NCBI RefSeq assembly: GCF_015840335.1
Contig: NZ_CP060395.1
Coordinates: forward strand, 1,773,277 to 1,837,276
Source: Synechococcus sp. CBW1108
GTDB taxonomy: Bacteria; Cyanobacteriota; Cyanobacteriia; PCC-6307; Cyanobiaceae
Direction of reading: 5' to 3'
Length of the DNA: 64,000 bases
Part shown: positions 1 through 64,000 of the stretch, piece by piece
How positions within the stretch are numbered: position 1 is the stretch's first letter
Layout: the number at the start of each line of letters is the position of its first letter
Notes under the pieces: generated by a model
Databases searched by the model: none
Seen by the model: only the letters and a program-made list of their open reading frames with translations
Told to the model about the DNA's origin: nothing
Made by a program: the position numbers and the translations under genes

Positions 1-902
1 GGCCCCTGGCTTGGAGGGCTCGGCGCTGTCTAGGTTGAAGTTGCTGCGCCCCACCCCTAGAAAGAGGGAGTGCTTGACCAGCACCCGCTCCTGGGGGCTG
101 AGGTCGGTGAGGATCGCCTGCAGGGCTGCCACCGGGCTGCGGCGGTCCTGGCCCTGGCTCACTTCCAGCACCACATTGCGCTGGGCTTGTTCGATGTCGA
201 ATACCGGTCCGATGGGCCGGCAGCCCTGGGCTACGACCGGGTCGAGCTGCCAGCTGCCGCCGATCAGGCAGCCGACGGCTCCCCGGGCAACCTGGTTGCC
301 AAATAGCAAGGAGCCGTGGCCAGCGCTGTGTTGCCCGGCGATTCCGCCCAGTTTCACCGCCTCGGGGCAGGCGTAATCGAGGCCGCTGATCAGGTCGTTG
401 ATGCGTGAGCAGCTGGGATCCACTAGCAGCAGCATCGAGGGGCTGGGCGAGCCGCCCGTCGTCTCTGCGGCGTTGAGCAGGGCGCGCCAGGGCTCGGCCG
501 GACCATCGAGGTCGGGCAGGGTCTCGGTGTCGATGGCAAAGGGCTGCAGCTGGGCGCCGGGCAGGCGCAGCAGGGTGACACTCAGGGCGGGCTTTTTTTC
601 CAGCTCATGGGGGGTGCCGGTGGCGTCGGTGCCCACCACCCCACCGCCGAGGCAGCCGATCCAGTGGCTGGCCCGCAGTTTTTCCTGGAGCAGCGGCAGC
701 AGCCTGGGCAGGTCACTGGCGTAGCTGGCGGCGGCAAAGACCAGGGCCAGGTCTGCCGGCCCGGCACCGCGCAGCTGGTGAACGATGGTTTCCACCGATG
801 CCTGCAGGGAGGTTTCAGAGGCCAGGGCGGTGCGGCACCAGGCCTGGCCCCGGTTGGGTCCAATGTGGCGGGACAGCCAGCTGGGCAGGGAAAATGCAGC
901 CA
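1..902 (-). CDS. FIST-domain sensor-like protein (3' end beyond window)
   Basis: The open frame begins at an ATG on the minus strand and runs off the left edge, so only the first 300 residues are visible. The N-terminal half has the FIST-N look: a Gly-rich IGCLGGGVVGTD turn near residue 85, then LLLVDPSC and KLGGIAGQHSAG. It continues toward FIST-C with VRG-like strand and turn features (ARGAVGCLIGG). FIST proteins are predicted cytoplasmic small-ligand sensors, often tied to signal transduction, and cyanobacterial stand-alone copies are common. It is divergent from the DUF3177 gene at 940, with only 37 bases between the starts, so a shared promoter region is likely. The ligand is unknown. 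Confidence 0.75.
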
Positions 903-939
903 TAAGTCGGACCATATCGCCTGCCGGGGGCCGCGGATA

Positions 940-1593
940 ATGGCGCCTTACCGAACTAACCGTGTGCTCGCTGTCCTGCCAGAACCTCTGTATCGCTCTT
1001 TGGTGTGGCTCGACGTCCGAGTGGCCATGTTGTTCAGCATCGGTCTGCCGCTGGTGCTGCTGATCTGGGCTGGCCTGCGCCGGGAGGGGGCGCTGGTGCG
1101 GCTGCTTGGCATCTATTGGAAGGTGGCCAGCCTGCTGCTGCTCGTCACCCTCTTGCTGACCGACCGCCGTCCCCTTGGTTTTCTGCTGGCGGTGCTGGCC
1201 CAGTTGCTGGTGGTGGCGAGTGTCTGGTTCTGGGTGGATCTCAACGAGGAACTGGCAGACATGCCTCCCTGGCGAGCCCTGCCCCTCACCCTGCGCGTCT
1301 GGCGCTGGAGCTTGACGGTGTGGGGCCTGCTGGGGGCAGCCCTCAGCACGACAGCCCTGGGCTGCATGGCCAGCGCTGGCCTGGATCGGCCCGCCTGCTC
1401 CATCTGGATCCAGCCGCCCCTTGGGCTCCATCAGCAGTTGGTGGGGGTGTTTGCCTTTGTATTCGGCGGCTCCTGGACCCCTGGGGTGGCAGCTTTCATC
1501 GGCTATGTGGGGTTGGTGGCCTACGGCGTTGGGCTGCTGCAGTGGCTGCTGGTGCGGCTGCCCAAGCAGGGCCGGGTGGCGGGGGAGTTCTGA
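940..1593 (+). CDS. DUF3177 family membrane protein
   Basis: The product is 217 residues with at least four hydrophobic segments (about residues 28-50, 60-95, 120-145 and 160-210). It resembles the cyanobacterial DUF3177 family, integral membrane proteins of unknown role. The first ATG (MAPYRT) lies just after the divergent FIST gene; a second candidate Met (MLFSIG) lies 29 codons in. The stop codon overlaps the start of the next gene (shared bases in ATGA), so the two are probably co-translated. Confidence 0.7.
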   Translation: MAPYRTNRVLAVLPEPLYRSLVWLDVRVAMLFSIGLPLVLLIWAGLRREGALVRLLGIYWKVASLLLLVTLLLTDRRPLGFLLAVLAQLLVVASVWFWVDLNEELADMPPWRALPLTLRVWRWSLTVWGLLGAALSTTALGCMASAGLDRPACSIWIQPPLGLHQQLVGVFAFVFGGSWTPGVAAFIGYVGLVAYGVGLLQWLLVRLPKQGRVAGEF

Positions 1594-1910
1594 TGACCCT
1601 GGCCGCCAACGCTCTGATTGCTGGGCTGGAGGCGATCAGCCGAGAGCGGCCGGATCGGGTGCTGCGCCTGCGCGGTGCCCTCGATTCGGCGGGCGCGCTC
1701 GAGGAGCCCTACGAGCTGCTGATCTTTCGCGGCTTCTCCAGCAGCACCACCCACCCCACCGGTTTCGATCCCGACCAGCCATTGCTGCCCGAGGGGGTGC
1801 GGCTGCTTACGGCCGAGTTGCTGGCTGGCCCGCTCGACCCAGCTGCGGAGCAGGTGTTGGCCGCCGGCAGCAATCCCCAGGCCTACCTGCAAGCCCCAGC
1901 CTGGCTCTGA
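1593..1910 (+). CDS. Small conserved cyanobacterial protein, function unknown
   Basis: The product is 105 residues. Its ATG overlaps the stop of the DUF3177 gene. The sequence is acidic and soluble, with an FRGFSSSTTHPT motif around residue 45 followed by FDPDQPLLP. I recall this pattern in short cyanobacterial hypothetical proteins, often placed after DUF3177. No catalytic motif or membrane segment is visible. It converges on ileS with a 31-base gap. Confidence 0.6.
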   Translation: MTLAANALIAGLEAISRERPDRVLRLRGALDSAGALEEPYELLIFRGFSSSTTHPTGFDPDQPLLPEGVRLLTAELLAGPLDPAAEQVLAAGSNPQAYLQAPAWL

Positions 1911-1941
1911 GTTGGCCCTGGGAGGCACATACCAGTTTGGC

Positions 1942-4851
<2,910 letters not shown>

Positions 4852-4875
4852 GGCGCCTGGGGCAGCAAGGGCTGA

Positions 4876-5508
4876 TTATCCCGCCTGGCTGCTGGGGGCC
4901 TGGGGCTCGCTGGGGCTGGCCGGGCTTTGAGGATTTTCGGCTTCGATCAGGGCATCGATCTCGGCAAAGGAACTCACCACCACGGTGCTATCAGCTGTGT
5001 CAGTCGTCTCTGCGGCTTCCGGGCGCACCCAGAGCTTGCCCGTGGTTTTTGGTTGCCGCCGCTCCGCCAGCCATTGGCCCAGGCCCCCGCTCGCTGTTGT
5101 CACCAGGGCAAGCAGCTGGGCAAGGGCAGCTCCGGCCTGCTTGAGGCTTGTCTGCCAGCGTTCGGCAGACCAGAGCCGCTGCTGTTCCTCCGGGCTGAGT
5201 TGCCGCCAGCGCCCCTGGGAGACCTCTCCCGCCAGCCGGCCGATCAGCAGGCCGCCGCAGAGCACGCCCAGCATCGGTGCTCCGGTGAGGCGATCCGCAC
5301 TGGTCACGAGCACCAAGCCAAGGAGCAGCACCACAGCGCCCCAGGCCGAATCCCGGGGCCGGCTGAGTTCGCTGGCCAGTAGGGGTAAGAGCAGGATGGC
5401 GAGGCCCAGCAGCAGCGCCAGGAGTCCGCCCAGGGTGGCGAGCATGGCCAGGAGGAATGGGTCCACCCATTGTGGGCGCGCGGGCTGGGCTTTCCCTACA
5501 GTCACCAT
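4876..5508 (-). CDS. Ycf66 family membrane protein
   Basis: The product is 210 residues. The start is the ATG at 5508 (MVTVGK), because the frame further upstream would run through tRNA-Leu. Three hydrophobic segments fill residues 15-90. They are followed by a Gln/Arg-rich amphipathic stretch (RWRQLSPEEQQRL) and a low-complexity acidic to Pro/Ser tail. This matches the chloroplast/cyanobacterial Ycf66 layout: short membrane domain with RDSAW and DRLTGAPMLG motifs, variable soluble tail. Its role is unknown. It lies upstream of ileS, in the same direction, and divergent from tRNA-Leu. Confidence 0.7.
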   Translation of the reverse strand: MVTVGKAQPARPQWVDPFLLAMLATLGGLLALLLGLAILLLPLLASELSRPRDSAWGAVVLLLGLVLVTSADRLTGAPMLGVLCGGLLIGRLAGEVSQGRWRQLSPEEQQRLWSAERWQTSLKQAGAALAQLLALVTTASGGLGQWLAERRQPKTTGKLWVRPEAAETTDTADSTVVVSSFAEIDALIEAENPQSPASPSEPQAPSSQAG

Positions 5509-5510
5509 GC

Positions 5511-5592
5511 GCCCACCTGGCGGAATTGGTAGACGCGCTGGTTTTAGGTACCAGTGGCCTTGGTCGTGGGGGTTCAAGTCCCCCGGTGGGCA
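5511..5592 (+). tRNA. tRNA-Leu (anticodon UAG)
   Basis: An 82-nt class II tRNA. The acceptor stem is GCCCACC paired with GGTGGGC and the discriminator is A. The D arm contains GGTAGACGC. The anticodon stem CTGGT/ACCAG closes a seven-base loop TTTAGGT that places TAG at positions 34-36. There is a variable arm and a T arm with GTTCAAGTC. No CCA is encoded. It starts three bases after the divergent Ycf66 start codon. Confidence 0.95.
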
Positions 5593-5646
5593 TGGTTGGT
5601 TGCTTAGGTTGCCCTGGGCCAATGCTTAGGGCACGCTTCAGTTGCG

Positions 5647-6696
5647 ATGACACAGGTTTTGGCTGCTGCCTCCAATACCGTTGCTGTGGCAAGTGCCAAA
5701 GCTGGTACCCCATCAGGTGCCAGGCCAGCGCCATCAACCCTGGTGCCGCGGGAATTTCTCGATCCACCGGCCGCCTGGAACCCGACGGTGGGGTTGTTTC
5801 TGGCGGGCTACGGCCTGGCGGGCCTGACGATCTGGGGCTGGTTTGGGGGGGGGTGGCCCCTGCCGCTGCTCCTGACCACTGGTTTTCTGTCCCTCCATCT
5901 CGAGGGCACGGTGATCCATGACGCCTGCCACAACGCCGCCCACCCCAACCGCTTCTGGAATGCGGTGATGGGTCACGGGGCAGCCCTGCTGCTGGGCTTC
6001 AGCTTTCCGGTGTTCACCCGAGTGCACCTGCAGCACCACGCCCACGTCAACGACCCAAAAAATGATCCAGACCACATCGTCAGCACTTTTGGCCCCCTGT
6101 GGCTGATCGCGCCACGGTTTTTTTACCACGAGCTGTTTTTCTTTCGCCGGCGTCTCTGGCGCCGCTATGAGTTGCTGGAGTGGGGGATTGCCAGGGGGAT
6201 ATTTGCGGCGATCGTGATTGCGGCAGCGAAGTTTGGTTTCCTACCATTTGTATTCAACTGCTGGTTTGCGCCAGCCCTGATGGTGGGCGTCACTCTGGGC
6301 CTCTTTTTTGACTACTTGCCCCATCGCCCCTTCCAGTCGCGCAACCGCTGGCACAATGCCCGCATCTATTCAGGGCGAATGATGAATTGGTTGATAATGG
6401 GCCAGAACTATCACCTGATTCACCATCTCTGGCCATCGATTCCCTGGTTTGAGTACCAAGCTGCATACCACGCCACCAAGCCGATCCTTGATGCCAAAGG
6501 ATCACCCCAGCGTCTGGGTTTGTTTGAAACCAGAAGCGACGGGCTCAATTTCCTCTATGACATTTTCCTGGGAGTCCGCAGCCACCGCAAGAAGCGCAGC
6601 AAGTTGCGGCCGCTGGCGGCGCTGATGCCAACCCGGCATGCGCGCCGAAGGGTGTTGGAGCTGCTGCATCGAACGGCGGTGTCGCCAGTTCGCTGA
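5647..6696 (+). CDS. crtR: Beta-carotene hydroxylase, membrane fatty-acid-desaturase superfamily
   Basis: A 349-residue membrane di-iron enzyme that adds 3-hydroxyl groups to the beta-rings of carotenoids on the way to zeaxanthin. Three histidine boxes bind the two irons: HDACHNAAH (about residue 91), HLQHHAHVN (about 128) and HLIHHLWP (about 258). A further His lies in FDYLPHRPF. Hydrophobic segments flank the boxes. The C-terminal ~40 residues are Arg/Lys-rich. The N-terminal ~35 residues are low-complexity Ala/Ser, so a start further in is possible, but the first box is distant from either choice. Ketolases of the same superfamily have different box spacing. Confidence 0.9.
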   Translation: MTQVLAAASNTVAVASAKAGTPSGARPAPSTLVPREFLDPPAAWNPTVGLFLAGYGLAGLTIWGWFGGGWPLPLLLTTGFLSLHLEGTVIHDACHNAAHPNRFWNAVMGHGAALLLGFSFPVFTRVHLQHHAHVNDPKNDPDHIVSTFGPLWLIAPRFFYHELFFFRRRLWRRYELLEWGIARGIFAAIVIAAAKFGFLPFVFNCWFAPALMVGVTLGLFFDYLPHRPFQSRNRWHNARIYSGRMMNWLIMGQNYHLIHHLWPSIPWFEYQAAYHATKPILDAKGSPQRLGLFETRSDGLNFLYDIFLGVRSHRKKRSKLRPLAALMPTRHARRRVLELLHRTAVSPVR

Positions 6697-6725
6697 CACC
6701 CCTCGATTCATCTTCGATTAGCCGG

Positions 6726-7019
6726 TCAATCCGCCATTATTTTTGGCACCCGGATGAAGTCCCCCTCCCGCTGGGGCGCTTGATTGAGCAGCTCCTCCCG
6801 CACGCTTGTCGGGGTGACCACGTCGGCGCGGGTGACATTCACCACTTCCACGGCCCTGGTGGTGGGCGGCACCCCTTCGGTGTCCACGGCTTCCAGCTGG
6901 GTCACGTATTCCAGAATGCGTTCGAGCTGGCCGGTGTAGGTGGCGATCTTCTCCTCCGGCAGGGCGAGGCGGGCCAGCCCTGCCACCTTGCGCACATCAT
7001 CGGCGGTGATCTTGCTCAT
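6726..7019 (-). CDS. gatC: Aspartyl/glutamyl-tRNA(Asn/Gln) amidotransferase subunit C
   Basis: The product is 97 residues, the usual size for GatC. GatC clamps GatA and GatB in the complex that converts mischarged Glu-tRNA-Gln (or Asp-tRNA-Asn) to the amide form. The N-terminal helix pair reads [20 protein letters not shown], and the extended C-terminal tail ends [14 protein letters not shown], typical of the family. The same-strand creatininase gene lies 30 bases upstream. gatA and gatB are not in the window. Confidence 0.95.
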
Positions 7020-7049
7020 CGGGCGGTACTCGCTGGGCTTGACGCTAGC

Positions 7050-7832
7050 TCAGGCCAGGAAGCTCTCCAGATCCGCCGTCAGGGCCGTGGCGGCCAGATC
7101 GAGAAACCGCTCCCCGTGGGCTGCCTGGGCCAGGAAGGGATCGGAGCCCATGCGGCCGTCGGGATGGCGGCGGCGGAAATCCTCGGGGCCGTGGATCGGC
7201 CCGGCTGGGGCCGATTCCGGCAGGGGGCGCTGCTTGGCCTGCAGGCTGGGCTCCAGGTGCAGGGTGAGGGCGATCTCACTGGGGGTGGCGTGGTGCCCCT
7301 CGCGCTCGCCGTAAAGGTTGCGGGCCTCCTTCAGCACCGGCCCGGCCATGAACCAGTTGGCCAGCTTGCAGCGCAGCTGGGGGGCATTCGGCAGGCCCCG
7401 GTCGGCGGCGGTGGCGTAGGCCTGGGCAAAGGCCGCCTTGCTGGTGGCGATGTTGCCGCCGTGGCCATTGATCACGAAGATGCGCTCGAAGCCGTGGCGC
7501 GCCAGCGACAGCACCACGTCGTGCAGCACGGCCAGCAGGGTGGAGGGCTGCAGGCTGATCGTGCCGGCGAAACCGAGGTGGTGCTCGGCCATGCCGAAGG
7601 CCTGGGCGGGCGTCACCAGGACGCCGCTGCGCCGGCCCACCTCAAGGGCCACGGCTTCGGCGGTGAGCGCATCGGTGCCGATGGCGCCGGTGGGGCCGTG
7701 CTGCTCGGTGGAGCCCAGGGGCACGATAACCCCCTTGCCCTGCTCCAGATAGGCCTCCACTTCAGGCCAGCTGCGCAGCTGCAGGCGGATGGCGTCGGTG
7801 CTGCGGGGCAGCTGGTTGGTGGATTGGGTCAT
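7050..7832 (-). CDS. Creatininase family amidohydrolase
   Basis: The product is 260 residues from the ATG at 7832 (MTQSTN); another ATG lies four codons upstream at 7844. Metal-binding features of the creatininase superfamily are clear: PLGSTEQHGP near residue 40, GTDALTAEAVA, and INGHGGN near residue 120, then GHHATPSE near residue 180. Members include creatinine amidohydrolase, MftE-like peptidases and the ArfB formamide hydrolase of archaeal deazaflavin synthesis. The substrate here cannot be told from the sequence. A cofG gene is elsewhere in the window, which makes a flavin-related role conceivable but unproven. Confidence 0.85.
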   Translation of the reverse strand: MTQSTNQLPRSTDAIRLQLRSWPEVEAYLEQGKGVIVPLGSTEQHGPTGAIGTDALTAEAVALEVGRRSGVLVTPAQAFGMAEHHLGFAGTISLQPSTLLAVLHDVVLSLARHGFERIFVINGHGGNIATSKAAFAQAYATAADRGLPNAPQLRCKLANWFMAGPVLKEARNLYGEREGHHATPSEIALTLHLEPSLQAKQRPLPESAPAGPIHGPEDFRRRHPDGRMGSDPFLAQAAHGERFLDLAATALTADLESFLA

Positions 7833-7895
7833 GGTGAACAGCAACGGGCCCGGGTTGTCTGCCTAGGATGCATAATCCAGCAGTGCCATGGACCC

Positions 7896-8192
7896 ATGCT
7901 GCACCGCAAGCTCTACCAGTTTTGTGCCGAGCAGCGGCCCGTGTGGGTTTTTCTGCGCGACCAGCAGCGCTGGATTGAGGAAGCCACGGTGGTGGAGATC
8001 GAAGGAGACCTTGTGACCCTGCGCTATCACGCCGAAGACGACGACGAAACCCACAGCTGGGAGGAGAGCGTGCGGCTCGACTCAATTGGTGCCGTCAGCA
8101 CCCGGCTGGCCTACGTGTGCCGCAGCGGCAGCCCCGATGACGTGATCACCTCTGAAGACTGCCCCGAGGCTGAGCGGCTCAGCAACCCCTAG
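7896..8192 (+). CDS. Conserved cyanobacterial protein (DUF6679-like)
   Basis: The product is 98 residues, starting MLHRKLYQFC. It reads as a compact beta-rich protein: WVFLRDQQRWIEEATVVEIEGDLVTLRYHAED, then SWEESVRLDSIGAV. I recall this as a short family conserved in nearly all cyanobacteria, probably annotated DUF6679. It has no known function. Its stop codon shares four bases (CTAG) with the stop of the convergent gene at 8189-8326. Confidence 0.65.
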   Translation: MLHRKLYQFCAEQRPVWVFLRDQQRWIEEATVVEIEGDLVTLRYHAEDDDETHSWEESVRLDSIGAVSTRLAYVCRSGSPDDVITSEDCPEAERLSNP

Positions 8193-8326
8193 TGGGCCGT
8201 GCCGTTGCCGTCGTAGCTGTCGGTGTTGTAGTAGCCGCCCTTGGTGCCGAAGAACAGGGTGGCCAGTACGAACAGGCCGCTGCCGAAGATCAGCACTGTG
8301 GCGAGGGTGAAGCCGGAGGAGTGCAT
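8189..8326 (-). CDS. Small single-pass thylakoid-type protein, possibly Psb35-related
   Basis: The product is 45 residues. An N-terminal hydrophobic helix (FTLATVLIFGSGLFVLATLFF, residues about 6-26) is followed by the polar tail GTKGGYYNTDSYDGNGTAH. Cyanobacterial proteins with a helix plus a GGYYDTDSYDGNGTAH-type tail are, as I recall, related to Psb35, a protein that associates with the CP47 assembly module of photosystem II. That link is from memory and needs a search. The start ATG is at 8326. The gene overlaps its convergent neighbour by the four-base palindrome CTAG. Confidence 0.55.
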   Translation of the reverse strand: MHSSGFTLATVLIFGSGLFVLATLFFGTKGGYYNTDSYDGNGTAH

Positions 8327-8869
8327 GGCGGCCAAAGGGCATGGGGCGTTGGAGCCCAGTCTGCTGGCTGACGCCGCTGCCGGCGAGCTGGGCAACGTAT
8401 GTGTGGGGAATCCGTTGCTGAGGCTCTTGATCGCCCGCCCCGCCGACTGCTCCTCATCGAGGCGAACCCTGGGTCGATGGCGATCAGCACGGCGGAGGCG
8501 GCCTGCTGCGAGGCCGTCATCGACTTGGCACATGCCTTGGGCCCTTCGCTCACCACGGCGCCGGCAGATCCCAGGAGCCCGCTCAATTCTACATCAACGA
8601 CCCGGGGGGTGTAGGGCGGCATCCTGGCTCAGCGATGCGGTAAATCCTGCCAATCTAATGCGGAAAAAATTGAGCTTCGGATGTGCTTTTTGCGGTGGCC
8701 AGAGCCCGCATCGCCTCCCAGTGCGATCTCTCGTGCTCAGGCCTGCCCTGTCACCACCTGTTGCATCACCTCCCGCAGACCATCGGCCAGGGGGCGATGG
8801 CTGCGCCGGACAATCAACGCCGCACCCTGGCGGGAGGCAGCTAAAGTGGTCGCAAATAGAGGATCAGGC
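8327..8869. other. Stretch without a supportable gene
   Basis: Several frames stay open here because of high GC, but none shows a recognisable domain or a convincing start. A minus-strand stretch around 8745-8845 reads plausibly as the C-terminal ~35 residues of a lost protein (ALIVRRSHRPLADGLREV). It has no start and could be chance. The block separates core genes from the toxin-antitoxin patch. Confidence 0.4.
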
Positions 8870-9163
8870 GTGCCCGAAGTAGTCGCAAGCAGGGTGTCGG
8901 TGCGGGATCTCAAGACCCACCTCTCCGAATGGCTCGGCCGGGTTCAACGTGGCGAGGTGGTGGAGGTCACCTCCCACCGCAAGCCCATTGCCCGGCTCAC
9001 CTCCATCAAGCAGCCCGATTCCACCCCTACCAACCCGCTGCAGAAAGCCATTGATGCAGGGATCGTCAGTTGGAAAGGCCAAAAGCCGGTGTTCCCTCCA
9101 CCAGTGAAGCTGCGTGGTGAGGGAAAACTCGTCAGTGAAATCGTGATGGAAGATCGGGGTTGA
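8870..9163 (+). CDS. Phd/YefM-type antitoxin
   Basis: The product is 97 residues from a GTG start. The N-terminal Phd/YefM DNA-binding fold is clear: SRVSVRDLKTHLSEWLGRVQ, then EVVEVTSHRKPIARL. The C-terminal half is extended and likely wraps the toxin, as in the family. The PIN toxin follows with only one to four bases between them. Together they form a type II toxin-antitoxin operon in which the antitoxin normally represses the promoter. No clear palindrome was found ahead of this gene. Confidence 0.85.
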   Translation: MPEVVASRVSVRDLKTHLSEWLGRVQRGEVVEVTSHRKPIARLTSIKQPDSTPTNPLQKAIDAGIVSWKGQKPVFPPPVKLRGEGKLVSEIVMEDRG

Positions 9164-9167
9164 GTTG

Positions 9168-9593
9168 GTGATCCTGTTCTGCGACACCAGTGCCTTGATC
9201 AAGTTGCTGATCAGTGAGCCAAACTCCGATCAGATGGAGCAGAGCAGCTCGCAAGCAGAAGCCATTGCGGTCTGCCGGATCACCTGGGCAGAGGCCATGG
9301 CGGGTATGGCCCGTGGTCAGAGAGAAGATCCGATCAGTGGGGATGATATTGAACAGGCCCGTCAGCGCCTGATCCTTAGCTGGGATCAGTTCATGATCGT
9401 CGAGGTCAGCCAGACGCTGGTTGAAACAGCTGGGCGATTTGCAGATGTTTTCGCTTTGCGTGCCTACGACAGCGTGCAACTGGCAGCAGCCCATGAACTC
9501 GACCAGAGCACGGATCAACCACTGACCTTTGCCTGCTTCGATCGCAGACTCAAGCAGGCAGCATCGCTGCTGCAACTGAATGTCCTGGCATGA
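9168..9593 (+). CDS. PIN-domain ribonuclease toxin (VapC family)
   Basis: The product is 141 residues from GTG 9168; TTG 9165 is the alternative. PIN-domain acidic residues are present: Asp in FCDTSALIKLL, Glu in TWAEAMAGM, Asp in AYDSVQLAAAHEL near residue 100, and Asp in FACFDRRLKQAA. VapC toxins cut RNA, often tRNA, until the partner antitoxin neutralises them. It follows the Phd-type antitoxin directly. Its 3' end abuts a truncated exported-protein gene on the other strand. Confidence 0.85.
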   Translation: MILFCDTSALIKLLISEPNSDQMEQSSSQAEAIAVCRITWAEAMAGMARGQREDPISGDDIEQARQRLILSWDQFMIVEVSQTLVETAGRFADVFALRAYDSVQLAAAHELDQSTDQPLTFACFDRRLKQAASLLQLNVLA

Positions 9594-9626
9594 CCAGCCC
9601 ACAGGGGGTTGACCTGGGATTGCTGC

Positions 9627-9978
9627 TGTAGTTGCCGTAGTCGTTGAAGTTGGCATTCACCAGTACATCCACGCAGGCAACAGTGTTGCTGCTTACGTGG
9701 AGTGGAATAAAGGCACCCAAACCTGCTTGATTGTGAGTGCCTGCCCCTTGCAGTGCGCCTTGAAAGCCGTAGTTGAATATGATCGCATCCCTTAGTGTAA
9801 CTGCTATCACGCCAAGGTCTGCTGCCTCGGTGCCTTCAGCTTTTGGCCCTTCTGCTGCTACATGTCTGATGGCAAGAGGTAGTGATGCCAGTGCCAGAGC
9901 AGCAGTGCTTGCTAGCGACAGGCTGAGGCGGTTGGGGTGGTGCTGCGCAAATGTAAAAATTGACAATACTGCCACCAC
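9627..9978 (-). pseudogene. N-terminal fragment of an exported or outer-membrane protein
   Basis: About 117 residues read coherently. A signal-peptide-like region (LSLSLASTAALALASLPLAI) is followed by LGVIAVTLRDAIIFNYGFQGALQG and LGAFIPLHV, ending at NANFNDYGNYSS. I recall this as the start of a large cyanobacterial family with inverse-autotransporter-like or beta-barrel C-terminal parts, several hundred residues long. After NYSS the frame changes character and ends inside the tail of the PIN toxin gene. The downstream part of the gene is therefore gone, most simply lost when the toxin-antitoxin pair arrived. Confidence 0.55.
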
Positions 9979-10037
9979 TTTGGTGCAAAGCGCCGCGGCC
10001 TTTGGGTTTTGAGGTCAGTCTTGGGGGTGGCAGCAAG

Positions 10038-10697
10038 ATGGCTTCATCACTTCCACCCAAAGCCACTTCCATACCCACCACGACCTCCCAGCACCTCCCC
10101 CAGAGCTTCTTCGCCCGCCCCGCCGAGCAGGTTGCCCCCGCCCTCATCGGCTGCCTGCTTGTGAAACGCCAAGCCGATGGTGAGTTGCTGTGGGGCGTGA
10201 TTGTGGAAACGGAGGCGTATTGCCAATCCGAGCCCGCCTGCCACGGCTATCGCCGCCGCACGCCGAGCAACGAAACCCTGTTTGGGGAGCCAGGGCGGTT
10301 TTACGTGTATGTGAGCTATGGCATTCACCACTGCGTGAACGTGGTGACAGGGCGAGTCGACTGGGCAAATGGGGTGCTGCTGCGCGCCGTGGCCTTTCCT
10401 GGCGAGCTCGACCGGCTGGCGGCAGGTCCTGCCCTATTGGCGCGCTGCTTTGGCATCGATCGTTCCCACGACGCCCAGCTGGTGCATCCCGATCGGGCGT
10501 TGTGGATAGCGCCGCGGCCGCCAGAGCTGGCAGCTTTGGATGCGGCCGACTTGATGCAAACCAGCCGCATCGGCATCAGCCAGGGCCAAGACCTTCCCTG
10601 GCGCTGGTATTGGCGGGCCAGCCGCAGCGTCAGCAAGCGGGCCAAGGGTGATCGACAGCCCTCCTACGCTGAGTTGGCGTTCCTGCTGGGGCCATGA
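10038..10697 (+). CDS. DNA-3-methyladenine glycosylase (AAG/MPG family)
   Basis: The product is 219 residues starting MASSLPPK. It removes alkylated purines in base-excision repair. Family landmarks are [65 protein letters not shown] and VLLRAVAFP. The Tyr-Gly-His lesion-stacking and Glu catalytic positions (VETEAY) are present. The length is normal. Its stop overlaps the ATG of the decayed Uma2 gene. Confidence 0.92.
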
Positions 10698-11093
10698 CCA
10701 TTGCTCCGCCAGCTCCACTTGCAGACGCTCTGGCCCCCCTGCAGTTGCCTGCTGATCTCTGTCTCAGCCCGGAGCAATTTGCGGCTGTCTGTAGTGCGTC
10801 TGGAGCGCTGGCAGGCCCTCACCCCTGAGCAGCGCCGCAGCTTCCCGCCCATTTGTCCGGATGTGGTGCTGGAACTGGCCAGCCCCAGTGATCAAGGCCC
10901 TCGCTCTCTCAACGCTCTGCGCCGAAAGATGGTTGCCTATCAGGCCAACTGGGCCCAGCTGGGCTGGTTGCTGATCCCTGAGGAGCAGGCTGTGGAGGTC
11001 TGGCCGGCAGCAGGTGAGCCGCGCCGCATTGAGGCCGCCACCCAGCTTCTGCCGGGATTGCGGCTCGAGCTGCAGGACATCTGGCAGGTGTGA
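10694..11093 (+). pseudogene. Decayed Uma2 family endonuclease
   Basis: Two pieces of a Uma2 (DUF820) protein lie in different frames. The first starts at ATG 10694, contains LSPEQFAAVC, and meets a stop near 10830. The second, in another frame, reads LERWQALTPEQRR, CPDVVLELASPSD, LRRKMVAYQANWAQLGWLL to LQDIWQV. The middle of the domain, including the first catalytic acidic motif, is missing, so an internal deletion caused the frame change. The remaining PDVVLEL and MVAYQANWAQLGWLL motifs are characteristic. The product cannot be an active nuclease. Confidence 0.75.
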
Positions 11094-11304
11094 TCACCCG
11101 AGGTTGCATATCTATAGCTGCAACAACGTGGCTGGATCGAAGTCGCTTGGCACCGGTGGGAAGGTTGTTTTCAGCAGGCCAAAGCTGCTGGCTGTCGGGC
11201 TGGCTGCTGGTTGCGCAGATCTCATCTTCAGGTGATCGCCCATCGATTCAAACTAAACATGGCTGACTCTCTGCAGGCGCCGCTGGCGTCAGCCCCTACC
11301 CTGA

Positions 11305-12396
11305 ATGCGTGAGCCGCCGCACCCCTTGAGCAGCTGGAGCCACCGTCATGTTCTCGATCTGGCGGCCTTCTCCCTGGACGACTACGCCACCGTGCTCTCC
11401 CTGGCCCAGCGCTTTCGCGCCCTGCCGGTGGCCGGTGCCCGCAAGCTGCCGGCCCTGCAGGGGCGGTTGATGACCAGCCTGTTCTTTGAGCCCAGCACCC
11501 GCACCCGCAGCAGCTTTGAGCTGGCGGCCCGGCGGCTCTCGGCGGATGTGCAGAGCTTTTCGCCCTCCTCCAGCTCCCTGAGCAAGGGTGAGAGCCTGCT
11601 CGATACGGCCCGCACCTACGTGGCCATGGGCGCCAACGTGCTGGTGGTGCGCCATCGTTGCGCCGGGGTGCCCCAGAGCCTGGCGGTCGACCTTGACCGG
11701 GCCGGTGAGCGGGTGGCGGTGCTCAATGCCGGCGATGGCCTGCACAGCCACCCCAGCCAGGGGCTACTGGATCTGTTCACCCTGGCGCGCTTTTTCGCGC
11801 CTGAGGCCCCCAAGCCGGAAGCCCTGCGCGGCAAGCGGATCGTGATCGTGGGCGATGTGCTCCACTCCCGCGTGGCCCGCTCCAACCTTTGGGCCCTCTC
11901 CGCCTGTGGCGCCGAGGTGGTGCTCTGCGGCCCGCCCACCCTGCTGCCCGAGGCCTTTGCCGATTTCGTGGCGGAGCCGCCCCCCGGTCAGCCGGCCGAT
12001 CCGGTGGCGACGCGCGGCCCGGTGCGGATCACCCGCAGCTTGGAGCAGGCCCTGCCCGGCGCCGATGCGGTGATGACTTTGAGACTTCAGCAGGAGCGCA
12101 TGCATCAGCACCTGCTCACCAGCCTCGATAGCTATCACCGGCGCTTCGGTATCACCACTGAGCGCCTCACCCTCTGCGGCCGCCCCGTGCCCGTTCTCCA
12201 TCCGGGGCCAGTAAACCGGGGCGTGGAACTGGCCTCTGAGGTGCTGGATGATCCCCAGGTTGCCCTGGTGGAAGAGCAGGTGCGCAACGGCATTCCAATC
12301 AGAATGGCCCTGCTCTATCTGCTGGCAGCAGCCGAGCCGCTGGCATCAAACGCACCTGATCAGAGCAGCTTGAAGCCGTCCAGCAGCAGGCCGTAG
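11305..12396 (+). CDS. pyrB: Aspartate carbamoyltransferase catalytic chain
   Basis: The product is 363 residues; it forms carbamoyl-aspartate from aspartate and carbamoyl phosphate in pyrimidine synthesis. The carbamoyl-phosphate motif [12 protein letters not shown] is near residue 55. The SLSKGES loop, HPSQGLLDL near residue 153 and [10 protein letters not shown] near residue 297 are all present. A C-terminal extension of about 15 residues overlaps the convergent DUF565 gene by 37 bases. pyrI is absent, as expected in cyanobacteria. Confidence 0.96.
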
Positions 12397-12716
12397 AGCA
12401 GCCCGATCCGGGCCATGTCGATCAGCTGCAAGACCAAGTCGTCGCCCCGGCGACGGATCAGGGGCCCCCGGGCGCGAATGGCCAGTTCGATGGCGACCAC
12501 GCAGATCAGGGCCCCCAGGGGATCCAGCTGGGAGAAGGCTCCGGTGATTGATCCCACCACGCCTCCGATGCTGAAACTCACCAACAACACGATCAGCAGC
12601 AGCGAAATCCGCCGCCAGGGATTGGCCGCCCAGCGCTCAAAACCCGCCCTGGCCTGGGCCACCCGTTCCTGGAAGCGGGTTTGCTGGTAGGGCCGCTCGG
12701 GGGGTCTGGCGATCAC
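12360..12716 (-). CDS. DUF565 (Ycf20-like) membrane protein
   Basis: The product is 118 residues. An N-terminal basic region ([26 protein letters not shown]) leads into two hydrophobic helices, about residues 38-60 and 66-83. The arrangement fits DUF565/Ycf20, whose plant homologue is linked to non-photochemical quenching. The cyanobacterial role is unclear. It converges on pyrB and overlaps its 3' end by 37 bases. Confidence 0.8.
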
Positions 12717-13000
12717 GGCTGAACCGGCATCGACGGAGACCTCAGCAAAAGAGGGTGGCAGGGAAGCGAACGGTGGTGATCCCCATCACCCGGCCCGAGC
12801 CCTGCCACACCATATCTACACCATCTCTGGGGCTTGGGCAGCCTTTTGCCACCACATATAGGGGAATCCAATAAAAAGCCCGTGGCCGTGGCCCGGGCTG
12901 GGTGATGGGGACTTCAGAACCAAAGCGGTTGGATCGGGGCTGTTCAATGGGCAGCAGACGTTTGTCAGAGCGTCCCCTGGGGGCCTTGACGACCAGAGCC

Positions 13001-13198
13001 TCAGCTGTCGCCGTCTTTTTTGCGGGAGGCCTTGCCTTCCAGCAACTCCAGTAGGGCTTCCATCTGGGCCATGACGCCCCGCACCTCGCCGGCCTCCGGT
13101 AGCAGGCCGTCATCCATCACTCCCTGGTGCATCTCGCGGAGCTCTTGGCGGATGTACCGCAGGTGGCTGACCACCTGTTCGCGCTTCGACTGCGACAT
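13001..13198 (-). CDS. Small conserved coiled helical protein
   Basis: The product is 65 residues, highly charged and predicted helical: SKREQVVSHLRYIRQELREM, then LLPEAGEVRGVMAQMEALLELLEG and a basic end. I recall near-identical short proteins in marine and freshwater Synechococcus. The function is unknown. It follows the PCP_red gene on the same strand with 42 bases between them. Upstream of DUF565 (12717-13000) I see no gene. Confidence 0.65.
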   Translation of the reverse strand: MSQSKREQVVSHLRYIRQELREMHQGVMDDGLLPEAGEVRGVMAQMEALLELLEGKASRKKDGDS

Positions 13199-13240
13199 CT
13201 ATGGCCGTTGACTAATCCACCCTTTTAACCCATCGCCTGC

Positions 13241-13402
13241 TCATGTCTGTCCAAATTGAGCTTTGGCCTGCTCGTAAAAGGGCCCATCCACCTCGCCAAT
13301 CCCCGCTTCCCGGGCCATTAGTTCGATACGCCGTCGCACGGCCGGCCGCACAAAAAAAGGCACCTCCTTCAGCAGGGCCTCGGCGTCAGGGTGCCAGTTC
13401 AT
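13241..13402 (-). CDS. PCP_red domain small protein (protochlorophyllide reductase B C-terminal-like)
   Basis: The product is only 53 residues: it begins MNWHPDAEALLKEVPFFVR and has AVRRRIELMAREAGIGEV before FYEQAKAQFG. This is the PCP_red domain, normally the C-terminal domain of BchB/ChlB, the dark-operative protochlorophyllide reductase subunit. Stand-alone copies are known in cyanobacteria. The WxPxAExxLxxVPFFVRxxxRxxIExxAR pattern is complete. A role in tetrapyrrole biosynthesis is inference from the domain. It lies between tRNA-Ala and a small helical protein, both minus strand. Confidence 0.8.
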   Translation of the reverse strand: MNWHPDAEALLKEVPFFVRPAVRRRIELMAREAGIGEVDGPFYEQAKAQFGQT

Positions 13403-13433
13403 GCTGTCTGCCTAAGCGGGTTGGCGATAAAAA

Positions 13434-13506
13434 TGGAGAATAGGGGACTCGAACCCCTGACCTCTGCGGTGCGATCGCAGCGCTCTACCAGCTGAGCTAA
13501 TTCCCC
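13434..13506 (-). tRNA. tRNA-Ala (anticodon CGC)
   Basis: A 73-nt tRNA on the minus strand. The acceptor GGGGAAT pairs with ATTCTCC, allowing a G-T wobble, with discriminator A. The D arm is AGCTCAGCTGGTAGAGCG. The anticodon stem CTGCG/CGCAG holds the loop ATCGCAC with CGC in the middle. The T arm is GGGGTTCGAGTCCCC. The CGC species reads GCG, consistent with a GC-rich genome. Confidence 0.95.
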
Positions 13507-13569
13507 GAATTCGGGCTCCGCGGAGCTCTCCTTGGCCATTATCTCCGATATCTCCGCCATTTCCTTGCC

Positions 13570-13779
13570 ATGAAAGCGTCGATCACCCCGGAGCGGCTCG
13601 CCGCCTTTGATGAAGCCTCAGTCGCCGAGCTGGCTCGCCGTCTGGAGGAAGACGACTATCCCAGCGCCTTCGACGGCTTGGACGACTGGCACCTGATGCG
13701 TGCGCTGGCCATTCATAAGCCTGAATTGGCACGCCCCTACGTGCATCTGGTGGATCAGGAACCCTTTGATGAAGACTGA
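13570..13779 (+). CDS. DUF2555 family protein
   Basis: The product is 69 residues. The pattern VAELARRLEEDDYPSAFDGL, DDWHLMRALAI, and PYVHLVDQEPFDED fits the cyanobacterial DUF2555 family. The function is unknown. Its last 11 bases overlap the start of coaBC, which suggests translational coupling with coenzyme A synthesis. The family is usually reported near this gene only in some picocyanobacteria, so no functional link is claimed. Confidence 0.75.
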   Translation: MKASITPERLAAFDEASVAELARRLEEDDYPSAFDGLDDWHLMRALAIHKPELARPYVHLVDQEPFDED

Positions 13780-15022
13780 GCCAGACTCAACTGAGCCAGA
13801 GCCAGCTGACCCCCTGGCGGGTCGCCGCATCTTGGTGGCCATCAGCGGCAGCATTGCCGCGGTCAAGATGCCCTTGGTGGTCAGCGCCCTGGTGCAGCGC
13901 GGTGCCCAGGTGCGCTGCCTGCTCACCCCCTCGGCGGCCCAGCTGGTGAGCCCGGTGGCCCTGGCCTGCCTCAGCCGCAATCCCTGCCTGCTCGACGGCG
14001 ACCAGTGGAGCCACCAGGCATCCCGCCCCCTCCACGTGGAGCTGGCCGAGTGGGCGGAGCTGGTATTGGTGGCGCCCTTGAGTGCCACCAGCCTGGGTCG
14101 CTGGGTGCATGGGATCGCCGACAGCCTGCTGGCCAGCACCCTATTGGCATGCGAAGCGCCGGTGCTGGTGGCGGCAGCGATGAACACGGCGATGTGGGCG
14201 GCTCCGGCCGTGCGCCGCAACTGGGAGTTGCTGGGCAGTTTTGAGCGGGTGTTGCCCCTGGTGCCGGCGGCGGGGCTGTTGGCCTGTGACCGCCAGGGGG
14301 ATGGCCGCATGGCCGAGCCGCTGCAATTGCTGCTGGCCCTGGAATGTCTGCAGCTCTGGGGCTGGCAGCGCGATTGGTCTGGCCTGCGGTTGCTGGTGAC
14401 GGCCGGCCCCACCCGCGAACCCCTCGACCCGGCTCGCTGTATCACCAATCCCAGCAGCGGCCGCATGGGGGTGTTGCTGGCCCAGGCGGCGCGGCTCCGG
14501 GGGGCCGAGGTGACCCTGGTGCATGGCCCCCTGGCCCTCGATCCCCAGCTCCTCGCTGGCCTCTGCTGCGAGCCCGTGCAGACGGCGGCCGAGATGGAGC
14601 AGGCCCTGCTGCGGCTCCAACCCGGCTTCGATGCCATCGCCATGGCGGCGGCCGTGGCCGATCACCGCCGCCAGCAGCCGCTCGACACCAAACTCAGCAA
14701 GCACGACCTGGCGGCCGAGCTCAGCACCGGTTGGCAGGCCGTGCCGGATCTGTTGGCGGGCCTGGTGGCGAGAAGACCCGCTGGCCAGAGGATCCTGGGC
14801 TTTGCGGCCCAGTCGGGTGAAGTGCTGCCCGCCGCCCGGGCCAAGTGGGCCCGCAAGGGTTGTGACCTGCTGTTTGCCAATCCGATCGATCAGGCCGCAG
14901 CCGGCTTCGCCGTGGATACCAACCAGGGCTGGCTGCTTGGTGGCGCAGGGGGTGAGCAGCAGCTCCTGAGCGCATCCAAGCTGGCGATTGCCCAGCAGTT
15001 GCTCACAGCCCTGCGGCCGTAG
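13769..15022 (+). CDS. coaBC: Phosphopantothenoylcysteine decarboxylase / phosphopantothenate--cysteine ligase
   Basis: The product is 417 residues, a bifunctional enzyme that joins cysteine to 4'-phosphopantothenate (CoaB) and decarboxylates the product (CoaC). The CoaC half contains ILVAISGSIAAVK near residue 20, LHVELAEWAELVLVAPLSA near residue 90 and the AAAMNTAMW substrate-recognition clamp near residue 135. The CoaB half contains VTAGPTREPLDPARCITNPSSGRMG near residues 210-234, AAAVADHRR and KLSKHD. The start ATG lies inside the DUF2555 gene. Confidence 0.95.
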   Translation: MKTEPDSTEPEPADPLAGRRILVAISGSIAAVKMPLVVSALVQRGAQVRCLLTPSAAQLVSPVALACLSRNPCLLDGDQWSHQASRPLHVELAEWAELVLVAPLSATSLGRWVHGIADSLLASTLLACEAPVLVAAAMNTAMWAAPAVRRNWELLGSFERVLPLVPAAGLLACDRQGDGRMAEPLQLLLALECLQLWGWQRDWSGLRLLVTAGPTREPLDPARCITNPSSGRMGVLLAQAARLRGAEVTLVHGPLALDPQLLAGLCCEPVQTAAEMEQALLRLQPGFDAIAMAAAVADHRRQQPLDTKLSKHDLAAELSTGWQAVPDLLAGLVARRPAGQRILGFAAQSGEVLPAARAKWARKGCDLLFANPIDQAAAGFAVDTNQGWLLGGAGGEQQLLSASKLAIAQQLLTALRP

Positions 15023-15320
15023 CAGCCGGGGGGGGCGCCTGCTGGGCCTGCAGCTGATCCAGATAGCTGCGCAGTTGGGGGCGGGGGATGTAGGGCCAGC
15101 CGCCGCTGCGCTCCATGCTCTCCAGCAGCCTGAAGAGCTGGCTGCGGTCGCTGGGCAGGCTGCTGCGGAAGGCCCCGTCCTGAACGGAGCGATGCAGCTG
15201 CTCCAGTTGGCGCAGCAGCGCAAGCAGGGATTCGGGTTGGCCCTCCAGTTCCCCAGCCAGCAGCTCGAGCTGGCCGAGCTGGCTGGTGAGTCGCTGCTGC
15301 TGGCTGGTCGTCAGGCCCAT
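15003..15320 (-). CDS. Conserved helical protein, function unknown
   Basis: The product is 105 residues, mostly predicted helix and rich in Leu and Gln. It has a QDGAFRSSLPSDRSQLFRLLESMERSGGWPYIPRPQLRSYLDQLQ region. It looks like a picocyanobacterial conserved hypothetical, and I do not recognise a named family. Its 3' end overlaps the end of coaBC by 20 bases in convergent orientation. It is divergent from psbO, leaving 141 bases for the psbO promoter. Confidence 0.55.
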   Translation of the reverse strand: MGLTTSQQQRLTSQLGQLELLAGELEGQPESLLALLRQLEQLHRSVQDGAFRSSLPSDRSQLFRLLESMERSGGWPYIPRPQLRSYLDQLQAQQAPPPAATAAGL

Positions 15321-15461
15321 CAGATGTGTCTATCCACGCTCGCGAGGCTCGCTCCCATACAGGTTGTTGAGAGCCGCGACATCGTACGGGGAATCAGGGT
15401 TTTGCACCGGTAGGATCCGCCCCAGCCAAGTCCCCAACCGCCGTATCTGCGGCGTTCCCCC

Positions 15462-16274
15462 ATGCGTTTTCGTCCTCTGCTGGCCCTCGTGCTGGCGCTG
15501 TGCCTGACCCTGGTGACCGCCTGCAGCGGTGGGGCCAAGGCCGTGGATCGCGCCAACCTCACCTACGACGACATCCACAACACCGGCCTGGCCAACGACT
15601 GCCCGACTCTGCCGGATTCGGCCCGCGGTTCCATCGCCCTCGATCCCTCGGCGAAATACCAGCTCCGCGAGATCTGCATGCACCCGGCAGAGGTGTATGT
15701 GAAGGGCGAGCCCGCCAACAAGCGCCAGGAGGCCCAGTTTGTAGCCGGCAAGATCCTCACCCGCTTCACCTCGAGCCTGGATCAGGTTTACGGCGATCTG
15801 ACCGTGGGCGCCGACGGCCTCACCTTCAAGGAGCTGGGCGGCATCGACTTCCAGCCGATCACCGTGCTCCTGCCTGGTGGTGAGGAGGTGCCCTTCACCT
15901 TCTCCAGCAAGGAGCTGGTGGCCAGTGCCGACGGCACCGCCCTCACCACCAGCACCGATTTCGAAGGTCCCTATCGGGCTCCCAGCTACCGCACCAGCAA
16001 CTTCCTCGACCCCAAGGGGCGTGGACTCACCACCGGCTACAGCAGCGCCGTGGGCCTGGTGCCCGCCGGCGATGAATTCACCGGCGAAACCGTCAAGCGC
16101 TATGTGGACGGCTCGGGCACGATGAACCTCTCGATCACCAAGGTTGATCCCAGCACTGGCGAATTTGCCGGCGTGTTCACCGCCATCCAGCCCTCCGACT
16201 CCGACATGGGTACCAAGGCCGTGGTGGACGTCAAGATCGTCGGCCAGCTCTATGGCCGCCTCGAGCAGGCTTGA
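15462..16274 (+). CDS. psbO: Photosystem II manganese-stabilizing protein PsbO
   Basis: The product is 270 residues, an extrinsic lumenal subunit that stabilises the Mn4Ca cluster of water oxidation. A signal peptide ends near LTLVTACSGGAKA. The mature protein opens with LTYDDIHNTGLANDCPTL, and the conserved disulphide cysteines are NDC and REIC. GGIDFQPITVLLPGGE, PFTFSSKELVA and the GRGLTTGY loop are family signatures. The TAC before the signal-peptide end is lipobox-like, as in several cyanobacterial PsbO proteins. Confidence 0.98.
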   Translation: MRFRPLLALVLALCLTLVTACSGGAKAVDRANLTYDDIHNTGLANDCPTLPDSARGSIALDPSAKYQLREICMHPAEVYVKGEPANKRQEAQFVAGKILTRFTSSLDQVYGDLTVGADGLTFKELGGIDFQPITVLLPGGEEVPFTFSSKELVASADGTALTTSTDFEGPYRAPSYRTSNFLDPKGRGLTTGYSSAVGLVPAGDEFTGETVKRYVDGSGTMNLSITKVDPSTGEFAGVFTAIQPSDSDMGTKAVVDVKIVGQLYGRLEQA

Positions 16275-16293
16275 GCGTTATGGGGGCCAAGTC

Positions 16294-17481
16294 ATGAGCG
16301 TTGTTGATGCCACAACTGCAGTGCCCGCTAGCTCTGAGGGCCTGATTTCCCCCCATGGGGGGGTGTTGGTGAACCTGATGGTGGCTGCCGGCCAGAGGGA
16401 GCCCATCAAGTTGGGGATCAGCCGCCGCATCGAGTGCAGCGATCGCAACGCCTGTGATGTGGAGCTGCTCGTGGTGGGTGGCTTCTCGCCCCTGCGCGGC
16501 TTCATGCACCAGGAGGATTATGACGCCGTGGTGGCGACCCACCGCACCACCAGTGGCCTGCTGTTTGGCCTGCCGATTGTCTTTGACACCGACGACGGCT
16601 CGATTGGCGTCGGCGACAGGCTGCTGCTCACCTATCGCGGCCAGGAGCTGGCGGTGCTGTCGGTGGAGAGCCGCTGGGAGCCAGACAAGGCGCGCGAGGC
16701 CCAGGGTTGCTACGGCACCACCTCGCTCGAGCATCCGGCGGTGAAGATGATCGCCAGCGAAAGGGGGCGCTACTACCTGGGCGGAGCCCTGCAGGGCCTG
16801 GACTTGCCCCGGCGGGTGTTCCCCTGCAAGACCCCAGCCCAGGTGCGCGCCACCCTGCCCGAGGGGCAAAGCGTGGTGGCCTTTCAGTGCCGAAATCCCA
16901 TCCACCGGGCCCACTACGAGCTGTTCACCCGGGCTCTTGATGCCGCCAATGTGAGCGAGCAGGGCGTGGTGCTGGTGCACCCCACCTGCGGCCCCACCCA
17001 GGACGACGACATCGCCGGCGAGGTGCGCTTCGAGACCTATGAGCGCCTGGCCGCCGAGCTGGACAACCCCCGCATCCGTTGGGCCTACCTGCCCTATTCG
17101 ATGCACATGGCCGGCCCCCGCGAGGCCCTGCAGCACATGATCATCCGTAAGAACTACGGCTGCACCCACTTCATCATTGGCCGCGACATGGCCGGCTGCA
17201 AGAGCTCCCTGAGCGGCGAAGACTTCTACGGCCCCTACCAGGCCCAGGATTTCGCCCGGGACAACGCCGCCGAGCTGGGCATGGAAACCGTGCCTTCACT
17301 CAACCTGGTGTACACCGAGGAGGAGGGCTACGTGACCGCCGAACACGCCCAAGCCCGGGGCCTGCACATCCGCAAGCTCAGTGGCACCCAGTTCCGCCAG
17401 ATGCTTCGCGGAGGCGAAGAAATACCCGAATGGTTCGCCTTCCGCAGCGTGGTGGCGGTGCTGCGCTCCTCAGCCGGTTAA
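16294..17481 (+). CDS. sat: Sulfate adenylyltransferase
   Basis: The product is 395 residues; it makes adenosine 5'-phosphosulfate from ATP and sulfate, the first step of assimilation. ATP-sulfurylase motifs are complete: VAFQCRNPIHRAHYEL near residue 194 (QxRNPxHxxH), HPTCGPTQDDD near residue 229, and HFIIGRDMAGCK near residue 290. There is no APS-kinase domain. It follows psbO with 19 bases between stop and start. Confidence 0.97.
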   Translation: MSVVDATTAVPASSEGLISPHGGVLVNLMVAAGQREPIKLGISRRIECSDRNACDVELLVVGGFSPLRGFMHQEDYDAVVATHRTTSGLLFGLPIVFDTDDGSIGVGDRLLLTYRGQELAVLSVESRWEPDKAREAQGCYGTTSLEHPAVKMIASERGRYYLGGALQGLDLPRRVFPCKTPAQVRATLPEGQSVVAFQCRNPIHRAHYELFTRALDAANVSEQGVVLVHPTCGPTQDDDIAGEVRFETYERLAAELDNPRIRWAYLPYSMHMAGPREALQHMIIRKNYGCTHFIIGRDMAGCKSSLSGEDFYGPYQAQDFARDNAAELGMETVPSLNLVYTEEEGYVTAEHAQARGLHIRKLSGTQFRQMLRGGEEIPEWFAFRSVVAVLRSSAG

Positions 17482-17517
17482 CATTCCTTTACTTGATTCT
17501 CATTTGGAGAAAGGGTC

Positions 17518-19362
17518 TTGAAAAAGCGTTGGCGCAATGCGGGGCTCTACGTCCTGCTGGTGATCGTGGTGATTGCCGTGGGCACGGCCTTCCTGGATAG
17601 GCCCGATCCGGCCAATGCGCCGCGAACCCTGCGTTACAGCGACTTCGTAGAGGCGGTGCAGGCCAATGAGGTCTCCCGGGTGCTGATCTCCCCCGATCGG
17701 GGCACGGCTCAGGTGGTGGAAAACGACGGCCGGCGCGCAGTCGTCAACCTGGCTCCTGACAAAGACCTGCTCAAACTGCTCACCGATCACAACGTCGACA
17801 TCGCCGTTCAGCCCAGCCGGGAGCCTGCCGGTTGGCAGCAGGCTGTGGGCAGCCTGATCTTCCCTTTGCTTTTGCTGGGCGGCTTGTTTTTCCTGTTGCG
17901 CCGCGCCCAGGGCGGTGGCGGCAACCCCGCCATGAACTTCGGCAAGAGCAAGGCCCGTCTGCAGATGGAGCCCCAGACCCAAGTGACCTTTGGCGATGTG
18001 GCGGGGATCGAAGGAGCCAAGCTTGAACTCTCCGAGGTGGTCGATTTCCTCAAGAACCCCGATCGCTTCACGGCCGTTGGCGCCAAGATTCCGAAGGGTG
18101 TGCTGCTGGTGGGCCCTCCCGGTACGGGCAAAACCCTGCTGGCCAAAGCCGTGGCTGGAGAGGCTGGGGTGCCCTTCTTCTCGATCTCCGGTTCGGAGTT
18201 TGTCGAGATGTTCGTGGGCGTGGGTGCCAGTCGGGTACGGGATCTGTTTGAGCAGGCCAAAAAGAGTGCACCCTGCATCGTTTTCATCGATGAAATTGAT
18301 GCTGTGGGCCGCCAGCGCGGTGCTGGCCTCGGCGGCGGCAACGACGAGCGCGAGCAGACGCTCAACCAGCTGCTCACCGAGATGGATGGCTTTGAGGGAA
18401 ACACCGGCGTGATCATTGTGGCGGCCACCAACCGGCCCGATGTGCTCGACTCGGCCCTGCTGCGGCCCGGTCGTTTCGACCGGCAGGTGGTGGTGGACCG
18501 GCCCGACTACGCCGGCCGTCTTCAGATTCTCGGGGTGCATGCCCGTGGCAAAACCCTCGCCAAGGATGTTGACCTGGACAAAATTGCCCGCCGCACCCCC
18601 GGCTACACCGGCGCCGATCTGGCCAACCTGCTCAACGAGGCGGCGATCCTGGCGGCCAGGCGCCAGCTCACCGAAGTCTCCATGGATGAAGTCAACGATG
18701 CCATTGAGCGGGTGATGGCCGGCCCGGAGAAGAAAGATCGGGTCATGAGCGAGAAGCGCAAGCGTCTGGTTGCTTATCACGAGGCGGGCCATGCCCTGGT
18801 GGGCGCCCTTATGCCCGACTACGACCCGGTGCAGAAGATTTCGATCATCCCCCGCGGCAATGCCGGTGGCCTCACCTTCTTCACCCCCTCTGAAGAACGG
18901 ATGGAATCGGGGCTCTACTCCCGCTCCTATCTCCAGAACCAGATGGCGGTGGCCCTTGGAGGGCGCGTCGCCGAGGAGATTGTCTACGGCGAGGATGAGG
19001 TGACCACGGGAGCCTCAAACGATCTCCAGCAGGTGGCCCGGGTCGCCCGGCAGATGGTGACCCGCTTCGGCATGAGCGATCGGCTCGGACCGGTTGCCCT
19101 TGGCCGCAGTCAGGGCGGCATGTTCCTTGGCCGCGATATGGCCAGTGAGCGTGATTTCTCCGAAGACACCGCAGCCGCCATCGACGAGGAGGTGAGTGAA
19201 CTGGTGGCTGAGGCCTACAAGCGGGCCACTTCGGTGCTCACCGGCAATCGCCCGGTGCTCGATGAACTGGCTGCCATGCTGGTCGAGAAGGAAACCGTGG
19301 ATGCGGAAGCTCTTCAGGAGCTTTTGATCCGCAGTGATGTGAAGGTTGCCGAATACGTTTGA
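17518..19362 (+). CDS. ftsH: ATP-dependent zinc metalloprotease FtsH
   Basis: The product is 614 residues; it degrades membrane proteins such as damaged D1. The start is TTG at 17518, preceded by a GGAGAAAGG ribosome-binding site about 8 bases upstream. Two N-terminal membrane segments lie near residues 9-25 and 110-130. Walker A GPPGTGKT is near residue 199, Walker B IVFIDEID near 254, and SRH at [11 protein letters not shown]. The zinc site HEAGH is near 421. The last 17 bases overlap the start assigned to eda. A diverged copy of its 3' end occurs at 23043-23200. Confidence 0.97.
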
Positions 19363-20023
19363 AGCTTGCGGGCCGGCGGGGAGTGCTTCTTGGCTGATCC
19401 AGTCCCTGCGGGCCCAGCCGCTGCTGAGTGTGCTTCGCCCTGGTGAGCCGCTTAGCGCCCTGCTAACCCTGGAGCGCCTGCAGGCGTTGGGTCTTATCCA
19501 TGTGGAGATCGCCTGGCAGCCTCTGCCGGGCTGGGCCGATCAGATGCAGGAGCTGATTGATCGCTTCCCCGCTCTGGAGCTGGGCGCGGCCTCGGTGTGC
19601 ATGCCGCAGGGGGTGGATGACGCCGTTGCCGCCGGCTGCCGCTACGCGGTGTCGCCGGTGCTCGACTCAGAGCTGCAACAGCGGGCGGCCGAACGGGAGT
19701 TGCTGCTGGTGCCCGGAGTGATGGGCCCCTCCGAGGTGCATCAGGCCAGGCGGTTGGGCTGCGGCATCGTCAAGCTGTTCCCCGCGGTGAGTGTCGGCAT
19801 CGACCATTGGCGGCGGCTGCGGGAGCCCCTGGGCGCCCCGCTGCCCTACTGCATCGCCGCCGGCGGCCTTAAGCCCGTCGATGTGCTGCCCTGGCTGGAA
19901 GCCGGGGTCGATGCGGTGGCGTTGGGTTCCGGGCTGGGCGATCTGGAGGCGGCGAGCGCCTGGCGGGAGCTGCTCTCCACACTGGCCGCGCGCTTGTGCT
20001 GCGCACCCTCTGCGGCGCTATAG
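19346..20023 (+). CDS. eda: 2-keto-3-deoxy-6-phosphogluconate (KDPG) aldolase
   Basis: The product is 225 residues; it splits KDPG to pyruvate and glyceraldehyde-3-phosphate (Entner-Doudoroff pathway). The Schiff-base Lys is in CGIVKLFPAVSVG near residue 147 and the catalytic Glu in IHVEIAWQPL near residue 54. CIAAGGLKPVDVLPWLEAG and VALGSGLGD follow. No ATG is available; TTG 19346, inside ftsH, is the best start. The last residues (LCCAPSAAL) and the stop codon come from the left end of the inserted RAYT module. The separate fragment at 25109-25438 ends SAPA instead. Confidence 0.9.
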   Translation: MPNTFEACGPAGSASWLIQSLRAQPLLSVLRPGEPLSALLTLERLQALGLIHVEIAWQPLPGWADQMQELIDRFPALELGAASVCMPQGVDDAVAAGCRYAVSPVLDSELQQRAAERELLLVPGVMGPSEVHQARRLGCGIVKLFPAVSVGIDHWRRLREPLGAPLPYCIAAGGLKPVDVLPWLEAGVDAVALGSGLGDLEAASAWRELLSTLAARLCCAPSAAL

Positions 20024-20062
20024 AAAAGCTTCAAAGCGATTGTTCCTGAGGCGCAGAGACTG

Positions 20063-20842
20063 ATGGGCCGCTCCGCAAGGCAACTTCCCGATGGCTGCAG
20101 CTTTCACATCACCCTGCGCTGCAACAGCCGGGCCTTTCTGATCGCCCGCGGGGTGCGGCGGGATCTGCTGTTGGGGGTGCTGCATCAGGCAAAGAAGAAG
20201 TTCGGATTTCGGTTGCATGGGATCTGTCTGATGGCCAACCACCTGCATCTGCTGTTGCAGCCACCGCAGGGGAGAGACCTGCCACGGATCATGCAGTGGA
20301 TCGGCTGGTATTCGGCCATGGCGCTGAACCGGATCACGGGACGCTGCGGCCACTTCTGGGAGGCGCGCTACTTTTCCACGCCGATTGATCCAAGCGACAC
20401 GCGCCGTGTGTTGGCCACGCTGCGCTACATCCACGCCAACCCCAAGGCAGCGGGTGTGCGTAAGGGTTTCCATGACCCCTACAGCAACTACGGGCACTAT
20501 GGGCGGTTGGAAGGGGATGGGTTAAGCGAGTGGCATCCGGCCTTTCTGCAGCTGGCACCGACGCTGGAGGGCTGCGCCAGGCGCTATGGGAGCTATTGCC
20601 GGCACTACCGGCCAAGGGCGAAACCAGCCAGACAATCCCATTGGGGCAGCAGGCTGCTGCGGCGTGATGGGGGAACGGGCCGCAAGGCTGCAGGTCGTAT
20701 GGGGGTGGCCCCAGGCCAGCAGGTTCTGCCATGGCATGGCGGCGGGGCTGAGGCGCCGCTGCCGCAGGAATGGCAGCAGCTCGCGGAGAGATTCAGGCGG
20801 ACCAATGGCCCGAGGCAAAACGGACTGGAAACGTCGGCGTGA
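20063..20842 (+). CDS. REP-associated tyrosine transposase (RAYT, Y1 HUH family), copy 1
   Basis: The product is 259 residues. The Y1 transposase core spans about residues 10-145: the HUH metal motif is in LMANHLHLLLQPPQ and the catalytic Tyr in LATLRYIHANPKAAG. Preceding features are GCSFHITLRCNSRAFLI and WEARYFSTPID. RAYTs are single-copy domesticated relatives of IS200/IS605 transposases that act on REP palindromes. A duplicate at 27016 makes this one unusual. The C-terminal tail (from about residue 205) carries the 32-bp segment missing from the other copy. Module-specific DNA begins about 50 bp ahead of the ATG. Confidence 0.92.
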   Translation: MGRSARQLPDGCSFHITLRCNSRAFLIARGVRRDLLLGVLHQAKKKFGFRLHGICLMANHLHLLLQPPQGRDLPRIMQWIGWYSAMALNRITGRCGHFWEARYFSTPIDPSDTRRVLATLRYIHANPKAAGVRKGFHDPYSNYGHYGRLEGDGLSEWHPAFLQLAPTLEGCARRYGSYCRHYRPRAKPARQSHWGSRLLRRDGGTGRKAAGRMGVAPGQQVLPWHGGGAEAPLPQEWQQLAERFRRTNGPRQNGLETSA

Positions 20843-20858
20843 TCGTTGACTACTGACT

Positions 20859-20894
20859 ACAGATGGGCAGACATCAACAGATGGGTAGGCATCA
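20859..20894 (+). repeat. Pair of 18-bp direct repeats after the RAYT gene
   Basis: Two tandem 18-bp units, ACAGATGGGCAGACATCA and ACAGATGGGTAGGCATCA, differ at two positions. They lie 17 bases after the RAYT stop. The same pair follows the right copy at 27780-27815. They could be part of the element's right-hand recognition sequence, or simply a decayed duplication. Confidence 0.7.
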
Positions 20895-21095
20895 ACGATG
20901 AACGCGACGAACGTGCGCTGAGCAAGGAACTGAGCACGAAACTGCTGCCATAACAGCTCTCAAATGCCATGGCCGAATGATCGCGTTGATCGCGAATCGT
21001 CAAAATCTCACTCCTGAGGCCAGCCAGACCCTGGCAGCCGTGTGAGGCGGCGCGCAATGTGCACTGCAAACACCCATACGGTGCCAGGTATCGAC

Positions 21096-21783
21096 TCAGG
21101 CTTCGGCGGAGGCGCTGGGAGGGTTGCTGGCGCTGGCCTTGATGCGCTTCCTGAGCTTGCGGCTGAAGCCGAAGGCAACAGCGAGGCCAACGGCCGGAAG
21201 GGGGCCCGGAACGTTGGCAGAACCGGCGGCTGGGACTAAGGTGGCTTTGGCCCAGGTAATACTTGGTTGGCAGTTGGCATACCCTGTCCCCGCACAAACA
21301 CTTCTATTTAATACCCCAAATTGAGAGTTAAAGAGAGAACACTTCTATTTAATACCCCAAATTGTTTACAAATTGAGAGTTAAAGAGAGTCCCAGTGCTG
21401 CCTTCCAACCCGAGGACGGCCCCTGTGCCTGCCTGCGTGAGGAGCCCATATCCAAAAAGGGGGCCAGCCGTGCCAGCCTGCAAGCCCACGTTCGCGCCAT
21501 TCGGCAAGCCCAATTGGGTGCCGACGGCCGATGCAAACGCGGTCGCGAGGGTCGAATCTCCCCACCAGGGCATAACGCCCCCGTTGAATTCACTGGTGTT
21601 ATCGATGTACGAGCCGGTAAATTTTGTTACGTCATACTGATTATTCTGGCCACCCACTGTCACGTTCACAATCAGCGCATGGGCCTTGCTATCGGATAGC
21701 ACCAACCCGGCTACGACTGCGCCGACTGCAGCACCAGCAACCCTTCCGGGGAGACGCGACAAAAAAGCATTCATTCTTAACAT
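21096..21783 (-). pseudogene. Exported protein with PEP-CTERM-like tail, copy 1 (disrupted)
   Basis: The N-terminus (SRLPGRVAGAAVGAVVAGLV) is a signal peptide and is shared with the intact copy at 28017-28685. The frame stops at 21349. Removing one unit of a 41/52-bp tandem duplication at 21297-21390 restores a single frame. That frame continues through WAKATLVPAAGSANVPGPLPAVG to the basic end SRKLRKRIK at 21096. The C-terminus has the three-part sorting-signal form: VPGPLP, a hydrophobic stretch, then a basic cluster. Only the ends match copy 2; the central ~110 residues differ widely, apart from MPWWG and AFASAVGxQLGL. Confidence 0.8.
21297..21390. repeat. Imperfect tandem duplication (41 and 52 bp units)
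   Basis: The unit begins AACACTTCTATTTAATACCC and ends GAGAGTTAAAGAGAG, repeated twice head to tail. The second unit carries 11 additional bases made by a local repeat of AAATTG. The net gain over one unit is 52 bp, not a multiple of three, and it introduces TAA into the exported-protein gene. Confidence 0.9.
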
Positions 21784-22365
21784 TCCTCCTCAATCTAAGG
21801 GATTTGGATCAAGTGTACAGCAGAGACTGCAAATAGCCTTATGGGATTCTTTAGTTTCTCGGTCCACCCCACCTACGCTGAGCTCTTCCCTCTCCAGGCG
21901 CTGACCCACCCACGACGCCTCCTGGCTCAATTCGGCGCCATGCTTCTGGGGGGTGGGCCGACGGCAATCATCGCCCGGTAGCCCTGGGATCTGTCCATCC
22001 AGGGCCTTGGCATCAAGCATGAGGTCGGCTTCCGCTGCCTTCGCGCCTGCGACCAGTCATCGGGTTGCCCAGTGTCACCCCAGGGGGCCGGCCGCCTCAA
22101 CGCCAAGGACCGTTCGGGAGCCCTGCGATTCGGTGTCACTGCCGAGTGCTCCGTGGGAACCGGCTGCTCGGTGCTGCTGCCCAAGGATCGGGATGGGCGT
22201 CGAACTCAGAGCTGGTCAAGCCAGAGGGCCTGGGCCTCCCAGGAAGCCGTTGCCCTGCTGGTAGACCATTCACCCCAGAACCCACACCTTGATTGGTATC
22301 TGTCTGCCATCTTTCCCGAGCGGTTCATGCCTCCAGCTTCGTCATCAGCCTGCGCTGCAACGTGG
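21784..22365. other. Conserved module DNA without an assignable gene, copy 1
   Basis: From 21834 on, this stretch is almost identical to 28757-29288. Several frames are open for 60-115 codons. A plus-strand reading (IQGLGIKHEVGFRCLRACDQ and later SVGTGCSVLLPKDRDGRR) is broken by a stop. No frame is intact or recognised. It may be the relic of an older gene carried by the module. Confidence 0.5.
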
Positions 22366-22691
22366 TCACTGCAGTTGATCCGAGGCCCATTCGAGCAGTT
22401 CTTCCGCCGCCAGTAGGGCGGATGCGCCATCTTCGGGCCCGAACACCTCGGCAGGCAGCTCATCACCCAGAGCATCCGGATAACGGGTGGGGGCATAGAG
22501 CTTGTCCAGCACCCGGGCCTGGCGTTGCCAGTGTTGAGCGTGCGCCTGATCCAGCTCGTGCAACAGAGCCTTCAGCGAATGGCTGCGCAGGTCACGGTCG
22601 TCGGCCGCCAGCAACGCCTTGATGGCCTTCTCACCCACCTGCTGGGCAAGAAAGCAGGCCTGCCCCGGTGGCGTGCGCTTTCCTGGCTCAT
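22366..22691 (-). pseudogene. HEPN-domain toxin, copy 1 (frameshifted by a 73-bp deletion)
   Basis: The C-terminal 90 residues (VGEKAIKALLAADDRDLRSH and on) are identical or nearly so to the intact gene at 29289-29687. The start codon and first eight codons also survive at 22691. A 73-bp deletion after RHR removes the first helix and shifts the frame, so translation from the native start goes out of frame. Confidence 0.85.
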
Positions 22692-22860
22692 GGGAAGCGG
22701 CTGCCCATGAGCAGCGGGATCGCTTCGGCCCGCAGAGGCAGCCGGCAGGGCTCCAGGCCCATCACCAGCAGATCGATATCCGACGCCAGCGGACTCACTG
22801 CCAACGCGTTGGCTGGCCCCCCCGGTCGTGCTCATGCGCCAGGCCCCACCCGCTCAAAAG
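22688..22860 (-). pseudogene. MNT nucleotidyltransferase remnant, copy 1
   Basis: Short blocks match the MNT gene at 29684-30127: the 3' end, and the segment encoding part of the DIDLLVMGLE motif. They are joined by deletions. The Gly-Ser half of the active site is lost. No functional product is possible. Confidence 0.75.
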
Positions 22861-23005
22861 GCATGAAAAGGCACTCCTTCGCAGGGATGTGCTCCATCCC
22901 GAGGCGGTGCTCGAGCTGGCTGCCGACGCGGACAGCACTCGCAACAGCCGTGTCCCTATCAAGCTGGAAGGAGGTACTGTGTTCCGTGGGTTGTTGCTCC
23001 CCCGC

Positions 23006-23033
23006 TCACCACAGGCTGCACTGCCCTTGCTGG
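23006..23033 (-). pseudogene. Relic of the aroC 3' end
   Basis: About 28 bases match the last codons and stop of aroC at 30296 (encoding QQGQCSLW, with a few substitutions). They are in the same orientation and sit at the same position relative to the HEPN/MNT block. This shows that module copy 1 derives from a copy that abutted aroC. Confidence 0.7.
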
Positions 23034-23042
23034 TATTCCTTG

Positions 23043-23200
23043 CGGCATGTTCCTGGGGCGCGACATCGCTGCCGAGCGTGATTTCTCCGAAGACACCGCC
23101 GCCGCCAATGACGAGGAGGTGAGCGAATTGGTGGCTGAGGCCTAAAAGCGGGCCACTTCGGTGCTGACCGGTAACCGCTCCGTCCTGGATGAGCTGGCCG
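23043..23200 (+). pseudogene. ftsH 3' fragment
   Basis: The translation [18 protein letters not shown], then [11 protein letters not shown] and [16 protein letters not shown] matches FtsH residues about 536-588. A TAA replaces the Tyr codon in EAYKRA. Silent and replacement differences from the intact gene are numerous, roughly one base in seven by eye, so it is not a fresh copy. It joins directly to an eda fragment. Confidence 0.9.
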
Positions 23201-23328
23201 CGGCTGCGGGAGCCGCTGGGCGACCCCCTGCCCTTCTGCATCGCCGCCGGTGGCCTGAGGCCGGCGGATGTGGTGCCCTGGCTGGCGGCTGGGGTGGACG
23301 CGGTGGCGCTGGGTTCCGCTTTGGGATC
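23201..23328 (+). pseudogene. eda fragment 1
   Basis: About 42 residues match KDPG aldolase: RLREPLGDPLPFCIAAGG, then ADVVPWLAAGVDAVALGSALG. The active-site Lys segment is absent. The junction with the ftsH fragment removes the end of ftsH and the first two thirds of eda, so an ftsH-eda segment was present and later shortened. Confidence 0.9.
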
Positions 23329-23398
23329 AGCGCCGGGCAGCTGCATCACCCGCCCGTCGGCGACGGTGAACTCCCGCAGCGATTGCTGCTCCAGCGCG

Positions 23399-24631
23399 TC
23401 AGAGCACCCGCCACCACGGCACCGCCAGCACATCGGCCGTGAGCCATTCCACGCTCGTGCCGGTATGCAGCAGCAGGCCCGCCCGTGCCTTGCTGCCGTA
23501 TTCAGCGCGGAAGGTGCGCAGGTGGGCGCAGTCCGCCAGCCTTGGCGATGCCGTGGCCTTGACTTCGATCGGCAGCAGCCTGCCCCCCGCCTCGATCACC
23601 ACATCCACCTCCTCGCCGAGGGTTGTGCGCCAGTAGCCCAGTTCTGCTCGCTCGACGCGGGCGTCGCGCCACGCCAGCAGATCGTTCAGCACCAGATTTT
23701 CGAGATGGCAGCCCTGGGGTTCCGCTCCGGCCAGGTGCATGGCGATGGCGGTGTCGCCCCAGTAGAGCTTGGGGGACTTGATCAGTCGCTTGGTGCGGTT
23801 TACGGCATAGGCCGGCAGGCGCACGAGCTGGTAGGAGGTCTCCAGCAGATTGAGCCAGCGGCGCACCGTGGGTTGCGGCAGCGCCACGTCGCGCCCCAGT
23901 TCGGTCTGGTTGAGCAGCTGCCCCAGGCGCAGGCAGGCCGCCTGCATCAGTCGGCGGAAATCCGGCAGGGAGTTGATCGTCGCCAGGTCCTGCAGGTCGC
24001 GCTCGAGATAGGTGCGCACGTAGCCGTCGAACCAGATGGCGCGCTCGGCAGGGTTGCTCAGTTCGATCGCTGGCGTGGGGAAACCGCCCCGCTGCGCCAG
24101 CGCGCGCCAGTCTTCCCTATGACCGTCCCCGGTGGCGAGCAGGTCGCGCCAGCCTTGATCGGGCGTGTTGAGCAGCGCCTCCCAGCGACCGGCGCTGCCC
24201 AGTCCGCGTTGCTCACGGCGGGTGAGCGGCCAGAGGGTGAGATAACTCGCCCTGCCGGCGAGCGATTCACTCACCTGCCGCATCAGCAGCAGGTTTGCCG
24301 AACCGGTGAGCAGGAAGCGACCTGCTTTGCGGTCTCGATCGATGGCCCGCTTCACGGCGCTGAGCAGGGAGGGTTCCCTCTGCACCTCGTCGAGCGTGAT
24401 CGGCTCGTTGCCTCCCACCAGTGCCTCGGGATCGCGCCTGGCGGCAGCGAGCACGTCGAAGTCATCAAGGGTGCGGTAGCTCCTTTCGCCCGCAACCAGC
24501 TGCTCGGCCAGGGTGCTTTTTCCGGTCTGCCGCGCACCCGTCACCACCACTGCGGGCATCACCGCCAGCCGATCGGCGAGGGCGCCACTGACCAGCCGGG
24601 GCAGGGGATTCACCACGTGGATGATTTTCAT
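23399..24631 (-). CDS. ATP-binding protein, AAA_14 + DUF4143 type
   Basis: The product is 410 residues. Walker A is VVVTGARQTGKST near residues 28-40 and Walker B is ITLDEVQREPSLL near residue 78. The sensor region FLLTGSANLLLMRQVSESLAGR follows. The C-terminal DUF4143 part contains RTYLERDLQDL near residue 205 and GYWRTTLGEEVDVVIE with LLPIEVKAT, a PD-(D/E)xK-like nuclease signature (EVD...E.K). The biological role of this widespread, mobile family is not settled. An inverted repeat spans its start codon. A second member is at 39705-40880. Confidence 0.9.
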   Translation of the reverse strand: MKIIHVVNPLPRLVSGALADRLAVMPAVVVTGARQTGKSTLAEQLVAGERSYRTLDDFDVLAAARRDPEALVGGNEPITLDEVQREPSLLSAVKRAIDRDRKAGRFLLTGSANLLLMRQVSESLAGRASYLTLWPLTRREQRGLGSAGRWEALLNTPDQGWRDLLATGDGHREDWRALAQRGGFPTPAIELSNPAERAIWFDGYVRTYLERDLQDLATINSLPDFRRLMQAACLRLGQLLNQTELGRDVALPQPTVRRWLNLLETSYQLVRLPAYAVNRTKRLIKSPKLYWGDTAIAMHLAGAEPQGCHLENLVLNDLLAWRDARVERAELGYWRTTLGEEVDVVIEAGGRLLPIEVKATASPRLADCAHLRTFRAEYGSKARAGLLLHTGTSVEWLTADVLAVPWWRVL

Positions 24632-24645
24632 TCATCTGGTGAATC
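24607..24645. promoter_or_regulatory. Inverted repeat across the start codon of the DUF4143 ATPase gene
   Basis: The arms GATTCACCA (24607-24615) and TGGTGAATC (24637-24645) are perfect 9-bp complements. Inner bases can extend the pairing (GATGA with TCATC on the coding strand). The start codon at 24629-24631 lies between the arms, so one arm is in the coding region. An operator or an RNA hairpin covering the start codon would both fit. Confidence 0.6.
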
Positions 24646-24656
24646 ATAAGCTGGGC

Positions 24657-25103
24657 TCACGCCGAACGCCCGCAGGCGAAGCGCAGCTGTTCGGTCTGGC
24701 TGAGGCGCTGGCTGAGCTGGGATGAGCGGGCACTGGCCTCACGATTGAGGACATTAACGCTGATTATGAAAAGGAGAATCTGGCCGATGGCCAGCACGGC
24801 CAGACCGGTTACGCCCAGCGCAGCGCAGGGCCTCCCGCCGGCCTGCTGCGAGGTGGGGCTCCGATTCCAGCAGGGTGGCGAAGCGCAGCAGGGTGACGCC
24901 CACACAACCCAGGGAGGCGGCATCGATGGTGCGGCTGGAGAACTGGGCGGCCCAGGCGCTGGAGCGAAGGCTGAAGGGCAACGCGGCAGCGATCACGAGC
25001 AGGGCGAACACCACCACCAGGGTGAGGTTGGTGGTCCTGGCCAGGAAGCCAAACGTGAGCAGGAGGCTTTGCAGAGAGTCGCGGAACGCTTCCTTAACCC
25101 AAT
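24657..25103 (-). pseudogene. Frameshifted membrane-protein fragment
   Basis: A minus-strand reading gives LVVVFALLVIAAALPFSL, then SLGCVGVTLLRFATLLESEP. After a one-base shift near 24820 it continues LGVTGLAVLAIGQILLFIIS and SQLSQRLSQTEQLRF. Hydrophobic helices plus a C-terminal coiled coil are reminiscent of HpsJ-type cyanobacterial membrane proteins, but that is tentative. The 5' end is cut by eda fragment 2. Confidence 0.5.
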
Positions 25104-25108
25104 TTTCC

Positions 25109-25438
25109 CAGCGGGCGGCCGAACGGGAGTTGCTGCTGGTGCCCGGGGTGATGAGCCCCAGCGAGGTGCATCAGGCCCGGCGGCTGGGCTGCCGGATCGT
25201 GAAGTTGTTTCCAGCAGTGAGCGTGGGCATCAAGCACTGGCGGCGGCTGCGGCAGCCGCTTGGTGCTCCCCTGCCCTTCTGCATCGCCGCCGGCGGCCTG
25301 AAGCCGGCCGATGTGCTGCCCTGGCTGGAGGCCGGGGTGGATGCGGTGGCGCTGGGCTCGGGGCTGGGTGATCTGGAAGAGGTGAGCGCCTGGCAGGAGT
25401 TGCTCTCCACACTGGCCGCCAGATCAGCCCCAGCCTGA
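25109..25438 (+). pseudogene. eda fragment 2 (C-terminal half)
   Basis: The translation QRAAERELLLVPGVM, RRLGCRIVKLFPAVSVG, CIAAGGLKPADVLPWLEAG to LLSTLAARSAPA and stop covers the C-terminal 109 residues of KDPG aldolase, including the Schiff-base Lys. The first half with the catalytic Glu is missing. It has a clean, native-looking stop, unlike the full-length gene at 19346-20023. It is diverged from both other copies. Confidence 0.9.
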
Positions 25439-25472
25439 TCTGGTTGTGCTGATGGCCTGGGAACGAACGTTG

Positions 25473-25799
25473 TCAAGGCCCAAAGCGCCTGCTGGGCAGG
25501 GGTGGCACTGACCCTGATGGGGTTTGCGCGAGTTTGCGGTGCCAGTAGGTCCAGGAACGCGGTGAGAACCAGCCCGCCTCGGCCCGAAGCAGCACCTCGG
25601 CCAGATAGTTGTCGCCCAGAAGACGCCGCAAGCGCAACACGCTGTCGAAATCGCCGATATCCATCACCCGGGCGATCACCCGATTGGGGTTGCGCAATGA
25701 CTGCTCGGCGGGTTGCCACCAGATCAGTTCTGCGGCCAGAGGCCTAAGGAACTCCTGCAGTTGATCCGGAGATGGAGGAGCGATTGGTTCCAGCTCCAT
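25473..25799 (-). CDS. Conserved hypothetical protein, possibly a toxin-system partner
   Basis: The product is 108 residues: it starts MELEPIAPPSPDQLQEFLRP and has IARVMDIGDFDSVLRLRRLLGD then EAGWFSPRSWTYWHRKLAQT. I recall this ARVMDIGDxxD plus ARSWxYWHYRL pattern in small proteins encoded beside AbiEii-type nucleotidyltransferases. No such partner is present here. The gene is intact with a plausible start and lies in the island. Confidence 0.6.
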   Translation of the reverse strand: MELEPIAPPSPDQLQEFLRPLAAELIWWQPAEQSLRNPNRVIARVMDIGDFDSVLRLRRLLGDNYLAEVLLRAEAGWFSPRSWTYWHRKLAQTPSGSVPPLPSRRFGP

Positions 25800-26185
25800 C
25801 AGACCCTTATGCCCACTGAATCATGCTAGGCGTCCCGCCGAGACCAACCCCGAGGCGGTGCTTGAGCTGGCGCCGATCTGGGCGGAGTGAGGTCGTCGCC
25901 TTCCGTTCTGGAGGCGGGCAGGGGGCATGGGCGTCGACCTGGCTCAGCTGATGGGCGATGGCGTCGCCATCGTCACTGGCCTCGCTGGCCAGGAACCAAC
26001 CGCACAACACGGAGTTGTGGAATCCGCTGCGGGCCGGTTTTGATCTTTCGCCAGCCAGCTGGTTGGTCATCTTAGCTAGCTGTCGCCCAGACGGCGCCGC
26101 AAGCCCCAGCGCTTGTAGGCTGTTCAGGAGATGGCCGTGAAGACCAAAGCGCCTGGCCACGCAACCGCAATTCTGACCTAGTCTG
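25800..26185. other. Stretch without an intact gene; short Uma2-like relic
   Basis: No complete frame is credible. At 25846-25875 the plus strand reads NPEAVLELAP, matching the NPEAVLELAADG motif of Uma2 nucleases. Similar relics occur at 22895 and 30186. The rest looks like decayed DNA. Confidence 0.4.
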
Positions 26186-26199
26186 ATGACCATGGTCAT
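26186..26199. promoter_or_regulatory. Perfect 14-bp palindrome before the Phd/PIN operon
   Basis: ATGACCATGGTCAT is its own reverse complement. It ends 12 bases before the antitoxin start at 26212, between a possible promoter and the GGAG ribosome-binding site (26203-26206). Phd/YefM antitoxins bind such palindromes to repress their own operons, so this is a likely operator. Confidence 0.65.
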
Positions 26200-26211
26200 T
26201 TTGGAGTGATG

Positions 26212-26484
26212 ATGGTTCTGCCGTCCGCCCCGCTGCTGCCGGGTTCGCCGCGGCAGGTGTCCAAATCCCGTTTCAAGGCCCAGGCCCTGGAGCTGTTCCG
26301 CCAGGTGGAGGCCAGCGGTGAACCGCTCGTGGTGACTGATCACGGCCGGCCCACCCTGGAGGTGCGCCCCTATCGGCCGGCCCGGCTCGACGCCGACCCA
26401 CTCCAGGAGCTGCGCGGCTCGGTGCTGCGCTTCGACGACCCGTTTGCGCCGGTCGGTGAGAACGACTGGGAAGCCCTGGCGTGA
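26212..26484 (+). CDS. Phd/YefM-type antitoxin
   Basis: The product is 90 residues. Three in-frame starts occur in a row (GTG 26206, ATG 26209, ATG 26212); the last is best spaced from GGAG. The N-terminal fold shows SKSRFKAQALELFRQVEASGEPLVVTDHGRP, and the tail PVGENDWEALA is the toxin-binding part. The stop overlaps the GTG of the toxin gene. Confidence 0.85.
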   Translation: MVLPSAPLLPGSPRQVSKSRFKAQALELFRQVEASGEPLVVTDHGRPTLEVRPYRPARLDADPLQELRGSVLRFDDPFAPVGENDWEALA

Positions 26485-26900
26485 TCCTGCTCGATACCCA
26501 TGCGCTGATCTGGTGGGCCGATGGCAATCATCTGCGGCTCTCAGCCAATGCCCTGGCCGCCATCGATCAGGAGATCGAGAGCGCCGGCCGGCCGGGCGGT
26601 TCACCGGGTCTGCTGGTGTCGGCGATCAGCTGCTGGGAAGTGGCGATGCTGGTGAATCGGGGTCGACTCGCCCTCAGCCTCGATGTGGAGCGCTGGTTGG
26701 CGCTGCTGGCCTCCCATCCGGCGGTGCGGTTGCTGGCTCTCGATCCCGCCGTGGCTGTGGCAGCCACCCGCCTCCCGGAGCCATTCCACGCCGATCCCGC
26801 CGATCGCTTCCTGGTGGCCCAGGCCCGCGAGCTGGGGATTCCCCTGCTCAGCGCCGACAACAAGATCCTCTCCTACGGCCATGTGCGCAGCCTCTGGTGA
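26481..26900 (+). CDS. PIN-domain ribonuclease toxin (VapC-like)
   Basis: The product is 139 residues from a GTG that overlaps the antitoxin stop (GTGA). Acidic PIN residues: Asp in LLDTHALIWW, Glu in SCWEVAML, and Asp in DPADRFLVAQARELG, plus LLSADNKILSY. This is the subgroup with HALIWW usually paired with Phd/YefM antitoxins. Its stop is 64 bases before the left end of module copy 2. Confidence 0.9.
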   Translation: MILLDTHALIWWADGNHLRLSANALAAIDQEIESAGRPGGSPGLLVSAISCWEVAMLVNRGRLALSLDVERWLALLASHPAVRLLALDPAVAVAATRLPEPFHADPADRFLVAQARELGIPLLSADNKILSYGHVRSLW

Positions 26901-27015
26901 AAGCAGAGGTCATGCCGGCCCTTGGCCGCTATCAGCTCGCCTGCGCCTGTGCTGAAATCTCTACGCGGCGCTATAGAAAAGCTTCAAAGCGATTGTTCCT
27001 GAGGCGCAGAGACTG

Positions 27016-27672
27016 ATGGGCCGCTCCGCAAGGCAACTTCCCGATGGCTGCAGCTTTCACATCACCCTGCGCTGCAACAGCCGGGCCTTTCTGATCGCCC
27101 GCGGGGTGCGGCGGGATCTGCTGTTGGGGGTGCTGCATCAGGCAAAGAAGAAGTTCGGATTTCGGTTGCATGGGATCTGTCTGATGGCCAACCACCTGCA
27201 TCTGCTGTTGCAGCCACCGCAGGGGAGAGACCTGCCACGGATCATGCAGTGGATCGGCTGGTATTCGGCCATGGCGCTGAACCGGATCACGGGACGCTGC
27301 GGCCACTTCTGGGAGGCGCGCTACTTTTCCACGCCGATTGATCCAAGCGACACGCGCCGTGTGTTGGCCACGCTGCGCTACATCCACGCCAACCCCAAGG
27401 CAGCGGGTGTGCGTAAGGGTTTCCATGACCCCTACAGCAACTACGGGCACTATGGGCGGTTGGAAGGGGATGGGTTAAGCGAGTGGCATCCGGCCTTTCT
27501 GCAGCTGGCACCGACGCTGGAGGGCTGCGCCAGGCGCTATGGGAGCTATTGCCGGCACTACCGGCCAAGGGCGAAACCAGCCAGACAATCCCATTGGGGC
27601 AGCAGGCTGCTGCGGCGTGATGGGGGTGGCCCCAGGCCAGCAGGTTCTGCCATGGCATGGCGGCGGGGCTGA
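27016..27672 (+). CDS. RAYT transposase, copy 2 (C-terminal tail altered)
   Basis: The product is 218 residues. Residues 1-208 are the same as copy 1, including the HUH motif NHLHLLL and the catalytic Tyr in LRYIHANPKAAG. A 32-bp deletion then shifts the frame and ends the protein 41 residues early. The lost segment is flanked in copy 1 by ATGGGGG repeats, so copy 2 is the derived form. The core domain is complete, and activity is possible. Confidence 0.85.
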   Translation: MGRSARQLPDGCSFHITLRCNSRAFLIARGVRRDLLLGVLHQAKKKFGFRLHGICLMANHLHLLLQPPQGRDLPRIMQWIGWYSAMALNRITGRCGHFWEARYFSTPIDPSDTRRVLATLRYIHANPKAAGVRKGFHDPYSNYGHYGRLEGDGLSEWHPAFLQLAPTLEGCARRYGSYCRHYRPRAKPARQSHWGSRLLRRDGGGPRPAGSAMAWRRG

Positions 27673-28016
27673 GGCGCCGCTGCCGCAGGAATGGCAGCAG
27701 CTCGCGGAGAGATTCAGGCGGACCAATGGCCCGAGGCAAAACGGACTGGAAACGTCGGCGTGATCGTTGACTACTGACTACAGATGGGCAGACATCAACA
27801 GATGGGTAGGCATCAACGATGAACGCGACGAACGTGCGCTGAGCAAGGAACTGAGCACGAAACTGCTGCCATAACAGCTCTCAAATGCCATGGCCGAATG
27901 ATCGCGTTGATCGCGAATCGTCAAAATCTCACTCCTGAGGCCAGCCAGACCCTGGAAGCCGTGTGAGGCGGCGCGCAATGTGCACTGCAAACACCCATAC
28001 GGTGCCAGGTATCGAC

Positions 28017-28685
28017 TCAGGCTTCGGCGGAGGCGCTGGGAGGGTTGCTGGCGCTGGCCTTGATGCGCTTCCTGAGCTTGCGGCTGAAGCCGAAGGCAAC
28101 AGCGAGGCCAACGGCCGGAAGGGGGCCCGGAACGTTGGCAGAACTGGCGGCTGGGACTAAGGTGGCTCGGGCCCAGGTCACGCCCCCCGGCCCGGTAGCA
28201 ACACCCACCGCATTGGTAGAATTAAAACACCCACCCGTTGGAGTCAAGTAACAAGTTAGACGGTTGGTAAACAGCCGTCCCGTTGGGTAGGTTGTAGAGT
28301 AGAAGGCATAGTCGATGTCGACGGTCAACGGACTCGCGACGTTATACGATGTACCGAACGCAAAAAGGGGGCCAGTCCCTCCGGATAGCCCAGTTACCGG
28401 CACCGACGCCAAGCCCAACTGGGCGCCGACGGCCGATGCAAACGCGATCGCGCCGATCGGCGTCGGTGACAAACCCCACCAGGGCATATCGACCCCGGGC
28501 CCGGGATTAAGAAACCACGAGCCATTGAAAGTAGAAACATCATAATCCTTGCCACCCACTGTCACGTTCACAATCAGCGCATGGGCCTTGCTATCGGATA
28601 GCACCAACCCGGCTACGACTGCGCCGACTGCAGCACCAGCTACCTTTCCGGGGAGACGCGACCAAAAAGCATTCATTCTTAACAC
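28017..28685 (-). CDS. Exported protein with PEP-CTERM-like sorting signal
   Basis: The product is 222 residues. A signal peptide (VAGAAVGAVVAGLVLSDSKAHA) is followed by a beta-rich body starting LIVNVTVGGKDYDVSTF. Two Cys lie in TCYLTPTGGCF. The C-terminus has VPGPLPAVGLAVAFGFSRKLRKRIK, in pattern: a Pro-rich motif, a short helix and a basic cluster, as in PEP-CTERM exosortase substrates. The tail after that is 14 residues. No exosortase gene is in the window. The function is unknown; a surface role is inferred from the signals. Confidence 0.75.
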   Translation of the reverse strand: MLRMNAFWSRLPGKVAGAAVGAVVAGLVLSDSKAHALIVNVTVGGKDYDVSTFNGSWFLNPGPGVDMPWWGLSPTPIGAIAFASAVGAQLGLASVPVTGLSGGTGPLFAFGTSYNVASPLTVDIDYAFYSTTYPTGRLFTNRLTCYLTPTGGCFNSTNAVGVATGPGGVTWARATLVPAASSANVPGPLPAVGLAVAFGFSRKLRKRIKASASNPPSASAEA

Positions 28686-29288
28686 TTCTGGGACTAAAGG
28701 ATCATCAATACTCTGTCTCCGAGCACTTGGATCAAGGTGTAGCAGAGACTACAAATAGCCTTATGGGATTCTTTAGTTTCTCGGTCCACCCCACCTACGC
28801 TGAGCTCTTCCCTCTCCAGGCGCTGACGCGCCCGACGTCGCTTCCTGGCTCAATTCGGCGCCATGCTTCTGGGGGGTGGGCCGACGGCAATCATCGCCCG
28901 GTAGCCCTGGGATCTGTCCATCCAGGGCCTTGGCATCAAGCATGAGGTCGGCTTCCGCTGCCTTCGCGCCTGCGACCAGCCAGCGGGTTGCCCCGTGTCA
29001 CCCCAGGTGTCCGGCTGCTTCAACGCCAAGGACCGTTCGGGAGCCCTGCGATTCGGTGTCACTGCCGAGTGCTCCGTGGGAACCGGCTGCTCGGTGCTGC
29101 TGCCCAAGGATCGGGATGGGCGTCGAACTCAGAGCTGGTCAAGCCAGAGGGCCTGGGCCTCCCAGGAAGCCGTTGCCCTGCTGGTAGACCATTCACCCCA
29201 GAACCCACACCTTGATTGGTATCTGTCTGCCATCTTTCCCGAGCGGTTCATGCCTCCAGCTTCGTCATCAGCCTGCGCTGCAACGTGG
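28686..29288. other. Conserved module DNA without an assignable gene, copy 2
   Basis: From 28757 this matches 21834-22365 with few differences. The open frames do not form an intact protein in either copy. The segment right behind the exported-protein start (28686-28745) differs from copy 1 and likely contains the promoter of that gene. Confidence 0.5.
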
Positions 29289-29687
29289 TCACTGCAGTTG
29301 ATCCGAGGCCCATTCGAGCAGTTCTTCCGCCGCCAGTAGGGCGGATGCGCCATCTTCGGGCCCGAACACCTCGGCAGGCAGCTCATCACCCAGAGCATCC
29401 GGGTAGCGGGTGGGGGCATAGAGCTTGTCCAGCACCCGGGCCTGGCGTTGCCAGTGTTGAGCGTGAGCCTGATCCAGCTCGTGCAACAGAGCCTTCAGCG
29501 AATGGCTGCGCAGGTCACGGTCGTCGGCCGCCAGCAACGCCTTGATGGCCTTCTCACCCACCTGCTGGGCAAGAAAGCAGGCCTGGGCCGCTTGGCCTCC
29601 CTCCTGGAGAAGGCGAGCCGCCCGCAGATCATCCTGGGCCTGACGCAGCCAGAGGCTGGCCCGGTGGCGGGCGCTTTCCTGGCTCAT
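29289..29687 (-). CDS. HEPN-domain protein, predicted RNase toxin
   Basis: The product is 132 residues: ASLWLRQAQDDLRAARLLQE, then ACFLAQQVGEKAIKALLAA, RSHSLKALL, KLYAPTRYPDALG and a C-terminal helix. This is the HEPN (PF05168) layout with the RxH element RSH and the YAPTRYPDA motif. HEPN proteins paired with minimal nucleotidyltransferases form type VII toxin-antitoxin modules in which the MNT partner adenylates the toxin. The start codon overlaps the MNT stop by four bases. Confidence 0.88.
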   Translation of the reverse strand: MSQESARHRASLWLRQAQDDLRAARLLQEGGQAAQACFLAQQVGEKAIKALLAADDRDLRSHSLKALLHELDQAHAQHWQRQARVLDKLYAPTRYPDALGDELPAEVFGPEDGASALLAAEELLEWASDQLQ

Positions 29688-30127
29688 GGGAAGCGGCTGC
29701 CCATGAGCAGCGGGATCGCTTCGGCCCGCAGCGTGCGCCAGAACGGGGCATCCGCATGACGAGCCAGCAGCTGGGGCGTCGCCACCAGTGGCTGCAGTGG
29801 CAGCCGGCAGTGCTGCAGCGCCTCCAGCACGGCGTCGTACGCATCGAGAAGCCGGCAGTGCTCGAGGCCCATCACCAGCAGATCGATATCCGAGCGACGG
29901 CTGGCCGTGCCCCGCGCCCAGCTACCGAACAGCCAGAGACCCTTCGGGCGGACCCGCAGCACCAGGGTTTCCAGGGCCGGCAGCAGTTCGGGCCTCAGCA
30001 GAGCTGGCAGGTTGTCGCTCTCAATCCTGCCGCCGAACCTCGGCAGACCATCTACAGCGGATTCACTGCGACCGCGTTCGCTGGCCCCAGCCGTGATCAT
30101 GCGCCAAGCCCCATGCGCCAGCTCCAT
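29684..30127 (-). CDS. Minimal nucleotidyltransferase (MNT), antitoxin partner of HEPN
   Basis: The product is up to 147 residues; a start at 30100 would give 138. The polymerase-beta fold active site is LFGSWARGTASRRSDIDLLV (GS then DxD), near residues 66-85. A third carboxylate follows later. It is upstream of, and overlaps, the HEPN gene, as in HEPN/MNT operons. A near-complete deletion of the homologous gene is seen in module copy 1. Confidence 0.88.
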   Translation of the reverse strand: MELAHGAWRMITAGASERGRSESAVDGLPRFGGRIESDNLPALLRPELLPALETLVLRVRPKGLWLFGSWARGTASRRSDIDLLVMGLEHCRLLDAYDAVLEALQHCRLPLQPLVATPQLLARHADAPFWRTLRAEAIPLLMGSRFP

Positions 30128-30295
30128 TATCGCCCCGCTCGCTCAGGAGGCATCAAAAGGCACTCCTTCGCAGGGGATAGGCCCCAATCCCGAGGTGGTG
30201 CTCGAGCTGGCTGCCGACGCGGACAGCACTCGCAAGAGCCGTCTCCTTATCCAGCTGGAAGGAGGAACCGCTTTCCCTGGGTTGCCGCTCCCCCA

Positions 30296-31384
30296 TCACC
30301 AGAGGCTGCACTGGCCCTGCTGGCGCAGCAGGTGATCGGCCAGCACCAGGGCCACCATCGCTTCCACCATCGGCACCGCCCGCGGCAGCACGCAGGGGTC
30401 GTGCCTGCCCTTGGCTTCGAGGGTGGTGGCTTCACCCCGCTCGTTGATGGTCTGCTGGGCCTTGCGGATCGTGGCGGTGGGCTTGAAGGCGACGCGAATC
30501 ACGATCGGCTCGCCGTTGCTGATGCCGCCCTGGATGCCGCCTGAGTTGTTGGTGGCTGTGTGCAGGCGTCCATCAGCCGTAGGCAGAAAGGCGTCGTTGT
30601 GCTCGCTGCCCTTGAGCAGGGTGCCGGTGAAGCCGGAACCGATCTCGAATCCCTTTGTTGCCGGCAGCGACATCACCGCCTTGGCCAAATCCGCCTCCAG
30701 CTTGTCGAAAACCGGCATGCCCAGCCCGATTGGTGGCTTGCGCACGATGCATTCGATCACGCCGCCGCAGGAATCGCCCTCCCGGCCGATCGCCTCAATG
30801 CGCTCGATCATGCGCTCGGCGGCTGCCCCATCGGGACAGCGCACGATGTTTGCCTCCACCTCAGCCAGCGAAACTTGCTCAGGGTCGATCGTTGCTTCGA
30901 TGTTGTGGATCCGCTGCACCCAGGCGAGCACCTCGGTGCCCTGGGCCCTGGCCAGCAGCTGCTTGGCGATGGCACCGGCGGCCACCCGGCCAATCGTTTC
31001 CCTTGCGGAGGCACGGCCTCCGCCACTGCGGGCCTGGATGCCGTATTTGGCCTGGTAGGTGGCATCGGCGTGGGAGGGGCGGTAGGCAACCTCCATTTCC
31101 CGGTAATCCTGGGGGCGCTGGTCCCTGTTGCGCACCAGCATCGCGATCGGGGTGCCCAGGGTCAGGCCATCCAGCAGTCCGCTGAGAATCTCAACCCGAT
31201 CGTCTTCTTTGCGGGGGGTGGTGATTTTGCTCTGGCCGGGCTTGCGTCGATCGAGCTCGGCTTGAATCGCCTCCAGATTGAGTGGGAGTCGCGGCGGGCA
31301 GCCATCTACGACCACGCCCACGCCCCCGCCGTGGGACTCGCCGAAGGTGGTGATGCGAAATAGCTCGCCGAAGCTGCTGCCCAT
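30296..31384 (-). CDS. aroC: Chorismate synthase
   Basis: The product is 362 residues; it converts EPSP to chorismate using reduced FMN. Signatures are [20 protein letters not shown] at the N-terminus, [17 protein letters not shown] near residue 122, and [14 protein letters not shown] with [17 protein letters not shown] in the C-terminal part. The C-terminal residues QQGQCSLW are shorter than the usual RQQGQC...G end. The module abuts the stop codon, so the tail may have been altered by the insertion. Confidence 0.96.
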
Positions 31385-31420
31385 GGGAAACCTTGGCTGT
31401 TGTCAGTGGCTTTTGTCAGG

Positions 31421-32119
31421 TTAGGAAGCGGCTTTCGCCTGTCCCTTGGTGGGGAGCCTTTTGGTGTAGATGATCCACACAATCAGCACAGACAGCACGG
31501 CGCTCAAATAACACCACACCGAGAGGAACGCCTGACGGTAGGCCCATTCCGCCACCAGGCCGCTGGCCAGCAGAGCTACCCCGAAGCTACGCAGCCAGGC
31601 GTAGGGGAGCAACAGTAAGGGTAGGCCGATCACAGCGGCATAGAGGTAGCGAATCGATTCCGCCAGACCGCCGCTCATCAGCAGCGTTAGGCCGTAGTCG
31701 ATCGACCCTTTCAGCACCACCGGTTCAATCCGGGTTGGCTGCAACAGCAGGGGCAACCAGAGCCCTATCCCCAGCACCAGCCCCGCCCCCTGCAGCGTCC
31801 CCAGCAACGGCCGGCCAGGCCAGTGCCGCTGCTGGGGCCAGAGGCTTAAGGCCACGTAAGGAATCCAGATCGGCCAAAAGGCCAGGGCAAAGAACTGATA
31901 GGCCAGGGCCCCACCCTTGAGCAGGGGGGCTGCAGGCCCATGGTGGAGTCCAAGCCACACCACCCCTTCTAGGCCCTGCTGCAGGCCAAAAAGCACCGGC
32001 ATCAGAGCCAGGGGCAGCAGTTCAGGGCGATGGTCTCGCCATGAGCGGGCCACGGCGGTGATGCCCAGTGGCACCAGCAGGGCTGAACTGCTGAAACTGG
32101 CGGCGGCTGAGAAACACAT
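31421..32119 (-). CDS. DUF6629-type membrane protein
   Basis: The product is 232 residues. The start MCFSAAASFSSSALLVPLG is the mark of this family, and about seven hydrophobic helices follow. Family members are found in many bacteria without known function. It is upstream of aroC on the minus strand and downstream of the psbA terminator. Confidence 0.7.
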   Translation of the reverse strand: MCFSAAASFSSSALLVPLGITAVARSWRDHRPELLPLALMPVLFGLQQGLEGVVWLGLHHGPAAPLLKGGALAYQFFALAFWPIWIPYVALSLWPQQRHWPGRPLLGTLQGAGLVLGIGLWLPLLLQPTRIEPVVLKGSIDYGLTLLMSGGLAESIRYLYAAVIGLPLLLLPYAWLRSFGVALLASGLVAEWAYRQAFLSVWCYLSAVLSVLIVWIIYTKRLPTKGQAKAAS

Positions 32120-32177
32120 CGCACGCCGCTTCGGCCCGGTTGCATCCTCACCCTATGCACCCTGGCGGGCCGCCAAT

Positions 32178-32203
32178 AAAAAAGCCCCCTCTTGCGAGGG
32201 GGC
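32178..32203 (-). terminator. Rho-independent terminator of psbA
   Basis: On the minus strand, GCCCCCTCGCAAGAGGGGGC forms an 8-bp stem with a 4-base loop, followed by TTTTTT. It lies about 46 bases after the psbA stop codon and upstream of the DUF6629 gene. Confidence 0.9.
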
Positions 32204-32249
32204 CGGGGGGATTCCGTTTATTGGTTGGCGTTAGCCGGGCTGTTAAGCC

Positions 32250-33329
32250 TTAGCCGATTGCAGGTGCGGTCAGTGCCACGGGGGTGGCGGTGGCAGCAGC
32301 CAGGTCAAGCGGGAAGTTGTGAGCGTTGCGCTCGTGCATCACTTCCATACCCAGACCAGCGCGGTTCAGCACGTCTGCCCAGGTGTTCACCACACGGCCT
32401 TGGCCGTCGAGGATCGACTGATTGAAGTTGAAACCGTTCAGGTTGAAGGCCATCGTGCTCACGCCCAGGGCGGTGAACCAGATGCCAACCACGGGCCAGG
32501 CAGCCAGGAAGAAGTGGAGGCTGCGGCTGTTGTTGAACGAGGCGTATTGGAAGATCAGGCGACCGAAGTAACCGTGGGCAGCCACGATGTTGTAGGTCTC
32601 TTCCTCTTGGCCAAACTTGTAGCCGTAGTTCTGGCTCTCGCTCTCGGTGGTTTCACGCACCAGCGAGGAGGTAACCAGCGAACCGTGCATGGCGGAGAAC
32701 AGACTGCCACCGAAGACACCTGCCACACCCAGCATGTGGAAGGGGTGCATCAGGATGTTGTGCTCAGCCTGGAACACCAACATGTAGTTGAAGGTGCCGG
32801 AGATACCCAGGGGCATGGCATCCGAGAAGGAGCCCTGACCGAAGGGATACACCAGGAACACAGCAGACGCTGCTGCCACAGGGGCGCTGTAGGCAACGCA
32901 GATCCAGGGGCGCATGCCCAAGCGGTAGGAAAGCTCCCACTCGCGTCCCATGTAGGCGTAGATGCCGATCAGGAAGTGGAAGACCACCAGCTGGAAAGGC
33001 CCACCGTTGTACAGCCACTCATCGAGGCTGGCGGCTTCCCAGATGGGGTAGAAGTGCAGGCCGATGGCGTTGCTGGAGGGCACAACGGCACCGGAGATGA
33101 TGTTGTTGCCATACATCAGGGAGCCAGCTACGGGCTCACGGATGCCGTCGATGTCGACAGGGGGTGCGGCGATGAAGGCCACGATGAAGCAGATGGTGGC
33201 AGCCAGCAGGCAGGGGATCATCAGCACACCGAACCAGCCCACGTAGAGGCGGTTGTTGGTGGAGGTGACCCAGTCGCAAAACTGGTTCCACGCAGAAGCG
33301 CCTTGGCGCTGCTGAATAGTGGTTGTCAT
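32250..33329 (-). CDS. psbA: Photosystem II D1 protein (Glu130 form)
   Basis: The product is 359 residues, the core PSII subunit that binds P680, pheophytin, QB and the Mn cluster. Residue 130 is Glu, the high-light (D1:2) type, not Gln. Tyr161, Asp170, His190 and His198 are in place, and the C-terminus has the ligands in [16 protein letters not shown], followed by a cleavable extension. The gene is divergent from cofG at 33497. A structured leader is described separately. Confidence 0.99.
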
Positions 33330-33371
33330 GAGAACGAGAAGAGAGTGTTCCGAGGGAACGGGTATGGAAGG

Positions 33372-33425
33372 CGGGAATCCGGTCTGCCGAGGCAGCCGAA
33401 GCGGAAACCGCCGGACGGAATCCCG
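33372..33425 (-). promoter_or_regulatory. Predicted three-way junction in the psbA leader
   Basis: The outer stem pairs 33372-33381 with 33416-33425 (nine of ten pairs). Inside are two hairpins: CTGC-CGAG-GCAG at 33384-33395 and GCGG-AAA-CCGC at 33401-33411. The complement on the coding strand has the same shape. An AAATGTAAC stretch at 33434-33442 resembles one half of an HLR1 element (GTTACATTT on the coding strand), but the second half is not evident. The start codon is 43 bases downstream of the stem. Confidence 0.45.
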
Positions 33426-33496
33426 TCGCTCGCAAATGTAACGGAAGATTGCGCTCTAAGTGAGAATGCCTCGACCTGGGCGCCCCAGGGCTGCTT

Positions 33497-34495
33497 ATGG
33501 CACTGATCAGCTGCGCTGATGTGCCGCCCCGGCGGGGGCGGGTCACCTGGAGCCCCAGCGTCACCCTGGTGCCCACCCGCAGTTGTTTCAACGCTTGCGG
33601 CTACTGCAGTTTTCGCCGGCCTTCCGATCCCGCCAACCCCCTGGCCGATGCCCTCAGGGACGACCAGGCCCGGGCCCTGCTGGCCAGCCGGCCAACTGCG
33701 GCGGAGGTATTGCTGCTCAGCGGGGAGGTGGCCCCGGCGGCTTCCCAGCGGCGGGCCTGGTTGCAGCGGCTGCTCGCCCTCTGCCGGCTGGCCTGGGCCC
33801 AGGGGCGACTGCCCCACACCAACGCCGGCCCCCTGGCGCTACGGGAGATGGCTGCCCTGGCACGGCTGAACGGCTCGATGGGGCTGATGCTGGAGGGGCT
33901 CGGCCCGGCCTACGCCGCCCTCCATGCCCATGCCCCCAGCAAGCGACTTGAGCTGCGGCTGGCCCAGCTGGAGCAGGCTGGCCGGTTGGGGATTCCCTTC
34001 ACCACCGGGCTGTTGCTCGGCGTGGGGGAGACCACTGCCGAGCGCCGCGCCGCCCTGGAGCTGCTGGCCCAGTTGCAGAGCCGCTGGGGCCACCTGCAGG
34101 AGGTGATCCTGCAGCCCTTCCGCCCCGATGGGTGCCAGAGCCAGCGGCTCAGCCAGGCCGAACAGGCCGACCTGCTGGGCACCATCGCTGAGGCCCGCAG
34201 GATCCTGCCTGCGGAGGTGCATTTGCAGATGCCGCCGAACCTCTGGCCCCTGGATACCTTGCCTGCGGCCCTTGAGGCCGGCATCGACGATCTCGGGGGC
34301 CTCGACTGCATAGATGTCATCAATCCGGCCTACCCCCAGCCCAGCGAGGCTCGGCTGGCAGCGGTGCTGGGGCGCGCCGGGATTGACCTGGTGCCCCGGC
34401 TCTGTGTGCACGGCGCCTGGTTGCGTTTTTTACCTGCGGCACTGCAGCTTCAGGCCCGCCGCGTCGAGGCCCGGTTGTTAGCGTCTCGGCCCTAG
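33497..34495 (+). CDS. cofG: 7,8-didemethyl-8-hydroxy-5-deazariboflavin synthase subunit CofG
   Basis: The product is 332 residues, a radical SAM enzyme that, with CofH, makes the deazaflavin chromophore FO used by photolyases. The cluster motif is SCFNACGYCSF near residue 30. Later motifs LLLSGEVAP, GLMLEGLGP, GLLLGVGETTAER and QMPPNLWPLD with GIDDLGGLDCIDVINPAYP match CofG. It is divergent from psbA. CofH is not in the window. Confidence 0.9.
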   Translation: MALISCADVPPRRGRVTWSPSVTLVPTRSCFNACGYCSFRRPSDPANPLADALRDDQARALLASRPTAAEVLLLSGEVAPAASQRRAWLQRLLALCRLAWAQGRLPHTNAGPLALREMAALARLNGSMGLMLEGLGPAYAALHAHAPSKRLELRLAQLEQAGRLGIPFTTGLLLGVGETTAERRAALELLAQLQSRWGHLQEVILQPFRPDGCQSQRLSQAEQADLLGTIAEARRILPAEVHLQMPPNLWPLDTLPAALEAGIDDLGGLDCIDVINPAYPQPSEARLAAVLGRAGIDLVPRLCVHGAWLRFLPAALQLQARRVEARLLASRP

Positions 34496-34516
34496 GGGCC
34501 CTGGTGGCCGACTGCT

Positions 34517-36097
34517 GTGAGCACCACAAGCAACCACCGGGTGCTGCTGGTGAGGCTGCCCTGCAATCCCATCTTCCCGATCGGGCCGATCTATCTGGCC
34601 GATCACCTGCACAAACAGTTCCCCCAGCTGGGCCAGCGGATCCTGGATCTGGCGGCCGTGCCCGTGCTGGATGTGGAGCGGGTGCTGTTGCAGGTGATCA
34701 CCTCATTTCGGCCCACCTTGCTGGTCTTCTCCTGGCGCGACATCCAGATCTATGCGCCGGTGGATGGTCGCGGCGGCAATCCTCTGCAGAACTCCTTTGA
34801 GGTGTTCTATGCGCGCAATCCATTGCGGCGCCTGCGTGGGGCCTTCGGTGGCCTGCGCTTGATGGCCTCTTTCTATGGGGAGCTGTGGCGCAACCTGGCC
34901 CTGGTGCGCCGGGGGCTGCGCCGGGCCCGCCGCTTCGAGCCCCAGGCCACCGCCGTGCTCGGGGGTGGAGCGGTGAGTGTCTTCTATGAGCAGCTGGGCC
35001 GCCAGCTGCCCAAGGGCACGGTGGTGTCGGTGGGGGAAGGGGAACCCCTGCTCGAGAAGTTGATTCGTGGCGAATCCTTGGCGGCGGAGCGTTGCTTCAT
35101 CGCCGGCGAGGAGCCCCGGCCCGGCCTGATCCATGAGCAGCCCGGCGGTATGGAGAAAACCGCCTGCAATTACACCTACATCGCCGAGATCTGGCCCCAG
35201 CTCGACTGGTATCTCGATGGCGGCGACTTCTACGTGGGCGTGCAGACCAAGCGGGGCTGTCCCCACAACTGCTGTTACTGCGTCTACACGGTGGTGGAAG
35301 GGAAGCAGGTGCGGGTGAACCCGGTGGCGGAGGTGATCGCCGAGATGGGCCAGCTCTATGCCAAGGGGGTGCGCGGCTTCTGGTTCACCGATGCCCAGTT
35401 CATCCCGGCCCGGCGCTACATCGAGGATGCCAAGGAGTTGCTGCGGGCGATCCAGGCCCAGGGCTGGAGTGACATCCGCTGGGCCGCCTACATCCGCGCC
35501 GACAACCTCGATGCCGAGCTGGCGGAGCTGATGGTGGCCACCGGTATGGACTACTTCGAGATCGGCATCACTTCGGGCTCCCAGGAACTCGTGCGCAAGA
35601 TGCGCATGGGGTACAACCTGCGCACGGTGCTCGAAAACTGCCGCCTGCTGGCCCGGGCAGGGTTCCGTGAGCACGTCTCGGTGAACTACTCCTTCAACGT
35701 GATCGACGAGCGGCCCGAAACAATCCGCCAGACAGTGGCCTACCACCGGGAGCTGGAGCGCATCTTCGGAGCAGACAAGGTGGAGCCGGCGATCTTCTTC
35801 ATCGGCCTGCAGCCCCATACCCACCTGGAGCAGTACGGCTTTGACCAGGGCCTGATCAAGCCTGGCTACAACCCGATGAGCATGATGCCTTGGACGGCCC
35901 GCCAGCTGCTCTGGAACCCCGAGCCGATGGGCAGCACCTTCGGTCGCATCTGCCTGGAGGCCTTTGAGCGCAACCCGGGCGACTTTGGTCGCACGGTGAT
36001 GGATTTGCTCGAGCGCGACTACGGGCTCGCCCCCTTGGAGGAGGCCTTGCATGCGCCGGTGGAGGGGCGCAAAGCCCTGGCTACGGCGACCCGTTAG
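34517..36097 (+). CDS. Radical SAM protein linked to PSII high-light acclimation
   Basis: The product is 526 residues from a GTG start, 21 bases after cofG. An N-terminal B12-binding-like domain (VLLVRLPCNPIFPIGPIYLA) is followed by the radical SAM core with RGCPHNCCYCVYTV near residue 246. IRWAAYIRADNLD, EIGITSGSQELV and MRMGYNLRTVLENC are typical of the B12-radical SAM group. I recall close homologues annotated as photosystem II high light acclimation radical SAM protein in marine Synechococcus. The reaction is unknown; the neighbourhood with psbA and cofG agrees with the annotation. Confidence 0.8.
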   Translation: MSTTSNHRVLLVRLPCNPIFPIGPIYLADHLHKQFPQLGQRILDLAAVPVLDVERVLLQVITSFRPTLLVFSWRDIQIYAPVDGRGGNPLQNSFEVFYARNPLRRLRGAFGGLRLMASFYGELWRNLALVRRGLRRARRFEPQATAVLGGGAVSVFYEQLGRQLPKGTVVSVGEGEPLLEKLIRGESLAAERCFIAGEEPRPGLIHEQPGGMEKTACNYTYIAEIWPQLDWYLDGGDFYVGVQTKRGCPHNCCYCVYTVVEGKQVRVNPVAEVIAEMGQLYAKGVRGFWFTDAQFIPARRYIEDAKELLRAIQAQGWSDIRWAAYIRADNLDAELAELMVATGMDYFEIGITSGSQELVRKMRMGYNLRTVLENCRLLARAGFREHVSVNYSFNVIDERPETIRQTVAYHRELERIFGADKVEPAIFFIGLQPHTHLEQYGFDQGLIKPGYNPMSMMPWTARQLLWNPEPMGSTFGRICLEAFERNPGDFGRTVMDLLERDYGLAPLEEALHAPVEGRKALATATR

Positions 36098-36941
36098 CGC
36101 CGTTCCACCAGCGGCGACGCACCCAGAGCAGGGCGCCTAGGCCGATCCAGCCGATCAGGCCACCGATTGGGTTGATGTCGCTGCCACCAGGCCCCACCCA
36201 CCAGGCCGGAGCCGCTTGGGAGATCTGGAGCAGGCCCTTTTGCACCAGAAACCAACCCCCCACCAGGCCGCCATGGAGGCCAATCGCTCCCCACAGGCTG
36301 CCAGCGTCGGCACGCCGCTGCAGGGCCAGCACCAGACCCAGCAGGAATAATCCCCCCAGCAGCCCCAGGCCCTCGAGCCCTGGGGCCCGATACCAGGGGT
36401 GCAGCAGGGCAAAGATCAGGGCCTGCAAAAGCAGTGCCCTGCGGGGGCCGAATTGCAGTTCAAGCTCACCCCATAGCCAGCCGCGAAACAGCAGCTCTTC
36501 GGCAAATCCCACCCCGACCAGCAGCAGCAGGCCATTCAGTAGCAGGGCGCCATTGAGCTCGCCTAGCCATTGGGCTTGCCCCGCCAGCATCAAGTCTGCG
36601 CCCACCAGGGCCAGTAACAGCAAGGCCTTGAGCAGGCCCCGCACCCCGCTGCGCAGGGCCAGGGCACCTGGCACAGCCAATCCCAGGCGCTGCCAGGGAT
36701 GGCTCTCCTGCCAAACCCGTTTCAGCCTCAGGGGCAGGCTGGTCAGCAGCAGGATCAGGGCCACCACCAGGCCCGCCAGATCCACCTGGTCTGGGCGCCA
36801 GCTGGGGGTCACCAGGGCTAGGGGACGGGCTAGCAGCCAGCCGGCCAGGTAGAGCAGGGGCACGTAAAACAAAGTGCCCCACCAGTGGGGCCTCACTTCT
36901 GGGTTGACTGCCGCCTTAGCTGCCGCAGCGGGCTGCTCCAT
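36081..36941 (-). CDS. CPBP (Abi) family intramembrane metalloprotease
   Basis: The product is 286 residues with about eight hydrophobic helices. The CPBP signature is VGVGFAEELLFRGWLWGEL near residue 140, then FALLHPWY and GLHGGLVGGW for the other metal-site helices. The family includes the eukaryotic Rce1 CaaX protease, and bacterial substrates are mostly unknown. Its 3' end overlaps the radical SAM gene by 17 bases in convergent orientation. The clpS stop shares its first base. Confidence 0.88.
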   Translation of the reverse strand: MEQPAAAAKAAVNPEVRPHWWGTLFYVPLLYLAGWLLARPLALVTPSWRPDQVDLAGLVVALILLLTSLPLRLKRVWQESHPWQRLGLAVPGALALRSGVRGLLKALLLLALVGADLMLAGQAQWLGELNGALLLNGLLLLVGVGFAEELLFRGWLWGELELQFGPRRALLLQALIFALLHPWYRAPGLEGLGLLGGLFLLGLVLALQRRADAGSLWGAIGLHGGLVGGWFLVQKGLLQISQAAPAWWVGPGGSDINPIGGLIGWIGLGALLWVRRRWWNGANGSP

Positions 36942-37300
36942 CAGCTTTCCGGCTCGAGGCTGCTGCTGAGGCCTTTGGCCTTCAGCGATTCGCAGTAAAA
37001 CTCGGCGGGCTCCAGATCACAGACAATCACCAGGCCTACGCCGGTGTTGTGGGCTTCCAGCATCACCGCAATGGCGTCCTGCTCACTGAGTGAGGGCACC
37101 ACCTGGCGCAGGGTGGTCACCACGAATTCCATCGAGTTGACCGGATCGTTGTGGAGCAGCACCTTGTAGCGGGGTGAGGGCTTGCGCACCCGCTCCGGGG
37201 CCTTCTCCATCACGGCTGCCCCGCCGCTTTCGCGGCCGGGGCTCTGGGTGGCGAAGACGGGGTTTCTGCTGGCGGCGCAAATGTGGTGAGGCTTGACCAT
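36941..37300 (-). CDS. clpS: ATP-dependent Clp protease adaptor ClpS
   Basis: The product is 119 residues from the ATG at 37300; an internal ATG at 37210 (MEKAPER) would give 89. The core RYKVLLHNDPVNSMEFVVTTL is the N-degron binding fold, and EAHNTGVGLVIVCDLEPAEFYCESL the second half. ClpS delivers N-end-rule substrates to ClpAP/ClpC. Some catalogued cyanobacteria have two ClpS types; this sequence (NDP and NTG in place of NDD) could be either. Confidence 0.85.
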   Translation of the reverse strand: MVKPHHICAASRNPVFATQSPGRESGGAAVMEKAPERVRKPSPRYKVLLHNDPVNSMEFVVTTLRQVVPSLSEQDAIAVMLEAHNTGVGLVIVCDLEPAEFYCESLKAKGLSSSLEPES

Positions 37301-37414
37301 GACCGTCAACTTAAGGAAAAAGGCAAACTGTGACCGGCTTCCCGTGAATGCCGGGAGCGCCGGCACGTATCCAGATCCCATGGTAGGCAAGGGCTGAGCC
37401 TGGGGAGAGGGCTT

Positions 37415-37762
37415 ATGGCTGACTTGCCGCCCTGGCGGCGCTTGCTAGCAATGTTCAATTGGCGTCCTGTTTACGACATCGAGCAGCGAACCAAGCAGCC
37501 GAGGATCGAATCGCTCGAAAGCGAAAAGCGCTTGAAGCTGCTGCAGGAGAGCAACGCCAGATTCGCGCGCTTCGAGCAGGAGCTCTTTTCCTCCTCGAGC
37601 CAAGCCCCCTCCACCGGCGATTCCTCGCCTACACAGCTACCGAGCTGGCGGGTCCTCCACAAAACGAACAGGCGAGCTGAGGTCTGGCTCACCCAAATCA
37701 GGGAAACGCCACACCTTTGCATTTCAGGCTGCCTGGAGCCTCAGCCCTTCAGTGCCCCCTGA
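37415..37762 (+). CDS. Possible small hypothetical protein
   Basis: The product would be 115 residues. The N-terminal half is charged and plausibly helical ([30 protein letters not shown]). The C-terminal half looks less constrained and overlaps the 3' end of dapL by 22 bases. A shorter start or an earlier stop is possible. No family is recognised. Confidence 0.35.
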
Positions 37763-38976
37763 ATCCGCCCCATGGCTTCCTCCACATCCTGCCGGCTGTT
37801 GAAAGCTGAGAGTCGGAAGTAGCCCTCGCCGGCGGCGCCGAAGCCGCTGCCGGGGGTGCCCACCACGTGGGCCTGACCCAGCAGCAGGTCGAAGAAGCCC
37901 CAGGAATCCACGCCCTCAGGGGTCTTGATCCACACATAGGGCGCCTGCTCACCGCCATACACCGCCAGGCCGGCGGCGCTCAGTTCGCGGCGGATGATCG
38001 CGGCGTTCTCCATGTAAAAGGCAACCAGAGCCTCCACCTGGGCCTGGCCCTCGGGGGAGTACACGGCTTCGGCGCCGCGCTGCACGATGTAGCTCACGCC
38101 ATTGAACTTGGTGCACTGGCGCCGGTTCCACAGTGCCCACAGCTCCACGGATTCGCCATTCGCGGCTGTGCCCATCAGGCCCCGGGGCACCACGGTGAGG
38201 GCGCAGCGGGTGCCGGTGAAACCGGCGTTCTTGGAAAAGGAGCGGAATTCGATCGCGCACTCGCGGGCGCCCTCGATCTCATAGATCGAGTGGGGCAGCT
38301 CGGGGTCCTGGATGAAGGCCTCGTAGGCGGCATCGAACAGGATCAGGGCGCCGTTGGCGCGGGCGTAATCGACCCAGGCTTGCAGCTGCGCCTTGGTGGC
38401 TACCGCGCCGGTGGGGTTGTTGGGGAAGCAGAGGTAGATCAGATCCACCTTCTCGGTCGGGATCTCGGCGGTGAAGCCGTTCTGCGCATTTATTGGCAGG
38501 TAGGTGAGGCCGCCGTACTGGCCGCCGTCATCGGCGTCGCCGGTGCGCCCCGCCATCACGTTGCTGTCTACATACACTGGATACACCGGGTCGGTCACGG
38601 CGATGCGGTTGTCCGGCCCCAGGATGTCGAGGATGTTGGCGCTGTCGCACTTGCTGCCATCGGAGACGAAGATCTCCTCGGCGCTGATCTGGCAGCCGCG
38701 GGCCTGGAAATCGTGTTTCGCAATCGCCTCCCGCAGCCAGAGATATCCCTGCTCAGGGCCATAGCCGCGGAAGCCTTCGCGGTTGCCCATCTCATCGATG
38801 GCCGCCTTCATGGCGTTGCGGCAGGCTTCTGGCAGCGGCTCGGTGACGTCACCGATGCCCAGGCGGATGATCGGCGCCTCAGGGTTGGCCTCGCTGAAGG
38901 CCTTCACCCGCCGGGCGATCTCGGGAAACAGGTAGCCAGCCTTGAGCTTGAGGTAGTTGCCGTTGACCTGAACCAT
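37741..38976 (-). CDS. dapL: LL-diaminopimelate aminotransferase
   Basis: The product is 411 residues; it makes LL-diaminopimelate from tetrahydrodipicolinate in one step for lysine and peptidoglycan. The start [20 protein letters not shown] is characteristic. PLP-binding landmarks are [11 protein letters not shown] near residue 120, PNNPTGAV near 195, and the Schiff-base Lys in [17 protein letters not shown] near 273. This DapL route is typical of cyanobacteria and plants. Confidence 0.97.
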
Positions 38977-39043
38977 GGTGCGCGGGGTGGGCCGCCGCCG
39001 GGCCCGGTGAGTGGTTGGGCGATTGTCCTACGCGGCGGATTTG

Positions 39044-39059
39044 GCTTACGCTGGTAAGC
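39044..39059. promoter_or_regulatory. Inverted repeat before the AbrB/PIN operon
   Basis: GCTTAC and GTAAGC are perfect 6-bp arms around GCTG. The repeat ends 6 bases before the GTG proposed as the antitoxin start. AbrB-type antitoxins bind such repeats to repress their own operon, so this is a possible operator. Confidence 0.5.
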
Positions 39060-39065
39060 AGGCCT

Positions 39066-39329
39066 GTGGTCGCTCTCGTGGATGCTCTTCTCACCCTCTC
39101 CTCCAAGGGCCAGCTGGTGATTCCAGCCCGGCTGCGCCAGCTGCTCGGGCTGCGCGCCGGCGATCGCCTGGCTCTGAGCCTGGAGTCCGATGGCCTGCAT
39201 CTGGTGCCCCAGGGGCCGGCTAAATCGTCGAGTGCCTATGCGGTGATTGGTGCGGCGCGCTATGGGGGTGAGCCTGTGCCGCTCGAGCGCATGGATCCGG
39301 CGCTCTATGCCGCCAAGGGATCGCGATGA
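39066..39329 (+). CDS. AbrB/MazE-type antitoxin
   Basis: The product is 87 residues from GTG 39066 (GTG 39078 is the alternative). The swapped-hairpin domain reads LLTLSSKGQLVIPARLRQLLGLRAGDRLAL. The C-terminal part is extended (GGEPVPLERMDPALYAAKG). It overlaps the downstream PIN gene by four bases (ATGA). Confidence 0.85.
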   Translation: MVALVDALLTLSSKGQLVIPARLRQLLGLRAGDRLALSLESDGLHLVPQGPAKSSSAYAVIGAARYGGEPVPLERMDPALYAAKGSR

Positions 39330-39730
39330 GCCTGCCGGTGGCCCTCGACACCAACCTGCTGGTGCGCCTGCTCACCAATGACGACCCTGAGCAGGCCCGT
39401 CGCGTGGCCGATCTGATCGATGACAGCTCAGCCTGTTTCGTGCCGATCACCGTGGTGTTGGAGCTGGAATGGGTGCTGCGCGGCGCCTACCAACTGCCCC
39501 GGGAGGCGATCATCGGTGCATTCCGCGGCTTGATCGCGATCCGCCATCTGCATCTGGAGCAGGAGGAGCAGGTGTTGCAGGCCCTTGAGGCCTATGGCCA
39601 GGGCCTGGATTTCGCCGATGCCCTGCATCTGCTGCGCAGTGAGGGCTGCGCGGCCCTGGTCAGCTTCGATCGCGCCTTCGCGGCCAAGGCCGGTGAGCTG
39701 GCGCTTACCCCCGCGGTGCAGCAGCTCTGA
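39326..39730 (+). CDS. PIN-domain ribonuclease toxin (VapC)
   Basis: The product is 134 residues with PIN acids: Asp in ALDTNLLVRLLTND, Glu in VLELEWVLRGAY, and Asp in LDFADALHLL and SFDRAFA. The pairing with an AbrB-type antitoxin and the four-base overlap define a VapBC-type operon. Its end overlaps the convergent DUF4143 ATPase gene by 26 bases. Confidence 0.9.
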   Translation: MSLPVALDTNLLVRLLTNDDPEQARRVADLIDDSSACFVPITVVLELEWVLRGAYQLPREAIIGAFRGLIAIRHLHLEQEEQVLQALEAYGQGLDFADALHLLRSEGCAALVSFDRAFAAKAGELALTPAVQQL

Positions 39731-40880
39731 GCTCGCTGCCGCCAGCCTCCAGGGGCGGTTGCACCCAGATGCCCGGGCGAATCTCGAAGCTCGTTTCCAC
39801 CGGGGCGATCAGTGAGGCCTGCTCCGGTTGAAGCTGCTCCACCAGCTCATGGAAGCCCCGGGAGAGCTTCGGTGCCTTGGAGAGCTTGATTTCATAGACC
39901 CGCCGGCGCTGGCCCCGCTCCAGCACCAGGTCGAGTTCGGCGCCGTGGCCGGTGCGCAGGAAATGGGGACGCCAGCGCGGATGGGCGGCGATCAGCTGCT
40001 CGATCACGAAACCCTCCCAGCTCTCACCGGCCTGCGGGTGGGCCAGCAGATCGTCGTAGCTCTCGATGCCGAGCAGGTTGTGCAGCAGGCCGCTGTCGCG
40101 CAGGTAGAGCTTGGGCGAGCGCACCAGCCTCTTGCTCAGGTTGGCCTCCAGCGGCGGTAGCCGCCGCAGCATGAAGGTGTGCTCCAGCGCCGCCAGCAGC
40201 TTCTGCAACCGGGCGCTGCTGAGATCCAGCAGGCCCGCTAGCCGGCTGGCATTGAGGGTTTGCCCCTGCAGGTGGGCCAGCAACCGCCACAGCCGCTCCA
40301 TTAACGGCAGCGGCAGCCCGAGCTCCAGGGCGGCGATGTCGCGGCCCAGGAAGGTGCGGATGAAATCCTCGCGCCAGTCGATGCTGTCGTCGTCTGCGCT
40401 AGCCAGCAGGCTCTCGGGGAAGCCGCCGCGCAGCCACAGCTGCTGCCAGCGAATGGCGGGGGCCACTTCGCTCAGCAGAAACGGGGTGAGCTCCACCTGG
40501 GCGATGCGGCCGGCCAGGCTTTCCTGGCTCTGGCGCAGCAGCGGGCCGGAGGCCGAGCCCAGCAGCAGGAATCGCCCGGGCCGGCGATCCCGGTCGATCT
40601 CGGCGCGCAGCAGACTGAAAAAGTCTGGCAGTAGCTGGATTTCGTCGAGGCACACCAGCTCATGCCGGTGGGCCTCGAAGAACAGCTCCGGCTCCTGCAG
40701 GCGGGCTCGATCGCTCCGGTCCTGCAAGTCGAGCAATACGGCATCGCCGCGCTCGGCCAGTAGTTGGCGCGCCAGCGTTGATTTGCCGCACTGCCGGGGT
40801 CCCAGCAGCAGTGCTGCCGGCGCCCGGTTCAGGGCCTTGCTGAGCACCAGCTGGGCTTGCCTGGGCAAATAACCGTGCAT
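39705..40880 (-). CDS. ATP-binding protein, AAA_14 + DUF4143 type
   Basis: The product is 391 residues starting MHGYLPRQAQLVL. Walker A is LLGPRQCGKST near residues 24-34, Walker B LVCLDEIQLLPDFF near 74, and the sensor LLGSASGPLLRQSQESLAGR follows. DUF4143 with RTFLGRDIAALE and the nuclease-like GAELDLVLE and YEIKLSK is C-terminal. It is a distant relative of the gene at 23399. The start codon sits at the inner edge of a 12-bp inverted repeat. Confidence 0.9.
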   Translation of the reverse strand: MHGYLPRQAQLVLSKALNRAPAALLLGPRQCGKSTLARQLLAERGDAVLLDLQDRSDRARLQEPELFFEAHRHELVCLDEIQLLPDFFSLLRAEIDRDRRPGRFLLLGSASGPLLRQSQESLAGRIAQVELTPFLLSEVAPAIRWQQLWLRGGFPESLLASADDDSIDWREDFIRTFLGRDIAALELGLPLPLMERLWRLLAHLQGQTLNASRLAGLLDLSSARLQKLLAALEHTFMLRRLPPLEANLSKRLVRSPKLYLRDSGLLHNLLGIESYDDLLAHPQAGESWEGFVIEQLIAAHPRWRPHFLRTGHGAELDLVLERGQRRRVYEIKLSKAPKLSRGFHELVEQLQPEQASLIAPVETSFEIRPGIWVQPPLEAGGSELRAAAPRG

Positions 40881-40914
40881 TTCTGCAGCATAGATGCCAA
40901 ATTGCACGGTTATT
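40868..40914. promoter_or_regulatory. Inverted repeat across the start codon of the second DUF4143 ATPase gene
   Basis: AATAACCGTGCA (40868-40879) and TGCACGGTTATT (40903-40914) are perfect 12-bp arms with a 23-bp spacer. On the coding strand one arm is upstream and the other starts within the ATG and covers codons 1-5. With one gap the pairing extends to about 17 bases. The repeat also lies about 54 bases ahead of the divergent radical SAM gene. Confidence 0.7.
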
Positions 40915-40967
40915 GCCGCTGTTGCGGGCGCTGCATACGATTGAGCTCTTGCCTGCCGTCGGCACCT

Positions 40968-43631
40968 GTGACCGTTGCCACCTCGGCTGATGCGCCGGTC
41001 GACTTCGACGCCCTGGTGGATCTGGGCATCAGCAAGCCCGCCCGCTACCTGGGCAATGAGCTGGGGGTGCAGCCGCGCGACTGGGAGGCCGATTGGAAGC
41101 AAGTAGGGGTGCGCTGGGCGCTCACCTACCCCGAGGTCTACGAGGTGGGGGCAAGCAACAGCGGCCACATCATTCTCTATTCAATTCTCAACGCCGTTCC
41201 CGGCCAGCTCTGCGACCGCAGCTACCTGCCGGCGCCGGATCTGGCCGCCCGCCTGCGCGAGCGAGGCGCGCCCCTGTTTGCGGTTGAGAGCCGGCGGCCC
41301 TTAGCCGCCTTCGACATCCTGGGCTTCTCGCTCAGCTACGAACTGGGCGGCACCAACATCCTCGAGATGCTGGAGCTGGCCGGCATCCCGATCCGGGCGG
41401 CCGATCGCGGCGACCTGCCCCTGGCTCACCCGGATTCGCCACCGCTGATCTTTGCCGGCGGCCCCACAGCCACCAGCAACCCGGAGCCCTTCGCCGCCTT
41501 CTTTGACTTCGTGGCCCTCGGCGATGGCGAGGAGCTGCTGCCCGAGATCGGCCTGGTGGTGGCCGAGGGCCGTGCCGCCGGCCTCAGCCGCCGGGCGCTG
41601 CTGAAGGATCTGGCCCAGGTGCCAGGGGTATACGTGCCTAGCCTCTATGGACCCGGCGCCGATGGGGTGAGCATCGAGCCGCTCGAACCAGGCGTCCCGG
41701 CCCGGATTCAGCGGCGCACCGCCACGCCTATGCCCCACTACGCCATGGGCCTGGTGCCCCACATCGAAACGGTTCACGACCGGCTCACGGTGGAGATTCG
41801 CCGCGGCTGCACCCGCGGCTGCCGCTTCTGCCAGCCCGGCATGCTCACCCGACCCGCCCGCGACGTGGAGCCCGAAGCCGTCATCGAAGCGGTGGAAGAG
41901 GGTATGGGCCGCACCGGTTACGCCGATTTTTCGCTGCTGTCCCTGAGCTGCTCCGACTACCTGGCCCTGCCCGCCGTCGGCGTCGAACTGCGCAACCGTC
42001 TTGCTGACAAAAATGTTTCCCTCACCCTGCCCAGCCAGCGGGTGGATCGCTTCGATGAGAACATCGCCCACATCCTGGGCGGCACCCGCAAGGCGGGCCT
42101 CACCTTTGCGCCGGAGGCTGGCAGCCAGCGTCTGCGCGACATCGTCAACAAGGGGCTCACTGACGCCGAGCTGCTGGCCGGCGTGCGTACGGCGATGGAG
42201 AACGGCTATCGCAAATTGAAGCTCTATTTCATGATCGGCCTGCCGGGGGAAACCGATGCCGACGTGCTCGGCATCGCCGATACATGCCAGGCCCTGCAAC
42301 GGCAGTGCGGCGATCTGGGCCGGCTGGAGCTGAACCTCACGATCAGCAACTTCACGCCCAAGCCCCACACGCCCTTCCAGTGGCACAGCGTCAGCACCGG
42401 CGAATTCCGGCGGCGCCAGGAATTGCTCAGAGGCGCCCTGCGCCAGTTGCGCGGCCTTAAGACCAACTTCACCGACGTGCGGCTTTCGGCAATCGAAGAC
42501 TTCATCGGCCGCGGCGACCGGCAGCTGGCCCCGGTGATCGAGGCCGCCTGGCGCGCCGGCGCCGGCCTGGATGCCTGGTTTGAATCGGCCGAGCGCAGCT
42601 ATGCCGCCTGGACCGGGGCGATCGAGGCGGCCGGCCTTGGCGGCCGCTACCGCCAGCTGGAGCTGGGCGCCTGGAGCGCCACTGAAGCCATGGCGGCGGC
42701 GGCTCTGGAGGCCTTCTGCCGCCAGAGCCTGCCCTGGGACCACATCGATTCGGGGCTCGAGAAACGCTGGCTAGCGGAAGATCTGCAACGGGCCCTGGCG
42801 GCGGCGGTGGTGCCCGATTGCTCCTTCGCCGGCTGCAGCAGTTGCGGCGTATGCGGGCCCGAGCTGGGCCACAACGTGGTGATCCCGCCGCTGCCCATCC
42901 CACCGGCCAAGCCCCAGCGGGCCCCCGCCAGTGAGCGGGTGGACCGGCTGCGGATTGGCTTTGCCAAAACCGGCTCCCTGGCGCTGATCAGCCATCTAGA
43001 CACCCTGCGGATGCTGGAGCGGGCCCTGCGCCGTTCCGGCCTGCCGGTGAGTTTCAGCGGCGGCTTCCACCCCTTGCCGCGGTTGCAGCTCGCCCTGCCC
43101 TTGCCCTTGGGGGTGGAGGGTCTCGGCGAGTGGCTTGACCTGGAGTTCACCGAGCAGGTAGATCCGGCGCTGGTGCGGGCCCGGCTGCAGCCCCAGTTGC
43201 CAGCAGAATTCCAGTTGCTGTCTGCCTTGCAGGTGCCGGTGTTTGGAGTGAGCCTCTCCCAGGAGCTGGAGGCGGCGCATTGGGACTTCGTGCTGCAGCC
43301 CCAGGCCGGGGCACCTTTGACGCCCCAGCAGTGGCAGCAGGCCCGTAGCGCCCTGCTGGCTGCCCAGACCCTGGCCTGGCAGGACACCGATAAGAAAGGG
43401 CGACCCCGCAGCCGCGATTGCCGGCCTTTTCTGCTGGATTTGGTGATCTCAGAGTTGTTCCCCGATGGCCCGGCGGCTTTCGATCTGCGGGCGGCAGTTG
43501 ATAGCTCTGGCCGGAGCCTGAGGCCTGAGCAGCTGCAGCATTGGCTTGGTGAGCTGCTCGGCCAGCCGTTGACCGTCACCACCCTGCGTCGCAGGGCCCT
43601 GCTGCTCAAGCCCGTGCTAACCTTTAATTAA
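40968..43631 (+). CDS. TIGR03960-family radical SAM protein fused to a DUF2344 domain
   Basis: The product is 887 residues from a GTG start. A B12-binding-like N-terminal region (ALTYPEVYEVGASNSGHIIL) precedes the radical SAM core with RRGCTRGCRFCQPGMLTRP near residues 277-295. CSDYLALPAV, LTFAPEAGSQRLRDIVNKGL and GLPGETDADV follow. Two Cys clusters lie in CSFAGCSSCGVCG near residue 628. From about residue 660 the DUF2344 domain (RIGFAKTGSLALISHLDTLRMLERALRRS) begins. This fusion often precedes rne, as here. The reaction is unknown. Confidence 0.85.
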   Translation: MTVATSADAPVDFDALVDLGISKPARYLGNELGVQPRDWEADWKQVGVRWALTYPEVYEVGASNSGHIILYSILNAVPGQLCDRSYLPAPDLAARLRERGAPLFAVESRRPLAAFDILGFSLSYELGGTNILEMLELAGIPIRAADRGDLPLAHPDSPPLIFAGGPTATSNPEPFAAFFDFVALGDGEELLPEIGLVVAEGRAAGLSRRALLKDLAQVPGVYVPSLYGPGADGVSIEPLEPGVPARIQRRTATPMPHYAMGLVPHIETVHDRLTVEIRRGCTRGCRFCQPGMLTRPARDVEPEAVIEAVEEGMGRTGYADFSLLSLSCSDYLALPAVGVELRNRLADKNVSLTLPSQRVDRFDENIAHILGGTRKAGLTFAPEAGSQRLRDIVNKGLTDAELLAGVRTAMENGYRKLKLYFMIGLPGETDADVLGIADTCQALQRQCGDLGRLELNLTISNFTPKPHTPFQWHSVSTGEFRRRQELLRGALRQLRGLKTNFTDVRLSAIEDFIGRGDRQLAPVIEAAWRAGAGLDAWFESAERSYAAWTGAIEAAGLGGRYRQLELGAWSATEAMAAAALEAFCRQSLPWDHIDSGLEKRWLAEDLQRALAAAVVPDCSFAGCSSCGVCGPELGHNVVIPPLPIPPAKPQRAPASERVDRLRIGFAKTGSLALISHLDTLRMLERALRRSGLPVSFSGGFHPLPRLQLALPLPLGVEGLGEWLDLEFTEQVDPALVRARLQPQLPAEFQLLSALQVPVFGVSLSQELEAAHWDFVLQPQAGAPLTPQQWQQARSALLAAQTLAWQDTDKKGRPRSRDCRPFLLDLVISELFPDGPAAFDLRAAVDSSGRSLRPEQLQHWLGELLGQPLTVTTLRRRALLLKPVLTFN

Positions 43632-43989
43632 GGCGATTAGCTAGTTGAACCCGACGCTTCTCGGGTCACCAAGGCTGCCGGTAGCCAGATTCATTGGTTT
43701 CACCGCCCCAGGGCATATTTGCCCCAGTATTCGCCCCACTGCTTTCAAGGAGTCGATTCCTGAAAGCTGTTCCGCGGCAGTTGATGCGCGGCTGATTCAG
43801 AACAGCATTTTTAGCAACAATTTCGCCAGGGCGTTCGGTCCCTGCCGCCGCTCATCTATTTAGGGGCTTCGCCGCAGCCAACTGTTTTTGTTGTCCAGCT
43901 TGTTTGTACTACAACTGAAGCTGCCTTCGGTTTTTTCTATTCCTTTTCCTATTCCTTGGTAGGCCCAGACGGGCCAAATTCCTTATCCC
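43632..43989 (+). promoter_or_regulatory. Long leader before rne
   Basis: No gene is supported in this 358-base stretch. It contains short stem-loops (for example GGGCA-TATT-TGCCC near 43710) and, near the start codon, a pyrimidine-rich tract with TTTTTTCTATTCC and TTTTCCTATTCC. RNase E is known to control its own mRNA through a long 5' leader in several bacteria, and U-rich sites are its preferred targets. The assignment of autoregulation here is inference. Confidence 0.45.
43913..43937 (+). terminator. Terminator-like hairpin in the rne leader
   Basis: AACTGAAG pairs with CTTCGGTT (one G-T wobble) around CTGC and is followed directly by TTTTC. It could end transcription of the upstream radical SAM gene or act as an attenuator of rne. 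It lies 53 bases before the rne ATG. Confidence 0.55.
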
Positions 43990-46053
43990 ATGTCCCAGCA
44001 GATTGTCATTGCAGAGCAACTGCGGATTGCCGCGGTTCTCAACGATGAACGGGTAGATGAATTGGTAGTCGCCCAGGGCCGCTACCAAATCGGAGATGTC
44101 TATCTCGGCACCATTGAAAACGTCTTGCCCGGTATAGATGCCGCCTTTGTAAACATCGGCGAAAGCGAGAAAAACGGCTTCATCCATGTCACCGATCTGG
44201 GCCCTTTGCGGTTGCGCAAGGGTGCAGCCGGCATCACCGAGTTGCTGGAACCGCGCCAGAAGGTGCTCGTGCAGGTGATGAAGGAGCCCACGGGCACCAA
44301 GGGCCCCCGTCTGACTGGCAATTTGGCTCTGCCGGGGCGCTTTCTGGTGCTCCAGCCCCACGGCCAGGGTGTCAATATCTCCCGCCGCATTGATGGCGAT
44401 AACGAGCGCAATCGCCTCCGGGCCCTTGGTGTGTTGATCAAGCCCCCGGGGGCTGGGCTACTGATCCGCACCGAGGCTGAGTCCGTCAGCGAAGAGCTGC
44501 TGATTGATGATCTCGAGGCCCTGCTGCGCCAGTGGGAGGGCATCCAGACCGCCGCCGAGACTGCCAGCCCTCCGGTGCTGCTGAACCGGGACGAAGATTT
44601 TGTCCATCGGGTGCTGCGCGATCTCTATAGCCCGGATCTGGTGCGGGTGGTGGTTGATACCCCAGAAGCAGTGGCTCGGGCCAATGCCTTTCTGGGCTCG
44701 GATCACACCAACGTGCTTGTCGAGGCCCATGGCGAATCGGCCGAAATCCTCGAGCATTTCAAAGTAAATGCGGCAATTCGCGATGCCCTCAAGCCGCGAG
44801 TTGATCTGCCTTCAGGTGGGTACGTGATCATCGAGCCCACCGAGGCGCTCACCGTCATTGATGTCAACTCAGGCTCCTTCACGCGCTCGGCCAACGCCCG
44901 CGAGACCGTGCTCTGGACCAACTGTGAGGCATCGGTTGAGATCGCCCGTCAGTTGAAACTGCGCAACATCGGTGGGGTGGTGATCATCGATTTCATCGAT
45001 ATGGAGTCGCGCCGCGACCAGTTGCAGCTGCTTGAACACTTCACCCAGGCCGCCCGTGATGATTCGGCCCGGCCCCAGATCGCCCAGCTCACCGAGCTCG
45101 GTCTGGTGGAGCTCACCCGCAAGCGCCAAGGCCAGAACATCTATGAATTGTTTGGTCGCGCCTGCCCTAGCTGCGGTGGGCTGGGCCATGTGGCCGTGCT
45201 GCCTGGCATGGACACACTCCAGCCCCTGGCCAGCGTGGCAGGCCTGGTGCGCTCAGCCGCATCGGCCCGGGCTGAAGTCGCGAGCCCGGCGACTGCTGGC
45301 GAGACCAGCGGCGGCCGACGCCGTCGCGGGGGCCGTGGGGGCCGCGGCAGCACTGAATTGGTGGAGGCAAATACCAGCTCTGAAGCCTTTGAATCCTCCG
45401 CAGAGGAGGCTCCCCGGGCGCTCAGCCCCGCCAGCATCGAGCCTGCTCCGCGTCGCTTCGACCAGGAGATCATTGCCGTTCCCATGGATGCCGATCAGGA
45501 GCTGGTGTTCGGCTGGATGGGTCTGAACCCGGCCCTGCTGCTTGACCAGCCCCCTAGTGGTGACAACGTCGTAGTGCGGGTGGTCCGTCCTGGCTTGGAT
45601 GCCGAGCTGGTGCTCGAGGAGGCGCGTCAACAGCTGGCGGCAAGTGGCACCCGCCGCCGCCGCGGTCGGGGTGGCCGCGGTGGTGCTGGGCTGACCTCCC
45701 AAGAACAGGTCTCCCAGGGACAGGTCTTCCAGGAACAGGCCGGCGAGGAGCCGGGCGCTGAGGCCCCTGTCCAGATTCACGCCCAGCGGGAATTGCCCGC
45801 AATGGTTGAGATCACGCCCCTGCCGGAGGCGCTTCATCCCGAAACGGTGGTCACCGTTTCAGTTCCTACCGTTGTGAGTATTGCTCCTCCCGAGGTGGAG
45901 CTGCCGGCCCGCCGGGGACGCACCCGCAGCTCGGCGGCCAGCAATGGATCCAAACCTGCCGCTGCCAAAGCCACCCTCGCCGTTGTCGAGCCCGAGCTGG
46001 ACGAAGCCGGTGAGCCCCGCCGCCGCCGCCGTCGCTCATCTGCCCCCACCTGA
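43990..46053 (+). CDS. rne: Ribonuclease E/G
   Basis: The product is 687 residues; it starts mRNA decay and matures rRNA and tRNA. The S1 domain covers about residues 30-120 (GDVYLGTIENVLPGIDAAFVNI). The DNase I-like catalytic part has Asp in LTVIDVNSGSF and in VVIIDFIDM, and the zinc link CPSCGGLGH near residue 395. The C-terminal half is low-complexity with Arg/Gly runs. It ends in RRRRRRSSAPT, similar to the Arg-rich end by which cyanobacterial RNase E binds PNPase. Confidence 0.97.
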   Translation: MSQQIVIAEQLRIAAVLNDERVDELVVAQGRYQIGDVYLGTIENVLPGIDAAFVNIGESEKNGFIHVTDLGPLRLRKGAAGITELLEPRQKVLVQVMKEPTGTKGPRLTGNLALPGRFLVLQPHGQGVNISRRIDGDNERNRLRALGVLIKPPGAGLLIRTEAESVSEELLIDDLEALLRQWEGIQTAAETASPPVLLNRDEDFVHRVLRDLYSPDLVRVVVDTPEAVARANAFLGSDHTNVLVEAHGESAEILEHFKVNAAIRDALKPRVDLPSGGYVIIEPTEALTVIDVNSGSFTRSANARETVLWTNCEASVEIARQLKLRNIGGVVIIDFIDMESRRDQLQLLEHFTQAARDDSARPQIAQLTELGLVELTRKRQGQNIYELFGRACPSCGGLGHVAVLPGMDTLQPLASVAGLVRSAASARAEVASPATAGETSGGRRRRGGRGGRGSTELVEANTSSEAFESSAEEAPRALSPASIEPAPRRFDQEIIAVPMDADQELVFGWMGLNPALLLDQPPSGDNVVVRVVRPGLDAELVLEEARQQLAASGTRRRRGRGGRGGAGLTSQEQVSQGQVFQEQAGEEPGAEAPVQIHAQRELPAMVEITPLPEALHPETVVTVSVPTVVSIAPPEVELPARRGRTRSSAASNGSKPAAAKATLAVVEPELDEAGEPRRRRRRSSAPT

Positions 46054-46056
46054 TTG

Positions 46057-46689
46057 ATGTTGACGGATCCCTGGCAGGGCAGGGACCCCCTCGCCAGTGC
46101 CGGGGTGGATGAGGTGGGTCGGGGCAGCCTGTTTGGTCCGGTCTTCGCCGGCGCCGTGGTGTTGGGCCAGCCCTGCCTCGCTCCGCTGGCTGCCGTGGGC
46201 CTCACCGACAGCAAAAAGCTCACTGCGCGGCGGCGCGCAGATCTGGTGCCCGTCATCCAAAACCTGGCCGAAGCCTGGGCCCTGGGCCAGGCTTCGGCAG
46301 CTGAGATCGACCGCCATGGCATTCGAGTTGCGACCGAGTGGGCCATGCTTCGCGCAGTTCAGAAGTTGCCCCGGCCTCCCCAGCTGCTGCTGGTGGATGG
46401 TGTGTTACCCCTGCGGTGCTGGAGCGGGGAGCAGGTCACCCTGGTGCGCGGCGACAGCCACTGTCTGGCGATTGCGGCGGCCAGCGTGCTGGCCAAGCAG
46501 GCCCGTGACGGCTTGATCGGCGAGCTGGCGAAGAGCTATCCGGGCTATGGCCTCGAGCGCCATGCGGGCTATGGCACGGCCAAGCACCGCCAGGCCCTCC
46601 AGGACCTTGGGCCCACGCCCCTCCACCGGCTCAGCTTTCTGAGTCGGGTTGCCCCCTGTGCTCCTGGCACCAGAGCTGGAAGTCCTTGA
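46057..46689 (+). CDS. rnhB: Ribonuclease HII
   Basis: The product is 210 residues; it removes ribonucleotides from RNA-DNA hybrids. Motif I is [15 protein letters not shown] near residue 16 (Asp, Glu), followed by LTDSKKL and LLLVDGVLP with the third carboxylate. The fourth is in [14 protein letters not shown]. It starts four bases after the rne stop. Its last 59 bases overlap the convergent DUF1997 gene. Confidence 0.96.
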
Positions 46690-47167
46690 TCAGCTGGTCT
46701 CTCACCCGCCCCTTGATGCCCAGCAGGATGCCAGCCAGCAGCGACTGGCCCGTGCGTTCGAGCACCTTGGCGGGAATCAGTTTGAGCAGGGGGGGTTGGC
46801 TCACTGCCACCGCCAACGTGGCCTGGCCCTCCAGCCCTGATTCTCCTGCCGTGAGCCAGGAGCCCAGGGTCAGCTGAAAATCATCCACCAGGCCCAGCCC
46901 CTCCAGTTCGCATTCGCTGGATTCCAGCAGCAGCTTCCCCGCTGCCAGGCTGGTGCGCAGGGTGACCACCGGATGGATCTCCAGCTTGAACACCTGCAGG
47001 TGGGTGACGGAGTAGCGGTAGTGGCCGGGCTCGAGGGCTTTGAGTTGGCTGGGGTCGAATAGAGCCCTGACCACCCGGTCTGTCTGGGTTAGGTAGGAGG
47101 CCAACCGGTCGGGTTGGTCGCTCACGGCGAGTTGAAGTTCTTGACTGGCGCTGAAGGCCAGGGGCAT
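46631..47167 (-). CDS. DUF1997 family protein
   Basis: The product is 178 residues from ATG 47167 (MPLAFSASQ). Family features are [18 protein letters not shown] near residue 25, [19 protein letters not shown] and a C-terminal amphipathic helix ([21 protein letters not shown]). DUF1997 proteins are found in cyanobacteria and plastids and may be lipid or ligand binding. The role is unknown. It is divergent from pheA with 69 bases between starts. Confidence 0.8.
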
Positions 47168-47236
47168 GGCCTGCGGGCCGGCGCGGCATGATCCTATCGG
47201 CCCGGTTGGGTTGCCTTTCCTCAGTTTTTGCAAACG

Positions 47237-48064
47237 ATGCGTTTTGCCTTTCTCGGCCCGGTCGGTACCTATGGCGAGCAAGCGGCCCGGCAGCTGGCTG
47301 AGCTGGAGGAGGTGGCCAAGCCTGAGTTGGTGCCCCACTCGGGGATCCGGGCCGTCGTACAGGCCCTGGCCCACGGCAGTTGTGATGCGGCGGTCGTGCC
47401 GGTTGAGAACTCGGTTGAGGGCGGTGTTACCTCCTGCCTCGACTCTCTCTGGGAACACCCGGATCTCACGGTGGCCCGGGCCCTGGTGTTGCCGATTCGC
47501 CATGCCTTGCTTGGCAGTGGCCCGATCGAGGGTGTCAGCGAGGTGCTCTCCCACCCCCAGGCCCTGGCCCAGTGCAGTCAGTGGCTTGCCGATCACCTGC
47601 CCCGGGCCCTGCAGCTGCCCACCAGCTCCACGGCCGAGGCGGCCCGGCTGGTGGCTGGCAGCCGCTTCCGGGCGGCGATCGCCTCCCAGCAGGCTGGCGG
47701 GGAGCATGGGCTGCTGGAGTTGGCCTATCCGATCAATGACGTGCCGGGCAACTGCACCCGTTTTCTGCTGCTGCGTCGGGCACCCCGCTCCCTCCACGGC
47801 CCGATGGCCAGCCTGGCCTTCTCGATGCACTCCAACAAGCCTGGGGCCCTGCTGGAGGCTTTGGCCTGCTTCGCCCAGCAGGGTCTCAACATGAGCCGGA
47901 TCGAGTCGCGGCCTTCGAAACGGGAGATGGGCGAATACATCTTTTTTGTGGATCTGGAGCTGCCTGAGGGCTCCGCTCCGCTCGAGCATGCCCTCGAAGG
48001 CTTGCGGCCCCTCTGCGCCCATCTGGCCCTGTTCGGCGCCTATCCGATCACCAATCTCAGTTAG
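47237..48064 (+). CDS. pheA: Prephenate dehydratase
   Basis: The product is 275 residues; it converts prephenate to phenylpyruvate for phenylalanine. N-terminal AFLGPVGTYGEQAA, VPVENSVEGGV near residue 55, STAEAARLV and the GNCTRFLLL motif near residue 172 belong to the dehydratase domain. The C-terminal ACT domain (KPGALLEALACFAQQGLNMSRIESRPS) senses phenylalanine. No chorismate-mutase domain is present. The start is ATG 47237, with the stop sharing four bases with the next gene. Confidence 0.96.
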   Translation: MRFAFLGPVGTYGEQAARQLAELEEVAKPELVPHSGIRAVVQALAHGSCDAAVVPVENSVEGGVTSCLDSLWEHPDLTVARALVLPIRHALLGSGPIEGVSEVLSHPQALAQCSQWLADHLPRALQLPTSSTAEAARLVAGSRFRAAIASQQAGGEHGLLELAYPINDVPGNCTRFLLLRRAPRSLHGPMASLAFSMHSNKPGALLEALACFAQQGLNMSRIESRPSKREMGEYIFFVDLELPEGSAPLEHALEGLRPLCAHLALFGAYPITNLS

Positions 48065-49014
48065 CTGGGCTTGCTGCCGCGGAACACCCCGAACTGCATC
48101 AGCCCGGTGGCAAAGGCCCAGTGCATCAACAAGATGGTGGGTGTTTCGCGCAGGCCTTGCAGCACGGCCTTGGGCCCCAGGCCCAGAATCGCCCCGGGCC
48201 GGCGCACCCCCTCAGCAATGGAATCGATCCATGATGGCAGGGTGGCCTGGCTCCAGTCGCCGGTTTCGATCGCCATTGCGGCGGCATGGGGGCTCTGCTG
48301 GAGGTGCTGCTGCAGGCCGCCAATGGTGGCGAATTCAGGATGGGCCCACTGCTCCAGTAACTGGCGCATCACCCAGCGCTCCACCCTGCCCATGGGGCCA
48401 TCGCGCCGGTTCCAGTCAGCCACGGCCAGCAGGCCCCCCGGTTTGAGCACCCGCAGGAGCTCGTCGGCATAGCGCTGCTTGTCGGGCATGTGGGGGCAGG
48501 CCTCCACACTCCAGACAGCGTCGAAACTGGCGTCAGGCAACTCCAGATCCAGGGCATCCATTACGGCAAAGCGACAGCTCAGCCCCGCTGGGGTCAGCGA
48601 GCGGGCCCGTTCGATCTGGGCAGGGCTGATGCTGATCCCCACCACCTTGAAGCCGTAGTCGCGGGCCAGGATTCGGGCGCTGCCGCCGATGCCGCAGCCC
48701 ACATCCAGCAGCGTTGATCCGGGCGGCAGCTGGTCTAGAGCGCTCCAGCGCACCAGTTCATGCACGAAGGCCGCTTTGGCAGCTCGGAAATCCTGGCGCT
48801 GGTGGCGGCCTGGAGCTGATTTTTGGTAGTAGCCCAGGTGGATGTGGTCGCCCCAGAGGCGCTCCAGCAGCCGGTCGGTGGTCCAGCGGTCGTAGGCCGC
48901 GGCAACGCTGGCTGCAGATTCGTAGCGGCGCCGCTGCCTCAGCCAGAGGCCGGCCGCCAGGGCCAGGATTCCGGCACCAAGGATTGTGGCCAGGGGCCAG
49001 CTGGGAGGGAGCAT
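48061..49014 (-). CDS. MPBQ/MSBQ-type methyltransferase
   Basis: The product is 317 residues. An N-terminal membrane anchor (TILGAGILALAAGLWL) is followed by ESAASVAAAYDRWTTDRLLERLWGDHIHLGYY. The SAM site is LLDVGCGIGGSARILARDYGFKVVGI near residue 105. MPDKQRYADELLRVLKPGGLLAVADW and the C-terminal PTILLMHWAFATGLMQFG strongly resemble the Synechocystis 2-methyl-6-phytylbenzoquinol methyltransferase. It would act in tocopherol (and possibly plastoquinone) synthesis. The relative gamma-tocopherol methyltransferase lacks the AYDRWT pattern. Confidence 0.82.
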   Translation of the reverse strand: MLPPSWPLATILGAGILALAAGLWLRQRRRYESAASVAAAYDRWTTDRLLERLWGDHIHLGYYQKSAPGRHQRQDFRAAKAAFVHELVRWSALDQLPPGSTLLDVGCGIGGSARILARDYGFKVVGISISPAQIERARSLTPAGLSCRFAVMDALDLELPDASFDAVWSVEACPHMPDKQRYADELLRVLKPGGLLAVADWNRRDGPMGRVERWVMRQLLEQWAHPEFATIGGLQQHLQQSPHAAAMAIETGDWSQATLPSWIDSIAEGVRRPGAILGLGPKAVLQGLRETPTILLMHWAFATGLMQFGVFRGSKPS

Positions 49015-49039
49015 CAAACCGGGAGCCGGTGCAGGAGGG

Positions 49040-49687
49040 TTATTGGGGTTGGAAGGTGTCCTTGAGCACGGTGCGGGCAGCCAGTTGCCGGCGGGTCTGG
49101 TCGAGCAGCTCGTATTCCTGGCGAAGCCGCTCGCTGGTGTCGGTGATCTCCAGCAGGGCTTGTTGGTGGTCGGCAACCGGGCCGCCCAAGTGGGCTCCGA
49201 TCCAGAAGGAGAGCTCCCTGGGCAGGTCCGGCAGATCGCTGGGCAAGGTGGTGGGCTTGCCGATCAGCTTGCCGGTGAGCTCCACCACATCGCGCAGGGC
49301 CCGGGTCACTTCAGCGCTGAGGGTCTCCAGTTCGGTGTGGCTGGCTGCGGGCTCGTCTTCGATCCAGCTCACCAGGCCTATCCGGAAGGGCGCTTCCCGC
49401 ACGATCTCGAGAACCCTGAAGCGCTGCTGGCCCATCGTGACAACGTTGCTGCGATCGTCGTCCTGGGTTTGGCAGTGCAGGATTTCAGCGCAGCAGCCCA
49501 CTGCTGCCATGGCCTGGGTCTGGGGATCCCAGCGCACCACGCCGAAGCGTTGGTCGCCTGCCATGGCCGTGCGCAGCAGCATCCTGTAGCGGGGCTCGAA
49601 GATGTGGAGCGGCAGCACTTCCTGGGGGAAGAGCACCACATCGGGCAGTGGAAACAGCGGCAGCTCCCGCACGGCCAGTTCGCCCAT
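49040..49687 (-). CDS. LON N-terminal (substrate-binding) domain protein
   Basis: The product is 215 residues: VRELPLFPLPDVVLFPQEVLPLHIFEPRYRMLL at the start, then FGVVRW, and a C-terminal helical part with LTGKLIGKP. It has only the LON substrate-binding domain, with no ATPase or protease. Such proteins are common in cyanobacteria and of unknown function. It is downstream of the str operon on the same strand, with 77 bases after rpsJ. Confidence 0.9.
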   Translation of the reverse strand: MGELAVRELPLFPLPDVVLFPQEVLPLHIFEPRYRMLLRTAMAGDQRFGVVRWDPQTQAMAAVGCCAEILHCQTQDDDRSNVVTMGQQRFRVLEIVREAPFRIGLVSWIEDEPAASHTELETLSAEVTRALRDVVELTGKLIGKPTTLPSDLPDLPRELSFWIGAHLGGPVADHQQALLEITDTSERLRQEYELLDQTRRQLAARTVLKDTFQPQ

Positions 49688-49742
49688 GGCTTGATCAGGA
49701 GTGCCTAACCATCCTATAAAAATCTGCCAGGCGCCGGGGCGT

Positions 49743-49776
49743 GCGGCTCAGAGCTTGACGCGGCTCAGAGCTTGAC
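49743..49776. repeat. 17-bp perfect tandem repeat at the rpsJ 3' end
   Basis: GCGGCTCAGAGCTTGAC occurs twice in a row. The right unit encodes the last three residues (VKL) and the stop of rpsJ; the left unit lies just beyond the stop and repeats the same codons. It looks like a simple slippage duplication and is neutral for the protein. Confidence 0.9.
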
Positions 49777-50085
49777 TTCGATGTCAACTCCGCTGGGCAG
49801 GTCCAGCTTCATCAGGGCGTCGATCGTTTTGGCGGAGGGGCTGTAAATATCAATGATGCGGCGGTGGGTACGGGTTTCGAAGTGCTCCCTCGAATCCTTG
49901 TCCACGTGAGGAGAGCGCAGCACGCAATAAATCTTGCGCTTGGTGGGCAGGGGGATGGGGCCGATTGCCGTGGCGGCGGTGTGATCGGCGGTTTCGATGA
50001 TTTTTTCGCAGGAGAGATCCAGCATGCGGCGATCAAAGGCCTTCAGGCGGATCCGAATCTTCTGCTGGGCGATGGCTGTGGACAT
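49765..50085 (-). CDS. rpsJ: 30S ribosomal protein S10
   Basis: The product is 106 residues: [53 protein letters not shown], then [13 protein letters not shown]. All S10 features are present. In this lineage rpsJ follows tuf in the str cluster. The gene is 123 bases after tuf. Confidence 0.98.
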
Positions 50086-50208
50086 GTTTGATACGGCGTT
50101 CGGTTAGCCCCAGAGCAGCAGGCCCTGGTGGCAGCAATGGATGGGTTGTCGAGGTGCGCTGAAAAGGGGTAGGTCCCGTAGGCCCACCCCAGTCAACTTA
50201 GCTCAGGG

Positions 50209-51438
50209 TCAGGCCAGGATCTTGGACACCACGCCAGCACCGATGGTGCGGCCGCCTTCGCGAATGGCGAAGCGCATGCCCTGCTCGATAGCCACCGGGC
50301 AGATCAGCTCTCCGGTCATCTTGATCCGGTCTCCGGGCATCACCATTTCCACATTGGCGCCGTCGTCGGAGGTGAAGGCAGTGATCTGGCCGGTCACGTC
50401 GGTGGTGCGAATGTAAAACTGCGGGCGATAACCAGCGAAGAATGGGGTGTGGCGACCACCTTCTTCCTTCTTCAACACATAAACCTCGCCCTCAAACTTG
50501 GTGTGGGGCTTGATCGAATTGGGCTTGACAAGCACCATGCCACGCTCGATATCTTCTTTTTGCACGCCGCGCAACAGCAGGCCCACGTTGTCGCCAGCCA
50601 TGCCTTCGTCAAGCAGCTTGCGGAACATTTCCACACCGGTGACGGTGGTTTCACGGGTGTCTTTGATGCCGACGATTTGCACCATCTCACCCACCTTGAC
50701 CTTGCCGCGCTCGATCCGGCCGGTGGCCACGGTCCCACGACCGGTGATTGAGAACACGTCTTCAACTGCCATCAGGAAGGGCTTGTCGATTTCCCGTTCT
50801 GGCTCGGGGATCGACTCATCCACGGCATCCATCAGATCGAGGATCTTGTCGACCCACTCGTCAGCACCACGGACTGCTTTGTTGCCATCCTGGATGTACT
50901 CCAGTGCTTTGAGAGCAGAACCTGCTACTACGGGGATGTCATCGCCGGGGAAGTCGTAATTGCTGAGCAATTCACGCATTTCCAGTTCAACGAGCTCGAG
51001 GATCTCCTCGTCGTCGACCATGTCCTTCTTATTGAGGAACACCACCAAGGCTGGCACACCAACCTGTTTGGCGAGAAGGATGTGCTCTTTGGTTTGGGCC
51101 ATGGGGCCGTCGGTGGCAGCCACCACCAGAATGGCGCCATCCATTTGGGCAGCGCCGGTGATCATGTTCTTGACATAATCCGCGTGGCCCGGGCAGTCAA
51201 CGTGGGCGTAGTGACGTTTTGCGGTTTCGTACTCGACGTGGGCCGTGTTGATGGTGATACCCCGCTCTTTCTCTTCAGGGGCACCATCAATTTCATCGTA
51301 AGCCTGGGCCTTTGCCATGCCCTGGGATGCCAACACGTTGGTGATGGCAGCCGTCAGAGTGGTTTTACCGTGGTCAACGTGGCCAATGGTGCCAATGTTG
51401 ACGTGGGGTTTGTTCCTTTCGAACTTCTCGCGTGCCAT
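50209..51438 (-). CDS. tuf: Elongation factor Tu
   Basis: The product is 409 residues; it brings aminoacyl-tRNA to the ribosome. G1 [11 protein letters not shown]2 [13 protein letters not shown]3 DCPGHADY, G4 NKKDM and G5 SALKALE are all visible. The C-terminal barrel ends GVVSKILA. The cyanobacterial insert near residue 185-195 is present. The gene follows fusA by 36 bases. Confidence 0.99.
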
Positions 51439-51474
51439 GAGTAGAAAGAATCGGGGGGTTAGGGTGGGGTAAGA

Positions 51475-53550
51475 TCAGGAATTGCCCTGATTCTTGGAGA
51501 TGATGGCTTCGGCCACATTGCGAGGAACTTCCTCGTAATGGCTGAACTCCATCGAGAAAATACCCCGACCCTGGGTCATGGATCGGAGCTGGGTGGCATA
51601 GCCGAACATTTCGGCCAGGGGCACTTTCGTCTGGACTTTGGACTGTCCGTTGTCGATGGACTGCCCTTCCACCTGGCCGCGCCTGGAAGAAAGGTCGCCG
51701 ATGACCGACCCAAGGTAATCCTCGGGGATCTCGACTTCCACCTTCATCATCGGCTCAAGCAGTACTGGGTTGCACTTCTTGACGGCGTCTTTGAAGGCCA
51801 TGGATCCGGCAATTTTAAACGCCATTTCCGATGAATCGACGTCATGGTAAGAGCCATCAATCATGGTGGCCCTGACGTCGATCATGGGAAAACCCGCAAT
51901 CACGCCAGACTGGCAGGTCTCCTTCATGCCTGCCTCGGCAGGGCCGATGTATTCCTTGGGGACGATGCCGCCAACAATCTTGTTGACGAATTCGAACCCA
52001 GAGCCCGGCTCCCCAGGAGTCATTTCGATCACGACGTGGCCGTACTGACCCTTGCCACCGGTTTGACGGGCAAACTTGCCCTCGCCTTTCGAGCTCGAGC
52101 GAATGGTTTCCCGGTAGGAGACCTGGGGAGCACCGATATTTGCCTCAACCTTGAACTCCCTGAGCATTCTGTCGACCAGAATTTCCAGGTGTAGTTCACC
52201 CATGCCGGCAATAACCGTTTGGCTGGTTTCCGGATCGGTGGAGACCCTGAAGGTGGGATCTTCTTCTGAAAGAGATTGCAGGGCCTTGGAGAGTTTTTCC
52301 ATATCGCCCTTGGTCTTGGGTTCAACGGCCACGGAGATCACGGGCTCGGGAATGAAGAGCGATTCGAGAATGATCGGATCGGCCTCAACGCAAAGCGTGT
52401 CCCCAGTGGTGGTGTCCTTCAGTCCGAGCACCGCACCAAGGTCGCCGGCCCGAAGCTCATCTACTTCCTCGCGATCATCTGCCTTGAGCAGGATCAGGCG
52501 GGAGATGCGCTCTTTTTTATCTTTAGTGGAGTTGAGTACGTAGCTGCCCTTGTTTAGAATCCCGGAGTACATGCGCACGAAGGTGAGCTTGCCGTAGGGA
52601 TCAGCCATTACCTTGAACGCCAGGGCGCTGAAGGGAGCGCTGTCGTCGCAGGGGCGATTCGATTCGGTGCCATCTGGCAGCAGGCCTGTGATCGGTGGCA
52701 CATCCACGGGAGCAGGCAGGTAGTCGACAACGGCGTCGAGCACCAATTGGACTCCTTTATTTTTGAAGGCTGAGCCGCAGACCATTGGCACCATGCCGTG
52801 GTGAATGGTGGCGTTGCGGATTCCCTTGACGAGCTGTTCCTCGGTGAGCTCACCATTCTCGAGGAATATATCAATCAAATCTTCTTCGGATTCGGCTACT
52901 GATTCCATCAGCTTGAGACGCCATTTATCGACTTCATCCTTCATGTCTGCTGGGACTTCCTCCTCAAGGATGTCTGTCCCCAGGTCATTAGTGAAGATAA
53001 TTGCCTTGTTGCGCACAAGGTCGATGATTCCCTTGAGGTCGCCCTCAGCTCCGATCGGCAGCTGGATGGGGGCAGCATTGGCCTTGAGCCTGTCTTTAAT
53101 CTGCTCGTAGACCTTCAGAAAGTTGGCCCCAGTTCGGTCCATCTTGTTGACGAACACGATCCTGGGCACGTTGTAGCGATCGGCCTGGCGCCAGACCGTT
53201 TCCGACTGGGGCTGAACGCCACCCACGGCGCAGAAAACTGCCACCACGCCATCCAGCACCCGCATCGAACGCTCAACTTCAATCGTGAAGTCAACGTGAC
53301 CCGGGGTATCAATGATATTGATCCGGTTGTCTTTCCAGCTGGTCGAGATGGCGGCAGCCGTAATCGTGATGCCGCGTTCCCGTTCCTGTTCCATCCAGTC
53401 GGTGACGGCGGCACCGTCGTGAACCTCACCCATCTTGTGCACCACCCCGGAGTAGAAAAGAATCCGTTCGGTAGTGGTGGTTTTTCCCGCGTCAATGTGG
53501 GCGGCGATGCCGATATTTCTGACGCGGTCCAGTGGAAAGGCGCGGGCCAC
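51475..53550 (-). CDS. fusA: Elongation factor G
   Basis: The product is 691 residues, the translocase of translation. The GTPase motifs are [33 protein letters not shown] and NKMDR. Domains II to V follow, with VSYRETI and [11 protein letters not shown] typical of domain IV. The start is [12 protein letters not shown]. It follows rpsG by 77 bases. Confidence 0.99.
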
Positions 53551-53627
53551 GAGGGAGGTCTCCGAGAGGTCAAAAAACGTAGGCTCTATTCTACAGAGTG
53601 GGTCTGTAGGAGCGATAGAGAAGCGAT

Positions 53628-54098
53628 TTAGTAGCGGTAATGGGCGAAGGCCTTGTTGGCCTCGGCCATTTTGTGGGTTTCCTCCCGCTTGCGCACGGCG
53701 CTACCGGCTTCGTTGGCCGCATCCATGAGCTCACCGGCCAACTTCTGGGCCATGCTGCGGCCGTTGCGGGCCCTTGAGAAGTTCACCAGCCAGCGCAGGG
53801 CCATGGCCGTTCCCCGCTCCTGCCGCACCTCCATCGGCACCTGGTAGGTGGCGCCGCCGACCCGCCTTGCCCGAACCTCCACCAACGGGGTGGCATTGCG
53901 CACCGCCGTTTCGAAAAGTTCAAGCGGATCGGTGCCGGTGCGCTCGTTGATCATCGAGAAGGCATCCGAGAGGATGCGCTGGGCCGTGGACTTTTTGCCA
54001 TGCTTCATCAGCCGGGCCACGATCATCGAGGCGAGACGGCTGTTGAACTGGGGGTCGGGAAGCACTGGGCGCTTCTCGGCGGCATTGCGGCGAGACAT
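53628..54098 (-). CDS. rpsG: 30S ribosomal protein S7
   Basis: The product is 156 residues: [58 protein letters not shown] and [16 protein letters not shown]. It is complete, and part of the str operon behind rpsL. S7 starts assembly of the 30S head. Confidence 0.99.
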
Positions 54099-54171
54099 GG
54101 TCGACCGGGGCGGGAAGGAAGGGGGGACTTTTGAAGTGGATCAGGGAGCCCACAAGGTGGGCATGGCCGGA

Positions 54172-54546
54172 TCAGGCTTTGGGTGTTTTGGCGCCGTATT
54201 TGGAGCGGGACTGGCGACGGTCCTTGACCCCGGCGGTGTCAAGGGTGCCCCGAATGATGTGATACCGAACCCCGGGTAGATCCTTAACCCGTCCTCCGCG
54301 GATGAGCACCACCGAGTGCTCCTGGAGGTTGTGGCCGATGCCGGGGATATAGGCGGTCACCTCAAAGCCTGAGGTGAGTCGCACGCGAGCCACCTTGCGG
54401 AGGGCCGAGTTTGGCTTTTTGGGCGTGGATGTGTACACGCGTGTGCAGACCCCCCGACGCTCGGGGCAGGCGCGCAGGGCAGGCGACTTCGTCTTGCGGG
54501 AAAGACTCTGGCGCTCGGTTCGGATCAGCTGCTGGATAGTGGGCAT
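54172..54546 (-). CDS. rpsL: 30S ribosomal protein S12
   Basis: The product is 124 residues from ATG 54546 ([13 protein letters not shown]). The decoding-site loops are [15 protein letters not shown] with the streptomycin-sensitive Lys and [13 protein letters not shown]. No resistance substitution is visible at these positions. It is the first gene of the str operon here. Confidence 0.99.
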
Positions 54547-54630
54547 CGAGGACCGGGGTCTGGTCGGGGAAGAATGGTCGGATGAACCGACCGATTTCGA
54601 CAATCCGTCACCCTACTGGGTCAACCGTCA

Positions 54631-54984
54631 TTAAATCGGCCGACGCCCCTCAGTCCCGCGGCTGAAGGCCGCTCCACAGGCGCAACTCTGGATCCCTTCC
54701 CCAGGGCGCACGAGAAAGCCGCCGCCACTGAGATCGCCCCGGTAATCAAGGCTCAGGCCGGTGAGCAGGGACAGCTGGTTTGCCGGGGCATAGACGGTGA
54801 TGCCGTCGGCCCGGGCGATGGGGTTCCCCGCCAGGTGGCCCGGCCGGAGCCGGATGGCCCAGCTCGCACAACTGCTCTCAACCAGGTCGAGGTGCATCAT
54901 CCCGGGGGTGCCAGCCACAGCGGCCTGGCGTCCAAGTTCGGCGGCGGCGGCGGCGGTCACGCGCAGGCTGTGGCCCTTGGGCAT
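54631..54984 (-). CDS. HesB/IscA-like iron-sulfur carrier
   Basis: The product is 117 residues: LRVTAAAAAELGRQAAVAG, then a Cys in VESSCASWAIRL, and the C-terminal IQSCACGAAF. The three Cys positions correspond to the A-type carrier ligands (one early, CxC late). The first Cys context differs from canonical IscA (GCSG). It probably binds a cluster. The gene is separate from suf genes; it lies upstream of rpsL. Confidence 0.7.
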   Translation of the reverse strand: MPKGHSLRVTAAAAAELGRQAAVAGTPGMMHLDLVESSCASWAIRLRPGHLAGNPIARADGITVYAPANQLSLLTGLSLDYRGDLSGGGFLVRPGEGIQSCACGAAFSRGTEGRRPI

Positions 54985-55023
54985 GGCGATCGATACTCCC
55001 AGGAAGCCACTTTGGCAGCCCGC

Positions 55024-56793
55024 TCAGGGCACCAGGCCTACTCCGTTGTGGACGGAACCGGCTACGCCTCGGCCCTTCACCTGGAGTGAGCCCCCCAGCA
55101 CAAGCCCGGTGGAGCTGCCGCCGTCGAGGTTGACCGCATCCCGCAGACCCAGCTGTTGCAGCAGTAAGGCCGTTTCCCCCAGGGAGGGGCCGCTGTCCTG
55201 GGTGCCTTCCAGGGTGATCAACCACACCTGCTGGTCGTCCCTGGCCAGCACCGTGCGCGGGGCCCCCTGGCTGAGGAAGGAGGCGCTGAAGTTTTCAGCG
55301 GCTCCGTTCAGCACGATCTGCCCCCCCAGCAGCAGCAAGGGGCCGCCGCCGATCACATGGGGAGCCAGGCCGAGCTCGTTGCTGGCTCGGGTCTCCAGCT
55401 GCAGCCGCTCACCGGTTGTCCAGGGCAGGATCGTGCCACCGCGGGCCACCAGCAGCAGGTCATCGCCCCGCAGGGGCACCCCGGCCTCCAACTCCGCTAC
55501 GCCGAAGAGCTGACGCACGCTGCCTGCTTGCAGCAGCAGGCCCGTTTCCGAGCCACTCAAGGCCCGGTAGCTGGGCCCCCAATCCGCGTTGTAGCGGCTG
55601 ATGCCCCGCTGCACATAGCCACTGTTGACATTGCTAACTGGCAGCCGCTGGCCGCCAGGCCCCACGATCCACTCCGTCAGTTGCAGCCGGCCAAAGCGGG
55701 GCAGGGCCCGATCGCTCCATGCCGCCACACCCCTGTTCAGGATTGGCCCGGAGAGCCAGCGGCCGTCCGTCTTCAGGGCCCCCAGGGGGAGGCGACGCAC
55801 CCGGTTGAAGTAGCCGCCATTGATGGCGACCCAGGCCTGCTGCTGGTTGGCGAGCTGCACCAGTGAGCTGAGCCCCTCCATGCTTCCTGGCCGAACCAGG
55901 GGCCGCAGTTGCAGAGTCGAGCTGCGCGGATCGATTCGCACCGCATTGATGCGCACCCCCTGGCGAACCAGCCGGTCCCACTGCACCTCCTTGCCGAGCA
56001 GGGCCTGTAGGCGTGGATCGATCGGCGCGGCTTCACCGCTCCCGCGGCTGCCGCCACCACTGGCGCCCTCAGGCGCCGGCCACTCGATCACCAGCCGCGC
56101 CGGACTGCCCAGGCTGAACACCCTGGTCAGGGAGCCGGATAGGGGGTTGAGGCTCAAGCTGGGCCCGGCCTGCTGGCTTTTCAGGCCAAGGGCCTGGAGC
56201 TGGGTGAGCTGGTCTTTGCGGCTGAGCAGATCCACGCTCAGTCCGCCGGCGTCCCTGCCACTGACTGCGGGCCCGGACAGATCGAGCACGACGCGGCGAA
56301 TCGGCCCCGGGGTGGAGCTGCGCACATTGAGGAGCTGGGGCCTGGCCAGCTCGAGGATCAGCTGGCTGCCCTGCTGGCGCACATCCACCCCAAGGGCTTG
56401 AAATAAACGGGCCACGTCCACCGCCACCTCATCCTCCAGGCTCCGCTGGGCGCTGGTTGGCAGCTTGAGCTCCTGGCCAAACCAGTCGAGCTCGAGCGAC
56501 CCTTCGCTGCTACTGCGACTAGCTATTCCCAGCTGGTTTTCGAGTACCTCCAGGGGCAGCCAGAGCTGTTGGGGGGGCTCAAAGGGGCGCCCGATCCAGA
56601 GCCAGCGTGCTTTCTGCTGACGGCCGTTGATGGCAATGCTGCCGCCCTGCTGCTCAGGGGCTGGGCTGGGCTGTTCTGGCGGGGGTGGCGGTGGCGGAGG
56701 GGGCGGCTGGGCCATCCCATGGGGCAGGGCCTGGCTCGCCGCCGGCAGGAGCAGGGCCAGCAGCCAGGGAGCCAGCCATGCTGCAGAAGCCAT
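55024..56793 (-). CDS. Exported phosphodiester glycosidase (NAGPA) domain protein
   Basis: The product is 589 residues. A signal peptide and a run of ten prolines begin the protein. A copper-amine-oxidase-N-like or AMIN-like region (WLPLEVLENQLG) follows. The C-terminal half has the NAGPA/PF09992 signature: WVAINGGYFNRV near residue 310, and DAVNLDGGSSTGLVLGG near residue 556. Related proteins act on peptidoglycan or glycans. The substrate is unknown. The NAGPA motif acids are present. Confidence 0.88.
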   Translation of the reverse strand: MASAAWLAPWLLALLLPAASQALPHGMAQPPPPPPPPPPEQPSPAPEQQGGSIAINGRQQKARWLWIGRPFEPPQQLWLPLEVLENQLGIASRSSSEGSLELDWFGQELKLPTSAQRSLEDEVAVDVARLFQALGVDVRQQGSQLILELARPQLLNVRSSTPGPIRRVVLDLSGPAVSGRDAGGLSVDLLSRKDQLTQLQALGLKSQQAGPSLSLNPLSGSLTRVFSLGSPARLVIEWPAPEGASGGGSRGSGEAAPIDPRLQALLGKEVQWDRLVRQGVRINAVRIDPRSSTLQLRPLVRPGSMEGLSSLVQLANQQQAWVAINGGYFNRVRRLPLGALKTDGRWLSGPILNRGVAAWSDRALPRFGRLQLTEWIVGPGGQRLPVSNVNSGYVQRGISRYNADWGPSYRALSGSETGLLLQAGSVRQLFGVAELEAGVPLRGDDLLLVARGGTILPWTTGERLQLETRASNELGLAPHVIGGGPLLLLGGQIVLNGAAENFSASFLSQGAPRTVLARDDQQVWLITLEGTQDSGPSLGETALLLQQLGLRDAVNLDGGSSTGLVLGGSLQVKGRGVAGSVHNGVGLVP

Positions 56794-56928
56794 CGCCAGC
56801 CCGATCCACCGTCTTGGACGCTAGCGGTCTTTGGCCGCTGGCCAGTAGCCCCGGGGGGTGTGAATCCCTAGGATCGGCCCTTATGCGGCCCTTGATCTTC
56901 CAGATCAACTGCCGGACCGACTCGGGTT

Positions 56929-59900
56929 ATGCCTCATCCCCCTCGCCCCGTTTGGCCCCATTGCGACAGCCCTGCGCCGGAGGCTGTGGCGGGGGAGAAG
57001 GATGCCTGCGGCGTGGGATTCCTGGCCAGCCTCCGAGGCGAGGCCAGCCATTGGGTGCTGGCCCAGGCCCTGCGCGGCCTGGACTGCATGGAGCACCGCG
57101 GGGGCTGCGGCGGCGACGGTGATTCCGGGGACGGAGCGGGGGTGCTGTGTGGTATCCCATGGGCCTATCTCGAGGCCGTATGGCCCCAGGCCGAGGCTGC
57201 CAGCGGCAGCTCCCGGGGGCTGGCCATGGTGTTTCTGCCCGCTGATCCGCTTAAACAGGCTGAAGCCAAAGAACTCTGCGACGGGGAGGCTGCCCGGTTG
57301 GGATTGCGCAGCCTGGGCTGGCGTGAGGTGCCGCTCAACCCAGAGGTGCTCGGCACCCTGGCTCGCCAGACCGCGCCGGCTATTGCCCAGTGGCTGCTGA
57401 CGGCTGATCTGGAGGGGGATGCCCTCGAGGCCCTGCTGTTTCGCCTGCGCCGCCGCTGCGGCGACCGGGCGCGGGCCGTCTGGGGCGCCTCGCCCAGCGA
57501 GCTCTACTTCGCCTCCCTGAGCAGTCGCACGGTGGTCTACAAGGCCATGGTGCGCTCCCAGGTGCTCGCAGCCTTCTACGGCGACCTGCGCGATCCACGC
57601 TTTGCGGTGAGCTTCGCGGTTTATCACCGCCGCTTCAGCACCAACACCCTGCCCCGCTGGCCCCTGGCCCAGCCGATGCGCCTGCTGGGCCACAACGGCG
57701 AAATAAACACCCTGCTGGGCAATCTCAACTGGGCCCGGGCCTCGGAGGCCGATCTCAACGCCATCTGGGGGGAGGCGGCGAGGGATCTCAAGCCGGTGGT
57801 CAATGCCGCCTTCAGCGACTCGGCCAACCTTGACGCCACCCTGGAGCTGCTGGTGCGCAGCGGCCGGCCAATCACCGAGAGCCTGCTCACCCTGGTGCCC
57901 GAGGCCTTCCGCGACCAGCCCGAGCTCACCGACAGGCCAGAGATCCAGGCCTTTTATGAATACTCCGCCTGCACCCAGGAGCCCTGGGATGGTCCGGCCC
58001 TGCTGGTGTTCGCCGATGGCCGCAGCGTGGGGGCCACCCTGGATCGCAACGGCCTGCGCCCGGCCCGCTACTGCATCACCAACGACGGCTTTGTGGTGAT
58101 GGGCTCGGAAACCGGCGTGGTGGAGCTCGAGGAGAGTCGCATTATTGAAAAGGGCCGGCTCGGACCCGGCCAGATGCTGGCCGTGGATTTGGAGCGGGGC
58201 CGGCTGCTGCGCAATTGGGATGTCAAGGCCGAAGTGGCGGCGCGCCACCCCTATGGCGCCTGGCTGGCCGAGCATCGCCGCCGCCTGGCGCCCCAGCCCT
58301 GGACCCAGGAGCGCCAGCTGGGCGATCTGGAGCTGCTGCAGCAGCAAACGGCCTTCGGTTTCACCGCCGAAGACTTTGACCTGGTTATCGAGGACATGGC
58401 TGGTGCGGCCAAGGAGCCCACCTACTGCATGGGGGATGACATTCCCCTGGCGGTGCTCTCCGCTAAGCCCCACCTGCTCTACGACTACTTCAAACAGCGG
58501 TTCGCCCAGGTCACCAACCCGCCGATCGACCCGCTGCGGGAAAAGCTGGTGATGAGCCTGGAGATGCACCTGGGCCCGCGGGGGTCGGCCCTGCGGCCTG
58601 AGCCCTCGGCTGCCGCCGTGTTGCACCTGGCCAGCCCGATTCTCAATGAGGCAGAGCTGGAGGCCTTGGGCCAGCAGGGCCTATCGGCCACCACCATCTC
58701 CACCCTGATGGGGATCACCGATGGGCCTGGGGGCCTGGCTACAGCGGTAAGCCGCCTGCGCAGCGAGGCCGAAGCTGCCGTGCGTGCCGGTATGCAGATC
58801 CTGATCCTCTCGGATCGGGGCATCAACGCCACCACCACCACGATTCCGCCCCTGCTGGCGGTGGGGGCGGTGCACCACCACCTGCTCAACCTGGGCCTGC
58901 GGCTCCAGACCTCCCTGGTGGTTGACACCGCCCAGTGCTGGAGCACCCACCACCTGGCCTGTCTGATCGGCTTTGGCGCCAGCGCCGTATGTCCCTGGCT
59001 CACCTGGGAAACCAGCCGCCACTGGCTGGCCCACCCTCGGGTGCAGAAGCTGATCGAAACCGGCAAGCTGCCGGCCCTCTGCCCCGATCAGGTGCAGGCC
59101 AATGTGCGCAAGGCCCTAGAAGACGGCCTGCGCAAGATCCTCTCCAAGATCGGCATCTCCCTGCTGGCCAGCTACCACGGGGCCCAGATCTTCGAGGCCA
59201 TCGGCATCGGCGCCGACCTGATCGAACTGGCCTTCAAGGGCACCACCAGCCGGGTGGCGGGCCTGAGCCTGGCCGAACTGGCGAGCGAAACCCTGAGCTT
59301 TCACGCCAAGGCCTTCCCCGAACTCAACCGCAGCAAGCTCGAGTTCATGGGTTTTGTGCAGTACCGCACCGGTGGCGAGTACCACCTCAACAGTCCGGAG
59401 ATGGCCAAGGCCCTGCATGCGGCGGTCAAGGCGGGCCCTGGGTACGACCACTTCTCCACCTACAAGAGCCTGCTGGAAAACCGGCCGGTAACTGCGCTAC
59501 GCGATCTGCTGGAGCTCATCGCCGCCCCAGCCCCCCTGCCGCTCGACCAGGTGGAGAGTGCGGCGAGCATCTGCAGCCGCTTCTGCACCGGTGGCATGAG
59601 CCTGGGGGCCCTATCCCGGGAGGCCCACGAGGTGCTGGCGGTGGCGATGAACCGCATCGGCGGCAAGAGCAACAGTGGCGAAGGCGGCGAAGATGCGGCC
59701 CGTTTCGCCCCGCTCACCGATGTGGATGGCGACGGACACTCGCCGACCCTGCCCACGATCAAAGGGCTGCGCAACGGAGATACGGCCTGCTCGGCGATCA
59801 AGCAGATCGCCTCGGGCCGTTTTGGCGTCACGCCGGCCTATCTGCGCAGTGGCCGGCAGCTGGAGATCAAGGTGGCCCAGGGGGCCAAGCCGGGTGAGGG

Positions 59901-61512
59901 CGGCCAGCTGCCGGGCCCGAAGGTGGATTCCTACATCGCCTGGCTGCGCAACAGCAAGGCCGGCGTGGCCCTGATCTCGCCGCCGCCCCACCACGACATC
60001 TATTCGATTGAGGATCTGGCCCAACTAATCCACGACCTGCACCAGGTGCATCCCGCCGCCAAGGTGAGCGTGAAGCTGGTGGCCGAGATCGGCATCGGCA
60101 CGATCGCTGCCGGTGTGGCCAAGGCCAACGCAGATGTGATTCAGATCTCCGGCCACGACGGCGGCACCGGCGCCTCGCCGCTCAGCTCGATCAAGCACGC
60201 CGGCAGTCCCTGGGAGCTGGGCCTCACCGAGGTCCATCGCTCCCTGCTCGAGAATGGGTTGCGCGATCGGGTGCTGCTGCGGGCCGATGGCGGCCTCAAG
60301 ACTGGCTGGGACGTGATCATTGCCGCCCTGCTGGGCGCCGAGGAATACGGTTTTGGCTCGGTGGCGATGATCGCCGAGGGCTGCATCATGGCCCGCGTCT
60401 GCCACACCAACAATTGCCCGGTAGGGGTGGCTACCCAGAAAGAAAACCTGCGCAAGCGCTTTCCCGGCGTGCCCGAGCACGTGGTGAATTTCTTCCTGTT
60501 TGTCGCCGAGGAGGTGCGCCAGCTGTTGAGCGTGCTCGGCGTGGCACGCCTCGAAGATCTGATCGGCCGCAGTGAATTGCTGCAGCCCCGGGCCGTGGCC
60601 CTTGTTAAAACCCAGACCCTGGATCTTTCCTGCCTGATCACTCCGATCCCAGCGGCGGCCGATCGCTCCTGGTTGCAGCATGGGGATCGGGCCCACAGCA
60701 ATGGCCCGATCCTGGAAGATCAGCTGCTGGCGGATGCGGAACTGATGGCCGCCATCGAGGGCCACGGCCGCGTTGCCCGCAGCCTGGCGATCGTCAACAC
60801 CGACCGCAGCGTGGGTGCCCGGCTCTCCGGCGAGATCGCTGCCCGCCATGGCAACACGGGATTCGCTGGCCAGCTCGATCTCAACTTTGAGGGAGCGGCC
60901 GGCCAGAGTTTCGGAGCCTTCGGCGTCCAGGGCATGAATCTGCGCCTGGTGGGGGATGCCAATGACTACGTGGGTAAGGGCCTCAATGGGGGGCGCCTCA
61001 CCGTGGTGCCCCCAGCCGGCGTCAACGATCCCGGCAACCAGGTGATCCTGGGCAACACCTGCCTCTATGGCGCGACCGGCGGTGAGCTGTTTGCCCTGGG
61101 CCGCTCCGGCGAGCGCTTCGGCGTGCGCAACAGCGGAGCTGCAGCCGTGGTGGAGGGCGCCGGTGACCACTGCTGTGAATACATGACCGGTGGGGTGGTG
61201 GTGGTGCTGGGCTCCACCGGCCGCAATGTGGCCGCCGGCATGACCGGAGGTGTGGCCTTCATCCTCGATGAAGCCGGAGGCCTGGCTGAGCGGGTGAACG
61301 CCGAGATTGTCTCTATCTGTCCCCTCTCCACCCCGGAGCAGGAAGCCGTGCTCAAGCCCCTGCTGGCAGCCCATCTGGAGCTCACCGGCAGCGCCAAGGC
61401 CGCGGCGATTCTGGCCGACTGGGATGGCTGGAAGAGACGCTTCAAGCTGCTGGTGCCCCCGAGCGAGAAGGCGGCCATGGGGCTGGCGGAGCGGCAGGCG
61501 GTGGTGGCCTGA
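56929..61512 (+). CDS. gltB: Glutamate synthase, large subunit type
   Basis: The product is 1527 residues; it makes two glutamates from glutamine and 2-oxoglutarate. The catalytic Cys27 in EKDACGVGFLASL follows a short propeptide. The glutaminase part has RGGCGGDGDSGDGAGV and HRRFSTNTLPRWPLAQP. The central and FMN domains include GEGGEDAARF, GHDGGTGASPL and the iron-sulfur Cys in IMARCHTNNCPVGV. C-terminal GXGXG repeats close the protein. No gltD is adjacent, consistent with a ferredoxin-dependent enzyme, but the two types were not separated by any tested motif. Confidence 0.97.
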   Translation: MPHPPRPVWPHCDSPAPEAVAGEKDACGVGFLASLRGEASHWVLAQALRGLDCMEHRGGCGGDGDSGDGAGVLCGIPWAYLEAVWPQAEAASGSSRGLAMVFLPADPLKQAEAKELCDGEAARLGLRSLGWREVPLNPEVLGTLARQTAPAIAQWLLTADLEGDALEALLFRLRRRCGDRARAVWGASPSELYFASLSSRTVVYKAMVRSQVLAAFYGDLRDPRFAVSFAVYHRRFSTNTLPRWPLAQPMRLLGHNGEINTLLGNLNWARASEADLNAIWGEAARDLKPVVNAAFSDSANLDATLELLVRSGRPITESLLTLVPEAFRDQPELTDRPEIQAFYEYSACTQEPWDGPALLVFADGRSVGATLDRNGLRPARYCITNDGFVVMGSETGVVELEESRIIEKGRLGPGQMLAVDLERGRLLRNWDVKAEVAARHPYGAWLAEHRRRLAPQPWTQERQLGDLELLQQQTAFGFTAEDFDLVIEDMAGAAKEPTYCMGDDIPLAVLSAKPHLLYDYFKQRFAQVTNPPIDPLREKLVMSLEMHLGPRGSALRPEPSAAAVLHLASPILNEAELEALGQQGLSATTISTLMGITDGPGGLATAVSRLRSEAEAAVRAGMQILILSDRGINATTTTIPPLLAVGAVHHHLLNLGLRLQTSLVVDTAQCWSTHHLACLIGFGASAVCPWLTWETSRHWLAHPRVQKLIETGKLPALCPDQVQANVRKALEDGLRKILSKIGISLLASYHGAQIFEAIGIGADLIELAFKGTTSRVAGLSLAELASETLSFHAKAFPELNRSKLEFMGFVQYRTGGEYHLNSPEMAKALHAAVKAGPGYDHFSTYKSLLENRPVTALRDLLELIAAPAPLPLDQVESAASICSRFCTGGMSLGALSREAHEVLAVAMNRIGGKSNSGEGGEDAARFAPLTDVDGDGHSPTLPTIKGLRNGDTACSAIKQIASGRFGVTPAYLRSGRQLEIKVAQGAKPGEGGQLPGPKVDSYIAWLRNSKAGVALISPPPHHDIYSIEDLAQLIHDLHQVHPAAKVSVKLVAEIGIGTIAAGVAKANADVIQISGHDGGTGASPLSSIKHAGSPWELGLTEVHRSLLENGLRDRVLLRADGGLKTGWDVIIAALLGAEEYGFGSVAMIAEGCIMARVCHTNNCPVGVATQKENLRKRFPGVPEHVVNFFLFVAEEVRQLLSVLGVARLEDLIGRSELLQPRAVALVKTQTLDLSCLITPIPAAADRSWLQHGDRAHSNGPILEDQLLADAELMAAIEGHGRVARSLAIVNTDRSVGARLSGEIAARHGNTGFAGQLDLNFEGAAGQSFGAFGVQGMNLRLVGDANDYVGKGLNGGRLTVVPPAGVNDPGNQVILGNTCLYGATGGELFALGRSGERFGVRNSGAAAVVEGAGDHCCEYMTGGVVVVLGSTGRNVAAGMTGGVAFILDEAGGLAERVNAEIVSICPLSTPEQEAVLKPLLAAHLELTGSAKAAAILADWDGWKRRFKLLVPPSEKAAMGLAERQAVVA

Positions 61513-61529
61513 GCGCCCCGCCTGATCGC

Positions 61530-62399
61530 CTAGCGCGGGTACTCCCGCATCAGACGCTGCACCTCGCTGGCGTGGTAACTGCTACGGGTGAGCGGGCTGC
61601 TTATCACTTGCAGGAAGCCCAAGGCCTCCTCGCCGTGCTGGCGGAAGGCCGCGAACTGCTCGGGGGTCACGAAGCGATCCACGGGCAGGTGTTTGGGCCC
61701 CGGCGAGAGGTACTGGCCGATCGTCACGATGTCCACGGCGTGGCGGCGTAGATCGGCCAGTACCTCGAGCACCTCGGCGTCGCTTTCGCCCAGGCCCACC
61801 ATCAACCCCGACTTGCTGTAGGTGCGCGGCCAACCCGTCCGGACCCGCTGCAGCAGCTCCAGCGAGCGCCCGTAGAGGCCTTGGGGGCGGGCCTTTTTAT
61901 AGAGCCTCGGCACGGTTTCAATGTTGTGGTTCAGCACCTGGGGCGCGGCTGCCATCACGGTTGCCAGGGCATCCCAGTTGCCGCAGAAATCGGGAATCAG
62001 CAGTTCGATCGTGGTGAGCGGCGAGCGCTGGCGTACCTGCTGAATGCAGGCCACAAACTGGCTGGCGCCGCCATCGGCCAGGTCGTCGCGGTTGACCGAG
62101 GTGATCACCACGTGGCTGAGGCCCAGGCGCGCCACCGCTTCCCCCAGCCGCTCGGGCTCGCTGGGGTCGAGCTCCCGCACGCTCCTGTCGAAGTCGATGT
62201 CGCAGTAGGGGCAGGCGCGGGTGCAGCCCGGCCCCATGATCAAAAAGGTGGCCGTGCCGCCGGCGAAGCACTCGCCGATGTTGGGGCAGCTGGCCTCCTG
62301 GCAGACCGTATTTAGCCTGAGATCCTCAAGTAGGTCGGCCACCTCGCCGATCCTTTGCCACTGGGGGGCCTTGACGCGCAGCCAGTCGGGTTTGAGCAA
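61530..62399 (-). CDS. lipA: Lipoyl synthase
   Basis: The product is about 289 residues; it inserts sulfur into octanoyl groups. The two clusters are bound by [12 protein letters not shown] and [11 protein letters not shown]; later motifs are [11 protein letters not shown] and RSSYHASEV. The frame has no ATG except far upstream, where tRNA-Pro lies. TTG at 62399 ([12 protein letters not shown]) is the likely start; TTG 62408 is an alternative. It converges on glutamate synthase. Confidence 0.93.
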
Positions 62400-62518
62400 G
62401 GCGCGCAACCGGCAGCCAGGGCCGGGGGAAGGGCTGGGCTCAACCTTAGGAAGATCCAGAAGGAAGGGGCAAGAAGGAAGGCTCCTGCTGTGAAGCCCAT
62501 CCCCTAAAGTAACTTTAT

Positions 62519-62592
62519 CGGGATGTGGCGCAGCTTGGTAGCGCACTTCGTTCGGGACGAAGGGGCCGCAGGTTCGAATCCTGTCATCCCGA
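62519..62592 (+). tRNA. tRNA-Pro (anticodon CGG)
   Basis: A 74-nt tRNA. The acceptor CGGGATG pairs with CATCCCG, and the discriminator is A. The anticodon stem CTTCG/CGAAG closes TTCGGGA with CGG in the middle. The T arm is CAGGTTCGAATCCTG. It reads CCG codons. It lies just upstream of the divergent lipA. Confidence 0.95.
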
Positions 62593-62616
62593 TTGCATTT
62601 GCCACCCCTGGGGCGT

Positions 62617-64000
62617 TCAGCTGAGTTCTGCCCCCGGATAGCCGCGGGGCGTCACCAGGCGCCCATCCTTGGCATAGCTGCTGCTGTTCCCAACCAACAC
62701 CAAGGTGAGCATGTCTACCTGTTCCACCGGTAGCTCCCCCAGGGTGTGCAGGCTCACTGCCTCAGCCTCCCGTCCCAGCTGGCGGGCGAGCACGACTGGG
62801 GTGGAGGCGGGCCGGCCAGCCAGCAACAGCTCCCGGGCCCTCGCCAGCTGCCAGTCTCGCCCCAGGGAGCGGGGGTTGTAGAGGGCCACCACAAAATCCC
62901 CCGCCGCAGCGGCCTGGAGTCGCCGCTCGATCACGGCCCAGGGGGTGAGCCGGTCGCTGAGGCTGATCGTGCAGAAATCGTGCATCAGGGGTGCGCCGGC
63001 CCTGGCGGCGGCAAGCTGTAGGGCCGAGATGCCGGGGTGAACGGCAAAACTTGGGCGGCCATCGGCCGGCTGGGCCAGCCACAGCTCCAGGGCCAGGCCT
63101 GCCATGGCATAGATGCCGCTGTCGCCGGAGGAAACCAGGGCCACATTGAGCCCCTGGCAGGCCAATTCCAAGGCCAGGGCGCAGCGGGTTCGCTCCTCGG
63201 TGAGCTGGCCATCCCAGCGCAGTTGATCTGGCCTCCTCAGGGGTTCGAGCAGGTCGAGGTAAAGCCCGTAGCCCACCCACACCGTGGCTGCCGAGAGGGT
63301 TTGGCGGGCGTCGCCCGTCAGCAGGTCCAGGCTGCCTGGCCCACTGCCCACCAGATGCAGCTGGCCCCGCTGGGGAGCCCATTGGCCCTCCGCCAAGGCC
63401 ACCGCCAGGGTGGCGGCCCCGCGCTCGGTGCCCTGGGCGTGGGCGATCTGCTTGGTCAGCAGCAACCTGGCTCCGGGGCCAGCTGCCAGTTGGGCAGCGG
63501 CTTCAGCAACGCTGGCGGTTCCCATCTCCTTGGCCACGGCTGCCGAGGGAGTGGGCACGACCACGGCGGCGAGGCTCGCCGCGTCAAACCAGCGCATCGG
63601 CCAGTGCCGGCGCGCGGCCAGCTCAAGCAAGGCCGGTTCATCGGCCTTGCGGTCGATGCTGGCCAGCCCGGCCACCGCCTGGGGAGCCAGTTGCTGGCCT
63701 GCCAGGGTCTGGTCCACCAGGCGCTCCAGCAGGCCCAGGCTGGTATCGCGTTCACAGCCCAGGCCCAGCCAGAGGCTGGGCGGGTGCCACCTGCAGCCGC
63801 TGCCGGTGTGGATGTCCACGAACATGGCTGGCTTGGCCACGGCGGAATTGGCTCCGGCCTGGAGGTGGGCTGCGGCATCCAGCCCCAGCCAGCGAGGGCT
63901 GCCATGGCGGGCCTCTACCTGAAGGGATTGGTCACCTTCGCGGCCGGCAGCGAGCATCAGCTCCTGCCAATCGCCAGCTCCGCGCCGCCATCCCCAGCCC
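62617..64000 (-). CDS. cobJ: CbiG-CobJ fusion, precorrin-3B C17-methyltransferase (5' end beyond window)
   Basis: The open frame runs off the right edge; 461 residues are visible. The N-terminal half is CbiG-like: [39 protein letters not shown], and [11 protein letters not shown]-like [10 protein letters not shown]. The C-terminal half is a tetrapyrrole methyltransferase: [56 protein letters not shown] and VVALYNPRS. This fusion is found in cyanobacterial B12 synthesis. Confidence 0.93.

Follow-up and report, generated by a model that had tools for sequence, protein, structure and literature searches.

The ATPase gene and its start region

The window, which here means the whole 64-kb stretch of DNA analysed, carries on its minus strand an ATPase gene that, judged by sequence, is a member of PDC-S01 (AAA_14-DUF4143, COG1373), a phage-defence candidate with a putative anti-phage role. 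The portion of PMC12988326 drawn on here ranks PDC-S01 as the fourth most common defence across prokaryotes (29,494 instances in Bacteria and 9,986 in Archaea), and describes validation as pending for most PDCs of the core set. The features of the locus are as follows.

39705-40880, minus strand: AAA_14-DUF4143 ATPase gene, 391 amino acids plus stop, PADLOC PDC-S01; protein model pLDDT 93.5
39879-40343, minus strand: DUF4143 domain, residues 180-334 (Pfam)
39885-39932, minus strand: D317...E330-x-K332 of the PD-(D/E)XK fold, invariant in 81 sequences
39939-39950, minus strand: residues 311-314 (G-H-G-A), a beta-hairpin turn; His312 tracks base 5 of the half-site
40464-40820, minus strand: AAA_14 ATPase domain, residues 21-139 (Pfam)
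40868-40914, no strand: inverted repeat, two perfect 12-bp arms and a 23-bp spacer (sequence check)
40871-40911, minus strand: 41-bp operator-like core, AACCGTGCAATT-N17-AAATGCACGGTT, half-site CCGTGCA, CC-to-GG span 37 bp; geometry common to relatives
40878-40880, minus strand: ATPase start codon ATG, which the 3' arm overlaps at its inner end, MHGY class

The encoded protein exceeds the Pfam cut-offs for both domains (AAA_14, 90.7 bits against 27; DUF4143, 130.2 against 28.1) and matches the PADLOC PDC-S01 profile PDLC04790 (E 2e-86). The whole-protein model has a mean pLDDT of 93.5, and in it residues 311-314 form the predicted turn linking strands 304-310 and 315-322. Residues 1-271 resemble two archaeal ATPases: PAB2304 (2qen; Z 17.8, 247 residues, 2.8 A) and SSO1545 (2fna; Z 16.7, 251 residues, 3.2 A). 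Both alignments stop, however, before the C-terminal nuclease-fold domain that contains residue 312. Whole-model structural alignments were filled by ATPases; the C-terminal domain was therefore modelled (pLDDT 93.3) and searched alone. It aligned with McrC (6hz4_M; Z 9.1, 106 residues, 3.0 A), a modest match with a Foldseek E of 2.8e-3, and Can2, Hjc, and FokI ranked below McrC among the fold matches. The residues of the D...(D/E)-x-K motif are conserved, with E315, D317, E330, and K332 invariant across 81 sequences. By this modest match of a model, the C-terminal domain is of the PD-(D/E)XK fold and a predicted nuclease.

The preliminary description had noted two perfect 12-bp arms around a 23-bp spacer at the gene start, and the window indeed holds AATAACCGTGCA at 40868-40879 and TGCACGGTTATT at 40903-40914. 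The start codon lies at 40880-40878 of the minus strand, and the arm opens at its second base. An arm running from the ATG to Tyr4, as first described, is thus partly right: codons 2-4 are covered, but only the TG of the ATG, together with one base of codon 5. The preliminary description judged a perfect 12-bp match at this place improbable by chance. The window contains four perfect inverted repeats with arms of at least 12 bp and a span of at most 61 bp, compared with 0, 0, 1, 0, and 1 in five dinucleotide shuffles; none of the other three is as AT-rich as the start-region repeat. The longest repeat within that span has perfect 16-bp arms and a 28-bp spacer, at 61707-61766.

An Rfam search over 40700-41100 gave two matches, both outside the repeat, with E >0.6 and far below the gathering scores; a scan of 40780-41080 for sigma-70 promoters and terminators found none. 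An arrangement suggested by the sequence logo, with the 5' arm as a -35 element and the end of the spacer as a -10 element, fits one start-codon class and not the other, and is not claimed. At 39015-39730 on the plus strand, a gene pair encoding a MazE-like antitoxin and a PIN-domain protein converges with the ATPase gene and overlaps its 3' end by 26 bp.

Conservation and geometry of the site

The proposed comparative check asked whether orthologues keep the repeat. A scan of genome contigs with eight sequences returned at least 580 stretches with at least 561 relatives, and the best 80 of these were used. Relatives do carry the site, so the repeat is a real and conserved feature of the start region. 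Three of four congeners whose proteins are 96-99% identical (L009, L010, and L011) have perfect arms of 11-12 bp; the fourth, L012, has a mismatch at base 9 in one half-site. Two relatives with 49% identity, L013 and L015, have ATCCTTGCA-N23-TGCAAGGAT.

A test that used no motif letters examined the 210 nt leading up to the P-loop codon. Arms of at least 8 bp occurred there in 48 of 80 loci, versus 10 of 80 controls taken within genes and 8 of 73 taken far upstream. Arms of at least 12 bp were found in 22 of the 80 best relatives; the control maxima were 9 bp in 80 in-gene segments, 11 bp in 73 far-upstream segments, and 11 bp in 1600 shuffles. Under scoring that allowed any span from 29 to 47, 64 of the 80 best relatives exceeded the highest of 80 in-gene controls and 16 did not. 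The CC-to-GG span was 37 bp in 55 of these 64 strong sites and 38 bp in seven, so that 62 of 64 share one geometry, with the consensus half-site CC[T/A]TGCA. The scoring consensus was drawn from these same 80 loci after they had been viewed, and the letters it rewards are therefore partly fixed by choice. Among them are T6, G7, and A9, which are almost fixed across 63 sites. The span stays fixed while arm length varies up to 24 bp. The repeat first described as a plain pair of arms is real, but what is conserved is a 41-bp site whose half-sites keep a fixed distance.

The two arms also change together: base 5 is identical in both arms at 57 of 63 sites (TT 35, AA 21, GG 1), and base 8 at 50 of 63. 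Across 440 kb of locus sequence, a score of at least 18.5 was reached by 54 sites at the genes and by three elsewhere, the latter being second copies 76 bp off in Algoriphagus loci. (These loci, L089, L092, and L100, have tandem sites 76 bp apart before the same gene.) The common geometry spans hosts from many phyla, as named in their sequence records.

Sites are placed precisely with respect to translation. Relative to the P-loop codon, 22 of the 56 span-37 sites begin at position -108 and another 14 at -109, making 36 that lie over the start codon. In the -108 class, the outer end of the 3' arm supplies the ATG (GGATG); in the -109 class the inner end does so (aTGCA), and there the DNA site dictates the first residues of the protein, for example MHGY or MQGM. 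Overlap with the start codon holds in two classes but not in L013, L015, or a broken paralogue of the window gene, where the whole site precedes the start as read. Only three of the 36 sites have a Shine-Dalgarno core at 4-16 nt ahead of the start, which suggests that the start may lie near the mRNA 5' end.

The host's own 3.2-Mb genome contains the pattern TWAACCKTGCA-N23-TGCAMGGTTWA, with at most three mismatches, at two places: the window gene and the broken paralogue. A reversed control pattern gave zero matches in the same genome. The paralogue, interrupted by an in-frame TAA, has ATTAACCTTGCA-N23-TGCAAGGTTAAT, the same architecture, upstream of its ATG. A PF13635 search of this genome returned seven matches. 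A shorter pattern had four matches in 386 genomes from the same phylum, three of them at DUF4143 genes; the fourth has arms unpaired at the free position and no recognisable DUF4143 gene within its 3-kb surroundings.

A divergent radical SAM gene had been suggested as another target of the repeat. Such a gene is nearby in only 6 of 92 loci; the site goes with the ATPase, and regulation of the radical SAM gene was rejected as the reason for its conservation. A local effect on this neighbour is possible.

Co-variation of residue 312 and base 5

The varying base of the half-site follows a single residue of the encoded protein. Residue 312 is Ala or Val where base 5 is T, Asn or Gln where it is A, His or Lys where it is G, and Asp where it is C. 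By mutual information over 63 loci, residue 312 ranks first among protein columns for base 5. The association has U = 0.89, computed over the 65 of 81 sequences with a site found and both arms equal; the next-best column reaches 0.53.

Shared ancestry was modelled by evolving labels on a protein tree built without the loop columns, at a fitted, a slower, and a faster rate, and keeping only runs with label entropy 0.6-1.5 times that observed. The best of 379 columns reached at least 0.89 in 0, 1, and 0 of 600 runs, respectively. When the z-score replaced U, the base-5 association was matched in 2, 31, and 0 of the 600 runs, and wing residue 253 ranked first at the slower rate and second at the fitted and faster rates. 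The treekit independent-pairs test gave only three supported pairs. Bases 8, 4, and 2 fail the family-wise tree test: their associations were equalled in strength in 133, 319, and 207 of the 600 null runs. By shuffling, strong links had appeared between base 8 and residue 311 and between bases 3-4 and residue 314; on the tree, bases 8 and 4 failed, and these pairs were set aside.

How often individual loci obey the rule was tallied with bases 5 and 8 excluded from site scoring. The 80 loci comprise 58 that are callable, 17 with a residue outside the rule, and five without a site. Both arms fit in 52 of the 58, one arm in five, and neither in one, in the same 80 loci from which the rule was derived; all 20 callable loci without Ala or Val at residue 312 fit. 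Among the 80, Lys (L053, with G) and Asp (L093, with C) are represented by one locus each, as is His once the window gene's own species group is set aside, and Gly, Ser, and Thr at this position show no clear base-5 rule in this set.

Beyond the alignment are 29 loci from plasmids, viral contigs, congeners, and other cyanobacterial relatives, which were inspected before the tally. Both arms fit in 19 of the 22 callable loci, four of the 19 being near-identical congeners of the window gene; one arm fits in three, and neither in none. The remainder are six with a residue outside the rule and one without a site: L202, which has Asp312 and C at base 5 in a site below threshold. Three further loci dropped out because they gave no P-loop or loop match (L172, the loop; L201; L203). 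From 20 viral loci, L172, L173, L174, L175, and L178 were put forward for the outside tally, L172 then dropping out as stated, and L179-L191 were left out; the site of L175 recurs in L176 and L177.

Individual comparisons illustrate the rule. The window gene has His312 and CCGTGCA. L033 and L034, 85-87% identical to it and sharing its neighbour gene, carry Asn312 together with CCATGCA; the distant L075, at 50%, has His312 and CCGTGCA, as does the window gene. In the host's own genome, the pair is His312 with G for the window gene and Ala312 with T for the broken paralogue.

Dyads at other DUF4143 genes

Among 58 PF13635 loci, which include members of the window gene's subfamily (eight of 66 having been dropped for want of a P-loop match), arms of at least 9 bp precede 15, versus 5 of 58 in-gene. 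Inside the subfamily, strong dyads (at least 80% paired) occur upstream in 32 of 80 loci, versus 0 of 80 in-gene. Outside it they occur in 13 of 63, versus 2 of 63 in-gene, and with other half-sites; this set excluded five subfamily members, five duplicates, L138, L152, and eight loci without a P-loop match. No common dyad position was found outside the subfamily (the best centre, -77, has z 3.5; -89 has z 2.0), and fixed geometry is therefore claimed only for the window gene's subfamily.

The window contains another DUF4143 ATPase gene, at 23402-24631 on the minus strand, with GATTCACCA-N21-TGGTGAATC at 24607-24645. Its dyad is centred at -88 from the P-loop codon; the site under study is centred at -89. 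L208, 90% identical to this second ATPase, does not keep the perfect arms, and a search of viral contigs found no relatives of it. Three genes of Azotobacter and Pseudomonas plasmids (L222, L223, and L224), about 40% identical to the second ATPase, have the half-site TGGTGTAAT in arms of 14, 17, and 8 bp, respectively. Their palindromes are centred at -88, with the ATG in the outer part of the 3' arm: a different half-site in the same geometry.

A further subfamily, that of L212-L215, carries palindromes with the half-site TTT[A/C]GTTTA or TCGTTTA near the start; between L212 and L214 the varying base differs in both arms, and L214 is the same place as L115. The DUF4143 genes L123, L146, L164, and L114 have long start-region repeats of other sequence, that of L146 being CATACTGCAAGA-N11-TCTTGCAGTATG.

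A model for the start-region site

The conserved site, its fixed geometry, its placement, the co-variation of both arms, and the pairing of residue 312 with base 5 are the observations to be explained. The explanation we favour, and consider probable on sequence evidence, is that the repeat forms the core of a palindromic 41-bp operator, which the ATPase encoded by the gene itself reads in negative autoregulation. Recognition by this product is suggested because residue 312 co-varies with base 5, and self-repression at the operator is its probable consequence. Two subunits, presumably as a dimer, would each bind one half-site, CC-N-TG-C-A, the half-sites lying about 30 bp or about three helical turns apart. 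The hairpin turn of the PD-(D/E)XK-fold domain would touch base 5 through residue 312. The matches of Ala and Val with T, Asn and Gln with A, His and Lys with G, and Asp with C are those of usual protein-DNA contact chemistry. Bound at a site that covers the start codon, the protein should prevent either transcription or initiation at that codon, and so repress. Levels of the ATPase-nuclease might thereby stay low until the protein is released by some signal, possibly foreign DNA or ATP turnover.

The main rival retains the protein as reader and changes the purpose: the site would be a nuclease target or loading point, serving self-cutting, copy control, or marking of a replicon. The tracking residue does sit in a PD-(D/E)XK-fold domain with the four invariant residues named above, McrC, Can2, Hjc, and FokI are among the fold matches, and some relatives are on plasmids, with rep or par genes adjoining in 6 of 15 regions. 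Yet a protein that actively cut this site would cleave the gene that encodes it, and a clear site is present in 64 of 80 relatives as well as in the broken paralogue; placement over the start codon, moreover, is what a repressor needs. We regard this rival as unlikely.

Weaker still, and disfavoured, is translational control by an mRNA hairpin that hides the start codon. As RNA, a 66-nt segment carrying the window gene's site has a folding energy of -27.5 kcal/mol (z -3.3), but the opposite strand folds about equally (z -3.1). Arm pairs other than Watson-Crick lean slightly toward RNA (G-T 23 versus A-C 11, p = 0.058). Against a hairpin stand the near-fixed T6, G7, and A9 of the 63 sites (letters rewarded in scoring), a span that holds while the arms vary, a base 5 that tracks a protein residue, and the scarcity of Shine-Dalgarno cores before the start.

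A palindrome by itself does not name its reader, which might be an unrelated host regulator controlling these genes; with one geometry across hosts of many phyla, and base 5 tracked by a residue of the encoded protein, this is very improbable. A chance repeat lacking function, of which a shuffled window yields at most one of comparable length, is scarcely credible given the conservation, geometry, and co-variation of the site.

Relation to known systems

Like PDC-S01 as treated in the consulted portion of PMC12988326, the window protein is an ATPase fused to a PD-(D/E)XK member; unlike the description given there, a cis site and a specificity residue are proposed here. The open literature, surveyed mostly at the level of titles, yielded no description of a gene-start site for AAA_14-DUF4143, COG1373, or PDC-S01 genes. 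In its isolated C-terminal fold the protein resembles McrC and other PD-(D/E)XK nucleases, but differs from them in the proposed reading of its own gene start.

Relatives of varying closeness are encoded on 233 of 72,556 plasmid records (E 1e-30). Within 15 relatives' regions, rep or par genes occur in six and a recombinase or integrase in five; two relatives adjoin repC/repB or repC. As in the autorepressed repABC plasmid operons, in the part of PMC4492784 that treats them, a plasmid-encoded protein would act on its own operon; the ATPase, however, belongs to another protein family, and its autorepression is putative.

Inducibility has an indirect parallel. In Thermus thermophilus HB27, the DUF4143 gene TT_P0211 is up 6.6-fold only when Argonaute and plasmid are both present, according to the section of PMC4406477 that reports it. 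This gene, by position probably TT_RS11170, a relative of the other window ATPase, speaks only indirectly for inducibility of the gene under study.

A broader and more tentative proposal, which we put forward as a possibility rather than an expectation, is that PDC-S01 is a self-addressed ATPase-nuclease. At rest it would occupy a 41-bp site at the start codon of its gene, with the nuclease-fold domain serving as a reader of nearly one residue to one base (312 to base 5), and would be released by invading DNA; joint change of the residue and both arms, of the kind seen between the window gene and its broken paralogue, would keep paralogues apart. The new element is a PD-(D/E)XK-type domain as the candidate reader of its own gene's start. 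Together, a cognate site and a named candidate specificity residue make the function of PDC-S01 open to binding, reporter, and swap tests.
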